A stretch of 64,000 nucleotides of DNA, from positions 1-64,000 of the forward strand of contig NZ_AFRW01000012.1 in the NCBI RefSeq assembly GCF_000220985.1. Reading direction: 5' to 3'. This stretch comes from Nesterenkonia sp. F (GTDB lineage: Bacteria; Actinomycetota; Actinomycetes; Actinomycetales; Micrococcaceae). Made by a program: the position numbers and the translations under genes. Under the pieces are notes generated by a model that ran no database searches, was not told where the DNA came from, and worked only from the letters and a program-made list of their open reading frames with translations. This document shows positions 1 through 64,000 of the stretch, one piece after another (position 1 is the stretch's first letter; each line of letters starts with the position of its first letter).

Positions 1-150
1 GCCGCGGGTGACCCTGAGGCGGTCGAGGAGTTCGTCGCCTGGTGTCGCCGCGGCCCGGAGCGAGCCGTCGTCGACGAGCTCGCCGTGCGTCGGGCCACCG
101 AGGAGGAGCGCGCCTCGATCTCGGAGGACGACTTCGAGATCCGGCGTTGA
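1..150 (+). CDS. acyP: Acylphosphatase, C-terminal part (cut by window edge)
   Basis: Reading from base 1, 49 codons run to a TGA at 148-150. The peptide contains EAVEEFVAWCRRGPERAVVDEL and ends DFEIRR, which is the C-terminal half of acylphosphatase: the conserved helix with WCRRGP, then a final strand ending F-x-I-R. The family hydrolyses acyl phosphates such as carbamoyl or acetyl phosphate in the cytoplasm and is about 90 residues long, so roughly half is present. The N-terminal catalytic Arg/Asn region lies outside the window. The gene converges on the S9 peptidase gene, with a long hairpin between them. Family assignment is from motif recognition only. Confidence 0.8.
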   Translation, partial: AAGDPEAVEEFVAWCRRGPERAVVDELAVRRATEEERASISEDDFEIRR

Positions 151-183
151 GCCGCGCCGCCCGTCCGTCGTCGCCCGCCCCGC

Positions 184-243
184 GATGACTCGGCGGAATG
201 TGTGGGAAAGGCGACGTATTCCCACACGTTCCGCCGAGTCATC
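184..243. terminator. Bidirectional hairpin terminator between convergent genes
   Basis: Two 25-nt arms (184-208 and 219-243) are inverted complements except for one G-T wobble, around a 10-nt loop. The hairpin lies between the stop of the acylphosphatase gene (plus strand) and the stop of the S9 peptidase gene (minus strand), so it can terminate both. There is no U-tract, as is common in GC-rich actinobacteria. Confidence 0.75.
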
Positions 244-270
244 TCGGGGCGGAGTCGTCCCGGGGCGGAG

Positions 271-2406
271 TCACTCCGCCGGCGGGGTCAGCCCCAGCGT
301 CGTCGGCAGCTCCGGCGTCTCGCCGAGGACGTGCTCGGCCAGGAAGGCGATGACCACCTGGTACCAGAGCTTCGCATGGTGCGGGGTGAGCACCCAGTGG
401 TTCTCCTGCGGGAAGTACAGGAAGCGATGGACGGTGTTCCCGTCGGCGTCGGCGGGCAGGCCCGACTGCTCCAGCAGCTCGTACCAGAGCCGCAGCCCCT
501 CGCCGATCGGCACCCGGTAGTCCTTGTCCCCGTGGATGACCAGCATCGGCGTGGTGATCTCGGAGACGAAGCGATGGGGAGAGTGCTCGGCCTCCATGGT
601 CGCGTCGATCTGTCGGCGCCAGAACGGCGACATGTCGGTGGTGGGGCCGAACTGGTCCAGCGCCCACAGCGAGGCGTGGGTGACGATCGCGTCGAAGCGG
701 TCGGTGTGGCCGGCGACCCAGTTGGCCATGTAGCCGCCGAAGGACCCGCCCATCGCCGCGGTCCGCGAGGCGTCGACGTCGTCGCGGGCCTCGGCGGCGT
801 CGGTGATGGCCAGCAGGTCGGTGTAGGGCTTCTCGCCCCAGGCGTTCCATCCGCGCTGGATGAACTCCTGGCCGTAGCCGGTGGACAGCGCCGGATCCGG
901 CAGCAGCACCGCGTAGCCGCGGGCGACCAGCAGCCACGGGTTCCACCGCCAGGACCAGGCGTTCCAGGAGTTCAGCGGGCCGCCGTGGATCCAGAGCAGC
1001 AGCGGAGCCGGCGACGACGGCGCGTCCTCGGCGTCCGGCTCGGGCAGCGCCAGCCAGGCGCGCACGCGGGCACTGTCCTCGGCGGTGGTCTCGACCTCGG
1101 TCAGCCGGCCGGGCAGCTCGGGGCGGCGCACCGGGTTCTCCAGCCGCGTGACCGTTCCGTCGGCCAGGTCCAGGCGGGCGACCTCGTTCGGGAACGAGTA
1201 ACTGGCCCGCACGCCGTAGACGTGGGCGCCGTCGGGGGAGACGACCGCCTCCGACCAGGTGGCCTCGTCGTCGGTGAGCACGGTGGCCGTCCCGTCGGCG
1301 ACGTCGAGCCGGAAGACCGGGCCGCGTCCGTCGCGATCGGCCAGGGCGATCACCGCCGAGCCGTCGGGCAGCCAGTCCGCGGGGGTGAACCACAGCTCGG
1401 CCTCCGACGAGGACTCGTCGACCAGCGGGGTCAGCGTCCCGGTCTCGAGGTCCAGCAGATGCAGCACCGGCCGCAGCGCGCGCTCGGGGACCGGCCGGCG
1501 GGTCACCGTCACCACGGCGGTGCGGCCGTCGGGGCCGATCGGGCCGGGGGAGTACGTCGAGGCCGGGTCGTCGGCGAGCATCCGGCGCGCGCCGGTCGCG
1601 ACGTCGACGACGGCCAGGCCGGTGCGCTGGTCGGCGGCGGGCTCGGGGACGGTCACCGCGATCAGGGCGCGGGTCCCGTCGGGGCTGAGGAAGGTCTCGT
1701 CGCCGTAGTGGGCGCCGAGGTCGGCGGTCAGCGCGCGCAGCCGCCGGCGGCGCGGCTGGACGGTGGTCGGGACGGCGTCGTCGGGGGTCTCCTCGCCGGC
1801 GACGGCGAAGAGGTGCGGACGCGCGGGGCCCAGGTCGTGGTCCCAGTGCCGGACGGGGTATCCGGTGTGCAGGATCGCCTGGACCTCGCGCTCGGCGCGG
1901 CCGGTCTGCAGCGCGGCGTGCTGGTCCTCGTCGGCGGCGCCGGGCAGCAGCGGGGCGGCGGCCAGCACGACGTCGGCGTCGTCCGCGCAGAGCACCGAGC
2001 TCACCCCGCCGGGGCGCCGGTTGACGACCTCGGCCTCCCCGCCGTCGGCGGGCAGCCGCCAGAGCGCGGCGGATTTCGCGTCGTCCGCGGAGCCGGATTC
2101 GTCGCCGCGGACGGAGGTGAACCAGAGATCGCCGGCGGCGGAGAAGGTCGGCCCGGACTCGGCGGCCGAGCCGCGGGTGAGTCGGCGCGCCTCGCGCTCG
2201 CCGTGCGGGTCGACCTCCCAGAGGGCGGTGGTGTAGCCGGTGCCCTTCGCGTCGAGCGTGGAGACGGTCGTGACCAGGCGCTCGCCGTCGGGGCTCATGG
2301 TCAGCCCGGCCAGCCGCGGGAAGGCGACGTAGTGGTCCAGGTCGTGGAACTCGCGGGCGCCGGCGGGGGTGTTGCCGGCGCGCGACGTGGATGTGGTGTC
2401 ACTCAT
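271..2406 (-). CDS. S9 family serine peptidase (prolyl oligopeptidase / acylaminoacyl-peptidase type)
   Basis: A 711-residue protein with no signal peptide, so probably cytoplasmic. Residues about 30-430 form a WD/beta-propeller-like domain rich in SPDG motifs. Residues about 450-700 are an alpha/beta hydrolase with WIHGGP (oxyanion hole), GGSFGGYM (nucleophile Ser555), HGDKDYRVP (Asp629) and ENHW (His670), so the catalytic triad is intact. The family cleaves short peptides or removes N-acylated residues. The ATG at 2406 is 6 nt downstream of TAGAAC, which fits the leaderless promoters seen elsewhere in the window. It is divergent from the glycosylase gene. Exact substrate cannot be told. Confidence 0.9.
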   Translation of the reverse strand: MSDTTSTSRAGNTPAGAREFHDLDHYVAFPRLAGLTMSPDGERLVTTVSTLDAKGTGYTTALWEVDPHGEREARRLTRGSAAESGPTFSAAGDLWFTSVRGDESGSADDAKSAALWRLPADGGEAEVVNRRPGGVSSVLCADDADVVLAAAPLLPGAADEDQHAALQTGRAEREVQAILHTGYPVRHWDHDLGPARPHLFAVAGEETPDDAVPTTVQPRRRRLRALTADLGAHYGDETFLSPDGTRALIAVTVPEPAADQRTGLAVVDVATGARRMLADDPASTYSPGPIGPDGRTAVVTVTRRPVPERALRPVLHLLDLETGTLTPLVDESSSEAELWFTPADWLPDGSAVIALADRDGRGPVFRLDVADGTATVLTDDEATWSEAVVSPDGAHVYGVRASYSFPNEVARLDLADGTVTRLENPVRRPELPGRLTEVETTAEDSARVRAWLALPEPDAEDAPSSPAPLLLWIHGGPLNSWNAWSWRWNPWLLVARGYAVLLPDPALSTGYGQEFIQRGWNAWGEKPYTDLLAITDAAEARDDVDASRTAAMGGSFGGYMANWVAGHTDRFDAIVTHASLWALDQFGPTTDMSPFWRRQIDATMEAEHSPHRFVSEITTPMLVIHGDKDYRVPIGEGLRLWYELLEQSGLPADADGNTVHRFLYFPQENHWVLTPHHAKLWYQVVIAFLAEHVLGETPELPTTLGLTPPAE

Positions 2407-2497
2407 AGTTCGGTTCTATCATCGCGACGTGACGAACAGGTTGCGTCGGGCAACTGACGGCGCGCCGTGTCGTCGTCGTGCGCCCTGGGCCGGGCGA

Positions 2498-2503
2498 TAC
2501 GCT
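2498..2503 (+). promoter_or_regulatory. -10 box of a leaderless promoter (tag)
   Basis: TACGCT lies six bases before the ATG at 2510. This matches the TAnnnT-6/7 nt-start arrangement repeated in front of many genes here and sets the start of the glycosylase gene. Confidence 0.55.
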
Positions 2504-2509
2504 GATCGG

Positions 2510-3145
2510 ATGAGCGAGCCGCACCGCACTCCCGACAGCACCGAACCCGCCGGCACCGGCGTCGCATTCGGCGAGGACGGGCTGCCACGCACGCCCTGGG
2601 CGCTGGGCGGCGAGATGATGCGCGAGTACTACGACCAGGAATGGGGGATGCCCGTCCGCGACGAGCGCGGGCTCTTCGAGCGATTGAGTCTGGAGGCCTT
2701 CCAGTCCGGCCTCTCCTGGGCGACGATCCTGGCGAAGCGGGAGAACTTCCGGAGGGCCTTCGCGCACTTCGACCCGGACGCGGTGGCGGCCTTCGACGAG
2801 ACCGACGTCGAACGGCTGCTGGCCGACGCCGGCATCATCCGGCACCGCGGCAAGATCACCGCGACCATCGGCAACGCCCGGGCGACGGTGACGCTGCGTG
2901 AGCAGGGCGGTCTCGCCGAGCTCATCTGGTCATACCGGCCGGCGACGACGCCGCGGCCGCAGGTGGTGGAGGAGATCCCCACCCGCTCGCCGGAGTCCGA
3001 GGCGCTGGCGAAGCGGCTGCGGGCCGCCGGATTCCGCTTCGTCGGGCCGACGACGATGTTCGCGCTGATGGAGGCCGTCGGCCTGGTCGACACGCATCTG
3101 GTCGGCTCGCACCGGCGCGGAGCCTCCGGGATCTGGCCGGACTGA
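2510..3145 (+). CDS. tag: DNA-3-methyladenine glycosylase I
   Basis: A 211-residue protein of the Tag family, which excises 3-methyladenine from alkylated DNA in base-excision repair. After a poorly conserved N-terminus of about 30 residues come the Tag signatures: EYYDQEWGMPVRDERGLFE, then LEAFQSGLSWATILAKRENFR, FRFVGPTTMFALMEAVGLVDTH and a final H near the C-terminus. The usual length is about 190. The frame is open further upstream, but the ATG at 2510 is chosen because homology begins soon after it and it sits 6 nt behind a -10 box. It converges on the CDF gene across a 26-bp hairpin. Confidence 0.92.
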   Translation: MSEPHRTPDSTEPAGTGVAFGEDGLPRTPWALGGEMMREYYDQEWGMPVRDERGLFERLSLEAFQSGLSWATILAKRENFRRAFAHFDPDAVAAFDETDVERLLADAGIIRHRGKITATIGNARATVTLREQGGLAELIWSYRPATTPRPQVVEEIPTRSPESEALAKRLRAAGFRFVGPTTMFALMEAVGLVDTHLVGSHRRGASGIWPD

Positions 3146-3184
3146 GCGTCCGGCCGCCCCTCGGCCGAGCTCCGGCTCCGCAGG

Positions 3185-3248
3185 TGTCACGTCCTGGCCC
3201 TGTTGTCACGTCCCTGTGGTGGCGTGACAACAGGGCCAGGACGTGACA
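3185..3248. terminator. Perfect 26-bp hairpin between convergent genes
   Basis: Arms at 3185-3210 and 3223-3248 are perfectly complementary over 26 bp with a 12-nt loop. The hairpin separates tag (plus) from the CDF gene (minus) and probably terminates both. Each arm carries two copies of TGTCACGTCC or its complement, so the element also contains short direct repeats. Confidence 0.75.
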
Positions 3249-3275
3249 AGCCGACGGGTCGCGCCGTCGGAACGT

Positions 3276-4211
3276 TCAGTGGGCGTGCGGCTCGCCGGCG
3301 GCGACGTCGGCGGTCTCCAGCTGGAACGTCGCGTGCTCCAGCGTCACGTCGAAGTGCTCGGCGACGCAGGTGCGCAGATCCTGCAGCACCTGAGGGGCAT
3401 GGCCGTCGTGGAAGCAGTCGTCGTCGAGGACCACGTGACCGCTGATCACCGGCAGGCCGGTGGCCACAGTGGAGGCGTGCAGGTCGTGGACCTCGCGGAC
3501 GTGGGGCATCGCGAGCATATGCGTACGCACCTCCTCCAGGTCGATGCCGCGCGGCGCGAACTCCAGCAGGATGCGTCCGGTCTCGCGCAGCAGCAGCGCC
3601 GCGCGGGGGACGATGAGCGCGGCGATGGCCAGCGCGGCCACGGCATCGGCCTGCTGCCAGCCGGTCAGCGCCATCACCGCCGCGGCGATGATCACGCCCA
3701 GCGAGCCGAGGGCATCGGCGGCGACTTCGAGGAAGGCGGCGCGCAGGTTGAGGTTCTCCCGCCGTCCGGCGGCGAGCACGCCCAGCGAGACGGTGTTGCC
3801 GACCAGTCCGACGACGCCGAAGAGCAGCAGCTCCATCGGCGGCACATGCGGGGGAGCGGCGAGCCGGCCGACGCCGTCGACGGCGGCGTAGATGCCGATG
3901 CCCAGCAGCATCAGCGCCTGCACCGCCGCGGCGAGGACCTCCAGCCGGCGGAAGCCCCAGGTGCGCGTCGACGTCGCCGCCGCGCCCACGAGCATCGCCG
4001 CTGCGAGCGCGACGATCAGCCCGACGGAGTCGGTCAGCGAGTGGACCGCGTCGGTGAGCAGCGCCAGCGAGCCGGTCAGCCAGGCGCCGACGAACTGGGC
4101 GGCGACGACGCCGAGGGTCACCAGCAGCACCAGCTGAAGGCGGCGGCGGTGGCGCCGGCCGCCGGCGGCGACGTCGTCGACTCCGCCGGCGTGGGAATGC
4201 CCTGCACCCAT
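3276..4211 (-). CDS. Cation diffusion facilitator (CDF) metal exporter
   Basis: A 311-residue CzcD-like membrane protein that would exchange cytoplasmic divalent metal (Zn, Cd, Co or Mn) for protons. A His-containing N-terminus (GHSHAGG) is followed by six predicted TM helices and a C-terminal cytoplasmic domain. TM2 has the metal-site pattern TDAVHSLTD. In TM5 the canonical HxxxD reads EVAAD, so the His is Glu. The GLPVISGHVVLDDD stretch and an H-rich end (GEPHAH) match the cytoplasmic domain. The ATG at 4211 is chosen over an upstream in-frame ATG because GGAGG lies 7 nt before it. A palindrome upstream may be the operator. Confidence 0.88.
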   Translation of the reverse strand: MGAGHSHAGGVDDVAAGGRRHRRRLQLVLLVTLGVVAAQFVGAWLTGSLALLTDAVHSLTDSVGLIVALAAAMLVGAAATSTRTWGFRRLEVLAAAVQALMLLGIGIYAAVDGVGRLAAPPHVPPMELLLFGVVGLVGNTVSLGVLAAGRRENLNLRAAFLEVAADALGSLGVIIAAAVMALTGWQQADAVAALAIAALIVPRAALLLRETGRILLEFAPRGIDLEEVRTHMLAMPHVREVHDLHASTVATGLPVISGHVVLDDDCFHDGHAPQVLQDLRTCVAEHFDVTLEHATFQLETADVAAGEPHAH

Positions 4212-4277
4212 CGATGCACCTCCTCGGTCGGCCCGTCGTCCTCGTCGTCGCGCCGGCGGCGCGGGAGAGCGGAAAAA

Positions 4278-4295
4278 GATCATGCCTGCGTGATC
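4278..4295. promoter_or_regulatory. Imperfect palindrome upstream of the CDF gene, possible operator
   Basis: An 18-bp partial palindrome, GATCA-N8-TGATC with further inner matches, lies about 70 bp upstream of the CDF start in a locally AT-richer stretch. Position and symmetry suit a metal-responsive repressor site, but no regulator gene is nearby and the sequence matches no consensus I recognise with certainty. Confidence 0.3.
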
Positions 4296-4412
4296 ATTTT
4301 ACGGCCGAGAGGGTGCGCGAGCATAAGGTGCGACTGCTGTCCAGAAGCATTCTCAGCATGAGGGGGTGCAGGCCGGGGAGCACAGGCCGGTCAGCACGGG
4401 CCGGTGGGGTGC

Positions 4413-4943
4413 TCAGGCACCCTCGGCGGTGAACCAGCGGTTGGCCGAGGGCAGCCAGAGCATGGCCACCATGGCGGCCATGATGAGCAGATCCCAGCGG
4501 AAGCCCATCTCCAGCACGCTGGGATAGGCCCAGTCGCGCAGCACCGCCTCGAGCCCGGAGATCAGCACGGTGACGGTCAGTGCGGCGCGGACCCACTCGA
4601 GGCGCTCGGGCACTTTGAGCGCGAGCACGATCTGCAGCCCGGCCAGCACGATGTTGACCCCCAGGGCCAGCAGGCCGGCGAGACCGGCCAGCACGCCGGC
4701 CAGTCGCATCAGCGACTGCAGTCCGGCGAGATGGATCAGGAAGCTGGGCAGCATGAAGAGCACGGTGATGCCCACCACGCAGAGCAGGCCGAAGCAGGCG
4801 ATCCGCACCGTCAGCGGCAGCCGCCCCGACTGCAGCAGCACGCTCGGGCCGGTGGTCGGCACGAGGTCGGAGACGCGGCGCGGCCAGCGCGGCGGCAGCC
4901 GGTAGGCCGAGACGACGCCGGGGGTGTCCTGAAAGATGCCCAT
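4413..4943 (-). CDS. Small integral membrane protein of unknown function
   Basis: A 176-residue protein. After about 45 polar residues there are four hydrophobic segments, roughly 48-68, 75-105 (possibly two), 115-140 and 150-168, ending SANRWFTAEGA. I do not recognise a family. The ATG at 4943 is chosen because GGGGAG precedes it and TAGGAT (4954-4959) could be the -10 box. Another ATG at 4955 overlaps that box. It ends about 200 bp from the CDF gene start on the same strand and is divergent from the mrp operon. High hydrophobicity and clean GC3 bias support real coding. Confidence 0.65.
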   Translation of the reverse strand: MGIFQDTPGVVSAYRLPPRWPRRVSDLVPTTGPSVLLQSGRLPLTVRIACFGLLCVVGITVLFMLPSFLIHLAGLQSLMRLAGVLAGLAGLLALGVNIVLAGLQIVLALKVPERLEWVRAALTVTVLISGLEAVLRDWAYPSVLEMGFRWDLLIMAAMVAMLWLPSANRWFTAEGA

Positions 4944-5192
4944 GATGCTCCCCATCCTAGCCGCGCCGCCGCGTCCTCGCGGGGTTCCGTCGGGCGCGCC
5001 GCCGTCGGCGCGGCGGGTCGTCGTCAGTCCGCCGCCGGATCGGCGACGGTATCGTGGGCGGCATGGTTCGGGCAGCACCTTCCGGGTCCACGAAGCGCTC
5101 GCGGGTCATCGGGACGACGGCATGAGCGGCGGGGCCGGCGGCGTCGTCGCTCGTCAGGCCGCCGCAGACCGCACCGTGACCGGGGCGGCGAA

Positions 5193-5222
5193 TTGCCGCG
5201 GCTGTGCGCGGATCGGTAGAGT
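5193..5222 (+). promoter_or_regulatory. Candidate promoter of the mrp operon
   Basis: TTGCCG (5193-5198) and TAGAGT (5217-5222) are separated by 18 bp, a reasonable vegetative sigma-factor promoter. It lies in the 412-bp stretch 4944-5355, where I see no other convincing gene. Transcription would give a leader of about 125 nt before the small ORF at 5356. Confidence 0.45.
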
Positions 5223-5355
5223 CGTCGTCGGTGTGCCGGGAAGACTGGTCGGCGAATCTGAGCGCGTCCGCGGAGCCCTGATCCGCAGTCCCCGGAGTCC
5301 GGGAGGCCGCCCTGCGGCGCCCGCTCCGCGTTCCACCGCACCGACAGGAGGCACG

Positions 5356-5505
5356 ATGCATCCGCTCGCCCGCTCGACGTCCCGCCGCCAGGCCGGGCGC
5401 CGCGCCGCGCCCCTGACGCCGGAGGCCCCGGTGCTCGGGGCGCCGCTGCTCCGTGTCCTCCTCATGCCCCGGCGGACGGGCGCCGCGACGGGGGCGATCC
5501 GATGA
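5356..5505 (+). CDS. Small upstream ORF coupled to mrpA (hypothetical leader peptide)
   Basis: A 49-codon ORF starting ATG at 5356, preceded by a perfect AGGAGG (5346-5351) with a 4-nt spacer, the strongest Shine-Dalgarno around the operon. It ends in TGA at 5503-5505, overlapping the mrpA ATG at 5502 (ATGA), so translation could be coupled. The peptide is basic, begins MHPLARSTSRRQAG, and resembles no family I know. mrpA itself has no good ribosome site, so this ORF may serve to load ribosomes for it. It could also be the remnant of a mis-set mrpA start. Confidence 0.5.
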   Translation: MHPLARSTSRRQAGRRAAPLTPEAPVLGAPLLRVLLMPRRTGAATGAIR

Positions 5506-8465
5506 CGCTGGTCCTGCTGCTGCTGATCGTGCTGGTGCTGGTGCCCGCCGCGGCCTCGATGCACCGGCTGCTGGGCCGGGACACCGGCTGGGCCGCCGCG
5601 GCCGTGCTGCTGGTGGTGGGGCTGCTCACGCTGCCCTGGCTGCAGTCGGTCCACCACGGCGGCGCCGTCGTCGAGACCATCCCCTGGATCCCGACGCTGA
5701 ACGTCTCGCTGGCGCTGCGCCTCGACGGGCTCGGCCTGGTCTTCCTCTTCCTGGTGCTCTTCATCGGAGCCCTGGTGATGGCCTATTCGGCCCGCTACTT
5801 CTCGACGGCGGCGAAGACCGGCGACTACTACGTCTGGATGCTGCTGTTCGTCTTCTCGATGACCGGCATGGTCGTCGCCGACGACCTCATCGTGCTCTTC
5901 CTCTTCTGGGAGTTCACCACGCTGTGCTCCTTCTTCCTGATCAACCGGTCCGGGGAGAAGGCCCCCGGTCCGGCGCGGCGCTCGCTGCTGCTGACCATGG
6001 GCGGCGGGCTCGGCCTGCTGGCCGCGGCCCTGCTGATCATCACCCGCACCGGCACCACGCGGATCTCCGAGGCGCTGGCCTCCGACGTCTGGAGCACCGA
6101 TCCGGGCTTCACGGCGATGATCGCGGTGCTCATCGCCGCGGCGGCCCTGTCGAAGTCCGCGCAGTTCCCGTTCCACCTCTGGCTGCCGGACGCGATGGTC
6201 GCCCCCGCGCCGGTCAGCGCCTACCTGCACGCCGCGGCGATGGTGAAGGCCGGCATCTACCTGATGCTGCGCTTCTCGCCGGCGCTGTCGGACTCGACGA
6301 CCTGGCAGGTGCTGCTGATCAGCTCCGGGCTGATCACGGCGGTCATCGGCGCGCTCTTCGCCCTGCAGCGCCATGACATCAAGGAGATGATGGCCTTCTC
6401 CACGATCAGCCAGCTGGGCTTCCTCACCGCGGTGATCGGCGTGGGGACCGAGAAGGCGCTGGCCGCGGCGGTCGTGCACGTCATCGCCCACGCGCTGTTC
6501 AAGGCCTCGCTGTTCATGATGGTCGGCATCGTCGAGCACGAGTCCGGCAGCCGCGACATCCGCGTGCTGCACGGTCTGCACCGCACGATGCGGGTCTCGT
6601 TGGTGATCACCACGCTGGGCTCGCTGTCGATGGCCGGGGTCCCGCCGATGCTCGGCTTCGTCTCCAAGGAGGGGCTGCTCGGCGGCTTCCACTCGGCCGA
6701 GTTCTCCTCCGTGATGACCTGGGGCATCACGCTGGTCGCCGTCGTCGCCGCGATCGGCACCTTCGCCTACTGCGGCCGTATCGTCCTGGGCAGCTTCACC
6801 TCCTTCACCGGAGCAGGTCCGCGCGACGAGCCCCGTGAGCCGATGGCACCCGAGGCCTCCCACGAGGCCGCCTGGACGTTCTGGCTGCCGGCGATGCTGC
6901 CGGCCGCCGCCGGACTGCTGCTGGGCTTCGTCCCCGGGATCTTCGACGGTCTGGTGTCCGACGCCGCGACGGCCGCCTCCGGCGGCGAGCATCACGCGCA
7001 TCTGGCGCTGTGGCACGGCTTCTCGGTCGAGCTGCTGCTCTCGGCAGTGGTCATCGGCGGCGGGCTGCTGATGGTCCTCGGCCGCGCCCGGGTCGACGCG
7101 CTGCTGCCCCGCCGGATCCTGCCCTTCACCGGGGTCGACGCCGTCGAATCGCTGCGCCTGGCGCTGATCCGCGGCGGCCGCCGCGTCGGCGACCTCACCC
7201 GCACCGACGTCCACGCTCTGCACCTGACGCTGCCGGGCATCTTCCTGCTCGGCGTGCTCATCGCCGGGCTGATCGCCTCTCCGGCGGTCGGATCGCCGTC
7301 CGCGGGCAGCACGCGCCCGGCCGACTGGATCCTGCTGACCCTGCTGGCGGCGTTCCTGCTCGGCACGGTGCTCTCGAAGGACCGGGCGGCCGCCGTCGTG
7401 CTGGCCGGCGGCGCGGGGTTCGTCGTCGCCTCCTTCTACTTCATGCTCGGCGCCGTCGACGTCGGCATCACCCAGCTGCTGGTGGAGATCCTCACCGTGG
7501 TGGTGCTGGTGCTGGTGCTGCGCAAGCTGCCGAAGCGCTTCCACCGAGTGCCGCGCTCGCGCACGGCGGTCTCGGCGATCGTGGCGATCGCCTTCGGCGC
7601 GGCGGCCTTCCTGGCCACGTACGCGCTGACCGGCCGCCGCGGGCAGTCGGACATCGCCCAGTACTACCAGGAGAACACCTACGAGCAGACCGGTGCGGAC
7701 AACATCGTCAACTCGATCCTCGTCGACTTCCGCGCGCTGGACACCTTCGGCGAGCTGACCGTGCTGGGCGTCGCCGGCTTCGCGATCCTGGCGGTGCTGA
7801 ACTCGACCTTCGCGACCTCGGACAACGAGCCGCACACCTCCCGGGCCTGGGTGGGGACCCCGCTGGACGACGCGGTGGACAACACGACGTCGATGCGCAC
7901 CATCTTCAACTGGGTCGCGCCGCTGATCGTGCTCTTCTCGCTGATCCTGCTGGTGCGCGGCCACTATGAGCCCGGCGGCGGCTTCATCGCGGCGCTGGTG
8001 GCCGGCGGCTTCTTCGCGCTGCGCTACCTGGTCGCGCCGTCGGACTCGGCGGTGAAGCTGCGCTGGGACTACGCACTGGTCATCATCGGAGGCATCCTCG
8101 TCGGCGCGGCCACCGGGCTGCTCGGCCTCGTCGAGGGCTCCTTCCTCAAGCCGCTGACCGCCGACATCCCGCTGCCCGGCGGCGGCCACTACCACTTCAC
8201 CACCGCGATCGTCTTCGACGTCGGCATCTACCTGGCCGTCATCGGCGCGGTGCTGGTGGCGCTCGACCGCCTCGGGCAGGTCCAGCGCTACCCCTCGGAG
8301 CTGCTGCAGACGTACCTGAGCACCCACCCGGAGGCCGCCGCGCGTCGGCGGAGCGGCGCGGCGCCGCTGGATCCCGGCGACGTCCCGCCGGAGGTCGCCG
8401 AGGAGTCGGCACCGCTGCACACCACGTCGAGCGGCCGCCGCGGCGGTCAGGAGGAGGTCCGATGA
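5502..8465 (+). CDS. mrpA: Mrp Na+/H+ antiporter subunit A (with fused MrpB domain)
   Basis: A 987-residue polytopic protein homologous to the NuoL subunit of complex I, and the large subunit of the Mrp Na+(K+)/H+ antiporter for pH and salt homeostasis. The proton-translocating core (residues about 100-400) holds KSAQFPFHLWLPDAM and HVIAHALFKASLFM, with conserved Lys and His in TM helices. MrpA-specific C-terminal helices follow. From about residue 793 an MrpB-type domain begins (FNWVAPLIVLFSLILLVRGH, YEPGGGFIAALVAGG), so MrpB is fused, explaining the absence of a separate mrpB. A hydrophilic tail ends the protein. It overlaps mrpC by 4 bp (ATGA). Confidence 0.95.
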   Translation: MTLVLLLLIVLVLVPAAASMHRLLGRDTGWAAAAVLLVVGLLTLPWLQSVHHGGAVVETIPWIPTLNVSLALRLDGLGLVFLFLVLFIGALVMAYSARYFSTAAKTGDYYVWMLLFVFSMTGMVVADDLIVLFLFWEFTTLCSFFLINRSGEKAPGPARRSLLLTMGGGLGLLAAALLIITRTGTTRISEALASDVWSTDPGFTAMIAVLIAAAALSKSAQFPFHLWLPDAMVAPAPVSAYLHAAAMVKAGIYLMLRFSPALSDSTTWQVLLISSGLITAVIGALFALQRHDIKEMMAFSTISQLGFLTAVIGVGTEKALAAAVVHVIAHALFKASLFMMVGIVEHESGSRDIRVLHGLHRTMRVSLVITTLGSLSMAGVPPMLGFVSKEGLLGGFHSAEFSSVMTWGITLVAVVAAIGTFAYCGRIVLGSFTSFTGAGPRDEPREPMAPEASHEAAWTFWLPAMLPAAAGLLLGFVPGIFDGLVSDAATAASGGEHHAHLALWHGFSVELLLSAVVIGGGLLMVLGRARVDALLPRRILPFTGVDAVESLRLALIRGGRRVGDLTRTDVHALHLTLPGIFLLGVLIAGLIASPAVGSPSAGSTRPADWILLTLLAAFLLGTVLSKDRAAAVVLAGGAGFVVASFYFMLGAVDVGITQLLVEILTVVVLVLVLRKLPKRFHRVPRSRTAVSAIVAIAFGAAAFLATYALTGRRGQSDIAQYYQENTYEQTGADNIVNSILVDFRALDTFGELTVLGVAGFAILAVLNSTFATSDNEPHTSRAWVGTPLDDAVDNTTSMRTIFNWVAPLIVLFSLILLVRGHYEPGGGFIAALVAGGFFALRYLVAPSDSAVKLRWDYALVIIGGILVGAATGLLGLVEGSFLKPLTADIPLPGGGHYHFTTAIVFDVGIYLAVIGAVLVALDRLGQVQRYPSELLQTYLSTHPEAAARRRSGAAPLDPGDVPPEVAEESAPLHTTSSGRRGGQEEVR

Positions 8466-9052
8466 GCGTCGCCCTGATGGTCGGCATCCTCACCGCCGCC
8501 TCCGTCTACCTGTTCATGCAGCGCGGCATGGTCCGCATCGTGCTGGGCTTCGTGCTCATCTCGCACGCGGCGAACCTGCTGCTCTTCTCCGCCGGCGACG
8601 TGGCCTTCCGCGGGATGCCGTTCTCGCACGTCGACGATCCCGCCCAGCGGGCCGACCCGCTGCCGCAGGCCTTCGTGCTGACCGCCATCGTCATCGCCTT
8701 CGCGATCTCGATGTTCATGGTCACTCTGGCGATCACCACCACCACCGACGACGACACCGAGGCCGCGCCGACGGCCCCGGCGAAGCTCGCCGCCGTCGCG
8801 CATCTGAAGCGCACCGGACACGATCCGACGGTGTCCACCGCCGCCGTCGGGCCCGGCGACGAGCCCGACGGCCCGTCCTCGGACGCCGAGCTGCTGGGCA
8901 CCCAGGCCGGCACTGAGGAGGACGTCGACGCCGATGTCGCGACGACCCTCGAGGAGGGGCGTCGACCCGAGGAGTCGCCGCAGGAGGACGTGCAGCACGA
9001 GGACGAGGCCGCCTCCCGGGGCCGTTCCGCCGACGAAGGAGAGGACCGATGA
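8462..9052 (+). CDS. mrpC: Mrp antiporter subunit C (NuoK-like) with acidic C-terminal extension
   Basis: A 196-residue protein. The first about 100 residues are three TM helices of the MnhC/NuoK type (GRSYLFMQRGMVRIVLGF-like start, LISHAANLLLF, DPLPQAFVLTAIVIAFA). The signature DPLPQALVLTAIVI is nearly exact. Typical MrpC is about 110-130 residues. Here about 90 extra residues, very acidic and low-complexity (EEDVDADVATTLEEG), follow the last helix and are probably cytoplasmic and disordered. It overlaps mrpA and mrpD by 4 bp each, so it is translationally coupled. Confidence 0.92.
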   Translation: MSVALMVGILTAASVYLFMQRGMVRIVLGFVLISHAANLLLFSAGDVAFRGMPFSHVDDPAQRADPLPQAFVLTAIVIAFAISMFMVTLAITTTTDDDTEAAPTAPAKLAAVAHLKRTGHDPTVSTAAVGPGDEPDGPSSDAELLGTQAGTEEDVDADVATTLEEGRRPEESPQEDVQHEDEAASRGRSADEGEDR

Positions 9053-10650
9053 ACGAGATGCTCTCCACTCTGCTGCCGCTGCTGGTCGTCGGACCGCTGT
9101 TCCTGGGGGCCTTCTCCGCCGCGCTGCGCCGCAGCCAGAGGATCCGCCACGGGATCAGCCTGATCACGCTGCTGGCGATGCTCGCCGCCTCGATCCTGCT
9201 GGTGGTGGCCACCGCCGACGGCACGGTGCTGGCCCACCAGGTCGGCCTCTGGGAGGCCGGGGTGGCGATCCCCTTCGTCGTCGACACGCTCTCGGCGCTG
9301 ATGCTGGCGTTCGTCGCCGTGCTGGCGCTGGCCAGCGTGCTCTTCGCGATGGCCACCCATGAGGCCAGGGCGCGCTTCTACCACCCGTTCGTGCTGATCC
9401 TCATGGCCGGCGTGGCCGGGGCGGTGATGACCGGCGACATCTTCAACCTCTTCGTGTTCATCGAGGTCATGCTGCTGCCCTCCTACGGGCTGATGGCGAT
9501 GATGGGCGCGAAGCTCGGCGCCGACAGCGCGCGGATCTTCGTCACGGTGAACCTGCTGGCCTCCACGCTGCTGCTGGCCGGCGTCGGCCTGGTCTACGCC
9601 ACCGCCGGCACGGTGAACCTGGCCGAGCTGCAGGGCGCGGCGGCAGAGGACCCGGCGATCGCGATCGCGGGGGCGGTGGTGCTCACCGCGATCTCCATCA
9701 AGGCCGCCGTCGTGCCGGTCCACGGCTGGCTGACGCGGACCTATCCGATGACCTCGCCGGCGGTGACCGCGCTGTTCTCCGGCATCCACACCAAGATCGC
9801 GATCTACGCGATCTACCGGATCTACGCGATGCTCTTCGACGGCGATCAGCGTTTCCTCTGGGTCGGGCTGACGGTCGCGGCGGTGACCATGGTGGTCGGC
9901 TCCCTGGGCGCGGTCGGGGAGAACTCGACGCGCTCGATTCTGGTCTTCCACATGATCAGCCACGTCGGCTACATCATGATCGGCGTCGGGCTGTTCACCA
10001 CGCTCGGACTGACCGCCGCGATCTTCTACCTGCTGCACGGCATGATCGTGAAGGCCTCGCTCTTCCTCTCCACCGGCGCGCTGGAGGAGACCTACGGCAC
10101 GGCCCGGCTGGACCGGCTGGGCGGGATGCTCAAGCGTGAGCCGCTGGTGGCGGTGATCTTCATGGTCGCCGCGCTCTCGCTGGTGGGCATGCCGCCGTTC
10201 TCCGGCTTCGTCGCGAAGTTCTCCCTCATCGGGGCGACCTTCGAGGCCGAGCAGTGGATCATCGGCGGCGTCGCCGTGATCGTCAGCCTGATCTCCATGG
10301 TCGCGATGCTCAAGATCTGGACCTCGGTGTTCATGGGGCCGGAGCCCGAAGGACTGGAACGTCGGGCGCTGACCTACCAGCAGGCCATCCACGGCAAGCG
10401 GTACCTGCGGGTGGAGGCCCAGGCCGAGCAGCCCACGCTGCAGGTCGGGCCGCCGACGACCGGCACGGCGGCGGTGATCAGCGGCGAGCGGCATGCCCGC
10501 GTGACGCCGAAGCTCATCGTGCCGGCCGCGCTGCTCGCGGTGGTGACCCTCGGCCTCGGCCTCGGCGCCGAGGTGCTGATGCAGCTCGCCGAGCAGGCCG
10601 CGCAGGGCCTGATGGACCCCAGCGACTACGTGAAGGCGGTGATCGGCTGA
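9049..10650 (+). CDS. mrpD: Mrp antiporter subunit D (NuoM/N-like)
   Basis: A 533-residue polytopic antiporter subunit, homologous to complex I NuoN/NuoM and required with MrpA for proton translocation. Conserved pieces are FNLFVFIEVMLLPSYGLM (Glu of TM5), KAAVVPVHGWLTRTYP (Lys of TM7) and LLHGMIVKASLFLSTGALEE. Length is typical of MrpD plus a short loop of about 60 residues before the last TM helix. It overlaps mrpC by 4 bp and shares one base with mrpE. Confidence 0.95.
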   Translation: MNEMLSTLLPLLVVGPLFLGAFSAALRRSQRIRHGISLITLLAMLAASILLVVATADGTVLAHQVGLWEAGVAIPFVVDTLSALMLAFVAVLALASVLFAMATHEARARFYHPFVLILMAGVAGAVMTGDIFNLFVFIEVMLLPSYGLMAMMGAKLGADSARIFVTVNLLASTLLLAGVGLVYATAGTVNLAELQGAAAEDPAIAIAGAVVLTAISIKAAVVPVHGWLTRTYPMTSPAVTALFSGIHTKIAIYAIYRIYAMLFDGDQRFLWVGLTVAAVTMVVGSLGAVGENSTRSILVFHMISHVGYIMIGVGLFTTLGLTAAIFYLLHGMIVKASLFLSTGALEETYGTARLDRLGGMLKREPLVAVIFMVAALSLVGMPPFSGFVAKFSLIGATFEAEQWIIGGVAVIVSLISMVAMLKIWTSVFMGPEPEGLERRALTYQQAIHGKRYLRVEAQAEQPTLQVGPPTTGTAAVISGERHARVTPKLIVPAALLAVVTLGLGLGAEVLMQLAEQAAQGLMDPSDYVKAVIG

Positions 10651-11165
10651 TGAACAGCTGGCTGACCTGGCCGGTGCGGATGATCGGCTTCCTGCTCTGG
10701 TACGCCAAGGAGTTCCTCCTGGCCAACCTGCAGGTCACCGCCGACATCCTGCGACCGAGCGCGCGCATGCGCACCGACCCCGCGATCGTCGCGGTGCCGG
10801 CGGCCTCGCGGACGGCGAGCGAGTACACGCTGATCTCCTCGCTGGTCACGCTGACCCCGGGCACGCTGACGATCACCTACTCCCGCGACCACGCGGTGCT
10901 CTACGTCCACGGGATGTTCGCCGCCTCCCGGGACGGGCTGGCCGAGGAGATCCAGGAGATGGAGGACCGGCTGCTGCGGGCGATGCGCCGCGAGCCCGGC
11001 GACCTCTCCCGCCCGCTGGCCCGACCGACGGTGCGTCCGGCCGCGGACGCGGCGGCCGGGGCCGGCGACCGGGCCGATGACCGGACCGGCGGCGCGTCCG
11101 CAGGGACCGCCGAGTCCGAGGGCACGGAGAACGACGCCGGACGTCCGGCAGGAGGTGACGCATGA
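10650..11165 (+). CDS. mrpE: Mrp antiporter subunit E
   Basis: A 171-residue MnhE family protein: an N-terminal hydrophobic part (MIGFLLWYAKEFLLANLQV), then the characteristic ISSLVTLTPGTLTITYS and VLYVHGMF block. A Gly/Ala/Asp-rich C-terminal tail of about 50 residues after RAMRREPGD is not usual for the family and is probably disordered. The start ATG shares its A with the mrpD stop (TGATG), and the stop overlaps the mrpF start (ATGA). Confidence 0.92.
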   Translation: MNSWLTWPVRMIGFLLWYAKEFLLANLQVTADILRPSARMRTDPAIVAVPAASRTASEYTLISSLVTLTPGTLTITYSRDHAVLYVHGMFAASRDGLAEEIQEMEDRLLRAMRREPGDLSRPLARPTVRPAADAAAGAGDRADDRTGGASAGTAESEGTENDAGRPAGGDA

Positions 11166-11428
11166 TCGCCGAGCACCTGCTGGAGGCGGCGCTGGTGATC
11201 CTGGCGCTGAGCATGCTGCTGGCCGCCCTCCGCGGCTTCCTGGGCCCGCGCACGGCCGACCGCGCCGTCGCCGCCGACCTCATCTTCTTCGCGATCATCG
11301 GCTTCATCACGCTGATCTCGCTTCATCAACAGATTGAGGCGCTCTTCGACATCATCCTCATCGCGACGCTGCTGGGCTTCATGTCGGCGATCTCGATGGC
11401 TCGCCTGGGATCGGGAGGACGACGCTGA
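11162..11428 (+). CDS. mrpF: Mrp antiporter subunit F
   Basis: An 88-residue protein with three TM helices. The pattern GPRTADRAVAADL in the first loop is the MnhF/MrpF hallmark (GPTxxDRVVAxD). Length is normal. It overlaps mrpE by 4 bp and mrpG by one base, consistent with the tightly coupled seven-function operon. Confidence 0.93.
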   Translation: MIAEHLLEAALVILALSMLLAALRGFLGPRTADRAVAADLIFFAIIGFITLISLHQQIEALFDIILIATLLGFMSAISMARLGSGGRR

Positions 11429-11787
11429 TGCTGGACCTGACCAACCCCGCTCACATCGTCGGCGCAGTGCTGATCTTCCTCGGCCTCGCCGTCCTGCTGA
11501 TATCCGCGATCGGGCTCTACCGTCTGCCGGACCTGTACCTGCGCGCTTCGGCGGTGGGCACCTCGGCCGGCCTGGGCGTGGCGCTGATCGTCGTCGGTGC
11601 GCTGCTGATCGACTTCACCTGGCCCAATCTGATCAAGGCGATCATCGCGGTGATCGCGCAGCTGCTGACCTCGGCGGTCGGATCGATGGCGATCGCCCGC
11701 TCCGGGTATCTGCACGATTCCCCGCCGGCGGCGATCACCAGCCCGGACGAGCTGCGCGACACCCGCCGCGACGACGTCGAGGTCTGA
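11428..11787 (+). CDS. mrpG: Mrp antiporter subunit G
   Basis: A 119-residue MnhG family protein with three TM helices and the signature GLYRLPDLYLRASAVGTSAGLG (family: G-x-x-R-x-P-D-x-Y-x-R-x-H/S-A). It is the last gene of the mrp operon. The soluble tail after the third helix ends DTRRDDVEV. A 7-bp hairpin follows downstream. Confidence 0.93.
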   Translation: MLDLTNPAHIVGAVLIFLGLAVLLISAIGLYRLPDLYLRASAVGTSAGLGVALIVVGALLIDFTWPNLIKAIIAVIAQLLTSAVGSMAIARSGYLHDSPPAAITSPDELRDTRRDDVEV

Positions 11788-11822
11788 CGCCTCTCCCCGG
11801 CACGGATCGGCACGGGTCGGGT

Positions 11823-11839
11823 CGGTCCGCGACGGACCG
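11823..11839 (+). terminator. Short hairpin after mrpG
   Basis: CGGTCCG (11823-11829) and CGGACCG (11833-11839) form a perfect 7-bp stem with a 3-nt loop, 35 bp after the mrpG stop. It is a weak candidate terminator of the mrp operon, with no U-tract. Confidence 0.4.
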
Positions 11840-11931
11840 GGACGGATGCTCTCGCGACGATCCGTGCAGGATGTGGGCTGCGGCGCGCGGATCGTCGCTG
11901 ATCACGCGCGGCGCTGGGCTACTCTGGGCGC

Positions 11932-13272
11932 ATGAGCGCAGAGGAGACCCAGGATCGCCGCACCGGGGCCGACGACGCCCGCGACTCGCATGACGCCGCA
12001 CTCGTCGAGGAGGCCGCCGCGGACGGCGCGTGGTCGTCCTCGGCGGGTTCCCCCGGCTCCGCGACCGGAGGGCTCGCCCCGCATCGGGCGAGCCCGCGAT
12101 CGGCGGCCGACCACGACGTCTTCGGCGAGGACGTCGTCTACGCCGACGCCGATCGTCCCGGGACCGTCGCCGCGGCCGCCGACCAGCCGGATCGGCTGAA
12201 GACCCGCCAGCGCCAGGAGCATGCCGCCTCCGGGCGCGACGCCGCCAAGCCGCGCACGCCCTTCAGCCTGCGGCCGGCGACCTGGTGGTACTCCCTCCGC
12301 CGGGCGATCGCCGAGTTCGGCCGCGACCAGTGTCCGGACTCGGCGGCGGCGCTGACCTACTTCGCGGTGCTCTCGGTCTTCCCCGCGCTCATCGCGCTGG
12401 TCTCGCTGCTCTCCGTGGTCGGGGAGGGGAAGAGCACCCGGGAATTCCTGCTGACCACGCTGGACGACCTGCTGGAGGCTGACGTCGAGAGCATGAGCGT
12501 GGTGCAGACGATCCTGAAGGTGCTCACCGAGGCGCCCGGCGCCGGCATCGGGCTGGCCGTCGGCATCCTCACCGCGCTGTGGACGGCGTCGAACTACGTC
12601 AACGCTTTCTCGCGGGCGATGAACCGCATCTACGAGGTGCCGGAAGGACGGTCGCCGCTCGTGCTGCGTCCCGTCCTCTACGGCGTCACCGCGGCGCTGG
12701 TCGTGCTGGTGGCGCTCTCGGCGGCGCTGCTGGCCGGCTCCGGCGGGGTGGTCGAAGCCATCGGCGAGCAGATCGGACTCAGCAGCACGGCCGAACTGGT
12801 GTGGAGCTATGCCCGCTACCCGGCCCTGCTGGTGATCGCCGCCGCCTGCATCGCCCTGCTCTACCACACCACGCCGAACATCCGGCAGCCCGGCGTGCTG
12901 TGGGTCGCCGGGGGCGCGTTGCTGGCCATCGTGGTGCTGATCCTGGCGACGATCGGCGTCGCCGTCTACATCACCAACGCCGGCAACTACGAGGCCACCT
13001 ACGGCGCCCTGGCCGGCGTGATCATCTTCCTGCTGTGGATCTACATCGCCAACGTCGTGCTGCTCCTCGGCGCCGAGGTCGATGCCGAGCTGGAGCGCGG
13101 ACGCCAGCTGCAGGCCGGCATCGAGGCGGAGCGGACGATCATGCTGCCGCTGCGCTCCACGGCCGCGGCGGACAAGGCGGCGACCAAGTACGAGAAGCTC
13201 GTCGCGCAGGGCCAGGCGCTGCGGCTGACCGAGGGTCGGACGGCGAAGCCCGACGACGTCTGGCGTCGGTGA
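11932..13272 (+). CDS. YihY/BrkB family inner membrane protein
   Basis: A 446-residue protein. About 115 hydrophilic acidic residues precede a membrane domain with six predicted helices that starts FGRDQCPDSAAALTYFAVLSVFPALIAL, the YihY/virulence-factor-BrkB hallmark, and includes SNYVNAFSRAMNRIYEVPEGR and YGALAGVIIFLLWIYIANVVLLLGAE. The C-terminal 70 residues are cytoplasmic and charged. Function of the family is unsettled; older RNase BN and BrkB names are not reliable. The start is supported by TACTCT (11920-11925), exactly 6 nt before ATG, so the transcript is probably leaderless. It stands alone. Confidence 0.9.
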   Translation: MSAEETQDRRTGADDARDSHDAALVEEAAADGAWSSSAGSPGSATGGLAPHRASPRSAADHDVFGEDVVYADADRPGTVAAAADQPDRLKTRQRQEHAASGRDAAKPRTPFSLRPATWWYSLRRAIAEFGRDQCPDSAAALTYFAVLSVFPALIALVSLLSVVGEGKSTREFLLTTLDDLLEADVESMSVVQTILKVLTEAPGAGIGLAVGILTALWTASNYVNAFSRAMNRIYEVPEGRSPLVLRPVLYGVTAALVVLVALSAALLAGSGGVVEAIGEQIGLSSTAELVWSYARYPALLVIAAACIALLYHTTPNIRQPGVLWVAGGALLAIVVLILATIGVAVYITNAGNYEATYGALAGVIIFLLWIYIANVVLLLGAEVDAELERGRQLQAGIEAERTIMLPLRSTAAADKAATKYEKLVAQGQALRLTEGRTAKPDDVWRR

Positions 13273-13351
13273 GCCGCCGGCCGGCCGTTCCTCGTCACAG
13301 CGGGTTTCGTGGCGTGCGTCACGGAGTGTCGGCGAGATCTGAAACACTTGT

Positions 13352-13372
13352 GCAACGAATCGTTGCTAGACT
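13352..13372 (+). promoter_or_regulatory. Promoter -10 with abutting palindromic operator (first peptide transporter)
   Basis: The odd palindrome GCAACGAATCGTTGC (13352-13366, 7-bp arms around a central A) directly abuts TAGACT (13367-13372), a good -10 box. A repressor bound there would cover the -35 to -10 spacer of the promoter for the binding-protein gene at 13533. No clear -35 box is visible, which suggests activator or repressor control. The 260-bp gap 13273-13532 holds nothing else I can name. Confidence 0.5.
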
Positions 13373-13532
13373 CTCCAGCATCCGGTGACGTGGGCAACAC
13401 GCGCAGGCGACTGCGGGCGGCGCCCATGTCATCCCCGTCATGGGCCCTCTGCGAGGGCACCGACCACGAGGATCCCGGGACGGCGTCGGTGTGACGCCGC
13501 CCCGCGCACCCCTGATGAGGAGACGACCGACT

Positions 13533-15137
13533 ATGCGACACAACGCGACCATGCGGCGCGCGGCCGTGGCCACCACGGCCGCCGCCGCGCTGACGCTGAC
13601 CGCCTGCGGAGGCGGCGACGGCGGGAGCGGCGGCGACGCCGCCGCCGACGGCGGCACCGTGAGCATCTACAACTGCGAGCCGCAGAACCTGATGCCCGGC
13701 AACTCCACCGAGGTCTGCGGCTCCAAGGTGCTCGAGCAGCTCTACACCGGTCTGACCGGGGTGGACTTCGAGTCCTACGAGGCCGTCCCCGGCGTGGCCG
13801 AGGAATGGGAGACCGAGGACAACGAGACCTGGACCTTCCACCTGGGCGAGGACTGGACCTTCCACAACGGTGAGGAGATCACCGCTCAGACCTTCGTCGA
13901 CACCTTCAACTGGACGGTCGACCCGGACAACGCCCAGCAGAACGCCGGCTTCTACGACAAGATCGCCGGCTACCAGGCGGTCGTCGACGGCGAGGCCGAG
14001 GAGCTCGAGGGCGTGCGCGCCGTCGACGACTACACGCTGGAGATCGAGCTGAACGAACCGTTCTCCCCGCTTCCGCTGATGCTGTCCTACACCGGCTTCT
14101 ACCCGCTGCCGCAGGAGGCCTTCGAGGACCCGGACTCCTACGAGCAGGCACCGATCGGCAACGGTCAGTACCAGATGGACGGGGAGTGGGTGCACGACCA
14201 GCACATCAATCTCACCCGGTATGAGGACTACGCCGGAGAGGAGGCCGGCAAGCCGGCGAACATCGAGTGGCGGATCTACGCCGACGCCGAAGCGGCCTAC
14301 CTGGACGCACAGTCCGGCGAGCTCGACGTCATGGATGAGGTGACGCCGAACCACTGGGGTCAGCTGGAGGGCGACTTCGGCGACAACCAGCAGTCCTTCG
14401 AGACCTCCTCCTTCGAGTACCTGGGCTTCCCGCTGTACCAGGAGGAGTTCCAGGACGTCGATGTGCGTCGGGCCCTGTCCATGGCGATCGACCGCGAGGA
14501 GATCATCGAGCAGATCTTCGACGGGCAGAACGTGCCGGCCTCCGGCGTGATCCCGCCGATGATGCCCGAATACCGCGACGACGCCTGCGACACCTGCAGC
14601 TTCGAGCCGGACCGCGCCGCGGAGCTCTACGAGGAGGCCGGCGGCCCCTCCGAGCTGACGCTGTACTTCAACTCCGGCGCCGGACATGACGCCTGGACCG
14701 AGGCCGTGGCCAACCAGTGGCAGGAGAACCTCGGGGTCGAGTCGGTGCAGTTCGAATCCATGGAGTTCGCCCAGTACCTCGACCTGCACGACAACGACGA
14801 GATCACCGGCCCGTTCCGTCTGGGCTGGGTGCTGAGCTACCCCGCGACGCAGTACGCGATGGAGCCCATCTACACCACCGACCAGTCGTCGAACTACACC
14901 GGCTTCTCGAACGAGGAGTTCGACTCGCTGATCGACGAGGGCAACTCCGCGACCGACCAGGACGCGGCGTCCACCGCCTACCAGGAGGCCGAGGACATCC
15001 TCATGGAGGAGATGCCGCTCATCCCGCTGTGGTTCAAGTCCTACCCGGTGGTCACCAGCGAGCGGGTCGACGACTCCTCGGTGGTCATGGACTACCGGAC
15101 CTTCGTCCGCGTGGAGGACCTCGAGCTCACCGAGTGA
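13533..15137 (+). CDS. Oligopeptide ABC transporter substrate-binding lipoprotein (system 1)
   Basis: A 534-residue SBP_bac_5 family protein. The ATG at 13533 gives a lipoprotein signal (RRAAVATT, hydrophobic stretch, LTLTAC lipobox with Cys25), a better start than the upstream in-frame codons. A Gly/Asp-rich linker precedes the mature domain with the motifs EEWETEDNETWTFHL, GEEITAQTFVDTFNW and FQDVDVRRALSMAIDREEI. It is exported, lipid-anchored, and binds di- or oligopeptides for the permease encoded next. Mature sequence is strongly acidic. First gene of a five-gene operon. Confidence 0.92.
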   Translation: MRHNATMRRAAVATTAAAALTLTACGGGDGGSGGDAAADGGTVSIYNCEPQNLMPGNSTEVCGSKVLEQLYTGLTGVDFESYEAVPGVAEEWETEDNETWTFHLGEDWTFHNGEEITAQTFVDTFNWTVDPDNAQQNAGFYDKIAGYQAVVDGEAEELEGVRAVDDYTLEIELNEPFSPLPLMLSYTGFYPLPQEAFEDPDSYEQAPIGNGQYQMDGEWVHDQHINLTRYEDYAGEEAGKPANIEWRIYADAEAAYLDAQSGELDVMDEVTPNHWGQLEGDFGDNQQSFETSSFEYLGFPLYQEEFQDVDVRRALSMAIDREEIIEQIFDGQNVPASGVIPPMMPEYRDDACDTCSFEPDRAAELYEEAGGPSELTLYFNSGAGHDAWTEAVANQWQENLGVESVQFESMEFAQYLDLHDNDEITGPFRLGWVLSYPATQYAMEPIYTTDQSSNYTGFSNEEFDSLIDEGNSATDQDAASTAYQEAEDILMEEMPLIPLWFKSYPVVTSERVDDSSVVMDYRTFVRVEDLELTE

Positions 15138-15289
15138 CCCTCAGCCCGCCCAGGGCGCGGTCCGCGACGTTCTCCCCGGCCTGAGGGCCGGGGGCGCGGG
15201 TCGCGCCCTGCGGTGTGCGGTCTCCCCGCCCCTCGACACCGCCCACCGTCGACGGACCGACCGTCGGCGTCCGCACTCCAAGGACATCC

Positions 15290-16216
15290 ATGACCCGTTA
15301 CATCATTCGGCGTCTGCTCCAGTTCATCCCCGTGGTGCTCGTCTCCACGCTGATCGTCTATGCGCTGAACTTCCTCATGCCGGGCGACCCCATCCGCGCC
15401 CTCGCCGGCGAACGGCCGATGAGCGAGGCGGCCATCGCGACGATGCGCGAGCAGTACAACCTCAATGACCCCTTCCTCGTCCAGTACGGCAAATACATCT
15501 GGGGCATCATCACCGCCGGCGACTTCGGCAGCACGTTCTCCGGCCGGCCGCTGTCCGACATCATCGCCCAGCGGCTTCCCACCACACTGATGCTGGCGGC
15601 GGTGACCTTCGCGATCCAGGCGGTCATCGGCATCATCGCCGGGATCCTGGCCGGGCTCTACAAGGACCGCTTCATCGACCGCCTCGTGCAGGTCACCACA
15701 GTGGTCATGGTGGCGCTGCCGACACTGGTCATCGGCTTCCTGCTGCAGCTGATCTTCGGGCTGAACCTCGACTGGTTCCCCATCGCCGGCACGCGCGACG
15801 GTCTGGTCAGCTACATCCTGCCCGGGATCGCCCTCGCCGCCGTGTCCACCGGCATGGCCGCCCGCATGGTGCGCGGCGAGCTCGTCGACGCTCTGCAGTC
15901 GGACTATGTGCGCACCGCCACCGCCAAGGGGCTCTCCCGGCGGCGCGTGGTGCTGCGACACGGGCTGCGCAACTCGCTGATCCCGGTGGTGACCTTCCTC
16001 GGCGCGGACCTGGCGACGCTGCTCGGCGGCACCATGGTCATCGAGACGGTGTTCAACATCCCCGGTCTCGGCGCGATGATCGTCGACTCCATCAAGGGGC
16101 AGGAGGGCACCGTCGTCGTGGGCATCGTGACGCTGTTCCTGCTGTTCTTCGTGACGGTCAATCTGATCGTCGACCTGCTGTACGCCCTGCTCGACCCGAG
16201 GATCCGCTATGAGTGA
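15290..16216 (+). CDS. Peptide ABC transporter permease, DppB-like (system 1)
   Basis: A 308-residue BPD_transp_1 permease with six TM helices. The N-terminus MTRYIIRRLLQFIPVV is typical of DppB/OppB, so the ATG at 15290 (AAGGA upstream) is preferred to the upstream frame extension. The EAA loop DYVRTATAKGLSRRRVVLRHGLRNSLIP contacts the ATPases. It overlaps the next gene by 8 bp (ATGAGTGA). Confidence 0.93.
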   Translation: MTRYIIRRLLQFIPVVLVSTLIVYALNFLMPGDPIRALAGERPMSEAAIATMREQYNLNDPFLVQYGKYIWGIITAGDFGSTFSGRPLSDIIAQRLPTTLMLAAVTFAIQAVIGIIAGILAGLYKDRFIDRLVQVTTVVMVALPTLVIGFLLQLIFGLNLDWFPIAGTRDGLVSYILPGIALAAVSTGMAARMVRGELVDALQSDYVRTATAKGLSRRRVVLRHGLRNSLIPVVTFLGADLATLLGGTMVIETVFNIPGLGAMIVDSIKGQEGTVVVGIVTLFLLFFVTVNLIVDLLYALLDPRIRYE

Positions 16217-17204
16217 GAAGACCGAACTCGACGACGCCGCGGCCCGCACCGACGGGACCGCGACTCATCCGACGGCGCCGGCGTCGTCGACGGGCTCCGC
16301 GGCCGCGACGCCCGATGCCCCGGACCCGGCCGGCGGATCAGGCGGCGGCAAGGAGACCGAGGCGAGCCTCTGGGCCGACGCGTGGCGCTCGCTGCGGCGG
16401 AACCCCTGGTTCCTCGTCTCCGGCGCGCTGCTGGTGGTCATCGTAGCCATGGCGATCGTGCCCCAGCTCTTCACCTCGGTGGACCCCGGTTCCTGCGACC
16501 TGTCGAAGAGCCGGCAGGCTCCGTCGGCCGAGCACTGGTTCGGCACCGACATCCAGGGCTGCGACTACTACACCCGGGTCATCCATGGGGCTCGGAACTC
16601 GATGATCGTCGGCGTCGTGGTCTCGATCGGCGTCTTCGCCTTCGCCGTGGTCGTGGGCCTGCTGGCCGGGTACTTCGGCGGCTGGGTCGACGGGCTGCTC
16701 TCGCGGATCACCGACATGATCTTCGCGATCCCGTACATGCTCGGCGCGCTGGTCTTCCTGAACATCATCGACACCCGCGGGCCGATCCAGGTGGCCCTGG
16801 TGCTGATGCTCTTCACCTGGCCGACGTCGGCCCGGCTGATGCGCGGCTCGGTGATGTCGGTGGTCAACTCCGAGTACGTGATGGCCGCCAAGGCGCTGGG
16901 CGCCGGACACCTGACGATCATGCGTCGGCACATCCTGCCGAACTCGCTGGGCCCGCTGATCGGCTACTCGACGGTGTTCATCGGCATCATCATCGGCGCC
17001 GAGGCCACGCTGACCTTCCTCGGCGTCGGTCTGCAGCTGCCGGCGATCTCCTGGGGTCTGCAGCTCACCGATGCGCAGAGCTACGTGACCTCCTCGCCGC
17101 ACCTGCTGCTCTTCCCGGTGATCTTCGTCGGCGTGACGGTCTTCGCGTTCATGACGCTCGGCGACGCCGTCCGCGACGCCCTCGACCCCAAGTCGAAGCG
17201 TTGA
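16209..17204 (+). CDS. Peptide ABC transporter permease, DppC-like (system 1)
   Basis: A 331-residue permease. An N-terminal cytoplasmic stretch of about 60 low-complexity residues is unusually long. It is followed by the DppC N-terminal domain (WRSLRRNPWFLVSGALLVVIV), the segment HWFGTDIQGCDYYTRVIHGAR and the EAA loop EYVMAAKALGAGHLTIMRRHILPN. It pairs with the DppB-like protein to form the channel. It overlaps the DppB-like gene by 8 bp. Confidence 0.93.
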   Translation: MSEKTELDDAAARTDGTATHPTAPASSTGSAAATPDAPDPAGGSGGGKETEASLWADAWRSLRRNPWFLVSGALLVVIVAMAIVPQLFTSVDPGSCDLSKSRQAPSAEHWFGTDIQGCDYYTRVIHGARNSMIVGVVVSIGVFAFAVVVGLLAGYFGGWVDGLLSRITDMIFAIPYMLGALVFLNIIDTRGPIQVALVLMLFTWPTSARLMRGSVMSVVNSEYVMAAKALGAGHLTIMRRHILPNSLGPLIGYSTVFIGIIIGAEATLTFLGVGLQLPAISWGLQLTDAQSYVTSSPHLLLFPVIFVGVTVFAFMTLGDAVRDALDPKSKR

Positions 17205-17269
17205 GGGGAGCGACGCCGATGCATCCAGCCCAGTCCACACCCCAGTGTTCCTCCGCGAAGGACGAGACG

Positions 17270-18292
17270 ATGACCAACTCCTCCACCGCCGAGCCGCTGC
17301 TCGAGGTGCGCGATCTCCAGGTGGAGTTCCGCACCAAGGCCGGCACGGCCCAGGCCGTCAACGGCCTGAACGTCACGCTGCACGCCGGCGAGACGCTCGC
17401 CATCCTCGGCGAGTCCGGCTCCGGCAAGTCGGTGACCGCCCAGGCGATCATGGGCATCCTGGACATGCCGCCCGGACACATCGCCGGCGGCGAGATCCGC
17501 TACCGCGGCGAGGACCTGCTGCAGATGCCCGACGAGCGACGTCGGCGGCTGCGCGGGATGAACATCTCGATGATCTTCCAGGACGCGCTGTCCTCGTTGA
17601 ACCCGGTGCTGCCGGTCGGCTGGCAGATCGGCGAGATGTTCCGCGTCCACCGCGGGGTGAAGCGTCGCGAGGCGCGGCAGAAGGCCGTGGAGATGATGGA
17701 GCGGGTCGGCATCCCGGCGGCGGAGAAGCGCGCCGGGGACTTCCCGCACCAGTTCTCCGGCGGCATGCGCCAGCGCATCATGATCGCCATGGCGATCGCT
17801 CTGGACCCGGACGTGCTCATCGCCGACGAGCCGACGACCGCGCTGGACGTGACCGTCCAGGCGCAGGTGATGCGGCTGCTGAAACAGCTGCAGGAGGAGT
17901 TCAACATGGGACTCATCCTCATCACCCACGATCTGGGCGTGGTGGCCGACGTCGCCGACAAGATCGCCGTGATGTACGCCGGCCGGGTCATGGAAGCCTC
18001 CGACGTGTACTCGATCTACAGCAGCGCCGCGCATCCCTACACGCGCGGGCTGCTGGCCTCTATCCCGCGGGTCGACGGTGCGGACGAGCGCCTCGACGCC
18101 ATCCCGGGGCTGCCTCCGGCGCTGACCGACATGCCGCCGGGCTGTCCGTTCAGTCCCCGCTGCGCCTTCGCCACCGACCGTTGCCGCACCGAGCGGCCGG
18201 AGCTGCGCGAGATCGCCGCGGGGCACACCGCCGCGTGCCACTACGCGGAGGACTTCATCACCGCCGAGGAGGACCAGCATGAGCCTGCCTGA
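17270..18292 (+). CDS. Peptide ABC transporter ATPase, DppD-like (system 1)
   Basis: A 340-residue ATPase with Walker [12 protein letters not shown] signature FSGGMRQR, Walker [13 protein letters not shown] and the C-terminal oligopeptide-transporter extension with the Cys pattern [14 protein letters not shown], which in this family may bind an Fe-S cluster. The ATG at 17270 is chosen because homology begins at [11 protein letters not shown]; an in-frame ATG at 17219, with GGGGAG before it, would add 17 residues. It overlaps the DppF-like gene by 14 bp. Confidence 0.92.
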
Positions 18293-19376
18293 GACGACGT
18301 CCGCGGCCGCGGGCCGCGGAGAAGATCCGTTCGCGGACGCCGAGGTCGTCCTCGACGTGCAGAACCTGGTCAAGCACTTCCCGCTGACCCAGGGCATCGT
18401 CTTTCAGCGCAGAGTCGGGGCGGTGCAGGCCGTCGACGACGTCAGCTTCCAGCTGCGCCGGGGCGAGACGCTGGGCATCGTCGGCGAGTCCGGCTGCGGC
18501 AAGTCCACGCTGGCCAAGCTGCTGATGCGGCTGGAGGATCCCGACGCCGGCGCGGTGTCCTTCCGCGGCGAGGACTTCCTCGCCGCGAAGGGCGAGCATC
18601 TGCGCCGGCTGCGGCGGAAGATCCAGATCATCTTCCAGGACCCCTACACCTCGCTGAATCCGCGGATGTCGGTCGGCGACATCATCGCCGAGCCGTTCTC
18701 CCTCCACCCGGAGGAGAAGCCGGCCCAGGGAGTGCGGAACCGGGTGAAGGAGCTGCTGGCGCTGGTCGGGCTGAATCCCGACCACATCAACCGCTATCCG
18801 CACCAGTTCTCCGGCGGACAGCGTCAGCGCATCGGCATCGCCCGCGGGCTGGCGCTGAACCCGGACGTCATCATCTGCGACGAGCCGGTCTCTGCTCTGG
18901 ACGTCTCGGTCCAGGCTCAGGTGATGAACCTGCTCGACGACCTGCAGCAGCAGCTGGGGCTGTCCTACATCTTCATCGCCCACGACCTCTCGGTGGTGCG
19001 CCACATCGCCGACCGGGTCGGGGTGATGTACCTGGGGCGGCTGGCCGAGCTGGGCACCGAGGAGGAGATCTACCGGGAGCCGTCGCATCCCTACACCCAG
19101 GCGCTGCTCTCGGCGGTGCCGGTGCCGGATCCGACGCTGCGCGGACAGCGGGAGCAGATCGTGCTCGCCGGTGATCCGCCGAATCCGGCGGACCCGCCGT
19201 CGGGATGCCGCTTCCGCACGCGCTGCTGGAAGGCCACCGATATCTGCACGACCCAGGAGCCGCAGCTGGTCTCCCGGCCCGGCGTCTCGCAGCTCTCAGC
19301 CTGTCACCATGCCGCACCCGACTGGGAGGTCGAGGGAGCGCCGGACGACGCGCGGCGGAACGACGATTCTGCGTAA
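18279..19376 (+). CDS. Peptide ABC transporter ATPase, DppF-like (system 1)
   Basis: A 365-residue ATPase with Walker [10 protein letters not shown], signature FSGGQRQR, Walker [13 protein letters not shown] and the C-terminal extension [17 protein letters not shown]. It forms the heterodimeric motor with the DppD-like protein. It is the last gene of system 1, followed by a stem-loop. Confidence 0.93.
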
Positions 19377-19402
19377 CATCCTGTCATGAACGACGATGCG
19401 GC

Positions 19403-19432
19403 GAGGGCCTCGGAGATGACTCCGGGGCCCTC
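19403..19432 (+). terminator. Stem-loop terminator after peptide transporter operon 1
   Basis: Arms 19403-19415 and 19420-19432 pair over 13 bp with one G-U wobble and an ATGA tetraloop, 27 bp after the last stop. No U-tract. Confidence 0.7.
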
Positions 19433-19474
19433 GTGGTGTATCCCGGGTGTTTCGTCGTGCGGTGCATTAGGTCG

Positions 19475-19622
19475 TGACGCTGGTCACGGACTGTGCGTCG
19501 GCCGGGCGCAGGCTGGGTCGTCGGATCGGCGTGATCGCGGGAAACTCTGAAAGGAATCTTGCAGAACGCGCGACGGCGGCGCTGTTGCCGGCAGGTTTCG
19601 TTGCGCGGTGTGACCTGGGTCA
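19475..19622. promoter_or_regulatory. Two TGAC...GTCA palindromic boxes upstream of peptide transporter 2
   Basis: TGACGCTGGTCA (19475-19486) and TGACCTGGGTCA (19611-19622) share the pattern TGACnnnGGTCA and lie 136 bp apart in the otherwise empty 19433-19820 gap. Spaced paired sites suggest a dimeric regulator that could loop DNA. No regulator gene adjoins, so this is a pattern-based suggestion. Confidence 0.35.
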
Positions 19623-19695
19623 TCTCGACCCTTCGGCGAGCTGTCGAGCGGAGTGACCGGGCAGTAACGATCGGATCACGGGGCATCTCGACATC

Positions 19696-19723
19696 TTGGC
19701 GTCACGCGGAGCGGCCGTATTCT
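19696..19723 (+). promoter_or_regulatory. Candidate promoter of peptide transporter operon 2
   Basis: TTGGCG (19696-19701) and TATTCT (19718-19723) with a 16-bp spacer. Transcription from here gives a leader of about 90 nt ending at the strong ribosome site of the 19-codon ORF. A small palindrome CATGC-aga-GCATG sits in that leader. Confidence 0.5.
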
Positions 19724-19820
19724 GGTGCTTGTCCAGCCATGGTGTTAGGTGCATCACGTCATGCAGAGCATGTGCGACGTTCCTGATTCCGTGGTCCGCA
19801 GAGGCAGGGAGGAGAACCCC

Positions 19821-19880
19821 ATGAGCAGTGCTCGGATTCCGGCGACCGTCGAAGGCATCGCGGGGCGGGCACGGCGCTGA
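19821..19880 (+). CDS. 19-residue leader ORF of peptide transporter operon 2
   Basis: ATG at 19821 follows GGGAGGAG with a good spacer, the best Shine-Dalgarno in the leader. The peptide MSSARIPATVEGIAGRARR ends at TGA 19878-19880, 56 bp before the permease start at 19937. The permease uses a TTG start with no recognisable ribosome site. The short ORF may be a leader peptide controlling the operon, or the stub of a decayed gene. I know of no homologue. Confidence 0.45.
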   Translation: MSSARIPATVEGIAGRARR

Positions 19881-19936
19881 CGCCGTGATCCAGCCACGCA
19901 GCCACAGCACGACCGAGCCGAAAGACCTGGACTCCG

Positions 19937-20920
19937 TTGATCCGCTATCTGACACGACGCATCTTGACCTGGGTCGGGATGATCTTCGTGGCGACCAACG
20001 CCACGTACTTCCTGGCCTGGGCGTATCTCGACCCGCACAGCAACTTCATGGGACATCGTCCTCCGCTGACCTCGGGCGAGATCAACAACATCCTGGAGCC
20101 GCGCAATCTCGCGAGTTCCGTCCCGCTCTTCGAGCGGTGGTGGACCTGGCTGACGGACATCCTCGTGCACTGGGACTGGGGCCTGAGTCCTGCGGGAGGG
20201 TCCGTCAACGACCAGATCGAGTACCGCATCTGGGTCAGCGCCATGCTGGTCCTGGGGGCGACCGTCTTCCAGGTGCTCATCGGCGTCGCCCTGGGCGTGT
20301 TCACCGCCTCCCGCCAGTACTCGCTCCTGGACCGGCTGGGCATCGGCTCCTCCACGGTGACGATGAACATCCCGCTGCCGGTCATCGCTCTGGCTCTCGT
20401 GCTGGGTGCGATCGCGCTGAATGATGCGGTCGGCACGCATGTGCTCTACGTGACCGGGTCCGAATCGCTCGGCGTCGAGGGCTTCTTCCCCGTCCTGGTC
20501 GACCGGCTCCAGCATGTGCTGCTCCCGACGATCGCGATCATCTTCATCGGCTACTCGGGATACCACCTGCTCCAGCGGACGTTGTTGCTGGACAACATCA
20601 AGGCCGACTATGTGCGCACTGCCCGGGCCAAGGGACTGACGAAGCAGCAGGCGATCCGTCGTCACGCGCTGCGGACCTCGCTCATCCCGGTCACCACCCA
20701 GGTCGCCTTCCAGATCCCGGCGATCTTCACCGGAGCCGTGTTGACGGAGAAGATCTTCGCCTGGAACGGGATGGGGGAGTACTTCATCACCACACTGGGC
20801 GACAACGACATCCACGGCGTCGTCGCCGTCGCCGCCTTCGCGGCGCTGATGACGGCGATCGGAGCTTTGATCGCTGATGTGGCCGTGGTCGCACTCGACC
20901 CGCGAGTGAGAGTGAGCTGA
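19937..20920 (+). CDS. Peptide ABC transporter permease, DppB-like (system 2)
   Basis: A 327-residue permease starting with TTG (IRYLTRRILTWVGMIFVAT, the usual DppB N-terminus), with about six TM helices and the EAA loop DYVRTARAKGLTKQQAIRRHALRTSLIP. Compared with system 1 the periplasmic region after TM1 is longer and different. The start lacks a good Shine-Dalgarno; it lies 56 bp after a short leader ORF. It is one base short of the next gene's start. Confidence 0.9.
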   Translation: MIRYLTRRILTWVGMIFVATNATYFLAWAYLDPHSNFMGHRPPLTSGEINNILEPRNLASSVPLFERWWTWLTDILVHWDWGLSPAGGSVNDQIEYRIWVSAMLVLGATVFQVLIGVALGVFTASRQYSLLDRLGIGSSTVTMNIPLPVIALALVLGAIALNDAVGTHVLYVTGSESLGVEGFFPVLVDRLQHVLLPTIAIIFIGYSGYHLLQRTLLLDNIKADYVRTARAKGLTKQQAIRRHALRTSLIPVTTQVAFQIPAIFTGAVLTEKIFAWNGMGEYFITTLGDNDIHGVVAVAAFAALMTAIGALIADVAVVALDPRVRVS

Positions 20921-20921
20921 G

Positions 20922-21851
20922 ATGAGCAACGTGACGACCGTCCAGGCGAGCGGCGGGGCCACCGGCGATGGGACGCGGCCTCGGCGGCCGCGCCGGCCGA
21001 TGAGCAAGACCAAACTGTATACACGACGGTTCATGCGGAACAAGTCGGCCGTCGTCGGTCTGGTGGTGTTCGGCCTCATCGTCGCCTTCGCATTGACCGG
21101 CCCGTTCTTCCAGAGGTACGACCACGTCGAGTTGGACTTTCTCGCGCTGAGCGAGGGGCCCAGTGCCGACCACTGGTTCGGCACGAACTCGGGTGGCAAT
21201 GACCTCTTCGCCCAGGTGGTCTTCGGTCTCCAGCGCTCATTGATGATCGCGTTGGCCGTCTCGAGCGGAGCGACGGTGCTGGCGGCTCTCGTCGGAGCCT
21301 CGGCGGCCTACTTCGGCGGCAATGTGGAGAAGGCTCTCGTCGGATTCATCCACTTCCTCATGGCCACGCCGACATTCCTCATCGTGGCGATGATGTCCGA
21401 GGACTCCGGCGGCGACTGGCGGGTCATCTCGCTGGTGCTGATCTTCATGACCTGGTTCTTCCTGGCGCGCACCATCTGGACGCTGTCGCTGTCGCTCCGC
21501 GAGCGCGAGTTCATCACAGCGTCGCGCTACATGGGCGTGCCGGGGGTGATGATCGTGCTGCGTCACATGGTGCCGAACATCGCCTCGCTGCTGATCGTCA
21601 ATTGGACGCTCGGCGTCATCCAGGCCGTCCAGATGGAGACCGCTCTCTCCTTCCTCGGCTTCGGCGTCAAGCTCCCTGACGTGTCGCTGGGCTCGCTGAT
21701 CCGCGTCGGCGCCGACACGATCACCAGTTCTCCGTGGCTGTTCTACTTCCCAGCAGCCGTCCTCACACTCTTGACGGTGTCCTTGGCGCTCATCTCCGAC
21801 GGGCTCCGTGACGCCTTCGACCCGACGTCCGGCGCAGGAGGCCATGCATGA
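20922..21851 (+). CDS. Peptide ABC transporter permease, DppC-like (system 2)
   Basis: A 309-residue permease with the segments [20 protein letters not shown] and [27 protein letters not shown] (EAA loop). N-terminal tail of about 40 residues, then six TM helices. It overlaps the fused ATPase gene by 4 bp. Partner of the preceding DppB-like permease. Confidence 0.92.
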
Positions 21852-23899
21852 CTTCCTCTCTTCTCTCAGTGCAGGACCTGGCGGTGAGCTTCCCGTCCGA
21901 GGCCGGGCGCGTCGATGCCGTGCGGGGTGTCTCCTTCGAGCTGAAGCCGGGTCAGACCCTCGGCATCGTCGGTGAATCGGGATCCGGAAAGTCCGTCACG
22001 TCGATGGCGGTCATGGGCCTGCTGGACGACAACGCCACCATCGGCGGATCCATCTCCTTCGACGGCGAGGAGCTCATCGGGAAGTCGGACAAGGAACTCT
22101 CGCAGCTGCGCGGATCCGGGATCTCGATGATCTTCCAGGATCCGCTGACCGCACTCACTCCGGTCTACACCGTCGGCGACCAGATCGTCGAGGCGTTGAA
22201 GAGCCATCAGAAGATCTCCACGCAGGCCGCCTGGGACCGTGCTGTCGAGCTGCTCCAGCTTGTAGGCATTCCGAACGCGACCGCGCGTCTGAAGTCCTTC
22301 CCGCACGAGTTCTCCGGAGGCATGCGTCAGCGTGTGGTGATCGCCATCGCGATGGCCAACGATCCGAAGGTCATCATCGCCGATGAGCCGACCACCGCCC
22401 TGGATGTGACCATCCAGGCGCAGATCCTGGACCTGCTGAAGACCGCTCAGCGGGAGACTGGTGCGGCGGTCATCATGATCACCCACGACCTCGGCGTCGT
22501 GGCCGACGTCGCCGATGACGTGATGGTCATGTACGCCGGCCGGGCGATCGAGATGGCCCCGGCCGACGTGCTCTTCGACGATCCCCGCATGCCCTATACT
22601 CTCGGGCTGCTCGGGGCCGTGCCGCGCGTGGACAAGCAGGAGAAGCAGCCGCTGGTGCCGGTGAGGGGCAATCCGCCGATGCTCATCGAGCTCCCCGACG
22701 CCTGTCCGTTCGCCGACCGGTGTCCTATCGTCCAGGAGGCCTGCCGGCAGGGCGAGCCGGTGCTGGTCGACGTAGAAGGTCGACCGGGCCATCAGGCCGC
22801 GTGTCGCCGCGCCGAGGAGATTGCGGCCGGAGCGGTCGACGGGGAACCCGTCTTCCCGGTGCCCGAAGCCGTCGAGGGACAGCTTGAGAGCATCCCCCGC
22901 GACCAGCGACGGGTGACGCTCGACGTCGAGAACCTGGCGAAGACGTTCCCGCTGATGAAGGGCTCGCTGTTGAAGCGCAAGGTCGGCGAGGTGAAAGCGG
23001 TCAAGGGGCTGACCTTCGACATCCGTGAGGGCGAGACGCTGGCGATCGTCGGTGAGTCCGGCTGTGGCAAGTCGACCACGTTGCTGCAGATCATGGATAT
23101 GGTCACGCTCGACGACGGCCGCATGGAGATCGCCGGAACCGATGTCGCGACGGTGAAGAACCGACGTCAGGAGCGCGAGCTGCGGCGGGACATCCAGATC
23201 GTCTTCCAGGACCCGATGGGGTCCCTGGACCCGCGCATGACCGTCTACGAGCTCATCTCCGAGCCGCTGCGCAGCTTCGGCGTGAAGGCCTCGGATGCGG
23301 TGGAGCGAGTCGAGGAGCTCATGGAGCTGGTCGGGCTCGACCCGGCGCACAGCGACCGGTTCCCGACCGCCTTCTCCGGCGGTCAGCGCCAGCGCATCGC
23401 TATCGCCCGCGCACTGTCCACGGAACCGAAGGTGCTGGTGCTCGACGAACCGGTCTCGGCCCTCGATGTCTCGATCCAGGCGGACGTGATCAACCTGCTG
23501 CAGGAGCTGCAGGCCAGACTTGGGCTGTCCTACCTCTTCGTCGCCCATGATCTCTCCGTGGTCCGGCACCTCGCGCACCGCGTGGCAGTCATGTACCTGG
23601 GGAGTTTCGTCGAGGAGGGTGACGTCGACCCCGTCTTCGACAGTCCCCGGCACCCCTACACGCGGGCGCTGCTCTCTGCGGTGCCCGTGCCCGACCCCGC
23701 TGTCGAGAGGGCCCGGGAACGCGTGGTGCTCGCCGGCGACCTCCCGAGTCCCACGGAGGACATCTCGGGCTGCGCCTTCGCGAGCCGTTGTCCGCTGTAT
23801 CAGACGCTCAACGCCGCGGATCAGGCGCGGTGCACGAGTGAAGTCCCGCGTCTGACGGGGGAGGCAGGTCTGCACACGAATGCCTGCCATTACCGCTGA
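21848..23899 (+). CDS. Fused double-ATPase subunit (DppD-DppF) of peptide transporter 2
   Basis: A 683-residue protein with two complete ABC cassettes. Cassette 1 has Walker A GESGSGKS at residues 42-49, FSGGMRQR, and [12 protein letters not shown]. Cassette 2 has GESGCGKST near residue 402, FSGGQRQR, and [12 protein letters not shown]. Each is followed by the oligopeptide-type Cys extension ([14 protein letters not shown] and [13 protein letters not shown]). The fusion replaces the separate D and F subunits seen in system 1. Its end overlaps the region just before the binding-protein gene. Confidence 0.93.
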
Positions 23900-23954
23900 C
23901 CCTTCCAAGAAGATCACTCATTCCCATGCCGACAGGCACGAAAGGAGAAACACC

Positions 23955-25697
23955 ATGATGAGGAAGACGAAAGGCACGGTCGCCATCACCGGCGTCCTCG
24001 CACTGACTCTGGCTGGCTGCGGCGGAGGCGACGGTGGGGCCGACTCCGACGGCGGCACTTCCGGCAGTTCAGAGGTTGAGCAGGCGGATTACAACCCGCA
24101 GCCGCGCGAGAATCTCCAGCAGGGTGGTACTGCGACCTTCCCGATCAGTGAGATTCCCGAGCAGATGAACCCGAACCATGCGCAGGGATCCGCCGACACA
24201 TCCCGGGTCTGGACCTGGTACAACCCGCAGATGATTCTGATGTCGCCGGAGGGGGAAGCGAAGCCGAACCCTGCCTACCTCGAGGACATCACTACTGAAG
24301 TCGTCGACGGGAAGACCGTGGTCACCTATACGATCAACCCGGACGCTCAGTGGAATGACGGGACGCCGATGACATGGGTCTCGTACGAGAACGCCTGGAA
24401 GGCGCAGAGCGGGGAGAACGACGAGTACCAGCCCAGCTCGACCGACGGTTACAGCAAGATCGAATCCGTCGAGCAGGGCGAGGACGAGCGTCAGGCCGTG
24501 GTGACGTTCGAGACCGAGTACCCCTGGACCGAGGGACTGTTCTGGAACCTCATGCACCCGGAGATCGACACGCCGGAGAAATTCAACAACGCCTATATCG
24601 AGGAGCCGAACCCCGAGTACGGGGCTGGGCCCTACATGGTCGACACGTTCGACGCGAACGGCGGCACGCTGACCTTCGTGCCGAACGACGGTTGGTGGGG
24701 CGATGCGCCGATGCTGGACCAGGTCGTCTTCAGACAGCTCGAACCGACTGCTTCGATCAACGCCTTCAAGTCCGGCGAGGTCGACATGACCGGCACAGGC
24801 ACAAAGGATCGGTTGGCCCAGGTCGCAGACATGGACGGCGTGACCACCTACCGCTCTGTGGCCCCGCAGAACAACCTGTTCACCATCAACGCCACGCGCG
24901 AGAAGTTCTCGGACCTGGAGGTCCGTCAGGCGATGATGATGGGCATCGACCGTGAACAGCTGAAGCAGGTCTCCTTCGACGGGCTCGACTATGAGGAAGA
25001 GCCGGCCGGCTCCTTCAACCTCTATCCCTTCCAAGAGGGGTACGAGAACGCTTATGAGGAGGCCGGGCTGGAGCACAACCCGGAGGAGGCCAACGCGATG
25101 CTCGAAGAGGCTGGCTGGACCGAGGGCGAGGACGGCATCCGTTCCAAGGACGGCACGCGTCTGACGGCCACGTTGCCACTCTTCGGCGATGACCCCGTCG
25201 CCAAGACTCGGGCGCGCGCCATGCAGCAGCAGATGAAGGAGATCGGCGTCGAGGTGGAGATCGATCCGCGTGCCGCCGCCGACTTCTCCGAGGACTACAC
25301 AGGACAGAACTGGGACATCTTCACACTGCGTTTCACCAGCTCCGATCCCTACGGAGTGGCCTACATGTGCCAGGTGTACTGCACCGGCTCGGGCCTGAAC
25401 CTCTCTGGCACCGGCACGGAGGAGCTGGACAAGCAGATCGAGGAGGTCCAGTCGCTGCCCACGGCGGAGGAGCAGATCTCCGAAGGTATGGACCTGGAAG
25501 CCGAGGTTGTGGAGAAGACCTGGGGTATCATGCCGCTGTACAACGGCCCGTCCATCATGACGGCCAAGGAGGGCCTGGCGAACCTCACCCCGGAGCCGTA
25601 TACCGGCCTCGACCTCTTCGGCGTCACGCCGGTCGAGAACGTCGGCTGGGAGAAGGACAGCGCCGGAGCCTCGGAGAGCGACTCCGAGGAGAGCTGA
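23955..25697 (+). CDS. Oligopeptide ABC transporter substrate-binding lipoprotein (system 2)
   Basis: A 580-residue SBP_bac_5 lipoprotein. AAGGAG (23942-23947) lies 7 nt before the ATG at 23955, and the signal MMRKTKGTVAITG ends in the lipobox LAGC (Cys22). The mature part is acidic, with WNDGTPMTWVSYENAWKA and KFSDLEVRQAMMMGIDREQL. Unlike system 1, the binding protein is the last gene of the operon, 55 bp after the ATPase gene. It is followed by a strong terminator. Confidence 0.92.
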   Translation: MMRKTKGTVAITGVLALTLAGCGGGDGGADSDGGTSGSSEVEQADYNPQPRENLQQGGTATFPISEIPEQMNPNHAQGSADTSRVWTWYNPQMILMSPEGEAKPNPAYLEDITTEVVDGKTVVTYTINPDAQWNDGTPMTWVSYENAWKAQSGENDEYQPSSTDGYSKIESVEQGEDERQAVVTFETEYPWTEGLFWNLMHPEIDTPEKFNNAYIEEPNPEYGAGPYMVDTFDANGGTLTFVPNDGWWGDAPMLDQVVFRQLEPTASINAFKSGEVDMTGTGTKDRLAQVADMDGVTTYRSVAPQNNLFTINATREKFSDLEVRQAMMMGIDREQLKQVSFDGLDYEEEPAGSFNLYPFQEGYENAYEEAGLEHNPEEANAMLEEAGWTEGEDGIRSKDGTRLTATLPLFGDDPVAKTRARAMQQQMKEIGVEVEIDPRAAADFSEDYTGQNWDIFTLRFTSSDPYGVAYMCQVYCTGSGLNLSGTGTEELDKQIEEVQSLPTAEEQISEGMDLEAEVVEKTWGIMPLYNGPSIMTAKEGLANLTPEPYTGLDLFGVTPVENVGWEKDSAGASESDSEES

Positions 25698-25737
25698 TCT
25701 CGGCAGAACCACTCCGGACGGACACTGCCTGACCGTG

Positions 25738-25779
25738 ACACGAGCGGTGGGAGGCTCGAGGTCCTCCCACCGCTCGTGT
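25738..25779 (+). terminator. Strong 17-bp stem-loop after peptide transporter operon 2
   Basis: Arms 25738-25754 and 25763-25779 are perfectly complementary over 17 bp, with an 8-nt loop, 41 bp after the stop of the binding-protein gene. The stretch 25780-26027 holds nothing else recognisable. Confidence 0.8.
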
Positions 25780-26027
25780 GTTCGGGCACTAGTTGTTGCT
25801 GTTGTGGGGCGTCCGCTGTTCAACAAGGTCCTGCCCCCGCCAGCTCCTCAGGGTGCTGCTTCTTCGGAAGGATGAGCAGAGTTGACCGGTACGGTCTCTG
25901 GACATGATCGTCTGCCTCCCAGTCGGAGTGATGATTCGGGGGCGTTTGTCGCCCAGAGACTGGCCACGAGCGGATCGTGGATCGCTGATGGAGGCATCCC
26001 TCGGGCCGCTGCTTCGCAACGGCGGCC

Positions 26028-26942
26028 TCACGCCCCGTCGCCGTGGCGGCCCTCGGCCTCGGCGCCGGCGTCGCGCAGCGCCTCGAGCACCCGGCGCACG
26101 GCCAAGCGTTCGGCCCGGTCAGGGCGCATGATCGCACTGATGTGGCGCCGGGCATCGACGTCGGCCAGCGGACGCAGCGTCGTCGTCGCCGTCATCGGCG
26201 AGGTGAACCGAGGCAGCAGCGCCAGTCCCGAGCCGTCGGCGACCAGCGCCTCCATCAGGCGGTTGTCCCGCAGCCGCTGCAGGACCCGCAGCTCGGCTCC
26301 TGCGGCGCGAGCGATCTCCTGCAGCACGGTGTCGAAGGGGTAGTCGCGCGGCACCCCGTACCAGGCGCACTCCGCGGCCTGCGCGGCGGTGACCTCCGCG
26401 GCGGCGGCCAGCGGATGATCGGCGGCCAGGGCGACGTCGATCGGCTCGCGCGCCAGCGGCACCACGGTCAGCCCCTCGGTGCCCGCCGGGCGGGGGCCGC
26501 TGAGGCTGTGGGCGACGACGACGTCGTGGTCCAGCGTCAGCTCGGCGAAGCGTGCCTCGGCGATGTCGGCGTCGTGGCACTCCAGCTCGATCCCCTCGGC
26601 GTGCGCCGCGCGCAGCGTCCGGGGCAGCAGCACGGCGGCCGCGCTGGGCAGCATCGCCAGCCCCACCCTGCCGGTCGGATGCGCGCGGAAGGCGTCCCAG
26701 CGCGCCTGGGCGGCGGCGATCGCGGTGCTGACCTCCTCGCCGGCCTCGGCCAGCACCCGGCCGGCGTCGGTCAGCCGCAGTCCGCGGCCGTGGTGCTCGA
26801 CCAGCGCCATCCCGGCCTGTCGCTGGGCGGCCTTGAGCTGCTGGGAGACCGCCGACGCGGTGCGATGCGTGGCCTCGGCGACGGCGGTGATGCTGCCGCG
26901 GTCGGCCAGTTCGCGGAGCAGGTCCAGATGACGCACGTCCAT
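26028..26942 (-). CDS. LysR family transcriptional regulator
   Basis: A 304-residue LTTR. The N-terminal winged helix (LDLLRELADRGSITAVAEATHRTASAVSQQLKAAQRQAG) is followed by the linker helix and an effector domain with the usual VALAADHPLA and VADGSGLALLP motifs. Such regulators commonly control the divergent gene, here the EamA exporter, from the 72-bp intergenic region. The ATG at 26942 is 6 nt from TAGCCT on the minus strand (26949-26954), consistent with a leaderless, autoregulated transcript. The effector cannot be inferred. Confidence 0.9.
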   Translation of the reverse strand: MDVRHLDLLRELADRGSITAVAEATHRTASAVSQQLKAAQRQAGMALVEHHGRGLRLTDAGRVLAEAGEEVSTAIAAAQARWDAFRAHPTGRVGLAMLPSAAAVLLPRTLRAAHAEGIELECHDADIAEARFAELTLDHDVVVAHSLSGPRPAGTEGLTVVPLAREPIDVALAADHPLAAAAEVTAAQAAECAWYGVPRDYPFDTVLQEIARAAGAELRVLQRLRDNRLMEALVADGSGLALLPRFTSPMTATTTLRPLADVDARRHISAIMRPDRAERLAVRRVLEALRDAGAEAEGRHGDGA

Positions 26943-27014
26943 GAAGTCAGGCTACAGCGACGATGCAGGAGAATTCGATAGTGCTTCAGCGCCCCTGGTG
27001 AGCAGACTGGAGCC

Positions 27015-28028
27015 ATGCCGATCCGCCACCGCCTCCTGGCTCTCGTCGTCGCGGCCCTGTGGGGTCTGAACTTCCTGGCCATCGACGCCTCGCTGGGACA
27101 CTTCCCGCCGTTCTTCCTCGTCGCGCTGCGCTTCACCCTGCTGGCGATCCCGACCCTGCTGCTCGTCCCGCGCCCGGACGTGCCCTGGCGCTGGCTCATC
27201 GGCTACGGGCTCGGCTTCGGCACCTTCCAGTTCCTCTTCCTCTACTGGGGCATGGCCGCGGGGCTGCCGGCCGGCATCGCCTCGCTGGTGCTGCAGGCCT
27301 CGGCCCCGGCCACCCTGGTCCTCGGGGCGGTGCTGCTGCGCGAGCGCGTCCGCGGCGTGCAGATCGTCGGCATCGTCGTCGCCGTCGTCGGCCTGATCGT
27401 GGTCGGGATCCAGCGCGCCGAGCTCAGCGGCGTGCTGCCCTTCCTGCTCGTCGTCGCCGGGGCGCTGAGCTGGTCGGTGGGCAACCTCTGCAACCGGAAG
27501 GCGGCCGCCGCGGAGCCGATGCGCTTCGCGATGTGGATGTCGATCGTGCCGCCGCTGCCGATGCTGCTGCTCTCACTGGTCGTCGAAGGTCCCGAGACGA
27601 TCCACGACTCGCTGGCCTCTGCGGCGACGCCCGAGGCCGTGCCGGCGCTGCTCGGGCTGCTCTACACCGTGGTGCTGGGCACCGTCGTCGCCTCCGGGAT
27701 CTGGAACGGGCTGATGGCCCGTCACCCGGCCGGAGTGGTCTCGCCGTTCTCCATGCTGGTCCCGGTGGTCGGGATGAGTGCGGCCTGGATCGTGCTGGGG
27801 GAGCGGGTCACCGTGCCGGAGCTGCTGGGCGGGGCCCTGGTGGTCGGCGGAGTGCTGTTGGGGAGCCGCCGGAGCCTGTCGATCCCGGGCCGACGGCGAC
27901 CGTCCCGTCCGCATCCGGCCGGTGCGACGTCGACGGGCGGCGGCCCGGTCAGTCCGGAGCCGGCGCCCGGTCCCACGGCAGCAGCGGGGTCGACGGGGCC
28001 GGATCGTCCCGCAGACGTCCGTAGGTGA
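27015..28028 (+). CDS. EamA/DMT family transporter
   Basis: A 337-residue protein with ten TM helices in two EamA repeats (HRLLALVVAALWGLNFLAID; FLLVVAGALSWSVGNL). The family exports amino acids or small metabolites; the start resembles YdeD/EamA (O-acetylserine/cysteine exporters). A Pro/Gly-rich tail of about 50 residues follows the last helix. CAGACT (27003-27008) lies 6 nt before the ATG. It is divergent from lysR and its last 80 bp overlap, on the opposite strand, the end of the acetyltransferase gene. Confidence 0.87.
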   Translation: MPIRHRLLALVVAALWGLNFLAIDASLGHFPPFFLVALRFTLLAIPTLLLVPRPDVPWRWLIGYGLGFGTFQFLFLYWGMAAGLPAGIASLVLQASAPATLVLGAVLLRERVRGVQIVGIVVAVVGLIVVGIQRAELSGVLPFLLVVAGALSWSVGNLCNRKAAAAEPMRFAMWMSIVPPLPMLLLSLVVEGPETIHDSLASAATPEAVPALLGLLYTVVLGTVVASGIWNGLMARHPAGVVSPFSMLVPVVGMSAAWIVLGERVTVPELLGGALVVGGVLLGSRRSLSIPGRRRPSRPHPAGATSTGGGPVSPEPAPGPTAAAGSTGPDRPADVRR

Positions 28029-28605
28029 CGACGTCGACGCGCTCGCCGTCGACCAGGAATTTGCCGCGCTCCAGTCCCTCCCGGACGAATCCGGCGGCTC
28101 GCGCGACGACGCCGGAGGCCGGATTGTCGGCCCGGTGACCCAGCTCCAGCCGCTCCAGGCCGGTCACGGGCCCGCCGGCGCGGAGCACCGGCGCGGTCGT
28201 GGGCCGGGCGGCCTCGTCCGCGGCGGTCGAGAGTGCGTGGTGCGCCGTCGTCGCCGCGGCGGCGGAGGCCAGCCCGCAACCGCGATGCTCCGGGCGGACC
28301 CAGTAGAACAGCCAGCCGCGCCGGTCTTCGGCGGTGACCCGCAGCCCGACGACGCCGACTGCCGCGCCGTCGACGTCGACCGCCGCGGCATGCCGGCCGC
28401 GGGAGGCGTCGGTCACGTGCAGCACATACGCTCGTGCGGACTCGAGGTCGTCCACGTCGCCCTGCCGGGCCATCTGCGGATCGGCGGCGAAGGCCCGCCG
28501 CACCGCCTCGGCATCGGCGCGGCGCAGGGGCCGGAGGGCGTCCCCGTCGAACGGGGAGGGTCCCCTGGCGTCGGACGCGGGGGCGGAAGGGGGAGCCGCG
28601 GGCAT
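27949..28605 (-). CDS. GNAT family N-acetyltransferase
   Basis: A 218-residue protein of the RimJ/RimL-like acetyltransferase type: LRPLRRADAEAVRRAF at the N-terminus, then acetyl-CoA-site region GWLFYWVRPEHRGCGLASAAAAT and the C-terminal LELGHRADNPASGVVARAAGFVREG (N-x-S-S/A motif). The frame is open far upstream, but the ATG at 28605 is chosen because TACAGT (28612-28617) is exactly 6 nt before it and homology begins soon after. It converges on eamA with an 80-bp overlap of the two 3' ends. Confidence 0.85.
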   Translation of the reverse strand: MPAAPPSAPASDARGPSPFDGDALRPLRRADAEAVRRAFAADPQMARQGDVDDLESARAYVLHVTDASRGRHAAAVDVDGAAVGVVGLRVTAEDRRGWLFYWVRPEHRGCGLASAAAATTAHHALSTAADEAARPTTAPVLRAGGPVTGLERLELGHRADNPASGVVARAAGFVREGLERGKFLVDGERVDVVTYGRLRDDPAPSTPLLPWDRAPAPD

Positions 28606-28763
28606 GGTGCCACTGTATCCGGCGGGGCCGGGCCTCGCGGCGCCGGGCTCGGTCGACGTCCTGCTGTTCGCCGGCGGGCCCGGCCTCGACGTGTGCACCG
28701 CCGGCCGGCTCGTCCCCGAGACGTCGTGGACCGCTCCGCCCCGTCGAGTTTCCCGAGCCCCCT

Positions 28764-28931
28764 CCAACTGGACGGGGAATATGAAACAGGACGGGGCGGA
28801 TCGGTGGCCCCTTCCAGCTGGACGGGGAGGACTGGTCGGCCGGGCGGGCGGATCGGCGACCCCGCCCAACTGGACGGGGACAACTGGTCGACCGGGCGGT
28901 CGCCGCATCGCCCCGCCCAGCTGGACGGGGA
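28764..28931. repeat. Four-copy repeat with about 51-bp period
   Basis: The 15-mer CCA[A/G]CTGGACGGGGA occurs at 28764, 28814, 28866 and 28917, spaced 50, 52 and 51 bp. The bases between are partly conserved, especially between copies 2 and 3 (ACTGGTCG-CCGGGCGG), and diverge in 1 and 4. A partial copy (ACAGGACGGGGCGG) follows copy 1. The block lies in the 400-bp gap between the acetyltransferase start and typA, where I see no gene. The core contains CCAGCTGG, a perfect palindrome, in copies 2 and 4. Confidence 0.75.
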
Positions 28932-29014
28932 GAACCGGCAGGCACCACGGCCCGAGACCGCCCTCCCCACGATCCCTGCACACCGCCCGGTGCGGCGCTG
29001 GCCCGGCGGACCAG

Positions 29015-29020
29015 TAGACT
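29015..29020 (+). promoter_or_regulatory. -10 box of the typA promoter
   Basis: TAGACT at 29015-29020 in the typA leader. The expected transcription start near 29027 would place the ATG of a small ORF (29032) almost at the 5' end of the mRNA. Confidence 0.5.
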
Positions 29021-29116
29021 GGGAGGAGCTGATGCCCGCACCACCGCGGGGCGACGTCGTCGTCCCGGTCCGTCGTGCTGGCCGAACACCCCTTTCTGGA
29101 AGGTACGCACTCCACC

Positions 29117-31058
<1,942 letters not shown>

Positions 31059-31062
<4 letters not shown>

Positions 31063-31646
31063 CGACGGCGCATCCGCGCCGGGGCTTCCGCCCGGTGCTG
31101 ATGGGCCTGGCCATCGGCATCGGCGCGGTGCTCGGCGTGCTCGGCACCGCCCTGCACGCCGGGATCTGGGTGATCGGCGAGACGCAGGGCGGTCTGGTGC
31201 TCCCCTGGGGCGCGGCCCTGGCCCTGCTGATCTGCCTGCTCGCCCAGCTGTGGATCGGTCTCCGGGCGGACTCCGTCGTCGAATCGACGACGATGGGGGT
31301 GGTGACCTTCTCGCTGGTCACGGTCACCATGGTCTGGCCCGGCGCCGATCAGCTGGCGGTGCCCTACAGCGCCGAGGCCATGCAGGCGCTGCCGGGTCCG
31401 ACGATCGCCTCGCTGGTCTGGTGGTTCGGCTCGGTGGGAGTCACCTTCGTCAGCATGCTGGCGGTGCGCTGGCTGATCGCCCGCGAGCCGCTGCCCGCCG
31501 AGGGATCGGACGCCGGTGCCGAGGCCGGTGTCGAGGACGGTGTCGAGGCCGGTGTCGCAGACCGCGCCGAGGACAGCACCGCGGACAGCACCGGGGCCGG
31601 CGTCGACTTCGGTCCCGCGCCCGGCGGGACTGTGACGCGACCATGA
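31059..31646 (+). CDS. Four-helix membrane protein downstream of typA (DUF6113-like)
   Basis: A 195-residue protein starting GTG at 31059, overlapping the typA stop (GTGA). Four TM helices in residues about 10-140 are followed by a low-complexity tail of repeated GVEDGVEAGV-type units (imperfect 12-18-bp repeats around 31515-31560). Location between typA and fdxA matches a small membrane protein of unknown function that is conserved there in actinobacteria, which I recall as DUF6113. The name is from memory and should be treated as tentative. Confidence 0.65.
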
Positions 31647-31678
31647 CCCCCGGTCAGGACATCGGGGCCGGGGCTCGG

Positions 31679-31684
31679 TAGACT
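31679..31684 (+). promoter_or_regulatory. -10 box of the fdxA promoter
   Basis: TAGACT at 31679-31684, about 150 bp upstream of fdxA, in the gap after the membrane protein gene. No good -35 box is seen. Confidence 0.4.
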
Positions 31685-31831
31685 GGGGGAACCGATCGTC
31701 CGAGGACGTCGCCCCCGTCGCGCTCGACGCCGGGCCGGTCGGAGAGCACCCGAGAAGCACAGTCGATCGCCTCGCCCACGATCGGCCGATCCCGTGCCGC
31801 CCTCGGCGGCTGAGGAGAGACAGAGGAGTCC

Positions 31832-32152
31832 ATGACCTACATCATCGCCCTTCCCTGTGTGGACCTGAAGGACAAGGCCTGCATCGAGGAATGCCCGGTG
31901 GACTGCATCTATGAGGGCGAGCGCTCGCTCTACATCCATCCCGACGAGTGCGTCGACTGCGGCGCCTGCGAGCCGGTGTGTCCGGTCGAGGCCATCTACT
32001 ACGAGGACGACGTCCCGGACGAGTGGCAGGAGTACTACCGCGCCAACGTCGAGTTCTTCGACGACGTCGGCTCGCCGGGCGGCGCCGCGAAGGTCGGGAT
32101 GATCGAGAAGGACCACGAGGTCATCACCGCGCTGCCGCCGCAGGAACACTGA
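31832..32152 (+). CDS. fdxA: 7Fe ferredoxin
   Basis: A 106-residue FdxA-type ferredoxin, a soluble low-potential electron carrier. Cys9, Cys17 and Cys50 can bind the 3Fe-4S cluster, and Cys21, Cys40, Cys43 and Cys46 the 4Fe-4S cluster (CIEECPVDC and CVDCGACEPVC). The C-terminal half is the typical extension (NVEFFDDVGSPGGAAKVG). AGAGGAG lies 4 nt before the ATG. The gene precedes dapC, a conserved actinobacterial order. Confidence 0.95.
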   Translation: MTYIIALPCVDLKDKACIEECPVDCIYEGERSLYIHPDECVDCGACEPVCPVEAIYYEDDVPDEWQEYYRANVEFFDDVGSPGGAAKVGMIEKDHEVITALPPQEH

Positions 32153-32169
32153 GGACGGCCGGCGCGCGC

Positions 32170-33267
32170 ATGCTGACCCTCCCTGAATACCCCTGGGACG
32201 CCATGGTCCCGTACCGCGAGCGGGCCCGACGGCATCCGGACGGCGTGGTCGACCTGTCCATCGGCACGCCGGTGGACCCCACTCCGCCGGTGGTCCGCGA
32301 GGCGCTGGCGGCCGCCGCCGACGCTCCCGGCTACCCGACCACGCACGGCCGCCGCGAGCTCCGCGAGGCGGTCTCGGGCTGGTTCGCCCGACGGCGCGGC
32401 GTCGCCGGCCTCGACCCGGAGGCGGTGATGCCGACGATCGGCTCCAAGGAGCTGGTCGCCTGGCTGCCGACGCTGCTGGGCCTCGGCGTCGGCGACGTCG
32501 TGCTGCGTCCGCAGGTGGCGTATCCGACCTATGACATCGGTGCGCAGATCGCCGGGGCCGAGGCGGTCGCGGCCGAGGATCCGGCGGCGCTGGACGAGGA
32601 GACGCTGGCGCGGGTGAAGCTGATCTGGGTCAACTCGCCGTCGAACCCCACCGGTGAGGTGAAGACCGCCGAGCAGCTGCGCGCCATCGTCGAGCTGGCC
32701 CGCCGCATCGGCGCGGTCGTCGCCTCCGACGAGTGCTACGCGGAGCTGCCCTGGACCGTCGACGAGGTCCCCTCGATCCTGGACCCGCGGGTCTGCGGGG
32801 GAGACCACCGCGGACTGCTGGCGGTCTACTCGGCCTCGAAGCAGTCGAACCTCGCCGGCTACCGGGCGGCGTTCGTCGCCGGATGCGGGGAGCTGATCGC
32901 CGGGCTGATCAACACCCGCAAGCATGCCGGGATGATCATGCCCGCCCCGGTGCAGGAGGCGCTGCGCGTCGCGCTGACCGACGACGAGCACGTCGCCGCC
33001 CAGCGGGACATCTACCGCCGGCGTCGGGAGAAGCTGCTGTCGGCGGTGCAGGCCCGAGGACTGCAGGTGACCGGGTCGCAGGCCGGGCTCTACCTGTGGT
33101 GCTCCGACGGCTCCTCGGACACCTGGGGGATCGTGTCCTCGCTGGCCGACGAGGGTCTCGTCGTCGGCCCCGGGGTCTTCTACGGCGACCACGGGGCCGG
33201 GCACGTCCGGGTGGCGCTCACCGCCGCCGACGAGCGCGTCGACGCCGCCGTCGAACGCTTGGGCTGA
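32170..33267 (+). CDS. dapC: Succinyldiaminopimelate aminotransferase
   Basis: A 365-residue class I/II PLP aminotransferase that makes N-succinyl-LL-2,6-diaminopimelate from the keto intermediate in the succinylase branch of lysine/DAP synthesis. It has NSPSNPTGE, SDECYAEL and the Schiff-base Lys224 in SASKQSN. ATG at 32170 gives the usual N-terminus LPEYPWD; the frame is open upstream but overlaps fdxA. It lies 17 bp after fdxA and belongs to the same pathway as dapD and dapE in this window. Confidence 0.93.
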   Translation: MLTLPEYPWDAMVPYRERARRHPDGVVDLSIGTPVDPTPPVVREALAAAADAPGYPTTHGRRELREAVSGWFARRRGVAGLDPEAVMPTIGSKELVAWLPTLLGLGVGDVVLRPQVAYPTYDIGAQIAGAEAVAAEDPAALDEETLARVKLIWVNSPSNPTGEVKTAEQLRAIVELARRIGAVVASDECYAELPWTVDEVPSILDPRVCGGDHRGLLAVYSASKQSNLAGYRAAFVAGCGELIAGLINTRKHAGMIMPAPVQEALRVALTDDEHVAAQRDIYRRRREKLLSAVQARGLQVTGSQAGLYLWCSDGSSDTWGIVSSLADEGLVVGPGVFYGDHGAGHVRVALTAADERVDAAVERLG

Positions 33268-33326
33268 CCGGACCGCGGCAGCCCCGCGGGATGGGCGCGA
33301 GATGCGTCGATCCCCGCTGTGCCGGG

Positions 33327-33344
33327 CCGGACGACTCCGTCCGG
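33327..33344 (+). terminator. Short hairpin after dapC
   Basis: CCGGACG (33327-33333) and CGTCCGG (33338-33344) form a perfect 7-bp stem with an ACTC tetraloop, 60 bp after dapC. A weak terminator candidate. Further on, TAGGTT (33408-33413) may be the -10 box of gltA. Confidence 0.4.
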
Positions 33345-33453
33345 TGCGGCCGACCATCACCGACCATCGATGCTGTGCACGAACTGGCCCACGAGGTGAC
33401 GACCAGGTAGGTTAGCTGTGTTGCCAGATGAGTGTGCCCGACAAGGAGACCGC

Positions 33454-34737
33454 ATGACAGAGCAGTCACCAGCTCGTCTGATCCACGACGATCAGAACCT
33501 CGAGCTTCCGGTGAAGGCCGCCGTGGAGGGGAACGACGGCTACGAGATCGCCCCGCTGCGCGGCACGACCGGCAACGTCACCTATGACCCCGGTTTCATG
33601 AACACCGCGAACACCACCTCCGCGATCACCTACATCGACGGCGATGCGGGGATCCTGCGGTACCGCGGCTATCCGATCGAGCAGCTGGCCGAGCACTCGA
33701 ACTTCCTCGAGGTCTCCTACCTGCTCATCCACGGCGAGCTCCCCACCGCCGACCAGCTGAGCGCCTTCGACAACGTCACCCGTCGGCACACTCTGCTGCA
33801 CGAGGAGCTGAAGGACTTCTTCGGCGGCTTCCCGCGGGACGCCCACCCGATGCCGGTGCTCTCCTCGGCGGTCTCGGCGCTGTCGACGTACTACCCGGAC
33901 TCGCTCGACCCCTACGACGCCGAGCATGTCGAGCGCTCCACCTACCGGCTGCTGGCGAAGGTTCCGACCATCGCCTCCTATGCCTATAAGAAGTCCATCG
34001 GCCAGCCGATGCTCTACCCGGACAACAACCTGACGCTGGTGGAGAACTTCCTGCGCGGCTGCTTCGGCGTGCCGGCCGAGCCCTACGAGCTGGATCCGGA
34101 CCTGGTGAAGGCGCTGGACACGCTGCTGATCCTGCATGCCGACCATGAGCAGAACTGCTCGACGTCGACGGTGCGGCTGGTCGGCTCGGCCCAGGCGAAC
34201 ATGTTCGCCTCCATCTCCGCAGGCATCAACGCCCTCTACGGTCCCGCCCACGGCGGCGCCAACGAGGCGGTGCTGAAGATGCTGCGGCAGATCCAGGGCG
34301 GCGACATCACTCCGGAGGCCTTCATGGAGAAGGTCAAGAACAAGGAGGACGGCGTCCGCCTGATGGGCTTCGGCCACCGGGTCTACAAGAACTACGACCC
34401 GCGAGCCCGTGTGGTGAAGGGCATCGCCGACGACGTGCTGGCCAAGCTCGGCGGCGACGACGAGCTCTTCGAGATCGCCCAGCGGCTGGAGCAGAAGGCG
34501 CTGGAGGACGACTACTTCATCGAGCGCAAGCTCTACCCGAACGTGGACTTCTACACCGGGCTGATCTACAAGGCCATGGGCTTCCCGGAGAAGATGTTCA
34601 CCGTGCTCTTCGCCCTGGGCCGGCTGCCCGGCTGGATCGCCCAGTGGCGCGAGATGATCCAGGACCCGTCGACGAAGATCGGGCGCCCGCGCCAGATCTA
34701 CACCGGCGCGACCGAGCGGAACTACCCCGGGGTCTGA
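33454..34737 (+). CDS. gltA: Citrate synthase (type II)
   Basis: A 427-residue citrate synthase, first enzyme of the TCA cycle. The hallmarks are YIDGDAGILRYRGYPIEQLA, HADHEQNCSTSTVR, GPAHGGANEAVLKM and GFGHRVYKNYDPRA (active-site His and Asp residues all present). ATG at 33454 has AAGGAG 5 nt upstream. Length is that of the hexameric type II enzymes. It is followed by the IS30-family element about 55 bp downstream. Confidence 0.96.
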   Translation: MTEQSPARLIHDDQNLELPVKAAVEGNDGYEIAPLRGTTGNVTYDPGFMNTANTTSAITYIDGDAGILRYRGYPIEQLAEHSNFLEVSYLLIHGELPTADQLSAFDNVTRRHTLLHEELKDFFGGFPRDAHPMPVLSSAVSALSTYYPDSLDPYDAEHVERSTYRLLAKVPTIASYAYKKSIGQPMLYPDNNLTLVENFLRGCFGVPAEPYELDPDLVKALDTLLILHADHEQNCSTSTVRLVGSAQANMFASISAGINALYGPAHGGANEAVLKMLRQIQGGDITPEAFMEKVKNKEDGVRLMGFGHRVYKNYDPRARVVKGIADDVLAKLGGDDELFEIAQRLEQKALEDDYFIERKLYPNVDFYTGLIYKAMGFPEKMFTVLFALGRLPGWIAQWREMIQDPSTKIGRPRQIYTGATERNYPGV

Positions 34738-34791
34738 GGACCGCGGAGCTCGATCCACCGCGACGCCCCTGCCGGTCTGGCGGGTTCTAGC

Positions 34792-36221
34792 GGTGGTCGC
34801 AACACCCTGATTCTCAGGAGGTTGCGACCACCGTGTCGTTTGCAGAGAGAAAGAAACAGTTCCTCACGCTGCTGGCCGAGGTCGGAAGCGTGACTGTGGC
34901 AGCACGTCAGTTGGGCGTGAACCGCAACACTGGATACTCCTGGGCCAGGAGCGCGGGCATCAAATCCACCCGGATTGAGCATCCGAGCAAGGCCGAGTAC
35001 CTGAAGCTGCGTGATCTTGGACTGACTCAACGCGCCGCGGTTGAACAGGCGGGGGTTCATCCCCGCTCTGGCCGCGATTGGGAACGCGGGATCCGCCGGG
35101 CCCAGAACGGGCGGCACTACCCCGATGGCAGGTTCGTCGACTACACCACCGGGCAGACGAAGATAGTCGCTATGGACTCTACTGTGCCGGTGGCCGGCGC
35201 CGTTCCCGAGGCGGTCAGCCCTCGACTGTTGTCGTTGTCAGAACGTGAGCAGATCGCGGATCTACCTTGGGCAGGCTGGTCGCTGCGGGCCATCGGCGAG
35301 CCCCTGGGCCGAGCGGCCTCGACGATCAAACGTGAACTAGATGCTCACACCAGTGACCAGGACCTGTACCTGCCCTCGGTGGCGCACCGCCGGTCTGCAC
35401 TCTCCAGGTCCAGGCCGAAGACGGCGAAATTGGCCCGACCAGGGCCGTTGCGGGATGCGGTGGCCTCTATGCTGGCCGAAGAGTGGTCCCCGGAGCAGAT
35501 CAGTGGGATCCTGCCTCGACAGTTCCCCGATGACGAGGCGATGAGGGTGAGCACCGAGACGATCTACCAAGCGATCTACGTCCAGGCCCGTGGTGGGCTC
35601 AAGCGTGAGATCCAGTCAGCGCTGCGCACCGGACGTACCCGCCGGAAGCCCCATCGCAGTGTTGTCCAGCGCCAGCCGCGGTTCAAAGATCCGATGATCA
35701 TGATCAGCGACCGCCCCGCAGAGATCGAGGACCGTGCCGTACCAGGGCACTGGGAAGGTGACCTGATCATGGGCGCGGCCAACAAGTCCGCGATCGTGAC
35801 CTTGGTGGAGCGATCGACCCGCTATGTGATGCTGGGGCACCTGCCCGCCGGCGAGCACACCGCTGAGACGGTCCGCGACGTGCTGGTCGATCTGATGGCA
35901 ACCCTGCCCGGGCACCTCAGGGGATCACTGACCTGGGACCAAGGCTCGGAGATGGCCGCGCATAAGAGCTTCAAGATCTCCTCTGGTGTGCCGGTGTATT
36001 TCTGTGATCCGGCTTCGCCCTGGCAACGAGGTTCCAATGAGAACACCAACGGGCTGCTGCGACAGTACTTCCCCAAAGGCACCGATCTCTCAGCTCATGG
36101 TCCGTTGGACCTCGAGATGGTCGCGCAGAAGCTGAATCGTCGACCACGCAAAACGCTCGGCTGGGATTCCCCAGCCGAGCGTCTGCTAGAACTTATCTAG
36201 TTCTTCGGTGTTGCGACGACC
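34792..36221 (+). mobile_element. IS30-family insertion sequence
   Basis: Terminal inverted repeats GGTGGTCGCAACACC (34792-34806) and its complement with one mismatch (36207-36221) bound a 1430-bp element with one transposase gene. The left end also has a second inverted 12-mer, GTTGCGACCACC (34821-34832), so the first 41 bases can fold on themselves just before the transposase start. Target duplications are not evident. It sits between gltA and the membrane-anchored protein gene and interrupts no recognisable gene. Confidence 0.88.
34833..36200 (+). CDS. IS30-family transposase
   Basis: A 455-residue DDE transposase. N-terminal helix-turn-helix (VAARQLGVNRNTGYSWAR) and a second HTH (LTQRAAVEQAGVH), then the IS30 signature LSEREQIADL...WSLRAIGEPLGRAASTIKREL. 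Catalytic residues are D310 (PGHWEGDLIMG), D369 (TWDQGSEM) and E403 (NENTNGLLRQYFPKGTDL). It starts with GTG at 34833 immediately after the left-end hairpin. GC content is a little lower than neighbouring genes, consistent with transfer. All motifs intact, so probably active. Confidence 0.95.
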   Translation: MSFAERKKQFLTLLAEVGSVTVAARQLGVNRNTGYSWARSAGIKSTRIEHPSKAEYLKLRDLGLTQRAAVEQAGVHPRSGRDWERGIRRAQNGRHYPDGRFVDYTTGQTKIVAMDSTVPVAGAVPEAVSPRLLSLSEREQIADLPWAGWSLRAIGEPLGRAASTIKRELDAHTSDQDLYLPSVAHRRSALSRSRPKTAKLARPGPLRDAVASMLAEEWSPEQISGILPRQFPDDEAMRVSTETIYQAIYVQARGGLKREIQSALRTGRTRRKPHRSVVQRQPRFKDPMIMISDRPAEIEDRAVPGHWEGDLIMGAANKSAIVTLVERSTRYVMLGHLPAGEHTAETVRDVLVDLMATLPGHLRGSLTWDQGSEMAAHKSFKISSGVPVYFCDPASPWQRGSNENTNGLLRQYFPKGTDLSAHGPLDLEMVAQKLNRRPRKTLGWDSPAERLLELI

Positions 36222-36322
36222 CCTTGAATCCGCCTCTCATCCGGCGGGGACGTCGTCGTGCCGGCCGGAGGCGGCGCGGCGAGCAGAGGGGCGGAGCCGG
36301 CGGCCATCGGGGACCGGTCGGC

Positions 36323-37336
36323 TCAGTCCCGCGGCGTGAACCCGATGCGCACTGTGCGCGGTCCGGCGTCCTGCCCGGCGTCGTCGCCCGAGGCGTCCTC
36401 CTCGAGCTGCTCCCAGCGGCCGGTCTCGCGCCGCCACTGGTAGCCGGCCGCCTGCACGGACCACACGCCGTGGACGTCGGCGGTGGCCACCGCCCACTGG
36501 CCGACCAGCCAGGCGCGGTCGAGCGCCGGCTGCTCGTCGGTCTCGGAGATCTCCACGACCAGCCGAGTCGCGCCGTCGGCCCCGTCCTCGCGGCGGATGA
36601 CCTGCTCCTCCGAGTCGTCACGGTCGTCGCCGCCTGGGAGGTCGAGGATGCGGCCCAGCACGGCCGACATCTGCGCGTCCATGCCCTGCGGATCGGCGGC
36701 CGGCACGTCCTGCCGGCTGAACTCGCAGGCGACGCCCAGCGGCTGGCGGCCGGTCAGCGGCGGGGCGAAGGCACGGGCCGGATCGATCTGCTCGTCGTAG
36801 ACGCTGGGGTCCAGCGGGCGGTCGAGGACGTCGGCGGCCTGCTGGACGTCCAGCTGCGGCGTCCAGGAGCGCTTCTCCCGCTCCCGGGCCTCGACGAGGG
36901 AGTCGTAGAACCCGGACACCGGGGCGAGGACTTGCACCTGCTGCTGACGATCAGTCCAGTCGGGGCCGGAGTCGCGGAAGAGGGCCCGCGCCGGACGGTC
37001 CTCGCCGCCGGGCGAGACGCGCAGCTCGGACTCCTTCAGCGAGATCGCCAGCGCGTCGACCGCCGCCTCGACCGGCAGCCCGCGGTCGGCCGACATCGCC
37101 GCGACGAGTGCGGCATGCGCCGACTGCTCGGGGTCCAGATGGTGCTCCTGGGCGCCGAGCGGCACAGTGCAGCCGGGGTCGAGCAGATACTCCTGCTCGT
37201 CGATATAGCGCCAGGCGCCGTATCCTGTGCCGCCGACGAGCACCGCCAGCACCGCCAGCACCGCGACGGCCCGTCGGCGGCGGCGCCGACGGACCATGTC
37301 GCGGGTGGCCACGATGGGGCGGGAGGAGCGGCTCAT
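36323..37336 (-). CDS. Membrane-anchored protein with transglycosylase-like segment
   Basis: A 337-residue protein: a cytoplasmic Arg-rich N-terminus, one TM helix (about 22-45), then an extracytoplasmic region. Residues about 70-150 (ADRGLPVEAAVDALAISLKESELRV...LAPVSGFYDSLV) resemble the lysozyme/transglycosylase-like domain of actinobacteria, in which a RGLP...ALQESxLRN helix precedes a GLFQQRPS motif and FYDxL. Here the GLFQQRPS part reads ALFRDSGPD, so the enzyme may be inactive or altered. It ends 19 bp before the dapD stop on the same strand and may be co-transcribed. Function unknown. Confidence 0.6.
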   Translation of the reverse strand: MSRSSRPIVATRDMVRRRRRRRAVAVLAVLAVLVGGTGYGAWRYIDEQEYLLDPGCTVPLGAQEHHLDPEQSAHAALVAAMSADRGLPVEAAVDALAISLKESELRVSPGGEDRPARALFRDSGPDWTDRQQQVQVLAPVSGFYDSLVEAREREKRSWTPQLDVQQAADVLDRPLDPSVYDEQIDPARAFAPPLTGRQPLGVACEFSRQDVPAADPQGMDAQMSAVLGRILDLPGGDDRDDSEEQVIRREDGADGATRLVVEISETDEQPALDRAWLVGQWAVATADVHGVWSVQAAGYQWRRETGRWEQLEEDASGDDAGQDAGPRTVRIGFTPRD

Positions 37337-37355
37337 CGGACGGCGGCGGCCCGGC

Positions 37356-38330
37356 TCAGTTCTTGTGCAGCGCGGTGTTGAGCTCGATCTTCTCGCCCAT
37401 CCGCGGCACCGCCTGGACCTGGCCGGAGGTGGAGTCCCGGCGGAAGAGCAGGTCGGAGACCCCGGAGAGCGCGGAGGCCTTGACCGTCTCGCGCACGGTG
37501 CGGTCGTCGGCGAGGACGGCGACCTTGGTGCCGGCGGTGATGTACAGCCCCGCCTCCACGACCGAGTCGTCGCCGATGGAGATCCCCACGCCGGCGTTGG
37601 CGCCGAGCAGCACCCGTTCGCCGAGCGTGATCTTCTCCCTGCCGCCGCCGGAGAGGGTGCCCATGATCGAGGCGCCGCCGCCGACGTCGGTGCCGTCGCC
37701 GACGACGACCCCGGCCGAGATCCGGCCCTCGACCATCGAGGTGCCCAGCGTGCCGGCGTTGAAGTTCACGAAGCCCTCGTGCATCACGGTGGTGCCCTCG
37801 GCGAGGTGGGCGCCGAGCCGCACCCGGTCGGCGTCGCCGATGCGCACACCCTTCGGAGTGACGTAGTCGACCAGCCGGGGGAACTTGTCGATGCTGTGGA
37901 CGGTGACGTGTCCGCGGCGACGCAGCTTCAGCCGCGTGGTCTCGAAGTCCTCGATCGCGCAGGGGCCGAAGTTCGTCCAGACCACGTTGGTCAGATGGGC
38001 GAAGATGCCCTCCAGGTTGATGGTGCGCGGCTGCACCAATCGGTGGGAGAGCAGGTGCAGCCGCAGCCAGACGTCGGAGGTCGAGCTCGCCTCGGCGCCC
38101 AGGTCGGCCTCGACCGAGACCACCTGGGTGGACACCCCGCGGTCGGGGTCCTCGGACTCGGCCTCGCGCAGCGAGGCGAGCAGCTCGGCGTCGTCGTTCT
38201 CGACCAGCGGCGCCAGCACCGGGGCCGGGAACCAGGTGTCGAGCACCGTGCCGTCGGCGGCGACGGTGGCCAGGCCGTGGCCGGAGGCGAGGCGGGCGGA
38301 GGCGTCTGCGGAGGAGTCCAGCGAAGTCAT
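37356..38330 (-). CDS. dapD: 2,3,4,5-tetrahydropyridine-2,6-dicarboxylate N-succinyltransferase
   Basis: A 324-residue protein of the actinobacterial DapD type, which succinylates tetrahydrodipicolinate in lysine/DAP synthesis. The N-terminal 150 residues are followed by a left-handed beta-helix with hexapeptide repeats ([59 protein letters not shown]). The conserved [15 protein letters not shown] is present. The ATG at 38330 sits 7 nt behind TAGGAT (38338-38343), so the transcript is likely leaderless. It is divergent from dapE with only 30 bp between starts. Confidence 0.94.
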
Positions 38331-38360
38331 GTCCACCATCCTACGGATTAGAGTGGGCGC
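38331..38360. promoter_or_regulatory. Overlapping divergent leaderless promoters of dapD and dapE
   Basis: Within 30 bp lie TAGGAT on the minus strand (38338-38343, 7 nt before dapD) and TAGAGT on the plus strand (38349-38354, 6 nt before dapE). The two promoters must overlap, so they probably compete or are co-regulated. Confidence 0.55.
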
Positions 38361-39584
38361 ATGTCCGAGCGCCATGACTCCAGTCCGTCCGTGTCCGCAG
38401 AATCCGCCGGAACCGCCGATGCCGCGGATCGCCGGGATGCGCTCGGCGTCTCGCCGACGGTGCTCGACCCTGACGCCGACGTCGTCGAGCTCACCGAGCG
38501 GATCATCGCCTGCGCCTCGGTCTCCGGCGAGGAGACCGCGCTGGCCGACGCCGTCGCGGCCGCGCTGGCGCGGTTGGAGGTGCTGGACCTCCATCGCGAC
38601 GGCGACACGATCATCGCCCGCACCGACACCGGAGCGGCCGAGCGGGTGGTGCTGGCCGGACACCTGGACACCGTCCCGCTGCCGAGCTCCGCGCATCCGG
38701 AGCGCGCCCGCGGGACCGTGCCGCCGCAGTGGGCGGGCGAGATCCTCTACGGCCGCGGCGCGGTCGACATGAAGGGCGGCGTCGCAGTGCAGCTGAAGCT
38801 CGCCGCCGAGGTCGCCGCGCAGGTCCGGGCGCTGGCCGCCGGAGCCTCGCTGGACCGGGAGGTGACCTGGGTCTTCTACGACCATGAGGAGGTCGCATCC
38901 CACCTGTCCGGGCTCGGACGGGTGATGCGGCGGGTGCCGGAGCTGCTCACCGGTGACTTCGCCGTGCTGCTGGAGCCCACCGACGGCGTCGTCGAGGGCG
39001 GCTGCAACGGCACCTGCCGGATCCGGGCGACCGTCCACGGCACCGCCGCCCACTCCGGGCGCGCCTGGATGGGGCGCAACGCCATCCACCGGGCCGCACC
39101 GGTGCTCGCCGCGCTGGAGGCCTACCAGCCGCGCACCGTCGAGGTCGAGGGGCTGGCCTACCGCGAGGGGATGAACGCGGTGGACATCTCCGGCGGCATC
39201 GCCGGCAACGTGATCCCCGACGTCTGCACGATCGAGATCAACCACCGCTTCGCCCCGGACACCACCGAGGAGCAGGCCCACGAGCGGATCCGCGCGCTGC
39301 TGCGCTCCGCCGGAGTGTCCGACGAGCAGACCGAGGTCACCGACACCTCGGCCGCCGCGCGTCCCGGGCTGGGCCACCCGGTGGCGCGGGCCTTCGTCGA
39401 GGCCGTCGGCGGCGAGCCGAAGCCGAAGTACGGCTGGACCGACGTCGCGCGCTTCTCCGCGCTGGGCGTGCCGGCGGTGAACTTCGGCCCCGGCGACGCC
39501 CTGCTGGCCCACACCGACGACGAGCATGTCTCGGCCACCGCGCTGCGCGCCTGCCACGCGGCGCTGAGCCGCTGGCTGGGCTGA
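38361..39584 (+). CDS. dapE: Succinyl-diaminopimelate desuccinylase
   Basis: A 407-residue M20 metallopeptidase that releases LL-diaminopimelate from its succinyl form. Zn-site motifs: GHLDTVP (His), [11 protein letters not shown] (bridging Asp), DHEEV (catalytic Glu plus ligand) and the C-terminal HTDDEHV. The dimerisation domain includes [15 protein letters not shown]. About 30 extra low-complexity residues at the N-terminus. The start follows TAGAGT by 6 nt. Together with dapC and dapD it covers three consecutive steps of the succinylase pathway. Confidence 0.93.
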
Positions 39585-39754
39585 GCCGGTCGTCCGGGAT
39601 ATCCTCCGGGTGTGAGACGGATTACGGTTCGGTCACCAGGTCATCACCGCTCTTCTGCGGAGGGGCCTGCGGCCCTAGTCTGGCCTGACCGGACCGGCGG
39701 CGACCCCGCCCCGATCCGTGACGACGCGTCACATCGCATCATCAGGAGGAGACC

Positions 39755-40759
39755 ATGAGGATCCGAAGCACTGCGGCCGCGGCGACTGCGGCGGCGGCCA
39801 TGCTGGCCCTGTCGGCCTGCGGCGGCGACGACGGCGAGTCCGGAGGCGACGGCGGCTCCGGCGACGGCGACTTCGTCACCGATCTGACCTTCGGCACCGG
39901 CGGCACGTCGGGCACCTACTATCCGCTCGGCGGCGAGCTGACCGACATCTTCTCGTCGAGCATTGACGACGTCTCGGTCAACTACGTCGAATCGGGCGCC
40001 TCTGCCGAGAACCTGGGGCAGATCTACCAGGAGGAGTGGCAGCTGGGCATGACCCAGAACGACACGGCCAATCTGGCCGTCAACGGCGAGCTCGAGGGGC
40101 TGGAGGGCGAGCAGATCGACAACGTCGGCTGGATCGCCAACCTGTACCCGGAGGCTGCGCACATCATCGTCCGCGAGGACGCGGACATCGACTCCGTCGA
40201 GGACCTCGAGGGCGCCACGGTCGCCGTCGGCGACGCCGGCTCGGGCACCCGCGCCATCTCCGACGCGATCCTCTCGGCCTATGGCCTGGAGGAGGGCGAC
40301 TACACGCCGGAGGTCACCGACTTCGGCACTTCCACCGAGATGCTCGCCGACGGGCAGATCGACGCGACGATCTTCGTCGTCGGCACGCCGGTGGCCGGGC
40401 TGACCCAGCTGGCCGCCTCCACCGACGTGGAGCTGCTGCCGGTCGAGGACGAGCAGGCGGAGACCATCTCCGAGGAGTCCGGCGCCGAGGCCTACGACAT
40501 CAGCGCCGACGCCTACGACTTCCTCGACGAGGACGTCCAGACCGTCTCGGTCTTCGCCTCGCTGGTGGCCTCGACCTCGCAGGTCAGCGAGGACGTCGCC
40601 TATGAGATGACCCAGGCGATCTTCGAGAACTCCGACCAGATCACCCTCGACGTCGGCGGCTCGATCACTCAGGACGAGGCCCTGGTCGGCATCGGCGACG
40701 TGCCGCTGCACCCGGGCGCCGAGCGGTACTACGACGAGCAGGGCGTCGAGCTGCCGTGA
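39755..40759 (+). CDS. TAXI family TRAP transporter solute-binding protein
   Basis: A 334-residue exported lipoprotein: signal with lipobox LSAC (Cys22), a Gly/Asp/Ser linker, then the TAXI domain (LTFGTGGTSGTYYPLGGELT, YVESGASAENLGQI, GDAGSGTRAISDAIL). It binds an organic anion, often glutamate or another carboxylate in this family, and hands it to the fused permease encoded next. AGGAGGAG precedes the ATG. A TAGTCT -10-like box lies near 39674. It overlaps the permease gene by 4 bp (GTGA). Confidence 0.92.
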   Translation: MRIRSTAAAATAAAAMLALSACGGDDGESGGDGGSGDGDFVTDLTFGTGGTSGTYYPLGGELTDIFSSSIDDVSVNYVESGASAENLGQIYQEEWQLGMTQNDTANLAVNGELEGLEGEQIDNVGWIANLYPEAAHIIVREDADIDSVEDLEGATVAVGDAGSGTRAISDAILSAYGLEEGDYTPEVTDFGTSTEMLADGQIDATIFVVGTPVAGLTQLAASTDVELLPVEDEQAETISEESGAEAYDISADAYDFLDEDVQTVSVFASLVASTSQVSEDVAYEMTQAIFENSDQITLDVGGSITQDEALVGIGDVPLHPGAERYYDEQGVELP

Positions 40760-42925
40760 CCGACGTCCCCTCCGCCGACCGGCCCTCGGCTGCTCCGCAG
40801 CCGGGGGCCGGCCCCCGGAACGAGACCGCCCGGAACGAGACCGCCGGGGATGACGCTGCTCAGGACGAGGCGAGCCGGGACCAGGCCGCCGAAGTCCTCC
40901 GCGAGAAGGACACCTCCAGCCGCTATCGCACCGACATCGGCTGGTGGGGCTGGATCGTGGGGGCGATCTCCGTCGTCTTCACGCTGTACCACCTCTATGC
41001 GGCGCTGGAGCGGCCGTTCAACAACTGGATGCACGGCTCGCTGCACCTGGCCGGGGCGACCTCGCTGATCTTCCTGCTGTATCCGGCCTCGCGCCGGCTG
41101 CTGCGCGCCGTCGGTCCGGTGCCCCGGTGGCGCCGGGCGCTGACCGGCGCCGGCGGCTCGGTGCCGGTCTACGACGCGGTGCTGGCCGCCGCGGGGCTGT
41201 TCTGCAATCTCTACATCTTCGTCGAGTACACCCGGCTGACCGGCAACTCGGTGCAGGTGCTGGGCTACAGCGACATGGACCAGCTCGTCGCGATCCTCGG
41301 GATCGTGCTGGTGCTGGAGGCGACTCGCCGCTGCGTGGGCGTGCCGATCGTGATCATCGCGCTGCTGGCGATGGCCTACGCGCTCTTCGGCGACCGCAGC
41401 CCGCTGTTCTCGCACGCGGGGATGACGCTGGAGGGCTTCGCCACCGACACCTTCCTCTCCATCGGCTCGGGCATCTTCGGCACGCCGCTGCAGGTCTCGT
41501 CGAACTTCATCTTCCTCTTCCTGTTCTTCGCGGTGGTGCTGCTGCGCACCAACATCGGCCAGTTCTTCAACGACCTGGCCTTCCGCGCGGCCGGGAAGTA
41601 CACCGGCGGACCCGCGAAGGCCGCCATCGGCGCCTCCGGACTGCAGGGCATGGTCTCGGGCTCCTCGGTGGCCAACACGGTGGCGTCGGGGTCGTTCACC
41701 ATCCCGATCATGAAGAAGGCCGGGTTCAAGCCGCACGTCGCGGCCGCCACCGAGGCCACCGCCTCGACCGGCGGTCAGCTGATGCCGCCGATCAGTGGGG
41801 GCGGCGGCGTTCATCATGGCGCAGAACGTGCCGGACCTGGAGTACAACGACCTGATCGTCATCGCCGTCATCCCGGCGCTGCTGTACTTCCTCGGAGCCT
41901 TCCTCTCCATCCACTTCGAGGCCAAGCGTCACCGCATCAAGGGTCTGCCGGTCGACGAGCTGCCCAGCTGGCGCTCGCTGCTGGTGCGCGTGGACCTGCT
42001 GCTGCCGCTGGTGGTGATCATCTCCACGCTGCTCTCCGGGCTGTCGCCGATGCGTGCGGCGCTGCTGGGCATCGGCACAGCCTTCCTGCTGAGCTTCCTG
42101 CGGACCTCGACCCGGCTGGGCCTGCGCGGGATGGTCGAGCTGCTCTCCGCCGGCGCGCGCACCGCGCTGCCGGTCATCGCCGCCTGCGCGACCGCCGGCA
42201 TCGTCGCCGGCACGGTCACGTCCACCGGACTGGGCGGACAGCTCGGCGGCGGGCTGGTCGAGCTCGCCGGCGGCAACTTCCTGCTGGTGCTGGTGATGGT
42301 GATGATCGCCTGCATCGTGCTCGGCATGGGGCTGCCGACGACGGCGAACTACGTGGTCACCGCGACCGTCGCCGCGCCGATCCTGTACAACAACTTCGAC
42401 GTGCCGCTGATCGCCGCGCACCTGTTCGTCTTCTTCTTCGGCATCCTCGCCGACATCACCCCGCCGGTCTGCCTGGCCGCCTACGCCGGCGCGGGCATCG
42501 CGCATGCGAATCCGATGGCCGCCGGGGTCTCGGCGCTGCGCATCGCGGTGGCCGGGTTCCTCATCCCCTACGTGTTCATCCTCCAGCCGGCGCTGCTGCT
42601 GCAGGGATCCTGGCAGGAGCTGCTCATCGGGCTGGTGACGGTGATCGTCGGGATGGTCGGGATCGCCTCCGGGCTCGCCGGGCATCTGGCGGTGCGGGCC
42701 ACCTGGCTGGAGCGCGTGCTGCTCGTCGCCGGCGGCCTGGCGCTGATCTATCCGCATCTGGTCGTCTCGCTGGGCGGTCTGGCGGCGATGGGGCTGGGCC
42801 TGCTGCTGCAGCTCGGCCGCCGTCGACGCGGCGGGGGAGATGCCGACACCGGGGTCGAGTCCGGGGACTCCGGGCCGGCCGGGGCCGTGCGCACCGAGCC
42901 CGCCGCCGCGTCCTCTCCGGGCTGA
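40756..42925 (+). pseudogene. TRAP transporter 4TM/12TM fused permease, with a one-base frameshift
   Basis: The DctQM-type fused permease of the TAXI system. Frame 1 starts GTG at 40756 and covers a hydrophilic N-terminus, the 4-TM DctQ-like part and the first DctM helices (GLQGMVSGSSVANTVASGSFTIP, ATEATASTGGQLMPPIS) up to about 41794. Frame 2 (from 41795) continues as GAAAFIMAQNVPDLEYNDL through GMGLPTTANYVVTATVAAPIL to 42925. The expected join is MPPIMGAAAF, and the DNA has one extra G at about 41795. Corrected length would be 722 residues, normal for the family. Without correction the transporter is inactive. Confidence 0.85.
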
Positions 42926-42959
42926 GGCGGGCCCGTTGCGCCGGCGCTAGGCTGGGGCC

Positions 42960-43691
42960 ATGACACAGAACAGCGCTGAAGAGCACCGCACCGAGTCCGA
43001 CCCCCGTCCGATCGCCCTGGTCACCGGTGCGACGCGGGGGATCGGACGCGCCGTCGCCGAGGACCTGGCCCGCACTCACCGGGTGCTGGTCGGCGGCACC
43101 TCGCCCGAGAGGGTGCAGGAGGTCGTCGACTCCCTCGACGACGCCGCCGGCTTCGTCGCCGATCTGTCCGACGCCGACCAGCTCGACGCCGCCGTCGAGG
43201 CGCTGGGCCTGGAGAAGCTGGACCTGCTGGTCCACTCCGCCGGTGTGGCCTTCGGCGGAGAGATCGGATCCATCCCGGCCCTCGAGTGGCGACGGGTGTT
43301 CGAGGTCAACGTCTTCGCCGTCGCCGAGCTGACCCGGCGGCTGCTGCCGGCCCTGCGCCAGGCTCGGGGGCAGGTCGTCGCGATCAACTCCGGGGCCGGG
43401 CACAGGTCGGGCGCGGGCAACGGCCCGTATGCGGGCAGCAAGTTCGCCCTGCGCGCGCTCACCGACGCGCTGCGCGCCGAGGAGCGCGGCGTCGTGCGGG
43501 TGACCTCGATCCACCCGGGTCGCGTGGACACCGACATGCAGCGTGACCTGCAGTCCCAGCTGGGCAACAGGAACTATGACGGCACCGTCTACATCGCCCC
43601 GGAGACGGTGGCGGAGACGGTGCGGCTCGCCGTGGACGCCCCGGCGGCCTCGATGGTCGAGGAGCTGTCGATCCGGCCGGTCGCGCAGTGA
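42960..43691 (+). CDS. SDR family oxidoreductase
   Basis: A 243-residue classical short-chain dehydrogenase: NAD(P)-binding TGATRGIG near residue 20, the LLVHSAGVA motif, and the active site region with Ser (AINSGAGHRSG) and YAGSKFALRALTDALR (Tyr-xxx-Lys). The unusual serine loop resembles short-chain reductases of broad substrate. TAGGCT (42948-42953) is 6 nt before the ATG, so a leaderless transcript is likely. It stands alone; the gap 43692-43953 after it has only the hairpin listed below. Confidence 0.9.
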   Translation: MTQNSAEEHRTESDPRPIALVTGATRGIGRAVAEDLARTHRVLVGGTSPERVQEVVDSLDDAAGFVADLSDADQLDAAVEALGLEKLDLLVHSAGVAFGGEIGSIPALEWRRVFEVNVFAVAELTRRLLPALRQARGQVVAINSGAGHRSGAGNGPYAGSKFALRALTDALRAEERGVVRVTSIHPGRVDTDMQRDLQSQLGNRNYDGTVYIAPETVAETVRLAVDAPAASMVEELSIRPVAQ

Positions 43692-43910
43692 GCGACTCCG
43701 CCGCGAGGTGGGTGCTCGATCGGGGCGCGCCCGCCTCGCGAGCAGGGCTCGTGATCGGTTCGGAGGGCCTCGAGCGCGGACGGTGTCCACCTTCGAGACA
43801 TATCTCGGCGACGTGGCGGCGGAGATGCGTCCGGAAGCGGGACGCCGTTGCGGTCGTCCCCTGATTCAGCGCCGGTCCGCTTGTCGGGCCGCCGAGTAGT
43901 CCGGGAACGA

Positions 43911-43946
43911 CTGAGGGTCCCGGTTCTCATTAACCGGGACCCTCAG
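43911..43946 (-). terminator. Perfect 15-bp hairpin downstream of tRNA-Asn
   Basis: Arms 43911-43925 and 43932-43946 pair perfectly over 15 bp with a CTCATT loop, 8 bp beyond the tRNA-Asn 3' end. It is the expected terminator of the tRNA transcript, and can also end transcription from the SDR gene. Confidence 0.8.
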
Positions 43947-43953
43947 CGAGAAG

Positions 43954-44025
43954 CTCCCCCAGCTGGATTCGAACCAGCAACCCCTCGATTAACAGTCGAG
44001 TGCTCTGCCGTTGAGCTATGGAGGA
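43954..44025 (-). tRNA. tRNA-Asn (GTT)
   Basis: The minus strand folds as a 72-nt cloverleaf: acceptor TCCTCCA/TGGGGGA, D arm GCTC/GAGC, anticodon loop CTGTTAA with GTT (plus-strand 43991-43993), T arm GCTGG-TTCGAAT-CCAGC and discriminator G. CCA is not encoded. A hairpin terminator follows. Confidence 0.97.
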
Positions 44026-44204
44026 TTGCGACTGAAAAAGTGTAGCAGGATCACGACAGCGGGACGAAATCTGCCCGGAGGATGGCGGGGAGCATCACGC
44101 CGCCGGGCCGCTGTGCACCGCTGAGGTCGCCCCTCGGCGGGCCGCTGACCTGGAGCCGGGCTTCGGACATGGCAGTCCGGCGGTCGAGCAGTACCATGGA
44201 GCGC

Positions 44205-44675
44205 GTGCTGACCCCCGATGAGGACACCCAGACCGCTCCGGCGGCCGGCGACGCCGCCGCGCCGATCCGTGTGAGCGCCGTGGTCATCCGCAATTCCGAC
44301 GGCGAGGTGCTGACCGTGCGCAAGGCCGGCACCGACCGCTTCATGCTGCCCGGCGGCAAGCCCGAGCAGGGGGAGACGCCGCTGCAGACCGCCGCCCGCG
44401 AATGCTGCGAGGAGCTCGACGTCCAGCTGTGGCAGGAGGACCTGAGGCGGTTGGGCACTTTCCGCGCTCCGGCGGCGAACGAGGTCGGTCGTGAGGTCGA
44501 GGGTGTGGTCTTCGTCCACGACGCCGTGCCCGCCGGCGCCGACCACACGCCCTCGGCGGAGATCGAGGAGCTGCGCTGGGTCGACATGACCGCAGAGGAG
44601 CCGCCCGCGGATCTGGCCCCGCTGCTGCGCGACCAGATCGCCCCGGCGCTGCAGGCCGAGGCCGCCGTCGTCTGA
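44205..44675 (+). CDS. NUDIX hydrolase
   Basis: A 156-residue protein with the NUDIX box GGKPEQGETPLQTAARECCEEL, where the last Gly of the consensus is Asp. It would cleave a nucleoside diphosphate linked to another moiety; substrate unknown. The start is uncertain: TACCAT (44192-44197) is 7 nt before the GTG at 44205, while the ATG at 44196 overlaps that box, so GTG is preferred. Located 40 bp upstream of the LOG gene on the same strand and possibly co-transcribed. Confidence 0.85.
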   Translation: MLTPDEDTQTAPAAGDAAAPIRVSAVVIRNSDGEVLTVRKAGTDRFMLPGGKPEQGETPLQTAARECCEELDVQLWQEDLRRLGTFRAPAANEVGREVEGVVFVHDAVPAGADHTPSAEIEELRWVDMTAEEPPADLAPLLRDQIAPALQAEAAVV

Positions 44676-44714
44676 CCGTCCGTCCGCCCCGCCGGACGTC
44701 CGGAGGAAGGGCCC

Positions 44715-45263
44715 ATGCCGCGTCTCACCGTGTTCACCGGTTCCAGCACCGGTCATGATCCCATCCACCGGCGCGCCGCCGATCAGCTGGGGGCGACGCT
44801 CGCCCGACGCGACGTCGAGCTCGTCTACGGCGGCGGGCGCATGGGCCTGATGGGCGTGCTCGCCGACGCCGCGCTGGACGCCGGGGGAGTCGTGCACGGG
44901 GTGATGCCCCGGCACCTGGTCGACCACGAGGACGCCCATACGCGGCTGACCACTCTGGAGGTCGTCGAGGACATGCACGCTCGCAAACGTCGCATGGCCG
45001 AGCTGGGGGACGGCTTCCTCGCGCTGCCCGGCGGCGTCGGCACGCTGGAGGAGCTCGTCGAGATCTGGACCTGGCGACACCTGGGACTGCACGCCAAGCC
45101 GGTGGGGCTGCTCGACGTCGCCGGGTTCTGGCGGCCGCTGCTGGCGCTGGCCGATCACATGGTCGAAGCCGGCTTCCTCTCCCGCAGCCGGCGGGAGGGC
45201 CTCTGGACCGGCGAGGACGTCGAGCCGCTGCTGGACCTGCTGGAGGAGAGCCGCCCCGGCTGA
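44715..45263 (+). CDS. LOG family protein (TIGR00730; cytokinin-riboside phosphoribohydrolase type)
   Basis: A 182-residue Rossmann-fold protein with the LOG motifs VYGGGRMGLMG and LPGGVGTLEELVE (PGGxGTxxE). The family hydrolyses nucleoside 5'-monophosphates such as AMP or cytokinin ribotides to base and ribose 5-phosphate. In bacteria without plant contact the biological role is unclear. GGAGGAAGG precedes the ATG. About 40 bp after the NUDIX gene, so perhaps one nucleotide-handling operon. Confidence 0.9.
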   Translation: MPRLTVFTGSSTGHDPIHRRAADQLGATLARRDVELVYGGGRMGLMGVLADAALDAGGVVHGVMPRHLVDHEDAHTRLTTLEVVEDMHARKRRMAELGDGFLALPGGVGTLEELVEIWTWRHLGLHAKPVGLLDVAGFWRPLLALADHMVEAGFLSRSRREGLWTGEDVEPLLDLLEESRPG

Positions 45264-45393
45264 CGATCATCGACGCCGCCGGCGTCGCCGTCGTGCTGGT
45301 TCGCGTCGGGTCGTCGGGCCCGCCCGACTGCTATCCTCTCCACGGCCCCGGCCGCCGCCCGGAGCGCCTGGAATCCGCCGATCAGGAGTGAGC

Positions 45394-46269
45394 ATGCCCG
45401 CTGCAGACACGACCCCGACCGACGTCGCCCGGCTCATCATCAGCTGCCCCGACCAGCCGGGGATCGTCGCCGCCGTCTCGGAGGTCATCACGGATCTGGG
45501 CGGCAACATCACCACGCTGGACCAGTACAGCACCGGGGTCTCGGGCGGACGGTTCTTCCAGCGCACCGTGTTCCATCTGCCGGGACTGGCGGCCGAGCGT
45601 CCGCGCGTGGAGGAGGCGATCCGCACCCGGCTGGCCGACCGCTTCGACATGGAGTGGAGCCTCACCGACGCCGCCACACCGAAGCGGGTGGCGATCTTCG
45701 CCTCGAAGACCGATCACTGTCTGCTGGACCTGCTCTGGCGGCACCGCCGCGGCGAGATCCCCATGGACATCACCATGGTGATCTCCAACCACCCGGACCT
45801 CGCCGACGACGTGCGGCCCTTCGGCATCCCGTACTTCCACGTGCCGGTGGAGAAGGGGGACAAGGCCGCCGCCGAGGCGAAGCACCTGGAGCTGCTGCAG
45901 GGCAACGTCGACGTCATCGTGCTGGCCCGCTACATGCAGATCATCTCCGAGAACTTCCTCGAGCAGGTCGGCGCTCCGGTGATCAACATCCACCACAGCT
46001 TCCTGCCGGCCTTCATCGGGGCCGGGCCGTACCAGAAGGCCCGGGACCGCGGCGTGAAGCTGATCGGGGCCACCGCGCACTATGTGACCAAGGACCTCGA
46101 CGAGGGCCCGATCATCGAGCAGGACGTCATCCGCGTCTCGCACGAGGACGACGTCGCGCAGCTGACCCGCTACGGCGCCGACGTCGAGCGGGCGGTGCTC
46201 TCCCGTGCGGTGCAGTGGCACTGCGAGGACCGGATCATCCGCAACGGGCAGACCACGATCGTCTTCTGA
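45394..46269 (+). CDS. purU: Formyltetrahydrofolate deformylase
   Basis: A 291-residue enzyme that hydrolyses 10-formyl-THF to THF and formate, supplying one-carbon balance for purine synthesis. An N-terminal ACT domain (SCPDQPGIVAAVSEVITDLGGNI) precedes the formyltransferase domain with HHSFLPAFIGAGPYQKA and GVKLIGATAHYVTKDLDEGPIIEQ (catalytic His and Asp). The ATG at 45394 has AGGAG 5 nt upstream, preferred over the in-frame GTG at 45388. Confidence 0.95.
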   Translation: MPAADTTPTDVARLIISCPDQPGIVAAVSEVITDLGGNITTLDQYSTGVSGGRFFQRTVFHLPGLAAERPRVEEAIRTRLADRFDMEWSLTDAATPKRVAIFASKTDHCLLDLLWRHRRGEIPMDITMVISNHPDLADDVRPFGIPYFHVPVEKGDKAAAEAKHLELLQGNVDVIVLARYMQIISENFLEQVGAPVINIHHSFLPAFIGAGPYQKARDRGVKLIGATAHYVTKDLDEGPIIEQDVIRVSHEDDVAQLTRYGADVERAVLSRAVQWHCEDRIIRNGQTTIVF

Positions 46270-46333
46270 TCGGGCGTGCCGGGAGGCGGGTCGCCGGCCT
46301 GGGCGACATTACGTCATAGAGGGATTATGCAAT

Positions 46334-46371
46334 TCACCTGATGTAGGTGAGGCGATCCTCTTCTGTAGACT
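46334..46371 (+). promoter_or_regulatory. Inverted repeat and -10 box upstream of the siderophore-interacting protein gene
   Basis: TCACCT (46334-46339) and AGGTGA (46345-46350) form an inverted repeat with a 5-bp spacer, 16 bp before TAGACT (46366-46371). The site lies where an iron regulator of the DtxR/IdeR class would be expected. It shares AGGT half-sites with the known TTAGGT-type box but is not a close match. Confidence 0.4.
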
Positions 46372-46402
46372 GCAGGCGCCGTCTTCCCGGAAGGAACCGC
46401 CG

Positions 46403-47278
46403 ATGTCGTCCGCACCCTCCAGCTCCTCCGCACCTTCCAGCTCCTCCGCATCGCCCGCGGCGCGGAAGCCGCGCGTGCAGCACCTGATGCGTGTCGAATC
46501 GGTCCGCCGACTGAGCCCGCATCTGGTGCGGGTGACGCTCGGCGGGGACGGCTTCGCCGGCATCGAATTCAAGGAGGCGACGGACCAGTACATCAAGCTG
46601 CTCTTCGCCGACCCGGCCCTGGGCCTGGAGCGCCCCTATGACATGGAGGCGCTGCGTGAGCGGCTGCCGATGGCGCAGATGCCGGTCACCCGGACCTACA
46701 CGATCCGCGCGATCGACCGCGCCGCCGGCACTCTGGCGCTCGACATGGTCACCCACGGCGACGAGGGGCTGGCCGGTCCCTGGGCCGAGCAGGCCCGTCC
46801 GGGGGATCTGATCAGCTTCTTCGGCCCCGGCGGAGGCTACGCCCCGCGATCGGAGGCGGACTGGCATCTGCTGGCCGGCGACGAATCGGCGCTGCCGGCC
46901 ATCGCGACGGCGCTGGAGGCGATGGACCCCGGCGCCCGCGGCGTCGCCGTCGTCGAGGTCCCCACCGCCGCCGACGAAGTCCCGCTCACCGCGCCGGAGG
47001 GCGTCGAGGTGCGCTGGCTGCACCGCGGGGCGGCGTTCACCCCGGAGACCACCCGGCTGACCGAGCACGTCGAGCAGCTCGAGATCCCCGACGGCGACGT
47101 CCAGGTCTTCGTCCACGGCGAGCGCGAGGAGATGAAGCGGCTGCGTCGGCGTCTGGTCGATGAGTGCGGTCTGCCGCGGAAGGGGATGTCGCTCTCGGCC
47201 TACTGGGCCCACGGCCGCGTCGAGGACCAGTTCCAGGCGGAGAAGCGTCAGCCGATCGGCGCCATCGACCCGGACTGA
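46403..47278 (+). CDS. Siderophore-interacting protein (FAD-dependent ferric reductase)
   Basis: A 291-residue ViuB/SIP family flavoprotein that reduces ferric siderophores to release iron in the cytoplasm. After a low-complexity N-terminus of tandem SSSAPSS units come the FAD-binding PVTRTYTIRAID, ALDMVTHGDEGLAGPWAEQARPGD, FFGPGGGYAP, the LLAGDESALPAIATALEAM block and the C-terminal SLSAYWAHGRVEDQF. GGAAGG precedes the ATG at 46403. It stands alone, with a possible iron-box upstream. Confidence 0.92.
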   Translation: MSSAPSSSSAPSSSSASPAARKPRVQHLMRVESVRRLSPHLVRVTLGGDGFAGIEFKEATDQYIKLLFADPALGLERPYDMEALRERLPMAQMPVTRTYTIRAIDRAAGTLALDMVTHGDEGLAGPWAEQARPGDLISFFGPGGGYAPRSEADWHLLAGDESALPAIATALEAMDPGARGVAVVEVPTAADEVPLTAPEGVEVRWLHRGAAFTPETTRLTEHVEQLEIPDGDVQVFVHGEREEMKRLRRRLVDECGLPRKGMSLSAYWAHGRVEDQFQAEKRQPIGAIDPD

Positions 47279-47351
47279 GCCGGCCCGGGCTGAGCCGACC
47301 CGCATCGCGCCGTCCCGGACTGCGCCGGGCGGCCGCGCCGGTTCGCGGCGC

Positions 47352-47801
47352 TCACCCGGAGACGGCGCCGATGCCGCCGAGGATCATCCCCGCCACCAGC
47401 AGCCCGACCAGCAGCAGCACGGTGAGTGCGGCGCAGGGGCCGGCCCACCGGGAGTAGCCGGCCAGTCGGCGCCCGTGCCGGTCCCGCAGCGCCCCGGCGA
47501 GCAGCATGAACAGATCGATGACCGCCCAGGCGGCCGCCAGCGCGAGCAGCGTCTGGCCGAGGACGGCGCGCTCGAGGGCGAGCAGCAGCACGACGCCGGC
47601 CGCGGTGAGCAGAAGCTTGGCGGTGCCGACGGCGGGGCGGCCCAGGTAGAACCAGGCGAGGCCGAGCGGACCGAGCAGCAGCGCCAGACCCCAGGCGACC
47701 GGGAACCGCTTCGTCGAGATCGGCCGGTCGGCATGGGTGCGCCGATCCTCCTCGGTCCAGGTGTTGGCGTAGAGCTCGTCGAAGTCCCAGTCGTCGGCCA
47801 T
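47352..47801 (-). CDS. TM2-domain membrane protein
   Basis: A 149-residue protein. A hydrophilic N-terminus (WDFDELYANTWTEEDRR) precedes a TM2-like pair of helices with FPVAWGLALLLGPLGLAWFYLGRPAVGTAKLLL (aromatic Tyr-Leu-Gly turn), then two further hydrophobic segments. Function of the family is unknown. TAGGAT (47808-47813, minus strand) is 6 nt before the ATG, so leaderless. It converges on nothing obvious; its 3' end faces the siderophore-interacting protein gene 73 bp away. Confidence 0.8.
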   Translation of the reverse strand: MADDWDFDELYANTWTEEDRRTHADRPISTKRFPVAWGLALLLGPLGLAWFYLGRPAVGTAKLLLTAAGVVLLLALERAVLGQTLLALAAAWAVIDLFMLLAGALRDRHGRRLAGYSRWAGPCAALTVLLLVGLLVAGMILGGIGAVSG

Positions 47802-47952
47802 GGATCCATCCTAGAGGGACGAGCGGGGGTGCTTCCCGCCGGTCAGGCGCCGGGGCGTCCGTCGCCGAGCCGGGGTGATGGTAGTTTTGACCCGGGAGTC
47901 TGCCCGGCAGGCTCGCAGGTCCGACCACACTTTCCAGGACGGAGGAGCTGCC

Positions 47953-48810
47953 TTGTCACAGCACGGCGCAGGGCACACGCGCACCGCCCCTCGGCCGACG
48001 CTGTTCGACCTCATCAAGGTCGTGCTGCGTCTGGGGCCGAAGCAGATCAGCGACGAGATCCAGCTGGCGATCGGCCAGCTGAAGACCAAGGGCGTCACCG
48101 CCGGCGTCGCCGTCGGGCTCATGGTCGTCGGCCTGGTCTTCGTCACCTTCCTGATCGTGGCCCTGATCGTCGCCGCCGTCGGCGCCTTCGCCCTGATCTT
48201 CGACGTCTGGGCCGCCGCGCTGATCGTGGCCGGCATCTTCCTGCTGATCGCGCTGCTCTTCGCCCTCTTCGGCTATCTGCGGCTGAAGAAGGCGCTGCCG
48301 CTGCTGCCCGAGGACGCCATCCGCGGGCTGCGCCTGGACCTGGGCGTGGCGCGCGAGGGCAGCGGGTTCGATCCGAAGACTCTGGACCGCGAGGACGCCG
48401 AGCGGCGTCGGCGCAAGGAGGAGGCCAAGAAGGAGGCCGCCGAGCGGAAGAAGCGCGAGGCAGAGCAGACCGGCGAGGGTGCTCCGAAGAAGCCGCCGTA
48501 TCGCGAGCTGCTGCGACGGACGTCGCTGCGCCGCGACCACATCGGGTCGCTGCAGGACCAGGTCCGCGCGCGCCTCGACAAGGAGTCGCTGAAGGCCGAG
48601 CTGCGCGGCGCCGCCGGCTCCGCCCGACGCCGCTTCTCCGGCGCCGACGACTCCGACGGCGGGCGAGGCGCCGACTCGTCGGGCTCCGCCGAGTCCGGCG
48701 AGCGCGGCGGCGCGGCCGACTACGTGCAGGCCCGCTGGAAGCCGCTGGCGGTGCTGGGCGCCTCGACGGCCGCCGGAGCGGTCTTCCTGCGCGAGCTGAC
48801 CAAGAGATAG
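47953..48810 (+). CDS. Phage-holin-family (actinobacterial holin-X-like) membrane protein
   Basis: A 285-residue protein starting TTG at 47953 with GGAGGAG 5 nt upstream. Two TM helices at residues about 45-70 and 75-100 carry the pattern seen in actinobacterial proteins labelled phage holin family, DUF1469-like (LFDLIKVVLRLGPKQISDEIQLAIGQLKTKG, then VGLMVVGLVFVTFLIVALI). The rest is a charged coiled coil (EDAERRRRKEEAKKEAAERKKREAE). It is not evidence of a prophage. Probably a membrane-associated housekeeping protein of unknown function. Confidence 0.7.
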   Translation: MSQHGAGHTRTAPRPTLFDLIKVVLRLGPKQISDEIQLAIGQLKTKGVTAGVAVGLMVVGLVFVTFLIVALIVAAVGAFALIFDVWAAALIVAGIFLLIALLFALFGYLRLKKALPLLPEDAIRGLRLDLGVAREGSGFDPKTLDREDAERRRRKEEAKKEAAERKKREAEQTGEGAPKKPPYRELLRRTSLRRDHIGSLQDQVRARLDKESLKAELRGAAGSARRRFSGADDSDGGRGADSSGSAESGERGGAADYVQARWKPLAVLGASTAAGAVFLRELTKR

Positions 48811-48887
48811 ATCGCCGTGCGGCATTCGGCGCGCCGCGATCTCCGCCGGCGAGCCGGAGCCTCGCCGATCCGACCGACGAGGAGACC

Positions 48888-49541
48888 GTGCGACTGATCG
48901 GCGCCGGAACCCGGGAGGGTTTCGACTACACCGTGCGCAGGACGTTCTGGACGGTGCCGAACATCGTCACCGTCCTGCGGTTCCTGCTCGTGCCGGTCTT
49001 CATCCAGCTGGCCCTGACCGAGGAGCTGGTGGCGGCCTTCGTGGTGCTGGTCGTCCTCGGCGGCACCGACTGGATCGACGGCTGGATCGCCCGGCGCTTC
49101 GACCAGCACTCCACCGTCGGCCGCTGGCTGGATCCGCTGGCCGATCGGCTCTCGGTGGCGATCGTGGCGGTGACCCTGGTCGCCGTCGACATCGCACCGC
49201 TGTGGTTCGTCCTCAGCATCCTCGTCCCCGACGCGGTGCTGGCGATCAATGCGGCGGTGCTCTTCGCCGGCTCCCCGGAGCTTGCGGTGACTGCGCTGGG
49301 CAAGGTGCGCACCGCCGTGCTGATGGTCGGCGCCCCGCTGGTGCTGCTCGCCCGCGCCGAGGTGCTGGCCGGCACGGAGTGGACGCCGATCGCGGAGAGC
49401 GTGCTGGCCGCGGGGTGTCTGATGCACATCCTGGCCGCGGTCGACTATCTTCGACGTGCGCACCGTCAGGCGAGGCGGCTGCGCGCACAGGGGATCGACC
49501 CCCGGGACCGCTCCCGGTGGGTCGCGGGGGAGCAGACATGA
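48888..49541 (+). CDS. CDP-alcohol phosphatidyltransferase (PgsA-like)
   Basis: A 217-residue protein with a complete CDP-OH-P motif in TDWIDGWIARRFDQHSTVGRWLDPLADR (D-x2-DG-x2-AR-x8-G-x3-D-x3-D) and five or six TM helices. Such enzymes transfer a phosphatidyl group from CDP-diacylglycerol to glycerol phosphate, inositol phosphate or another alcohol; N-terminal TFWTVPNIVTVLRFLLVP matches the PgsA/cardiolipin-synthase group. GTG at 48888 has AGGAG nearby. It overlaps the next glycosyltransferase gene by 4 bp. Confidence 0.88.
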   Translation: MRLIGAGTREGFDYTVRRTFWTVPNIVTVLRFLLVPVFIQLALTEELVAAFVVLVVLGGTDWIDGWIARRFDQHSTVGRWLDPLADRLSVAIVAVTLVAVDIAPLWFVLSILVPDAVLAINAAVLFAGSPELAVTALGKVRTAVLMVGAPLVLLARAEVLAGTEWTPIAESVLAAGCLMHILAAVDYLRRAHRQARRLRAQGIDPRDRSRWVAGEQT

Positions 49542-50878
49542 CCACCCCGCGGCATGCCCGCCCGTCGTCGCCCGCCGCCGTCCGTCGTCGCCCAGGAGGA
49601 CAGGACCCGCTGATGCCCAGCACCGAGCCGAGCCCCGAGACCCCCTCCGACCAGTCCGCCGTCGACCCCTCGGCGGTCGACGGCGCCGCCGCGCGTCCGC
49701 TGCGCATCCTCATCGCCGCCGACACCTACCCGCCCGACGTCAACGGCGCGGCGGTGTTCTGCCAGCGGCTGGCCCGGCACATGGCCGCGGCCGGCCATGA
49801 GGTCCACGTCGCGGCCGCCCGCAACACTGCGGGGCCGGGCGTCGTGGAGGAGACCCCGGAGGCGAGCGTCCACCGATTCCGCTCCCACAAGGCCCCGACC
49901 CACGAGTACTACCGGCTGTGCCTGCCCTGGCAGGTCGAGCCGGCGATGGACCGGCTCCTCGCCGAGATCCGGCCCGACGTGGTGCACGTGCAGTGCCATT
50001 ACATGATCGGCAAGGCCGCCCTCGAGGCGGCTGAGCGGCGGCGGATCCGGACCATCGCCACCAACCACTTCATGCCGGAGAACCTGGATCCGTTCCTGCC
50101 GTTCCCGGGGTGGTTCCGCCGGATCGTCGCGGAGAACTCCTGGCGGGACATGTCGCGGCTGATGGGCAAAGCCTCGGTGGTGACCACGCCGACGCCGCTG
50201 GCGGCCGAGACCATGAAGCGTCGGGCCGGGTTCCAGCGGGTGCTGCCGCTCTCCAACGGCATCGACGTCGACCACTACAGCCTGCGGGAGGGCGAGACGG
50301 TCCAGCCGCATCCGCGGCCGACGGTGCTCTTCGTCGGTCGGCTGGCGGTGGAGAAGCACGTCGACGTGCTGATCGACGCCGTCGCGCAGACGGACCCGGC
50401 GCTGGACATCGGCCTGGAGATCGTCGGCGACGGCGAGCAGCGCGACCGCCTGGCCGGGCAGATCGAACGCCTGGGCCTCGGCGACCGGGTGCATCTGCGC
50501 GGCCATGTCGACGACGACGAGCTCCGGCGCGCCTATATCCGTGCCGACGCGTTCTGCCAGCCCGGCACTGCCGAGCTGCAGTCGCTGGTCTCTTTGGAGG
50601 CGATGTCGGCGGCCCGACCGGTGATCCTCGCCGATGCGCTGGCGCTGCCGCATCTGGTCGAGGAAGGCCGCAACGGCCATCTGTTCGTCCCGGGCGACGT
50701 CGCCGACCTGGCTGCGAAGCTCGAGGATCTCTTCCGCCGCAGCCCCGAGGAGCGGGCGGAGATGGGGCGACACAGTCGCACCATGGCCCAGCGGCACTCC
50801 CAGGCGAAGACCATGGCGGCATTCGAACAGCTCTACCGCGGCGCAGACTGGGCCGAGCCCAACCGCCTCGGCTGCTGA
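49538..50878 (+). CDS. GT4-type glycosyltransferase
   Basis: A 446-residue glycosyltransferase family 4 (GT-B) protein: PPDVNGAAVFCQRLARHMAAAGHEVHV, VHVQCHYMIGKAAL, PLSNGIDVDHYSLRE, FVGRLAVEKHVDVLIDAV and the E-x7-E region AELQSLVSLEAMSAARPVI. Sequence resembles mannosyltransferases acting on phosphatidylinositol or diacylglycerol, which suits the phosphatidyltransferase gene upstream with ATGA overlap. The ATG at 49538 has GGGGAG 5 nt upstream; an ATG at 49613 would drop 25 residues. Acceptor unknown. Confidence 0.88.
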   Translation: MTTPRHARPSSPAAVRRRPGGQDPLMPSTEPSPETPSDQSAVDPSAVDGAAARPLRILIAADTYPPDVNGAAVFCQRLARHMAAAGHEVHVAAARNTAGPGVVEETPEASVHRFRSHKAPTHEYYRLCLPWQVEPAMDRLLAEIRPDVVHVQCHYMIGKAALEAAERRRIRTIATNHFMPENLDPFLPFPGWFRRIVAENSWRDMSRLMGKASVVTTPTPLAAETMKRRAGFQRVLPLSNGIDVDHYSLREGETVQPHPRPTVLFVGRLAVEKHVDVLIDAVAQTDPALDIGLEIVGDGEQRDRLAGQIERLGLGDRVHLRGHVDDDELRRAYIRADAFCQPGTAELQSLVSLEAMSAARPVILADALALPHLVEEGRNGHLFVPGDVADLAAKLEDLFRRSPEERAEMGRHSRTMAQRHSQAKTMAAFEQLYRGADWAEPNRLGC

Positions 50879-50970
50879 GAGGCGGGCGCCGAATCCGGAC
50901 GCCCGGGCATCGGCGATAGGATGGTCCCCGGCCGTCCCGGCTGTGCGTCCTCGGCGCACGATGCGGCCGC

Positions 50971-51044
50971 GGGGCGTTAGCTCAGCAGGTCAGAGCAGAG
51001 GACTCATAATCCTTTGGTCGCGGGTTCAAGTCCCGCACGCCCCA
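50971..51044 (+). tRNA. tRNA with CAT anticodon (tRNA-Ile2 more likely than elongator Met)
   Basis: A cloverleaf with acceptor GGGGCGT/ACGCCCC, D arm, anticodon loop CTCATAA with CAT at 51005-51007, variable loop TGGTC, T arm CGGGT/CCCG type and A73 followed by genomic CC. The GACTCATAATCC plus TTTGGTCGC pattern resembles the lysidine-modified tRNA-Ile2 of E. coli. Elongator tRNA-Met cannot be ruled out. It overlaps the 3' end of the methyltransferase gene on the minus strand by about 19 bp. Confidence 0.85.
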
Positions 51045-51985
51045 CCGACTTCCGCCGCGTCGCGGGCTCGCCCCCGGCGGGCGCCGTCCGCCGGATCCCG
51101 CACCAGGACGTCGACGTGGTCGATCCGCAGCCGCAGGGCGCCGGAGCGGATCTGCGCCAGGCGGGCCTCGCCCCAGCGCCGCGCCCGGTCGGGATCGGAC
51201 GCGGTCTCGTCCCTCGCGCCGGGTGCTGCGGAGGACTCTCCGGCCAGCTGCTCGGCGGCGGCCCTGGCGCGGTCCGGAACGAGCTGTTCCAGCAGCGCGG
51301 CGTCGTCGCCGACGGCTGCGTCGAGGATCCAAGGCGTCCCCAGGCGGTCGACGAGGAGCCCACGAGCCTGTGCGGCCTGCTCCAGCGTCGCGGCGGCCTG
51401 CGGTCCGCAGCGGCCCCCGCGGCGCTGATGCCGGTCGAAGGCTCCGGAGACCAGATGATCGTCGGGATGCGGCGGGTCGGCGGTCATCGCTCCGGTGACC
51501 GTCAGCGCGAGCAGCATCGGCGTCCGGTGACGCGCGGTTCCGGCGACCAGCCGGTCGATCTGCGCGGCGGTGAGCAGATCCAGCAGGGCCGAGGCGATGA
51601 CCAGCGTCGGGGTCTGCGCGGCCGTGAGGATCGCGTCGAGACCCGCGACGTCGTCGCAGCGGGTGCTGATCGGACCGGTCGCGCCGCGCGCACGGAGTCG
51701 GCGCGCCGTGGCGGCGAGCAGCTCGGGGTCGTGGTCCAGCAGCACCCACTCCTCGTCGCCGGCCAGCTGATCCTGCAGCCAGCGTCCGCCGGAGCCGGTG
51801 CCGCAGCCGACGTCGACGATGCGGCCGGGACGTCGAGCGGACAGCAGATCGGCGACGGGGCCGCGCGTGGACTCGCGGGCCGCGGCATCGGCGGCCTCGC
51901 GCAGCGTGAGCCAGTCGGCGCTGATGCGCTCGGCGGGCGCGTCGGCATCGGGATCCGTCACGGGCCCGGAATGCGGGTCGATCAT
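51026..51985 (-). CDS. SAM-dependent class I methyltransferase
   Basis: A 319-residue Rossmann methyltransferase. Motif I VDVGCGTGSGGRWL binds SAM, DHDPEL holds the Asp of the second strand, and the DVAGLD and LVIASALLDLL segments follow. The start is uncertain: ATG at 51985 overlaps the glycosyltransferase stop (ATGA), while an ATG at 52036 is 6 nt from TAGGCT (52043-52048) and would add 17 residues with an internal promoter. The 3' end runs into the tRNA on the other strand. Last gene of the minus-strand arm of the pterin-like cluster. Confidence 0.85.
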   Translation of the reverse strand: MIDPHSGPVTDPDADAPAERISADWLTLREAADAAARESTRGPVADLLSARRPGRIVDVGCGTGSGGRWLQDQLAGDEEWVLLDHDPELLAATARRLRARGATGPISTRCDDVAGLDAILTAAQTPTLVIASALLDLLTAAQIDRLVAGTARHRTPMLLALTVTGAMTADPPHPDDHLVSGAFDRHQRRGGRCGPQAAATLEQAAQARGLLVDRLGTPWILDAAVGDDAALLEQLVPDRARAAAEQLAGESSAAPGARDETASDPDRARRWGEARLAQIRSGALRLRIDHVDVLVRDPADGARRGRARDAAEVGGACGT

Positions 51986-53166
51986 CGTGCCACGCTCCGG
52001 ATCAGGGTCTGCCAGTCTGCTGCGGTCCGTGTCCATGGCTGAAGCCTATCCGCCCGCCTCCGGGCGGTCTCGGCCCATCGGCGGCGCAGCGTCGGATCGT
52101 CGAGCCAGGCGCGCAGCTGCGCTGTCCATTGCCGGGGGTCCCGGGGATCGCAGGCGGCTCCGGCGTCGCCCAGGGCCTCCTCCGCGCCGGTGCCGGCCGA
52201 GACGACGCCGGCGACGCCGTGGGCGCAGGCTTCGGTGACCACCATCCCGAACGTCTCGGTCCAGGAGGGGAGCAGCAGCAGGTCCGTGTGCTCCCAGAGC
52301 CCGGGCATCGCCTCGGGAGGCAGCGCCCCGCGGTGGTCGACGCGTCCGGGCAGGCGTCGACGCAGCTCAGCCAGCACGAAGGCTCCTGCGGCAGTCTCGG
52401 CTCCGGGGCCGGCGAGCTGGAGGACCCATTCGCGGTCGAGCAGGGGTTCCAGGGCCTCGCCGAGGAGCCGATGATTCTTCCGCGGGGTGAAGGAGGCGGC
52501 CATCGTCAGTCGCGGAGGCCGGGACGCAGACCGCCGGCGAGCGGAGGCCTCGGCGCCGGAGGCTGCGCCCGACGTCGATCGTGTCGCGCCGGGGGAGATG
52601 ACCTCGACGGCGCGGCGTCCGTGCCGCCGACGGATCTCCTCGGCGGCCCACCGGCTCGTGGCCACCACGCGACGAGCCTGCCGCACCGCCCGCCCCTCGG
52701 CGGCGTCCAGCCCGGCGGACTCCGGACCGGCTTCGACGGCCAGCGGCAGGTGCACCAGCAGGACGTCCGCGTCGGGATCGGCACTGTTGTCGGCACTGTC
52801 GTCGGAACTGTCGGCAGCACCATCGGCGGCACCGTCGGCGGAGAACAGCTCGGGCAGTCCGCCGCCGATGAGCCCGTCGACGACCACCGGCTGACGCCCG
52901 ACCTGGTCATGGACCGCGGAGAGCTGTGCGTGCAGCTCCCGCCGTGCCGACTCGTCGGGGCACGGCCAGGCGCCGGAGACCTCGACGCGATGGACGTCGA
53001 GGCCGTGATGCGCCAGGGCGGCGATCACCTGCTCGTTGTACACCGCGCCGCCGCTGGGTGCCGGCAGCCGCGGCTGCACCCAGATCACCCCGCCGGGCGA
53101 AGGCCGGCTCGGGTCGTCGTGCCGGTCGGAGCCGACGTCCTCGGGCGAGCAGCGTGCAGTGCTCAC
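51982..53166 (-). CDS. GT4-type glycosyltransferase of the pterin-like cluster
   Basis: A 394-residue GT-B glycosyltransferase: N-terminal VQPRLPAPSGGAVYNEQVIAAL, ending with LLLPSWTETFGMVVTEACAHGVAGVVSAGTGAEEA (E-x7-E donor site). There is a low-complexity Asp/Ser insertion at about 115-135. It starts with GTG at 53166, overlapping the PTPS-like stop by 4 bp (GTGA), and overlaps the methyltransferase start at its 3' end. It probably glycosylates the product of the PTPS-like step. Confidence 0.87.
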   Translation of the reverse strand: MSTARCSPEDVGSDRHDDPSRPSPGGVIWVQPRLPAPSGGAVYNEQVIAALAHHGLDVHRVEVSGAWPCPDESARRELHAQLSAVHDQVGRQPVVVDGLIGGGLPELFSADGAADGAADSSDDSADNSADPDADVLLVHLPLAVEAGPESAGLDAAEGRAVRQARRVVATSRWAAEEIRRRHGRRAVEVISPGATRSTSGAASGAEASARRRSASRPPRLTMAASFTPRKNHRLLGEALEPLLDREWVLQLAGPGAETAAGAFVLAELRRRLPGRVDHRGALPPEAMPGLWEHTDLLLLPSWTETFGMVVTEACAHGVAGVVSAGTGAEEALGDAGAACDPRDPRQWTAQLRAWLDDPTLRRRWAETARRRADRLQPWTRTAADWQTLIRSVAR

Positions 53167-53561
53167 AGCTCGACCCGTACTGCGGCACGGGCCTGCGGAT
53201 TCTCCTCGGCGGCGACCTCGAGGGCGAGCAGCCCGTGGTCGCTCGGCAGCGCCTCGGCCAGCTTCTCGGCGATATGGACGATGATCCGCTCGGTCGTGCT
53301 GGCCGTGCCGGTGAAGGCCGGGTGCTCGTCGAGGTTGCGGTGCCGCAGCGGATCCAGCACGACTGAGAGCAGATCCGAAGCGGCCCCGATGTCCATGACG
53401 ACTCCGTGGGGATCGAGCTGAGTGCGTTCGAAGGTCGCGTGGACATGCAGAGTGGCGCCGTGCAGCCGCTGCGCGGGACCGAAGAACGGGTCGTCGAGAC
53501 TGTGCGCGATCATGATGTGATCATCGACGGTCAGGCGGTGGTGGGCGATGCGTCGAGGCAT
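53163..53561 (-). CDS. 6-pyruvoyl-tetrahydropterin synthase (PTPS/QueD)-like protein
   Basis: A 132-residue tunnelling-fold protein. The hallmarks of PTPS/QueD are recognisable but changed: DDHIMIAHSL (first Zn His20), FFGPAQRLHGATLHV where the usual HGH is HGA (Ala36) and the catalytic Cys before it is absent, LDEH, STTERI (substrate Glu91) and a final E-x-x-x-A-V-R-V. Length and topology are normal. The start ATG 53561 has GGAGG upstream. It overlaps the glycosyltransferase by 4 bp. Chemistry must differ from QueD or pterin synthase; the substrate is presumably a GTP-derived pyrimidine or pterin. Confidence 0.85.
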   Translation of the reverse strand: MPRRIAHHRLTVDDHIMIAHSLDDPFFGPAQRLHGATLHVHATFERTQLDPHGVVMDIGAASDLLSVVLDPLRHRNLDEHPAFTGTASTTERIIVHIAEKLAEALPSDHGLLALEVAAEENPQARAAVRVEL

Positions 53562-53632
53562 CCGGACCTCCTTCGGGTCGAGCGGGACGGGGCCGTCCAC
53601 GGGTCGTGCTCGTGTCACGTGGTCGGACGTCG

Positions 53633-54733
53633 TCACCTCATGTGGTCGATGACATGGCAGAGGGTCGAGGCCCAGGCGGGATCTCCGGCGCCCAGCGCGT
53701 CCATCACGGTCGGCAGCTCCTCCAGCGGCGAGCGGCCGGTCAGCAGCGCGTCGCAGCGGGCGTCGAGCATCCCCAGCGCCAGGCTCAGCCGCTGCCGCCG
53801 GCTGCGTCGCGCCCGACGCGGTGGAGCGACCTCGCCGACCTGGGAGGCGAGGAGCCGCAGACGACGGGCGTGGAAGTCTGCTCCCAGCGGCACGACCGGC
53901 GCTGTGCGGCCGAACCATGACTGCTCCACGACGACGGCGTCGTCGCCGGCCAGCCGCAGCGCCGCGGCCAGCCCGTCCTCCGTCGCCGAGGCATGGAAGA
54001 CCACGTCGACGTCGCCGACCGCCTCCTCGGGAGTCGTCGCCTCCAGCCCGAGCCGACGGGCCAGGCCCCGGCGGTCCCCGTCGACGTCGATCACCTGCAG
54101 CCGCTCGGGCCCCAGGGAGGAGGCCAGCAGAGCCGTGGTGAGGCCGACGAGACCGGCGCCGACGATGCAGAGGCGGTCGCCGAGCGTCGCCGGCGCCTCC
54201 CAGATCGCGTTGAGTGCCGGCTCGGCGATGCCGGCCAGCAGCGCCCGGTCGGCGGGGCAGTCCTCCGGCAGCGGGTGGCAGTCGGCGGCGGGCACCACGA
54301 GGTGGTCGCGGTGTCCTCCGAGGCAGAAGACCGTCCGGCCGATCAGCTGCTCGGCCTCGGGGCCCACCCCTGCTCGGACCACGCCGACGGCCAGATAGCC
54401 GTGGCTCACCGGATGGGGCAGATCGCCGAGCTGCAGCGGCGCACGCATCCGGGACGCCATCGTCTCGGGCACCTCTCCGCGGTGGATCAGCGTCTCGGTG
54501 CCGCGGGAGACGCCGCTGAGCAGCGTCTCGACGAGCACTTCGCCGGGACCCGGCTCGGGCACCGGTGCTCGGCGGATCTCGCCGCGTCCCGGGGCGACGG
54601 TCCAGTACTGGCGGCTGAGCGGGGTGCGGGAGGAGGGCATGTCGGAGGGCGCGTCGGGATCTGCGTCGGAGGCCTGCCCCGAGGCGGACCGGGAGGCCGT
54701 GGGGCGGCCGGAGCGGAACGTGCCGAGGTCCAT
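53633..54733 (-). CDS. Medium-chain dehydrogenase/reductase (MDR) family oxidoreductase
   Basis: A 366-residue MDR protein. N-terminal catalytic domain PEPGPGEVLVETLLSGVSRGTE, then a Rossmann domain LCIVGAGLVGLTTALLASSLG with DVDGDRR (NAD(H)-preferring Asp). The classical Zn ligands (GHE motif, structural Cys cluster) are missing; SRGTE and EPALNAI resemble the BchC/sorbitol-like subfamily. The ATG at 54733 is 6 nt from CAGGAT (54740-54745), and is the first gene of the minus-strand arm. Upstream low-complexity residues belong to an in-frame extension and are excluded. The real product end is 72 bp before the PTPS-like start. Confidence 0.82.
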   Translation of the reverse strand: MDLGTFRSGRPTASRSASGQASDADPDAPSDMPSSRTPLSRQYWTVAPGRGEIRRAPVPEPGPGEVLVETLLSGVSRGTETLIHRGEVPETMASRMRAPLQLGDLPHPVSHGYLAVGVVRAGVGPEAEQLIGRTVFCLGGHRDHLVVPAADCHPLPEDCPADRALLAGIAEPALNAIWEAPATLGDRLCIVGAGLVGLTTALLASSLGPERLQVIDVDGDRRGLARRLGLEATTPEEAVGDVDVVFHASATEDGLAAALRLAGDDAVVVEQSWFGRTAPVVPLGADFHARRLRLLASQVGEVAPPRRARRSRRQRLSLALGMLDARCDALLTGRSPLEELPTVMDALGAGDPAWASTLCHVIDHMR

Positions 54734-54806
54734 AGCCGTATCCTGCCATGTCTTCCCCGCCGGGAGGGGCTGTGACCGGCGTCGACGGGGCTCTAGGATC
54801 GCCGCC
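54734..54806. promoter_or_regulatory. Divergent leaderless promoters of the pterin-like cluster
   Basis: In a 73-bp gap, CAGGAT (54740-54745, minus strand) lies 6 nt from the dehydrogenase ATG and TAGGAT (54794-54799, plus strand) 7 nt from the phosphatidyltransferase ATG. The two arms therefore start from closely spaced promoters and may share one regulator. Confidence 0.55.
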
Positions 54807-55649
54807 ATGGAGCCGACAGTCGGGAGAGCACGCGGCCTGGCGCCGGTGCTGGGGGCCGCTGCGGTGCTGCTCGGCGGGATGACGCTGTCGGGCGATCCGC
54901 TGGCCGCGATCTTCGACCAGGGGCCGACGTCCCCGGGAGGCGTCTCCGGCGGCGAGGGAGATGGCTTCCCCCGGACGGCGGTGCTCGGCGGGCTGCTCGT
55001 CTTCGGGCTGTGTCAGCGGCACGCGCTCGTCGGCGCCGCCCCCTTCCGTGCGGCTGATGCGGTGACATTGCTGCGCACCACGCTGCTGGGACTGTTCGTC
55101 GCCGTGCTGATCCGACGGCTCCTCGCCGAGACGGCTCCGTCCGAGCACCTGGTGCTCTCCTGGTCGGCGGTGGCGCTCGCCGTCGTGATCCTGCTGCTGG
55201 ACGGGGCCGACGGTGCCGTGGCCCGGGCCTGCGGCGGGGGCACGACGGCCGGACGTCACTACGACGACATCGCCGACGCCGTCGTGCTGCTCGTGCTCGC
55301 CGCGGCCGCGGGCGGACTGCTGGAGTGGTGGGCGGTGCTGGCCGGGGCGGCCAAGCCGCTGTTCGCCCTCGGCGGGCGGTTCCGCAGTCGATGGCGCGGT
55401 GCACTGCGTCCCAGCGGCCTGCGGCGGGCGCTGGGCACGGCGCCGGGGGCGCTGCTGCTGGCGGCGATCGCGCCCCTGCCGTGGGAGGACTGGACGCGCT
55501 GGTTCTGCGGAACCGACGCCTCTCCGTCGACGGACCCGGCGGACGGGCGTCTGGTCGCCGCGGGGCTGGCGGTGCTGCTCGTCGCGGTCTCCTTCGGCCG
55601 GGACATCGCTGATCTGGAGCGGAGGGCCGTCGGACCGGGGCGCGGCTGA
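54807..55649 (+). CDS. CDP-alcohol phosphatidyltransferase of the pterin-like cluster
   Basis: A 280-residue multi-pass protein. The CDP-OH-P motif LDGADGAVARACGGGTTAGRHYDDIAD (D-x2-DG-x2-AR-x8-G-x3-D-x3-D) lies at about residues 132-160. TM helices precede and follow. It differs from the PgsA-like protein at 48888, with longer N-terminal helices and a C-terminal soluble loop, so the alcohol acceptor is probably different. It could attach a lipid or an alcohol phosphate to the cluster product. The TAGGAT box sets the start. 60 bp upstream of a glycosyltransferase gene. Confidence 0.85.
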   Translation: MEPTVGRARGLAPVLGAAAVLLGGMTLSGDPLAAIFDQGPTSPGGVSGGEGDGFPRTAVLGGLLVFGLCQRHALVGAAPFRAADAVTLLRTTLLGLFVAVLIRRLLAETAPSEHLVLSWSAVALAVVILLLDGADGAVARACGGGTTAGRHYDDIADAVVLLVLAAAAGGLLEWWAVLAGAAKPLFALGGRFRSRWRGALRPSGLRRALGTAPGALLLAAIAPLPWEDWTRWFCGTDASPSTDPADGRLVAAGLAVLLVAVSFGRDIADLERRAVGPGRG

Positions 55650-55709
55650 CCACACACCGGTCCACACGGCGCTCCACGCTGTTGCGCAGGCAGTTGGCAC
55701 AATGGCGGT

Positions 55710-56801
55710 GTGCTGCGACTCTTCTTCGACGCCCGCTACACCCGCCCCCGGGTCCACGACGGGATCTCCCGCTTCTCGGCCGGCCTCATCGAGGCCGCCG
55801 CCGAGCATGCCGAGGTCACCCTGCTCATCAGCGACGAGGAACAGCTGAACCTGCTGCCGAAGGGGCTGCCCCGGCTGAGGATCTCCTCGCCGACCTCGCC
55901 CCGCGAGCCCTGGGTGGCCCGGCAGATCAATCCCCACCGGCCCGACGTCGTCTTCTCGCCGATGCAGACCATGGGTGGATTCGGGCGGAACTACCCGCTG
56001 ATCCTCACGCTGCACGACCTCATCTACTACGAGCACCGGACCCCGCCGCGGGATCTGCCGGCCCCGGTGCGGCTGGGCTGGCGGCTCTACCACCTCAGCT
56101 ATCTTCCGCAGCGATTCGTGCTGAACCGGGCCGACGCCGTGGCCACCGTCTCGGAGACCACGCGCGGACTGATGCGCGACCATCGGCTCGCGCGCCGGCC
56201 CATCGAGCTGATCCCGAATGCCCCGCAGCCTGTGCCCGAGCCCCGCGATCCCGAGCAGGCTCCGAGCCGCGACCTGGTCTACATGGGGTCCTTCATGGCG
56301 TACAAGAACGTCGAGACGCTGGTGCGTGCCCTCGAGGAGCTGCCCGACCACCGGCTGCACCTGTGCAGTCCGATCGCCGCGTCCCGCAGGGAGGCGCTCG
56401 TCGCCCTGGCGGCCCGTCCCGAGCAGCTGGTCTTCCATGACGGCATCGACGAGGCCGACTACCGCGATCTGCTGCGCACCGCCGAGGCCCTGGTCACCCT
56501 CTCCCGGGCCGAGGGGTACGGCCTGCCGGTGGTCGAGGCGATGGCCCACGGCACCCCGACGGTGGTCTCCGATCTGCCGATCTTCGCCGAGATCGCCGGC
56601 GAGGCCGTCGCCGACCGGGGTGCCCAGATCGTCGACCCCGACCGTCCGGAGGAGCTGGCCTCGGCCGTCCGCACGCTGGAGGACCCGCGGGTCTTCGCCG
56701 AAGCCTCCCGCGCCGCCCGACGACGCAGCGCCGACTTCAGCTGGGAGGACTCGGCCCGTCGACTGGTCGAGCTGGGGGAGCGGCTGGCCGCCCGCAGCTG
56801 A
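55710..56801 (+). CDS. GT4-type glycosyltransferase (second of the cluster)
   Basis: A 363-residue GT-B protein: HDGISRFSAGLIEAA, LTLHDLIYYEHR, VSETTRGLMRDH, YMGSFMAYKNVETLVRAL and EGYGLPVVEAMAHGTPTVVSD. It starts with GTG at 55710, 6 nt after CACAAT (55698-55703). It ends at 56801, where the open frame of the M23-like gene runs in from the other strand. It forms the plus-strand arm with the phosphatidyltransferase gene. Confidence 0.87.
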   Translation: MLRLFFDARYTRPRVHDGISRFSAGLIEAAAEHAEVTLLISDEEQLNLLPKGLPRLRISSPTSPREPWVARQINPHRPDVVFSPMQTMGGFGRNYPLILTLHDLIYYEHRTPPRDLPAPVRLGWRLYHLSYLPQRFVLNRADAVATVSETTRGLMRDHRLARRPIELIPNAPQPVPEPRDPEQAPSRDLVYMGSFMAYKNVETLVRALEELPDHRLHLCSPIAASRREALVALAARPEQLVFHDGIDEADYRDLLRTAEALVTLSRAEGYGLPVVEAMAHGTPTVVSDLPIFAEIAGEAVADRGAQIVDPDRPEELASAVRTLEDPRVFAEASRAARRRSADFSWEDSARRLVELGERLAARS

Positions 56802-57431
56802 GGGTTCGTCCTCGACCGGCAGCAGCACTGAGGGCTCCAGCCGCCCGAGCATCAGCAGCGGATTCAGATACTCGCCGCGCTCGCGGACTCCCCAGTGCAG
56901 GCAGTCGTCGGCGCAGTCCTCGGCGGCGGCGACGTGCCCGCCCTCGGCGAGCCGGCCGACCTCCTCTCCCGCGGCGACGACGTCGCCGACCTCCAGCGAC
57001 GAGGAGACCGGCTCGAAGGAGCTGACCCGCCCGTCGCCGTGGTCGATCGAGACCACCGGACGATCGGCCACGATCCCGACGAAGCTCACCGCCCCCGCGG
57101 CGGGAGCCAGCACGCGCGAGGCCTCGAGGCGCAGATCGACGCCGCGATGCCCGGCGTCCCACGGACGCGGAGGAGCGGCGAAGCCGGTCACCACCTCCGG
57201 GGCGGAGCCGGTGGGCGAGACCCAGGTCGGACGTGGCGCGGATCGGCTCGCCGCGGCGTCGTCGGCGGTCGCGGCCGGCGCCGCGACGCCCGGCGGCAGC
57301 AGGAGCAGAGCCGCGAGGACGACGGCGAGCACCGCTGTCGGTGGTCGTCGTGCGGGGCCGGCCTGCGTCGTCTCGTGCTCGACGACGTCGTTCGAGGGAC
57401 GAAGCCGCGGGAACAGGCGCATGACCGCCAT
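56802..57431 (-). CDS. M23-like peptidase; reading frame has no stop before the neighbouring gene
   Basis: The frame from ATG 57431 encodes a signal/anchor (LAVVLAALLLLPPGVAAPA), then the M23 fold: RPWDAGHRGVDLRLEASRVLAPAAGAVSF (metal HxxxD), SIDHGDGRVSSFEPV and DCLHWGVRERGEYLNPLLML. The second motif has CLH instead of HLH. Homology ends near residue 205, but no stop occurs; the frame stays open antisense through the glycosyltransferase cluster to 53163, 1422 codons in all. The true end is unknown. I list it to 56802, just before the opposite gene. A lost stop or a small indel is likely. Family members cut cell-wall peptide bridges. Confidence 0.55.
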
Positions 57432-57645
57432 GCTGGGTCACCTGCGTAGCCCGGCGCCTGCGGAACTCTGCGACTGTGCAGAGCACGGCGTGTCGTCGGC
57501 CGGAGGCGCTCGGCTGTGCAGGAACGGGCCGGACGTCGGCACCAGGTGGTGCCTGGGCCGGAGATCGCGCACGGCACGAGGAGGGCGGAGATACGAGCGC
57601 CTCCGAGGTGCCTCGTGCCACAGGGTCCGCGCCGTCGATCTGTAG

Positions 57646-57651
57646 TACACT
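57646..57651 (+). promoter_or_regulatory. -10 box of the rpsB promoter
   Basis: TACACT (57646-57651) within TGTAGTACACT, about 300 bp before rpsB. The stretch 57432-57645 upstream shows no gene. Confidence 0.45.
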
Positions 57652-57699
57652 GATCGCCAGCAGCTGCCGCAGGCTGTCTTCACCCCTGCCTTTCTCCGA

Positions 57700-57947
57700 T
57701 CGGCCGGACCTTGTCCGGCGCACCGGGGGCGGGCCGGCGGTGCGGACGACGTCGACGGCGCTGACTTCGCGCAGAGGATGCCTGCTCCGCAGGGTCTCCC
57801 CGTCGGTCCGCTCGCCGCAGCGGTCGGGGAGGATGATCCGCTCCCTCCTCTGCCAGGGCCCCGGGCGAACCGGGGAGGCAACGATCAACCGAGAAGCTCA
57901 GCCGGTGCTGCACGTGAGAGCGTGTTCGAAGCCCGGCATCGAAAGGA
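57700..57947 (+). ncRNA. Structured 5' leader of rpsB
   Basis: The leader between the promoter and rpsB holds at least three clean stem-loops: GCCGGAC/GTCCGGC near 57703-57719, a two-tier hairpin with outer stem CTCCCCG 57796-57802/CGGGGAG 57825-57831 and inner stem CCGCT 57808-57812/AGCGG 57819-57823, and CCCCGG 57859-57864/CCGGGG 57870-57875. Length and position suggest an S2- or growth-responsive leader. I cannot assign it to a known RNA class. Confidence 0.4.
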
Positions 57948-57953
57948 CACCCC

Positions 57954-58820
57954 ATGCCCGTCGTCACCATGCGCCAGCTGCTCGACAGCGGCGTCCACTT
58001 CGGCCACCAGACCCGTCGCTGGAACCCGAAGATGAAGCGCTACATCTTCACCGAGCGCAACGGCATCTACATCATCGACCTGCAGCAGTCGCTGTCCTAC
58101 ATCGACCGCGCCTACGACTTCGTCAAGCAGACGGTCGCCCACGGCGGCTCGATCCTGTTCGTCGGCACCAAGAAGCAGGCCCAGGAGGCCATCGCCGAGC
58201 AGGCCACGCGCGTCGGCCAGCCCTACGTGAACCACCGTTGGCTGGGCGGCATGCTCACCAACTTCGCCACGGTCTCCAAGCGCGTCCAGCGCATGAAGGA
58301 GCTCGAGGAGATCGACTTCGACGACGTCGCCGGCTCCGGTCGGACCAAGAAGGAGCTGCTGCTGCTCAGCCGCGAGCTGGCCAAGCTGCAGTCCAACCTG
58401 GGCGGCATCCGGAACCTGACCAAGACGCCGTCGGCCATCTGGGTCGTCGACACCAAGAAGGAGCACCTGGCGGTCGACGAGGCGAAGAAGCTGGGCATCC
58501 CGGTGGTCGCGATCCTGGACACCAACTGCGACCCGGACGAGGTCGACTACCCGGTCCCGGGCAACGACGACGCCATCCGGTCCGTGGACCTGCTGACCCG
58601 GGTCATCGCCGACGCTGCGGCCGAGGGCGTCATCGCCCGCGAGGAGAAGCGCGGCGGAGGCTCCGGCCAGGCCGCCGAGCCGATGGCCGAGTGGGAGCGC
58701 GAGCTGCTCGAGCAGCACGCCGCCGAGCAGGCCGGCCAGGGCGAGTCCTCCGGTGAGCAGGCTTCCGCCGAGAAGTCCGAGACCGCCGAGAAGTCCGAGA
58801 CCGCCGAGAAGTCCGAGTAA
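57954..58820 (+). CDS. rpsB: 30S ribosomal protein S2
   Basis: A 288-residue S2: [28 protein letters not shown], the GTKKQAQ and [12 protein letters not shown] motifs and the [22 protein letters not shown] block. It is followed by an actinobacterial acidic tail of three SETAEKSE-type units (24 bp each, near-identical at 58770-58818). ATG at 57954 has AAAGGA upstream. Heads the rpsB-tsf-pyrH-frr-cdsA cluster. Confidence 0.97.
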
Positions 58821-58869
58821 GGCTCGACTCGAGCGCGACCGCCGAGCGACGAATCTCGTCGCGTCAGAT

Positions 58870-58918
58870 CCTCACGCCGCCCCCTGGAGGCGCATTTCCT
58901 CCAGGGGCGGGCGTGAGG
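58870..58918 (+). terminator. Long stem-loop between rpsB and tsf
   Basis: Arms 58870-58890 and 58898-58918 pair over 21 positions with two mismatches around a 7-nt loop. It lies 50 bp after rpsB and 62 bp before tsf and may terminate or attenuate transcription, giving more rpsB than tsf mRNA. Confidence 0.65.
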
Positions 58919-58979
58919 CCTGCGGAGCGCGCACACCACCACAGATCATCCCCTACGAACCCCTATCGGAGGACGGGAC

Positions 58980-59819
58980 ATGGCGAACTACACCGCTGCT
59001 GACATCAAGGCCCTGCGCGAGCGCACCGGCGCCGGCATGATGGACGTCAAGAAGGCCCTGGACGAGGCCGACGGCGACTTCGACAAGGCCATCGAGGCCA
59101 TCCGCATCAAGGGCCTCAAGGGTGCCGCCAAGCGCGAGAGCCGCTCGGCCGCCGAGGGCCTGGTCGCGGCCAAGGTCGTCGACGGCACCAAGGGCTTCCT
59201 GGTCGAGGTCAACGCCGAGACCGACTTCGTCGCGAAGTCGGACAAGTTCGTCGGCCTCGCCGACCAGGTCCTGGAGACCGCCGTGGCCCACGACGTCGAC
59301 ACCCTCGAGCAGCTGCTCGAGGCCGACGTCGACGGCAAGAAGCTCGCTGACCACGTCACCGAGGAGGGTGCGACTCTGGGTGAGAAGGTCCTGGTCAGCC
59401 GGGTCGCCAAGGTCGAGGGCGCCGCCGTCGACGCCTACCTGCACAAGACCGCGAAGGACCTGCCGGCCCAGGTCGGCGTGCTGATCGCCGTCGACGCCGA
59501 CACCGAGGACGCCAGGACGGCCGCCCACGACGTCGCGGTGCACGCCGCCGCGATGGCGCCGGTCCACCTCACCCGGGACGAGGTCCCGGAGGAGACGGTG
59601 GCCGACGAGCGGCGCATCGCCGAGGAGACCGCCCGCGCGGAGGAGAAGCCCGAGCAGGCGATCCCGAAGATCATCGAGGGCCGCGTGAACGCGTTCTTCA
59701 AGGACAACGTCCTGCTGGACCAGCCCTTCGCCAAGGACCCGAAGCAGACCGTCGCCCAGATCCTGGAGGCGGCCGGCACGTCGGCGAAGGCCATGGCCCG
59801 CTTCCGCGTCGGCTCCTGA
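58980..59819 (+). CDS. tsf: Elongation factor Ts
   Basis: A 279-residue EF-Ts, nucleotide-exchange factor of EF-Tu. N-terminal UBA-like domain YTAADIKALRERTGAGMMDVKKALDEADGD, followed by the core with ETDFVAKSD and HAAAMAPVHLTRDEVPEE, ending with KTVAQILEAAGTSAKAMARFRVG. Length normal. ATG at 58980 with GGAGGACGGGAC ahead. Codon use is extremely biased to C- and G-ending codons, as expected for a highly expressed gene. Confidence 0.97.
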   Translation: MANYTAADIKALRERTGAGMMDVKKALDEADGDFDKAIEAIRIKGLKGAAKRESRSAAEGLVAAKVVDGTKGFLVEVNAETDFVAKSDKFVGLADQVLETAVAHDVDTLEQLLEADVDGKKLADHVTEEGATLGEKVLVSRVAKVEGAAVDAYLHKTAKDLPAQVGVLIAVDADTEDARTAAHDVAVHAAAMAPVHLTRDEVPEETVADERRIAEETARAEEKPEQAIPKIIEGRVNAFFKDNVLLDQPFAKDPKQTVAQILEAAGTSAKAMARFRVGS

Positions 59820-59835
59820 CCGACGCCGCGACGTC

Positions 59836-59865
59836 GGAGCACCGCCCTGTTCGGGGCGGTGCTCC
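59836..59865 (+). terminator. Stem-loop after tsf
   Basis: Arms 59836-59847 and 59854-59865 pair perfectly over 12 bp with a TGTTCG loop, 16 bp after the tsf stop. TACACT near 59890 may be the -10 box of the pyrH transcript that follows. Confidence 0.75.
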
Positions 59866-60020
59866 TCGTCGGACCGGGTGCTGATGCCTACACTGAGGCA
59901 GAACGCTCGATCCACGACGACAGGGGGTGGCCACTCGACTGCAGTGGTCACCCTCTTCTCATGCCCGCCTCCGATGTCCGGACCGCTCCGCGCGCCGACG
60001 CCGAAAGGATCTCGCCCCCG

Positions 60021-60794
60021 ATGACCGACCAGGCCGCAGCCTCCGCCGCACAGACCGCCGTCACCCCCCACGAGCACCGGCAGCCGGGCTCCTCCCGCCG
60101 CCGCGTGCTCCTCAAGCTCTCCGGGGAGGTCTTCGGCGGCGGAAGCGTCGGCGTGGACCCGGCGACCGTCCGGGGCATCGCCGAGCAGATCGCCGCCGTC
60201 GGCGAGGAGGTCGAGGTCTGCGTCGTCGTCGGCGGCGGCAACTTCTTCCGCGGCGCGGAGCTGTCCCGGGCCGGCATGGACAGGGCGCGCGCCGACTACA
60301 TGGGCATGCTGGGCACGGTGATGAACTGCCTGGCGCTGCAGGACTTCCTCGAGCAGGCCGGACGGGCGACCCGCGTGCAGACCGCGATCACCATGGGACA
60401 GGTCGCCGAGTCCTACATCCCGCTGCGGGCGATCCGGCACATGGAGAAGGGCCGCGTCGTGGTCTTCGGCGCCGGAGCCGGCATGCCGTACTTCTCCACC
60501 GACACCGTCTGCGCCCAGCGCGCCCTGGAGGTCGACGCCGACATGATCCTGATGGGCAAGTCCGGCGTCGACGGCGTCTACACCTCGGACCCGAAGACCG
60601 ACCCGGAGGCCCAGAAGCTCGAGCACCTGACCTACTCGCAGGCGCTGCGGCAGAACATCCGGGTGATGGACCAGACCGCGATGACCATGTGCAACGACAA
60701 CGATCTGTCGATGCGGGTCTTCGGCATGGAGGGCGAGGGTGACGTCACCCGGGCGCTGCTGGGCGAGGAGCTCGGCACGCTGGTGACGCCGTGA
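60021..60794 (+). CDS. pyrH: UMP kinase
   Basis: A 257-residue amino-acid-kinase-family enzyme phosphorylating UMP. Motifs: [45 protein letters not shown] and the C-terminal [18 protein letters not shown]. An extra about 25 residues at the N-terminus precede the core. The ATG at 60021 is used; the frame is open upstream but lacks homology. Third gene of the cluster. Confidence 0.95.
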
Positions 60795-60855
60795 CACGAC
60801 CCGACGGGGGCGCTCCGGCGTCGTCGGCGATGCGCCTGATCAGCTGACCGGCACG

Positions 60856-60861
60856 TAGACT
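60856..60861 (+). promoter_or_regulatory. -10 box upstream of frr
   Basis: TAGACT (60856-60861) in the 108-bp gap between pyrH and frr, about 40 bp before the frr start. frr may thus have its own promoter. Confidence 0.4.
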
Positions 60862-60902
60862 GGTGCCTGCAGTACCGACTCGAGGAGCTCAAGGAGAGCG
60901 AC

Positions 60903-61460
60903 GTGATTGACGAGACCCTGACCGAGGCCGAAGCGAGCATGGAGAGCGCCGTCGAGGCGACCAGCGAGGACTTCGCCACGGTGCGCACCGGGCGCGCCAA
61001 CCCCTCCCTGTACTCCAAGGTGCTGGTCGACTACTACGGCTCGCCGACGCCGCTGCAGCAGCTGGCCTCCTTCAGCACGCCGGACGCCCGGACCATCCTG
61101 ATCACCCCGTACGACGCGTCGGCGATGCGCGAGATCGAGAAGGCCCTGTCGGACTCCGAGGTGGGCGCCAACCCCTCCAACGACGGCAAGCAGATCCGCA
61201 TCGTGATGCCGGAGATGACCGAGGAGCGGCGCAAGGAGTACGCCAAGCTGGTCAAGTCCAAGGGCGAGGACCACAAGGTGTCGGTGCGCAACGCGCGCCG
61301 CAAGGCCAAGGACGCCATCGCCAAGGCCGTGAAGAACGGCGAGATCGGCGAGGACGAGGGCGAGCGCGGACACAGCGAGCTCGAGACCCTCACCAAGACG
61401 CACACCGAGCGCATCGACGAGATGACGCGCCGCAAGGAAGCCGAGCTGCTCGAGGTCTGA
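60903..61460 (+). CDS. frr: Ribosome recycling factor
   Basis: A 185-residue RRF, which splits post-termination ribosomes with EF-G. It starts with GTG at 60903 (AAGGAG upstream). Core motifs: SEDFATVRTGRANPSLYSKVLVDYYGSPTPLQQLAS and the long helical part ERRKEYAKLVKSKGEDHKVSVRNARRKAKD. Length typical. The cdsA start follows by 3 bp. Confidence 0.97.
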   Translation: MIDETLTEAEASMESAVEATSEDFATVRTGRANPSLYSKVLVDYYGSPTPLQQLASFSTPDARTILITPYDASAMREIEKALSDSEVGANPSNDGKQIRIVMPEMTEERRKEYAKLVKSKGEDHKVSVRNARRKAKDAIAKAVKNGEIGEDEGERGHSELETLTKTHTERIDEMTRRKEAELLEV

Positions 61461-61463
61461 TCG

Positions 61464-62357
61464 ATGATCGGCCAGAAGCGCCCGAGACCCGCCGAGAGCG
61501 CCGAGGCGGCCGCGCCGCGCACGCGCACTCCGCGGGCCGGGCGCGACCTCCCCGCGGCCATCCTCACCGGAGCGGCCCTGCTGATCCCCGCCGTGCTGGG
61601 GATCGTGTTCATGCCGCTGCTGCTGATCCTGCTGGCGGTGGTGCTGCTGGCGATGGGAGCCTGGGAGGTCGCCGTCGCCCTGGAGACCCAGGGCCTGCGG
61701 CTGCCCAAGATACCGCTGTTCCTCGGCGCGCTGACCATGCCGCTGGCGGCCTACTTCGGCGGCGTCGAGGCGCTGACCCTGGCCTTGATGGTCACCTGCG
61801 CGGCGATCGCGGTGATCGCGGCGATCTACCGGATCCATGACGCCGGACGGTCGATCATGGCCTCGATGTTCGTCGCCTGCTGGGTGCCCTTCCTCATCTC
61901 CTTCGCCGTGCTGCTCATCGATCAGCCGATGGGGCAGTGGCGACTGGCCGTGGTGGTGCTCCTGGTCGTCGCCAACGACACCTTCGGCTATCTGGTGGGC
62001 GTGCTCTTCGGCAAGCACCCGATGGCGCCGACGATCAGCCCGAAGAAGTCCTGGGAGGGCTTCGCCGGCTCGATGCTCGGCTCCATCGCGGTGGGCGTGC
62101 TCGCCTCGGCGCTGATCTTCGACGAGCCGCTGTCCATCGGCGCCGTGCTGGCCGCCGCCGTCGTCGTGGTGTCCACCGCCGGGGACTTCTCCGAATCGAT
62201 GGTCAAGCGCGAGCTGGGGCTGAAGGACATGTCGCATGTGCTGCCCGGCCACGGCGGAGTGATGGATCGGCTCGACTCTCTGGTCTTCGCGATGCCCACC
62301 GCCTACTTCGTCATCGTGGCGCTGTCTCCGCAATCGGCCGGCATTCCATTAGGCTGA
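61464..62357 (+). CDS. cdsA: Phosphatidate cytidylyltransferase
   Basis: A 297-residue, about eight-helix membrane protein that makes CDP-diacylglycerol, the donor for both CDP-alcohol phosphatidyltransferases of this window. The CdsA signature region near the C-terminus reads STAGDFSESMVKRELGLKDMSHVLPGHGGVMDRLDSLVFAMP, with FAGSMLGSIAVGV before it. A cytoplasmic Arg/Ala-rich N-terminus of about 30 residues. Starts 3 bp after frr. Confidence 0.94.
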   Translation: MIGQKRPRPAESAEAAAPRTRTPRAGRDLPAAILTGAALLIPAVLGIVFMPLLLILLAVVLLAMGAWEVAVALETQGLRLPKIPLFLGALTMPLAAYFGGVEALTLALMVTCAAIAVIAAIYRIHDAGRSIMASMFVACWVPFLISFAVLLIDQPMGQWRLAVVVLLVVANDTFGYLVGVLFGKHPMAPTISPKKSWEGFAGSMLGSIAVGVLASALIFDEPLSIGAVLAAAVVVVSTAGDFSESMVKRELGLKDMSHVLPGHGGVMDRLDSLVFAMPTAYFVIVALSPQSAGIPLG

Positions 62358-62362
62358 GTCCC

Positions 62363-62923
62363 ATGGCGCAGCATCAGACCGCACTGTTCACCGTCCTGGA
62401 CGAGACCGAGCAGGGCTATGACCGCGACGAAGTCGACGCGTTCATGGACCAGGCCCGCGGGGCCTACGAGACGGGCACCGGCATGCCGCTGGCCGAGATC
62501 CGCGAGGCGAGCTTCATGCTCGGCGCCGGCGGCTACGACCCGGAGGAGGTCGACGGCGCGCTGGACCGGCTCGAGGACGCCTTCGCCGTGGCCGAGCGCG
62601 ACCGCTACATCGCCCAGCACGGCGAGGACGCCTGGTACGAGCTGCTCGCCGAGCGTGCCGCTCCGCTGCGCGGCCGCATCGAACGGCCCGACGGCGTGCG
62701 CTTCCGCGGACCGGCGCATTCGGCCGCACTGGGCTACCGCCGCGACGAGGTCGACCGACTCTGTCGGGAGCTCGGCAGCTATCTGGACGGGGAGAACCCG
62801 ATGAGCGTCGACGAGATCCGCACGGTGTCCTTCAGCGGCGCCCACGGCTCCAGCGGCTACGACGAGGCTCAGGTGGACGCCTTCCTCGACCGCATGACCG
62901 AGATCATGGCCTCAGTGGGCTGA
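62363..62923 (+). CDS. DivIVA-motif repeat protein
   Basis: A 186-residue soluble protein built from four copies of a short unit: GYDRDEVDAFMDQAR, GYDPEEVDGALDRLEDAF, GYRRDEVDRLCRELGSYL and GYDEAQVDAFLDRMTEIM. This G-Y-x3-E/Q-V-D-x3-D/R element is the N-terminal part of DivIVA/Wag31-type and small DivIVA-domain proteins that associate with membrane curvature, but the long coiled coil is missing. TAGGCT (62350-62355) is 7 nt before the ATG, inside the cdsA 3' end. Role unknown; perhaps polar or envelope organisation. Confidence 0.7.
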   Translation: MAQHQTALFTVLDETEQGYDRDEVDAFMDQARGAYETGTGMPLAEIREASFMLGAGGYDPEEVDGALDRLEDAFAVAERDRYIAQHGEDAWYELLAERAAPLRGRIERPDGVRFRGPAHSAALGYRRDEVDRLCRELGSYLDGENPMSVDEIRTVSFSGAHGSSGYDEAQVDAFLDRMTEIMASVG

Positions 62924-62977
62924 CCGGCCGACGTCGTCGGTCCGACGACGCGCCGGGACGAGTCCCGGGTCCGTGCG

Positions 62978-63331
62978 TCAGCTCCCCATGATCGGGCGGA
63001 TCTCCGTGGAGCCGTGCTGCAGATGCGGCATCCGCTCGGCGACCGCATGAGCGGCGGCCTCGTCCTCCACGGCCACGGCGTGCACGGCGAAGATGATGCT
63101 GCGATCCTCGGCCGTCTCGGCATCGGCCGCGTCGGCGTCGTGCTCCGCCAGGGCTCCCAGATGCACGGTCGACTCGGTCAGCGCCCAGCCCTCGACCAGG
63201 GTGCCGTCGGCGTGCAGTTCGGCGTCGAGGTCCTGCCAGGCGCGCATCTCCTCACCGTGCTCGTCGCTGTCCTCGGCGGGACCGGTGCCGGGCACGAATC
63301 GGTGGATCAACAGGTGCGTGGGCCGGGCCAT
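62978..63331 (-). CDS. YCII/DGPF-related protein
   Basis: A 117-residue protein matching the YCII-related fold: HLLIHRFVPGTGPAEDSDEHGEEMRAWQDLDAELHADGTLVEGWALTESTVHLG, then RSIIFAVHAVAVEDEAAAHAVAERMPHLQHGSTEIRPIM. Family members have ferredoxin-like folds and uncertain catalytic roles. AGGAGG is 5 nt before the ATG at 63331, which excludes a longer in-frame start. It is separate from its neighbours. Confidence 0.75.
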   Translation of the reverse strand: MARPTHLLIHRFVPGTGPAEDSDEHGEEMRAWQDLDAELHADGTLVEGWALTESTVHLGALAEHDADAADAETAEDRSIIFAVHAVAVEDEAAAHAVAERMPHLQHGSTEIRPIMGS

Positions 63332-63558
63332 GGAGACCTCCTGGTCGGGAACGGTATGGGCCGCCGGCTCCGACACCATGGCCGGACCGCCGCCGGGGCC
63401 TCTACCATCAGAGCACGGGCGCCCCGCCGCCGTCAGCATCCGGCGCCGTGCTCCTCACCCGTCGGTCGCGTCGGTCGACCGCACCGGTGATCGTCGGCGC
63501 AGGACTCCGCCGCGGCCCCGGGTGCCGGGGACAGAGCGCAGAACCGCGGGAGAACCTC

Positions 63559-63909
63559 ATGAGTGCGCCGAGCAGCCGGCCGAACAGCCAGCGTCACCTG
63601 ATCCACATCGACGCGCCGCCCGAGCGTGTCTGGGCGGCGCTGACCGACCCGGACCTGACCGACCCGGACCTGACCGAGCGGATCGGATACGGCGGGCGGG
63701 TCGAAGTGGTGCTCGAACCGGGCGGAGACTACTGGGCGCACACCACCGACGCGATGAAGCAGAAGGGCCTGGGCGACGTCGCCGGCTCCGGTCACGTCGA
63801 GGGCCGCGTCGGGTCCGGGGGAGGCGGCTGGCCGTGGGAGCTCTCCAGCCTGAAGACGCTGCTGGAGACCGGCCGCCCGATGATCGGTGCGGGGTCTCAG
63901 CCGGACTGA
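63559..63909 (+). CDS. Shortened SRPBCC (START-like) protein
   Basis: A 116-residue protein beginning like an SRPBCC ligand-binding protein (IHIDAPPERVWAALTDPDLTDP) and continuing GGRVEVVLEPGGDYWAHTTDAMKQKGLGDVAGSGHVEG, but then jumping to the C-terminal GGWPWELSSLKTLLETGRP. The usual central beta-sheet portion of about 60 residues is absent, so an in-frame internal deletion is likely. A 15-bp duplication (DPDLT repeated) is present near residue 32. The fold may be non-functional. ATG chosen because homology follows closely. Confidence 0.6.
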   Translation: MSAPSSRPNSQRHLIHIDAPPERVWAALTDPDLTDPDLTERIGYGGRVEVVLEPGGDYWAHTTDAMKQKGLGDVAGSGHVEGRVGSGGGGWPWELSSLKTLLETGRPMIGAGSQPD

Positions 63910-64000
63910 TCCTCGCCGGGGTAGCGCAGCCCGATCTGCTCGCGGATCGTGTCGAGCAGCTCCATGATCGCCACCGTCTCGTCCAGGCCCAGCGCGGAGC
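63897..64000 (-). CDS. C-terminal end of a probable Gfo/Idh/MocA-type oxidoreductase (cut by window edge)
   Basis: Reading the minus strand from the edge, 34 residues ALGLDETVAIMELLDTIREQIGLRYPGEDQSG end at a stop in 63897-63899, overlapping the SRPBCC gene's end by 13 bp (tail to tail). The helix EALxxMELLDxIRxQIGLRYP is typical of the last helix of Gfo/Idh/MocA dehydrogenases, but so little sequence is present that the assignment is a guess. Confidence 0.4.
   Translation of the reverse strand, partial: SALGLDETVAIMELLDTIREQIGLRYPGEDQSG

Follow-up and report, generated by a model that had tools for sequence, protein, structure and literature searches.

PTPS and QueD are T-fold enzymes in which a His triad (HGH) binds zinc, Cys, Asp and His residues are catalytic and a Glu anchors the ring. 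The riboflavin pathway has as its first intermediate DARoPP, the diaminopyrimidine that GTP cyclohydrolase II (GCHII) produces, and the cyclohydrolase linked to PTPS-IV in Streptomyces, SCO6655, has reportedly been studied earlier. PTPS-IV is a named subfamily of COG0720, with the signature FGPAQ given in PMC5445326; that paper and PMC5041015 note a cyclohydrolase among its gene neighbours, which the former names as FolE2. SCO6652 is mentioned once in PMC3610822, and PMC9478397 describes how the creatininase-annotated BrbF takes off the formyl group to give DARoPP. The structure of a PTPS-IV protein (SCO6650, PDB 3d7j) has been solved since 2008; a search of the open PMC literature, outside which most subscription papers and preprints fall, gave no description of pathway or product. 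The word 'undescribed', used for the pathway in an earlier note on this DNA, is too strong: it suits the pathway and product but not PTPS-IV, which was named and solved and had its cyclohydrolase neighbour in print.

Composition of the cluster

The window (the whole stretch of 64,000 nucleotides that was analysed) contains six genes at 51026-56801 in the following arrangement:

51026-51985, minus strand, SAM-dependent class I methyltransferase (MT; Pfam PF13649, Methyltransf_25, 37.3 bits)
51982-53166, minus strand, GT4 glycosyltransferase GTa (PF00534, Glycos_transf_1, 73.2 bits; GTG start)
53163-53561, minus strand, PTPS-IV (PF01242, PTPS, 80.5 bits vs a cut-off of 22.4)
53633-54733, minus strand, BchC-like MDR oxidoreductase (GAGLVG nucleotide-binding motif)
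54734-54806, no strand, divergent intergenic region of 73 bp between the MDR and CDP-alcohol phosphotransferase genes
54807-55649, plus strand, CDP-alcohol phosphotransferase (PF01066, CDP-OH_P_transf, 50.4 bits)
55710-56801, plus strand, second GT4 glycosyltransferase GTb (PF00534, 65.9 bits; membership uncertain)

Positions and families of all six genes agreed with the earlier note. VDVGCGTG is present in MT, GAGLVG in the MDR and DGx2ARx8Gx3Dx3D intact in the CDP-alcohol phosphotransferase (DGAVARACGGGTTAGRHYDDIAD). The GTGA overlap joins the PTPS stop to the GTa start, and the ATGA overlap the GTa stop to the ATG start of MT. The PTPS ATG is preceded by AAGGAGG; when it is taken as the start, the MDR and PTPS genes are spaced by 71 bp and do not overlap. 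Shared divergent promoters, as listed in the earlier note, are plausible in the 73-bp gap, although scanning for sigma-70 elements turned up nothing promoter-like. A PgsA-like gene and a further GT4 gene lie close by, at 48888-50878.

The Streptomyces clusters with GCHII and creatininase to which the earlier note refers do contain PTPS-IV, a glycosyltransferase and a methyltransferase (L108, L124). In these clusters of the SCO6650-SCO6655 type the CDP-OH, MDR, PTPS-IV, GT4 and MT genes follow in the same order as in the window; the Streptomyces clusters additionally encode a Met-type cyclohydrolase II, a creatininase and a flippase-like protein, all three missing from the window, which has a second GT4 instead. 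Judged by gene order, L108 would correspond gene for gene to SCO6650-6655, and the creatininase would be SCO6654.

Conservation of PTPS-IV and its neighbours

Comparisons were made with 95 PTPS-IV loci from five phyla, a non-random sample of best matches and partly hand-chosen loci, and with 344 genomes in a class survey. L073 and L093, in which PTPS was uncalled, were dropped from the 95, and L048 and L050 are one record counted twice. The window PTPS-IV is the sole PTPS of its genome and carries FGPAQ, the PTPS-IV signature in a PTPS-fold protein; among the 95 relatives F, G, P and A occupy their columns in 95/95 and Q in 92/95. Its closest solved structure is SCO6650 (3d7j, E 3e-26), which has FGPAQ in common with it and to which the predicted model (pLDDT 95.1) is 46% identical, with Z 20.4 and rmsd 1.3 over 128 residues. 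Structure comparison of the model gave a T-fold of the PTPS/QueD type, and the ring-anchoring Glu120 is found in 94/95 (the remaining one reads X), with Glu91 in 95/95. Unlike PTPS and QueD, PTPS-IV has lost the HGH zinc triad and the catalytic Cys: His20 and His34 are kept in 95/95, the third His is Ala in 94 and Val in 1, and the Cys column of the alignment is Ala in 95/95. The catalytic Asp is kept in 6/95 and the catalytic His in 8/95, the window protein having Arg and His at these columns. A queuosine or biopterin enzyme was rejected on the missing catalytic residues, the protein having neither the full zinc triad nor the Cys of a competent PTPS or QueD. Sixteen positions are invariant across 30 PTPS-IV sequences from several phyla. 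The recurring neighbours that were identified belong to families other than those of PTPS/QueD (QueC/E/F and sepiapterin reductase were outside the search).

Strong matches to PTPS-IV (E<1e-40) and to the MDR (E<1e-130) fell in exactly the same 50 of the 344 class genomes, about a seventh of those sampled, and in 48 of 51 pairs the two genes were no more than 300 bp apart. The MDR gene was called in 88 of the 95 loci; in the others (L034, L043, L060, L091, L092, L109 and L126) tblastn revealed it in L043 and, in pieces, in L034. These co-occurrence counts put the arrangement far beyond chance: the gene cluster around PTPS-IV is real, it extends over at least five phyla, and the idea of a conserved unit is borne out. 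The MDR had no Pfam match at E<=0.001, its NCBIfam matches (HpnZ/Tdh/BchC type) were far under their cut-offs, and its profile matches were to general MDR enzymes. Where zinc MDRs usually have GICGTD, it has SGVSRGTE and so does not show the catalytic-zinc Cys that zinc-dependent MDR dehydrogenases carry in the GxCGTD region; in 21 aligned MDRs the G-T-E of this region is invariant and the preceding R is present in at least 90%.

GTa was found within 10 kb of PTPS-IV in 82/95 loci (other GT4 removed) and within 300 bp in 75/95. It occurs in 29/29 Nesterenkonia genomes with PTPS-IV, located elsewhere in 16 of them, and among solved structures its best relative is Tll1590 (6kih), with D-inositol-3-phosphate glycosyltransferase and PimA/PimB types next. 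The MT family is linked in 58/95 loci; within the genus MT is present in 21 of 30 genomes and adjoins GTa in 21/21, a pairing that holds even where the pair has left PTPS, and it was not found in eight genus genomes having a divergent GTa. A fold search with MT returned only general small-molecule methyltransferases (top 3mgg, Z up to 19.5, followed by EgtD, histamine and CysG types), which gives no pointer to a substrate; the profile matches of MT were weak (best E 1e-5). The CDP-OH family, whose profile matches are general, lies within 10 kb of PTPS-IV in 55/95 loci (PgsA-like cluster excluded). In 4/7 congener loci (L035, L036, L047 and L048) no CDP-alcohol gene was found, and the GTb gene cluster occurs in 10 loci, all Nesterenkonia, with L048 added by tblastn. 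Around PTPS-IV, the MDR, GTa, MT and CDP-alcohol families recur; the genus-only GTb and the CDP-alcohol gene vary and so are not core in this lineage. A flippase-like LPG_synthase_TM gene was present in 50/95 loci and a sulfatase-like gene in 22/95.

Front-end genes

GCHII lies within 10 kb of PTPS-IV in 41/95 loci, which supports the earlier claim of a GTP-derived product. A RibD_C reductase was found in 44/95 loci, with nine GCHII-RibD_C fusions, and a creatininase in 13 when the DNA was searched directly; this search found the creatininases of L108, L112, L114 and L120, which a simple gene finder had missed. At least one of the three genes was present in 57/95 loci, and no front-end gene was found within 10 kb in 38/95, the window locus included. 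Two forms occur among 42 GCHII loci (L073 retained): GCHII with the key Tyr (Tyr type, n=31) is accompanied by RibD_C in 29 and creatininase in 1, and non-Tyr GCHII (n=11) by RibD_C in 1 and creatininase in 10 (GCHII type vs creatininase, Fisher 10/1/1/30, p 8e-8, counting sequences and not events). As the non-Tyr cyclohydrolases group in a single clade, few evolutionary events underlie the association with creatininase. Cluster GCHII is not one clade separate from E. coli RibA, as if it had been recruited more than once. Since the two modules exchange RibD_C for creatininase, their intermediates may differ. A cluster creatininase scored 147 bits with the mycofactocin MftE model (under the cut-off of 172) vs 30 bits with archaeal ArfB, and a cluster RibD_C scored 129.6 bits with the archaeal DARoPP reductase model, whose cut-off is 186.45.

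The earlier note had placed the first step elsewhere in the genome, and a genome check located one GCHII, on another contig. A dedicated second GCHII was rejected, the only one lying inside a RibE-RibB-RibA frame, and no creatininase was found in this genome at E<=0.001. Of the four RibD_C copies in the genome, the best one neighbours the riboflavin genes (contig C23) and the remaining three were weak with the cluster model (16-29 bits), so no dedicated reductase was found. Both front ends could give the same diaminopyrimidine of the riboflavin pathway, and a single ordinary RibA, as in this genome, may therefore make a dedicated cyclohydrolase unnecessary. The riboflavin front end (RibA, BrbF formamidase, RibD_C) resembles the way in which the pathway begins in relatives, where the same or similar families are used. 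Unlike a riboflavin operon, the PTPS-IV loci gave RibB, RibE and RibH in 0/96 (RibA in 43; tblastn E<=1e-5), and a riboflavin paralogue operon was rejected; the riboflavin genes of this genome are on another contig than the cluster.

Proposed pathway and alternatives

The cluster probably makes a sugar-bearing, membrane-associated molecule derived from GTP, and on balance we favour the view that its genes cover the middle and end of a widespread uncharacterised biosynthetic pathway starting from DARoPP, the concrete first intermediate that two interchangeable front ends suggest. In many relatives genes beside the cluster would provide this start, encoding either a RibD_C-type reductase and a normal cyclohydrolase II or a cyclohydrolase II without the Tyr and a presumed formamidase of the creatininase fold; Nesterenkonia could obtain DARoPP from its housekeeping RibA. 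PTPS-IV would hold the 2-amino-4-oxopyrimidine ring via the conserved Glu and, lacking the usual zinc site, carry out a step on it. The MDR would oxidise or reduce the product, GTa would glycosylate it and MT methylate it, and the CDP-alcohol phosphotransferase would attach it to the membrane or move it through, a step that elsewhere a flippase-like membrane protein, and sometimes a sulfatase-like one, may assist. On such a scheme, riboflavin metabolism would have a side branch that leads to a compound with a sugar and perhaps a bound lipid. The gene set fits the methylated, reduced, glycosylated and membrane-linked product foreseen earlier; methylation and the membrane link would not be universal, as eight genus genomes are without MT and several congeners without a CDP-alcohol gene beside PTPS. 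Dihydroneopterin triphosphate, which the earlier note names as the compound on which PTPS/QueD act, is unsupported as the substrate here, because PTPS-IV no longer has the catalytic residues of PTPS/QueD and the cyclohydrolase linked to it is of type II, leading to a diaminopyrimidine.

The residue losses (Cys and one zinc His replaced in 95/95, Asp kept in 6/95 and His in 8/95, with the anchoring Glu retained) would also suit a non-catalytic binding or regulatory sensor of the ring, with MDR, RibD_C, GT and MT alone doing the chemistry; this appears rather doubtful, as 16 invariant positions in 30 sequences seem more than ring binding needs and PTPS-IV travels like an enzyme in the operon. 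It is quite unlikely that the cluster encodes a split GTP cyclohydrolase I, in which GCHII, with or without formamidase, would open GTP to the diaminopyrimidine and zinc-less PTPS-IV would perform the sugar rearrangement and ring closure to dihydroneopterin phosphate, giving a pterin that later steps would reduce, glycosylate, methylate and couple to a phospholipid; if true, this membrane-anchored pterin would be a new class of redox lipid.

That PTPS-IV acts in F420 biosynthesis, the cluster modifying or supplying F420 precursors, is highly improbable. PMC5041015 states such a role, as unpublished, for the archaeal cofactor, a formyl-type cyclohydrolase, formamidase and RibD_C could feed F420 as well as riboflavin, and CofH is present in 41/50 PTPS-IV genomes (82%) vs 235/344 overall (68%). 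However, CofH had no match at E<=1e-50 in 9/50 PTPS-IV genomes, including congener G024 and this genome (CofH/FbiC), and F420 synthesis as known has no use for the GT, MT, CDP-alcohol and flippase-like genes. On this CofH test over 344 genomes F420 was rejected for this lineage and is an unlikely product; the unpublished role stated in print for the SCO6650 subfamily misfits genomes without CofH, and in such bacteria this speaks against PTPS-IV serving F420. A lipoglycan or glycolipid pathway made up of the membrane genes, beside which MDR-PTPS would be an unrelated neighbour retained through operon inertia, is very unlikely. Inositol-phosphate and phosphatidylinositol glycosyltransferases are among the enzymes that GTa resembles, CDP-alcohol and flippase-like genes suit glycolipids, and the PgsA-like and further GT4 genes are nearby (48888-50878); against this, GTP front-end genes recur in these clusters, and GTa stays with PTPS-IV across phyla (within 300 bp in 75/95 loci and 10 kb in 82/95) and in 29/29 PTPS-IV genomes of the genus.

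Genes of the cluster and their placement in the genus

The window belongs to contig C127 of a genome of 2.8 Mb. Family and motif checks assigned the six cluster genes as follows:

54733-53633, minus strand: MDR, a BchC-like oxidoreductase
53561-53163, minus strand: PTPS-like protein (PTPS-IV), with its own strong ribosome site
53166-51982, minus strand: GTa, a GT4 glycosyltransferase
51985-51026, minus strand: MT, a methyltransferase
54807-55649, plus strand: CDP-OH, a CDP-alcohol phosphotransferase
55710-56801, plus strand: GTb, a second GT4 glycosyltransferase

The stop-start overlaps described in the earlier note were found again, PTPS and GTa meeting at GTGA and GTa and MT at ATGA; MDR and PTPS are 71 bp apart. 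A tRNA-Met gene (50971-51046, plus strand) overlaps the 3' end of the MT frame (51026-51985, minus strand) by 21 bases. TAGGAT was spotted by eye at 54794-54799 (plus strand), 7 bases upstream of the CDP-OH ATG, a placement resembling a leaderless actinobacterial promoter; a sigma-70 scan gave no match there. Apart from the cluster genes, a CDP-alcohol-type gene, PgsA-like by the cluster model, and another GT4 gene (48888-50878, plus strand) are kept together in 11 genus loci including the window.

PTPS was found in 29/30 genus genomes (28/29 relatives and the window genome), GTa in 29/30 and MT in 21/30, counts that are not independent because the genomes are related by descent. GTa and MT adjoin PTPS in 5 genomes and lie away from it, still paired, in 16 (one a broken copy in a genome 62% complete); their staying together after relocation is a sign of joint use. 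In 8 genomes a divergent GTa adjoins PTPS and MT was not found, and in G025 (82% complete) PTPS, GTa and MT were all not found. One in-frame TGA each was seen in GTa of genomes G005 (C4:53598-54647) and G002 (C1:1718851-1719972), representing either a broken copy or a sequencing error. At the Nesterenkonia loci L047-L050 a family of ~409-aa proteins, secreted-looking by eye, occupies the GTa position after PTPS; GTa-MT is placed elsewhere in G016, G022 and G011 (genomes of L047, L048 and L049).

Linkage and residues of the PTPS-like protein

Profiles were searched against 344 genomes of the class (at least 90% completeness requested). PTPS matched 54 at E<=0.001 (50 strong, E<1e-40; 4 weak) and MDR 76 at E<=1e-20 (50 strong, E<1e-130), and the strong sets are identical, comprising the same 50/344 genomes. 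One of these carries two PTPS-MDR pairs; the distance is below 300 bp in 48/51 pairs and 0.5, 1.4 and 6.7 kb in the remaining three. In genome G099 (C170:1062-2412) a weak PTPS match (1e-7) adjoins an intermediate MDR match (2.5e-61), possibly a divergent second version of the pair.

The closest solved relative of the window PTPS is SCO6650 (3d7j, E 3e-26). The window model (pLDDT 95.1) was matched to 3d7j with Z 20.4 and rmsd 1.3 over 128 residues; the next entries, of PTPS and QueD, had Z of 14-16. The 3d7j structure reportedly has neither zinc nor the catalytic triad, and the protein is reported not to perform the PTPS reaction. Residues were read from 95 PTPS-IV relatives aligned to mammalian PTPS for the column roles (zinc His, catalytic Cys/Asp/His, ring Glu). 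Of the three zinc His, two are conserved throughout (95/95), and the third position has Ala in 94 sequences and Val in one. All 95 have Ala in place of the catalytic Cys, and the catalytic Asp and His are kept in 6/95 and 8/95, respectively. The Glu anchoring the pyrimidine ring is kept in 94/95 (1 unreadable). With this Glu kept, and one zinc His and, in all or most relatives, the catalytic residues replaced, PTPS-IV should still hold a 2-amino-4-oxopyrimidine ring and should not catalyse the PTPS or QueD reaction by the established mechanism. The window protein has FGPAQ, given as the PTPS-IV signature in PMC5445326.

Neighbourhoods and two front-end forms

Sampled loci were 16 hand-picked from relatives, the top 80 among at least 583 relatives in named genomes, and the window; PTPS was called in 95/97 (L048 and L050 are one record), and families were named by Pfam matches of representative proteins. 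The earlier note's cluster idea is supported by synteny across several phyla, cluster genes recurring within 10 kb of PTPS in the 95 loci: MDR in 88, GTa in 82 and CDP-OH in 55 (both look-alikes excluded), MT in 58, LPG_synthase_TM in 50, RibD_C in 44, GTP cyclohydrolase II (GCHII) in 41, sulfatase-like in 22, FkbM in 12, cytochrome b561 in 7 and inositol-phosphatase-like in 6. The midpoint-rooted PTPS-IV tree spans Actinomycetota, Pseudomonadota, Gemmatimonadota, Acidobacteriota and Myxococcota; proteobacterial, gemmatimonad and acidobacterial sequences group together inside the actinobacterial part of the tree, a pattern suggestive of transfer.

At least one of GCHII, RibD_C reductase and creatininase was found in 57/95 loci and none in 38, window included; nine GCHII-RibD_C fusion genes were seen in the 95. 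Creatininase was found in 13/96 loci (DNA search), and RibB, RibE and RibH in 0/96. GCHII was compared, in E. coli RibA numbering, in 42 loci: L073 and the 41 where PTPS was also called. Position 105 is Tyr in 31/42, and in the other 11 it is Met, His, Gln or Ile; RibD_C accompanies 29 and creatininase 1 (L078) of the Tyr loci, whereas creatininase accompanies 10 and RibD_C 1 (L081) of the non-Tyr loci (Fisher p 8e-8). Few evolutionary events stand behind this p value, since the 11 non-Tyr sequences form one clade (support 97/92). The sole non-Tyr locus without creatininase, L072, is on a contig that stops 2.3 kb beyond the PTPS gene. E. coli RibA and the window-genome RibA, the latter unsure in place, fall among cluster GCHII in the tree, as expected if the GCHII step had been recruited more than once.

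SCO6655, with Met at position 105, was reportedly found by Spoonamore in 2006 to halt at the formyl intermediate. PMC2853524 names it a GTP cyclohydrolase II, and according to PMC9478397 a creatininase-annotated enzyme takes the formyl group off, giving DARoPP, the first riboflavin intermediate; both front-end forms could therefore deliver DARoPP. Model scores count against this: against the mycofactocin MftE model one cluster creatininase reached 147 bits, short of the cut-off of 172, and against ArfB 30 bits; one cluster RibD_C also fell short of the cut-off for the archaeal DARoPP reductase model, at 129.6 against 186.45 bits.

The earlier note placed the first step elsewhere, and the genome's cyclohydrolase II does lie on another contig; creatininase gave no match in the window genome at E<=0.001. 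The single GCHII, of Tyr type, lies on contig C23 (3402-1294 of locus L032) in a RibE-RibB-RibA frame adjoining RibH, so that DARoPP can be obtained from riboflavin synthesis. This 702-aa single frame is apparently a fusion of riboflavin synthase, DHBP synthase and GTP cyclohydrolase II, and a lumazine-synthase-like frame comes after it; the GCHII part is supported by a model match, and the other rib names were assigned by eye. Of four RibD_C copies, only that by the riboflavin genes is clearly cluster type.

Proposed pathway and F420

The gene set, its linkage, the residue losses and the two front ends were observed. PTPS-IV, MDR and GTa are the pathway core, since certain genomes or loci lack MT, others CDP-OH or the front end. 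The entry compound would be DARoPP or the ribityl form of it, on which PTPS-IV would act without the usual zinc site; MDR would provide a redox step, GTa and MT decoration steps, and the CDP-alcohol enzyme, elsewhere also with flippase-like and sulfatase-like proteins, may set the product at the membrane.

A role of PTPS-IV in F420 synthesis was considered. CofH matched 235/344 class genomes at E<=1e-50 (225 above cut-off), including 41/50 PTPS-IV genomes; at this threshold it was not found in the other nine (G000, G024, G059, G307, G039, G040, G085, G157 and G385), the window genome being one of them. PTPS-IV therefore has work apart from F420.

The PTPS-IV subfamily, one structure, one linked cyclohydrolase and a cyclohydrolase in the neighbourhood were already known; searches of the open PMC literature found neither the pathway nor its product described. 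New findings, as far as those searches go, are the exact PTPS-IV/MDR co-occurrence, the recurrence of the gene set across phyla, the pair of front-end modules and the argument against an F420 role. Cytochrome b561 lies near PTPS-IV in seven proteobacterial or gemmatimonad loci (L078, L080, L082, L091, L097, L099 and L118), a hint of membrane redox use.
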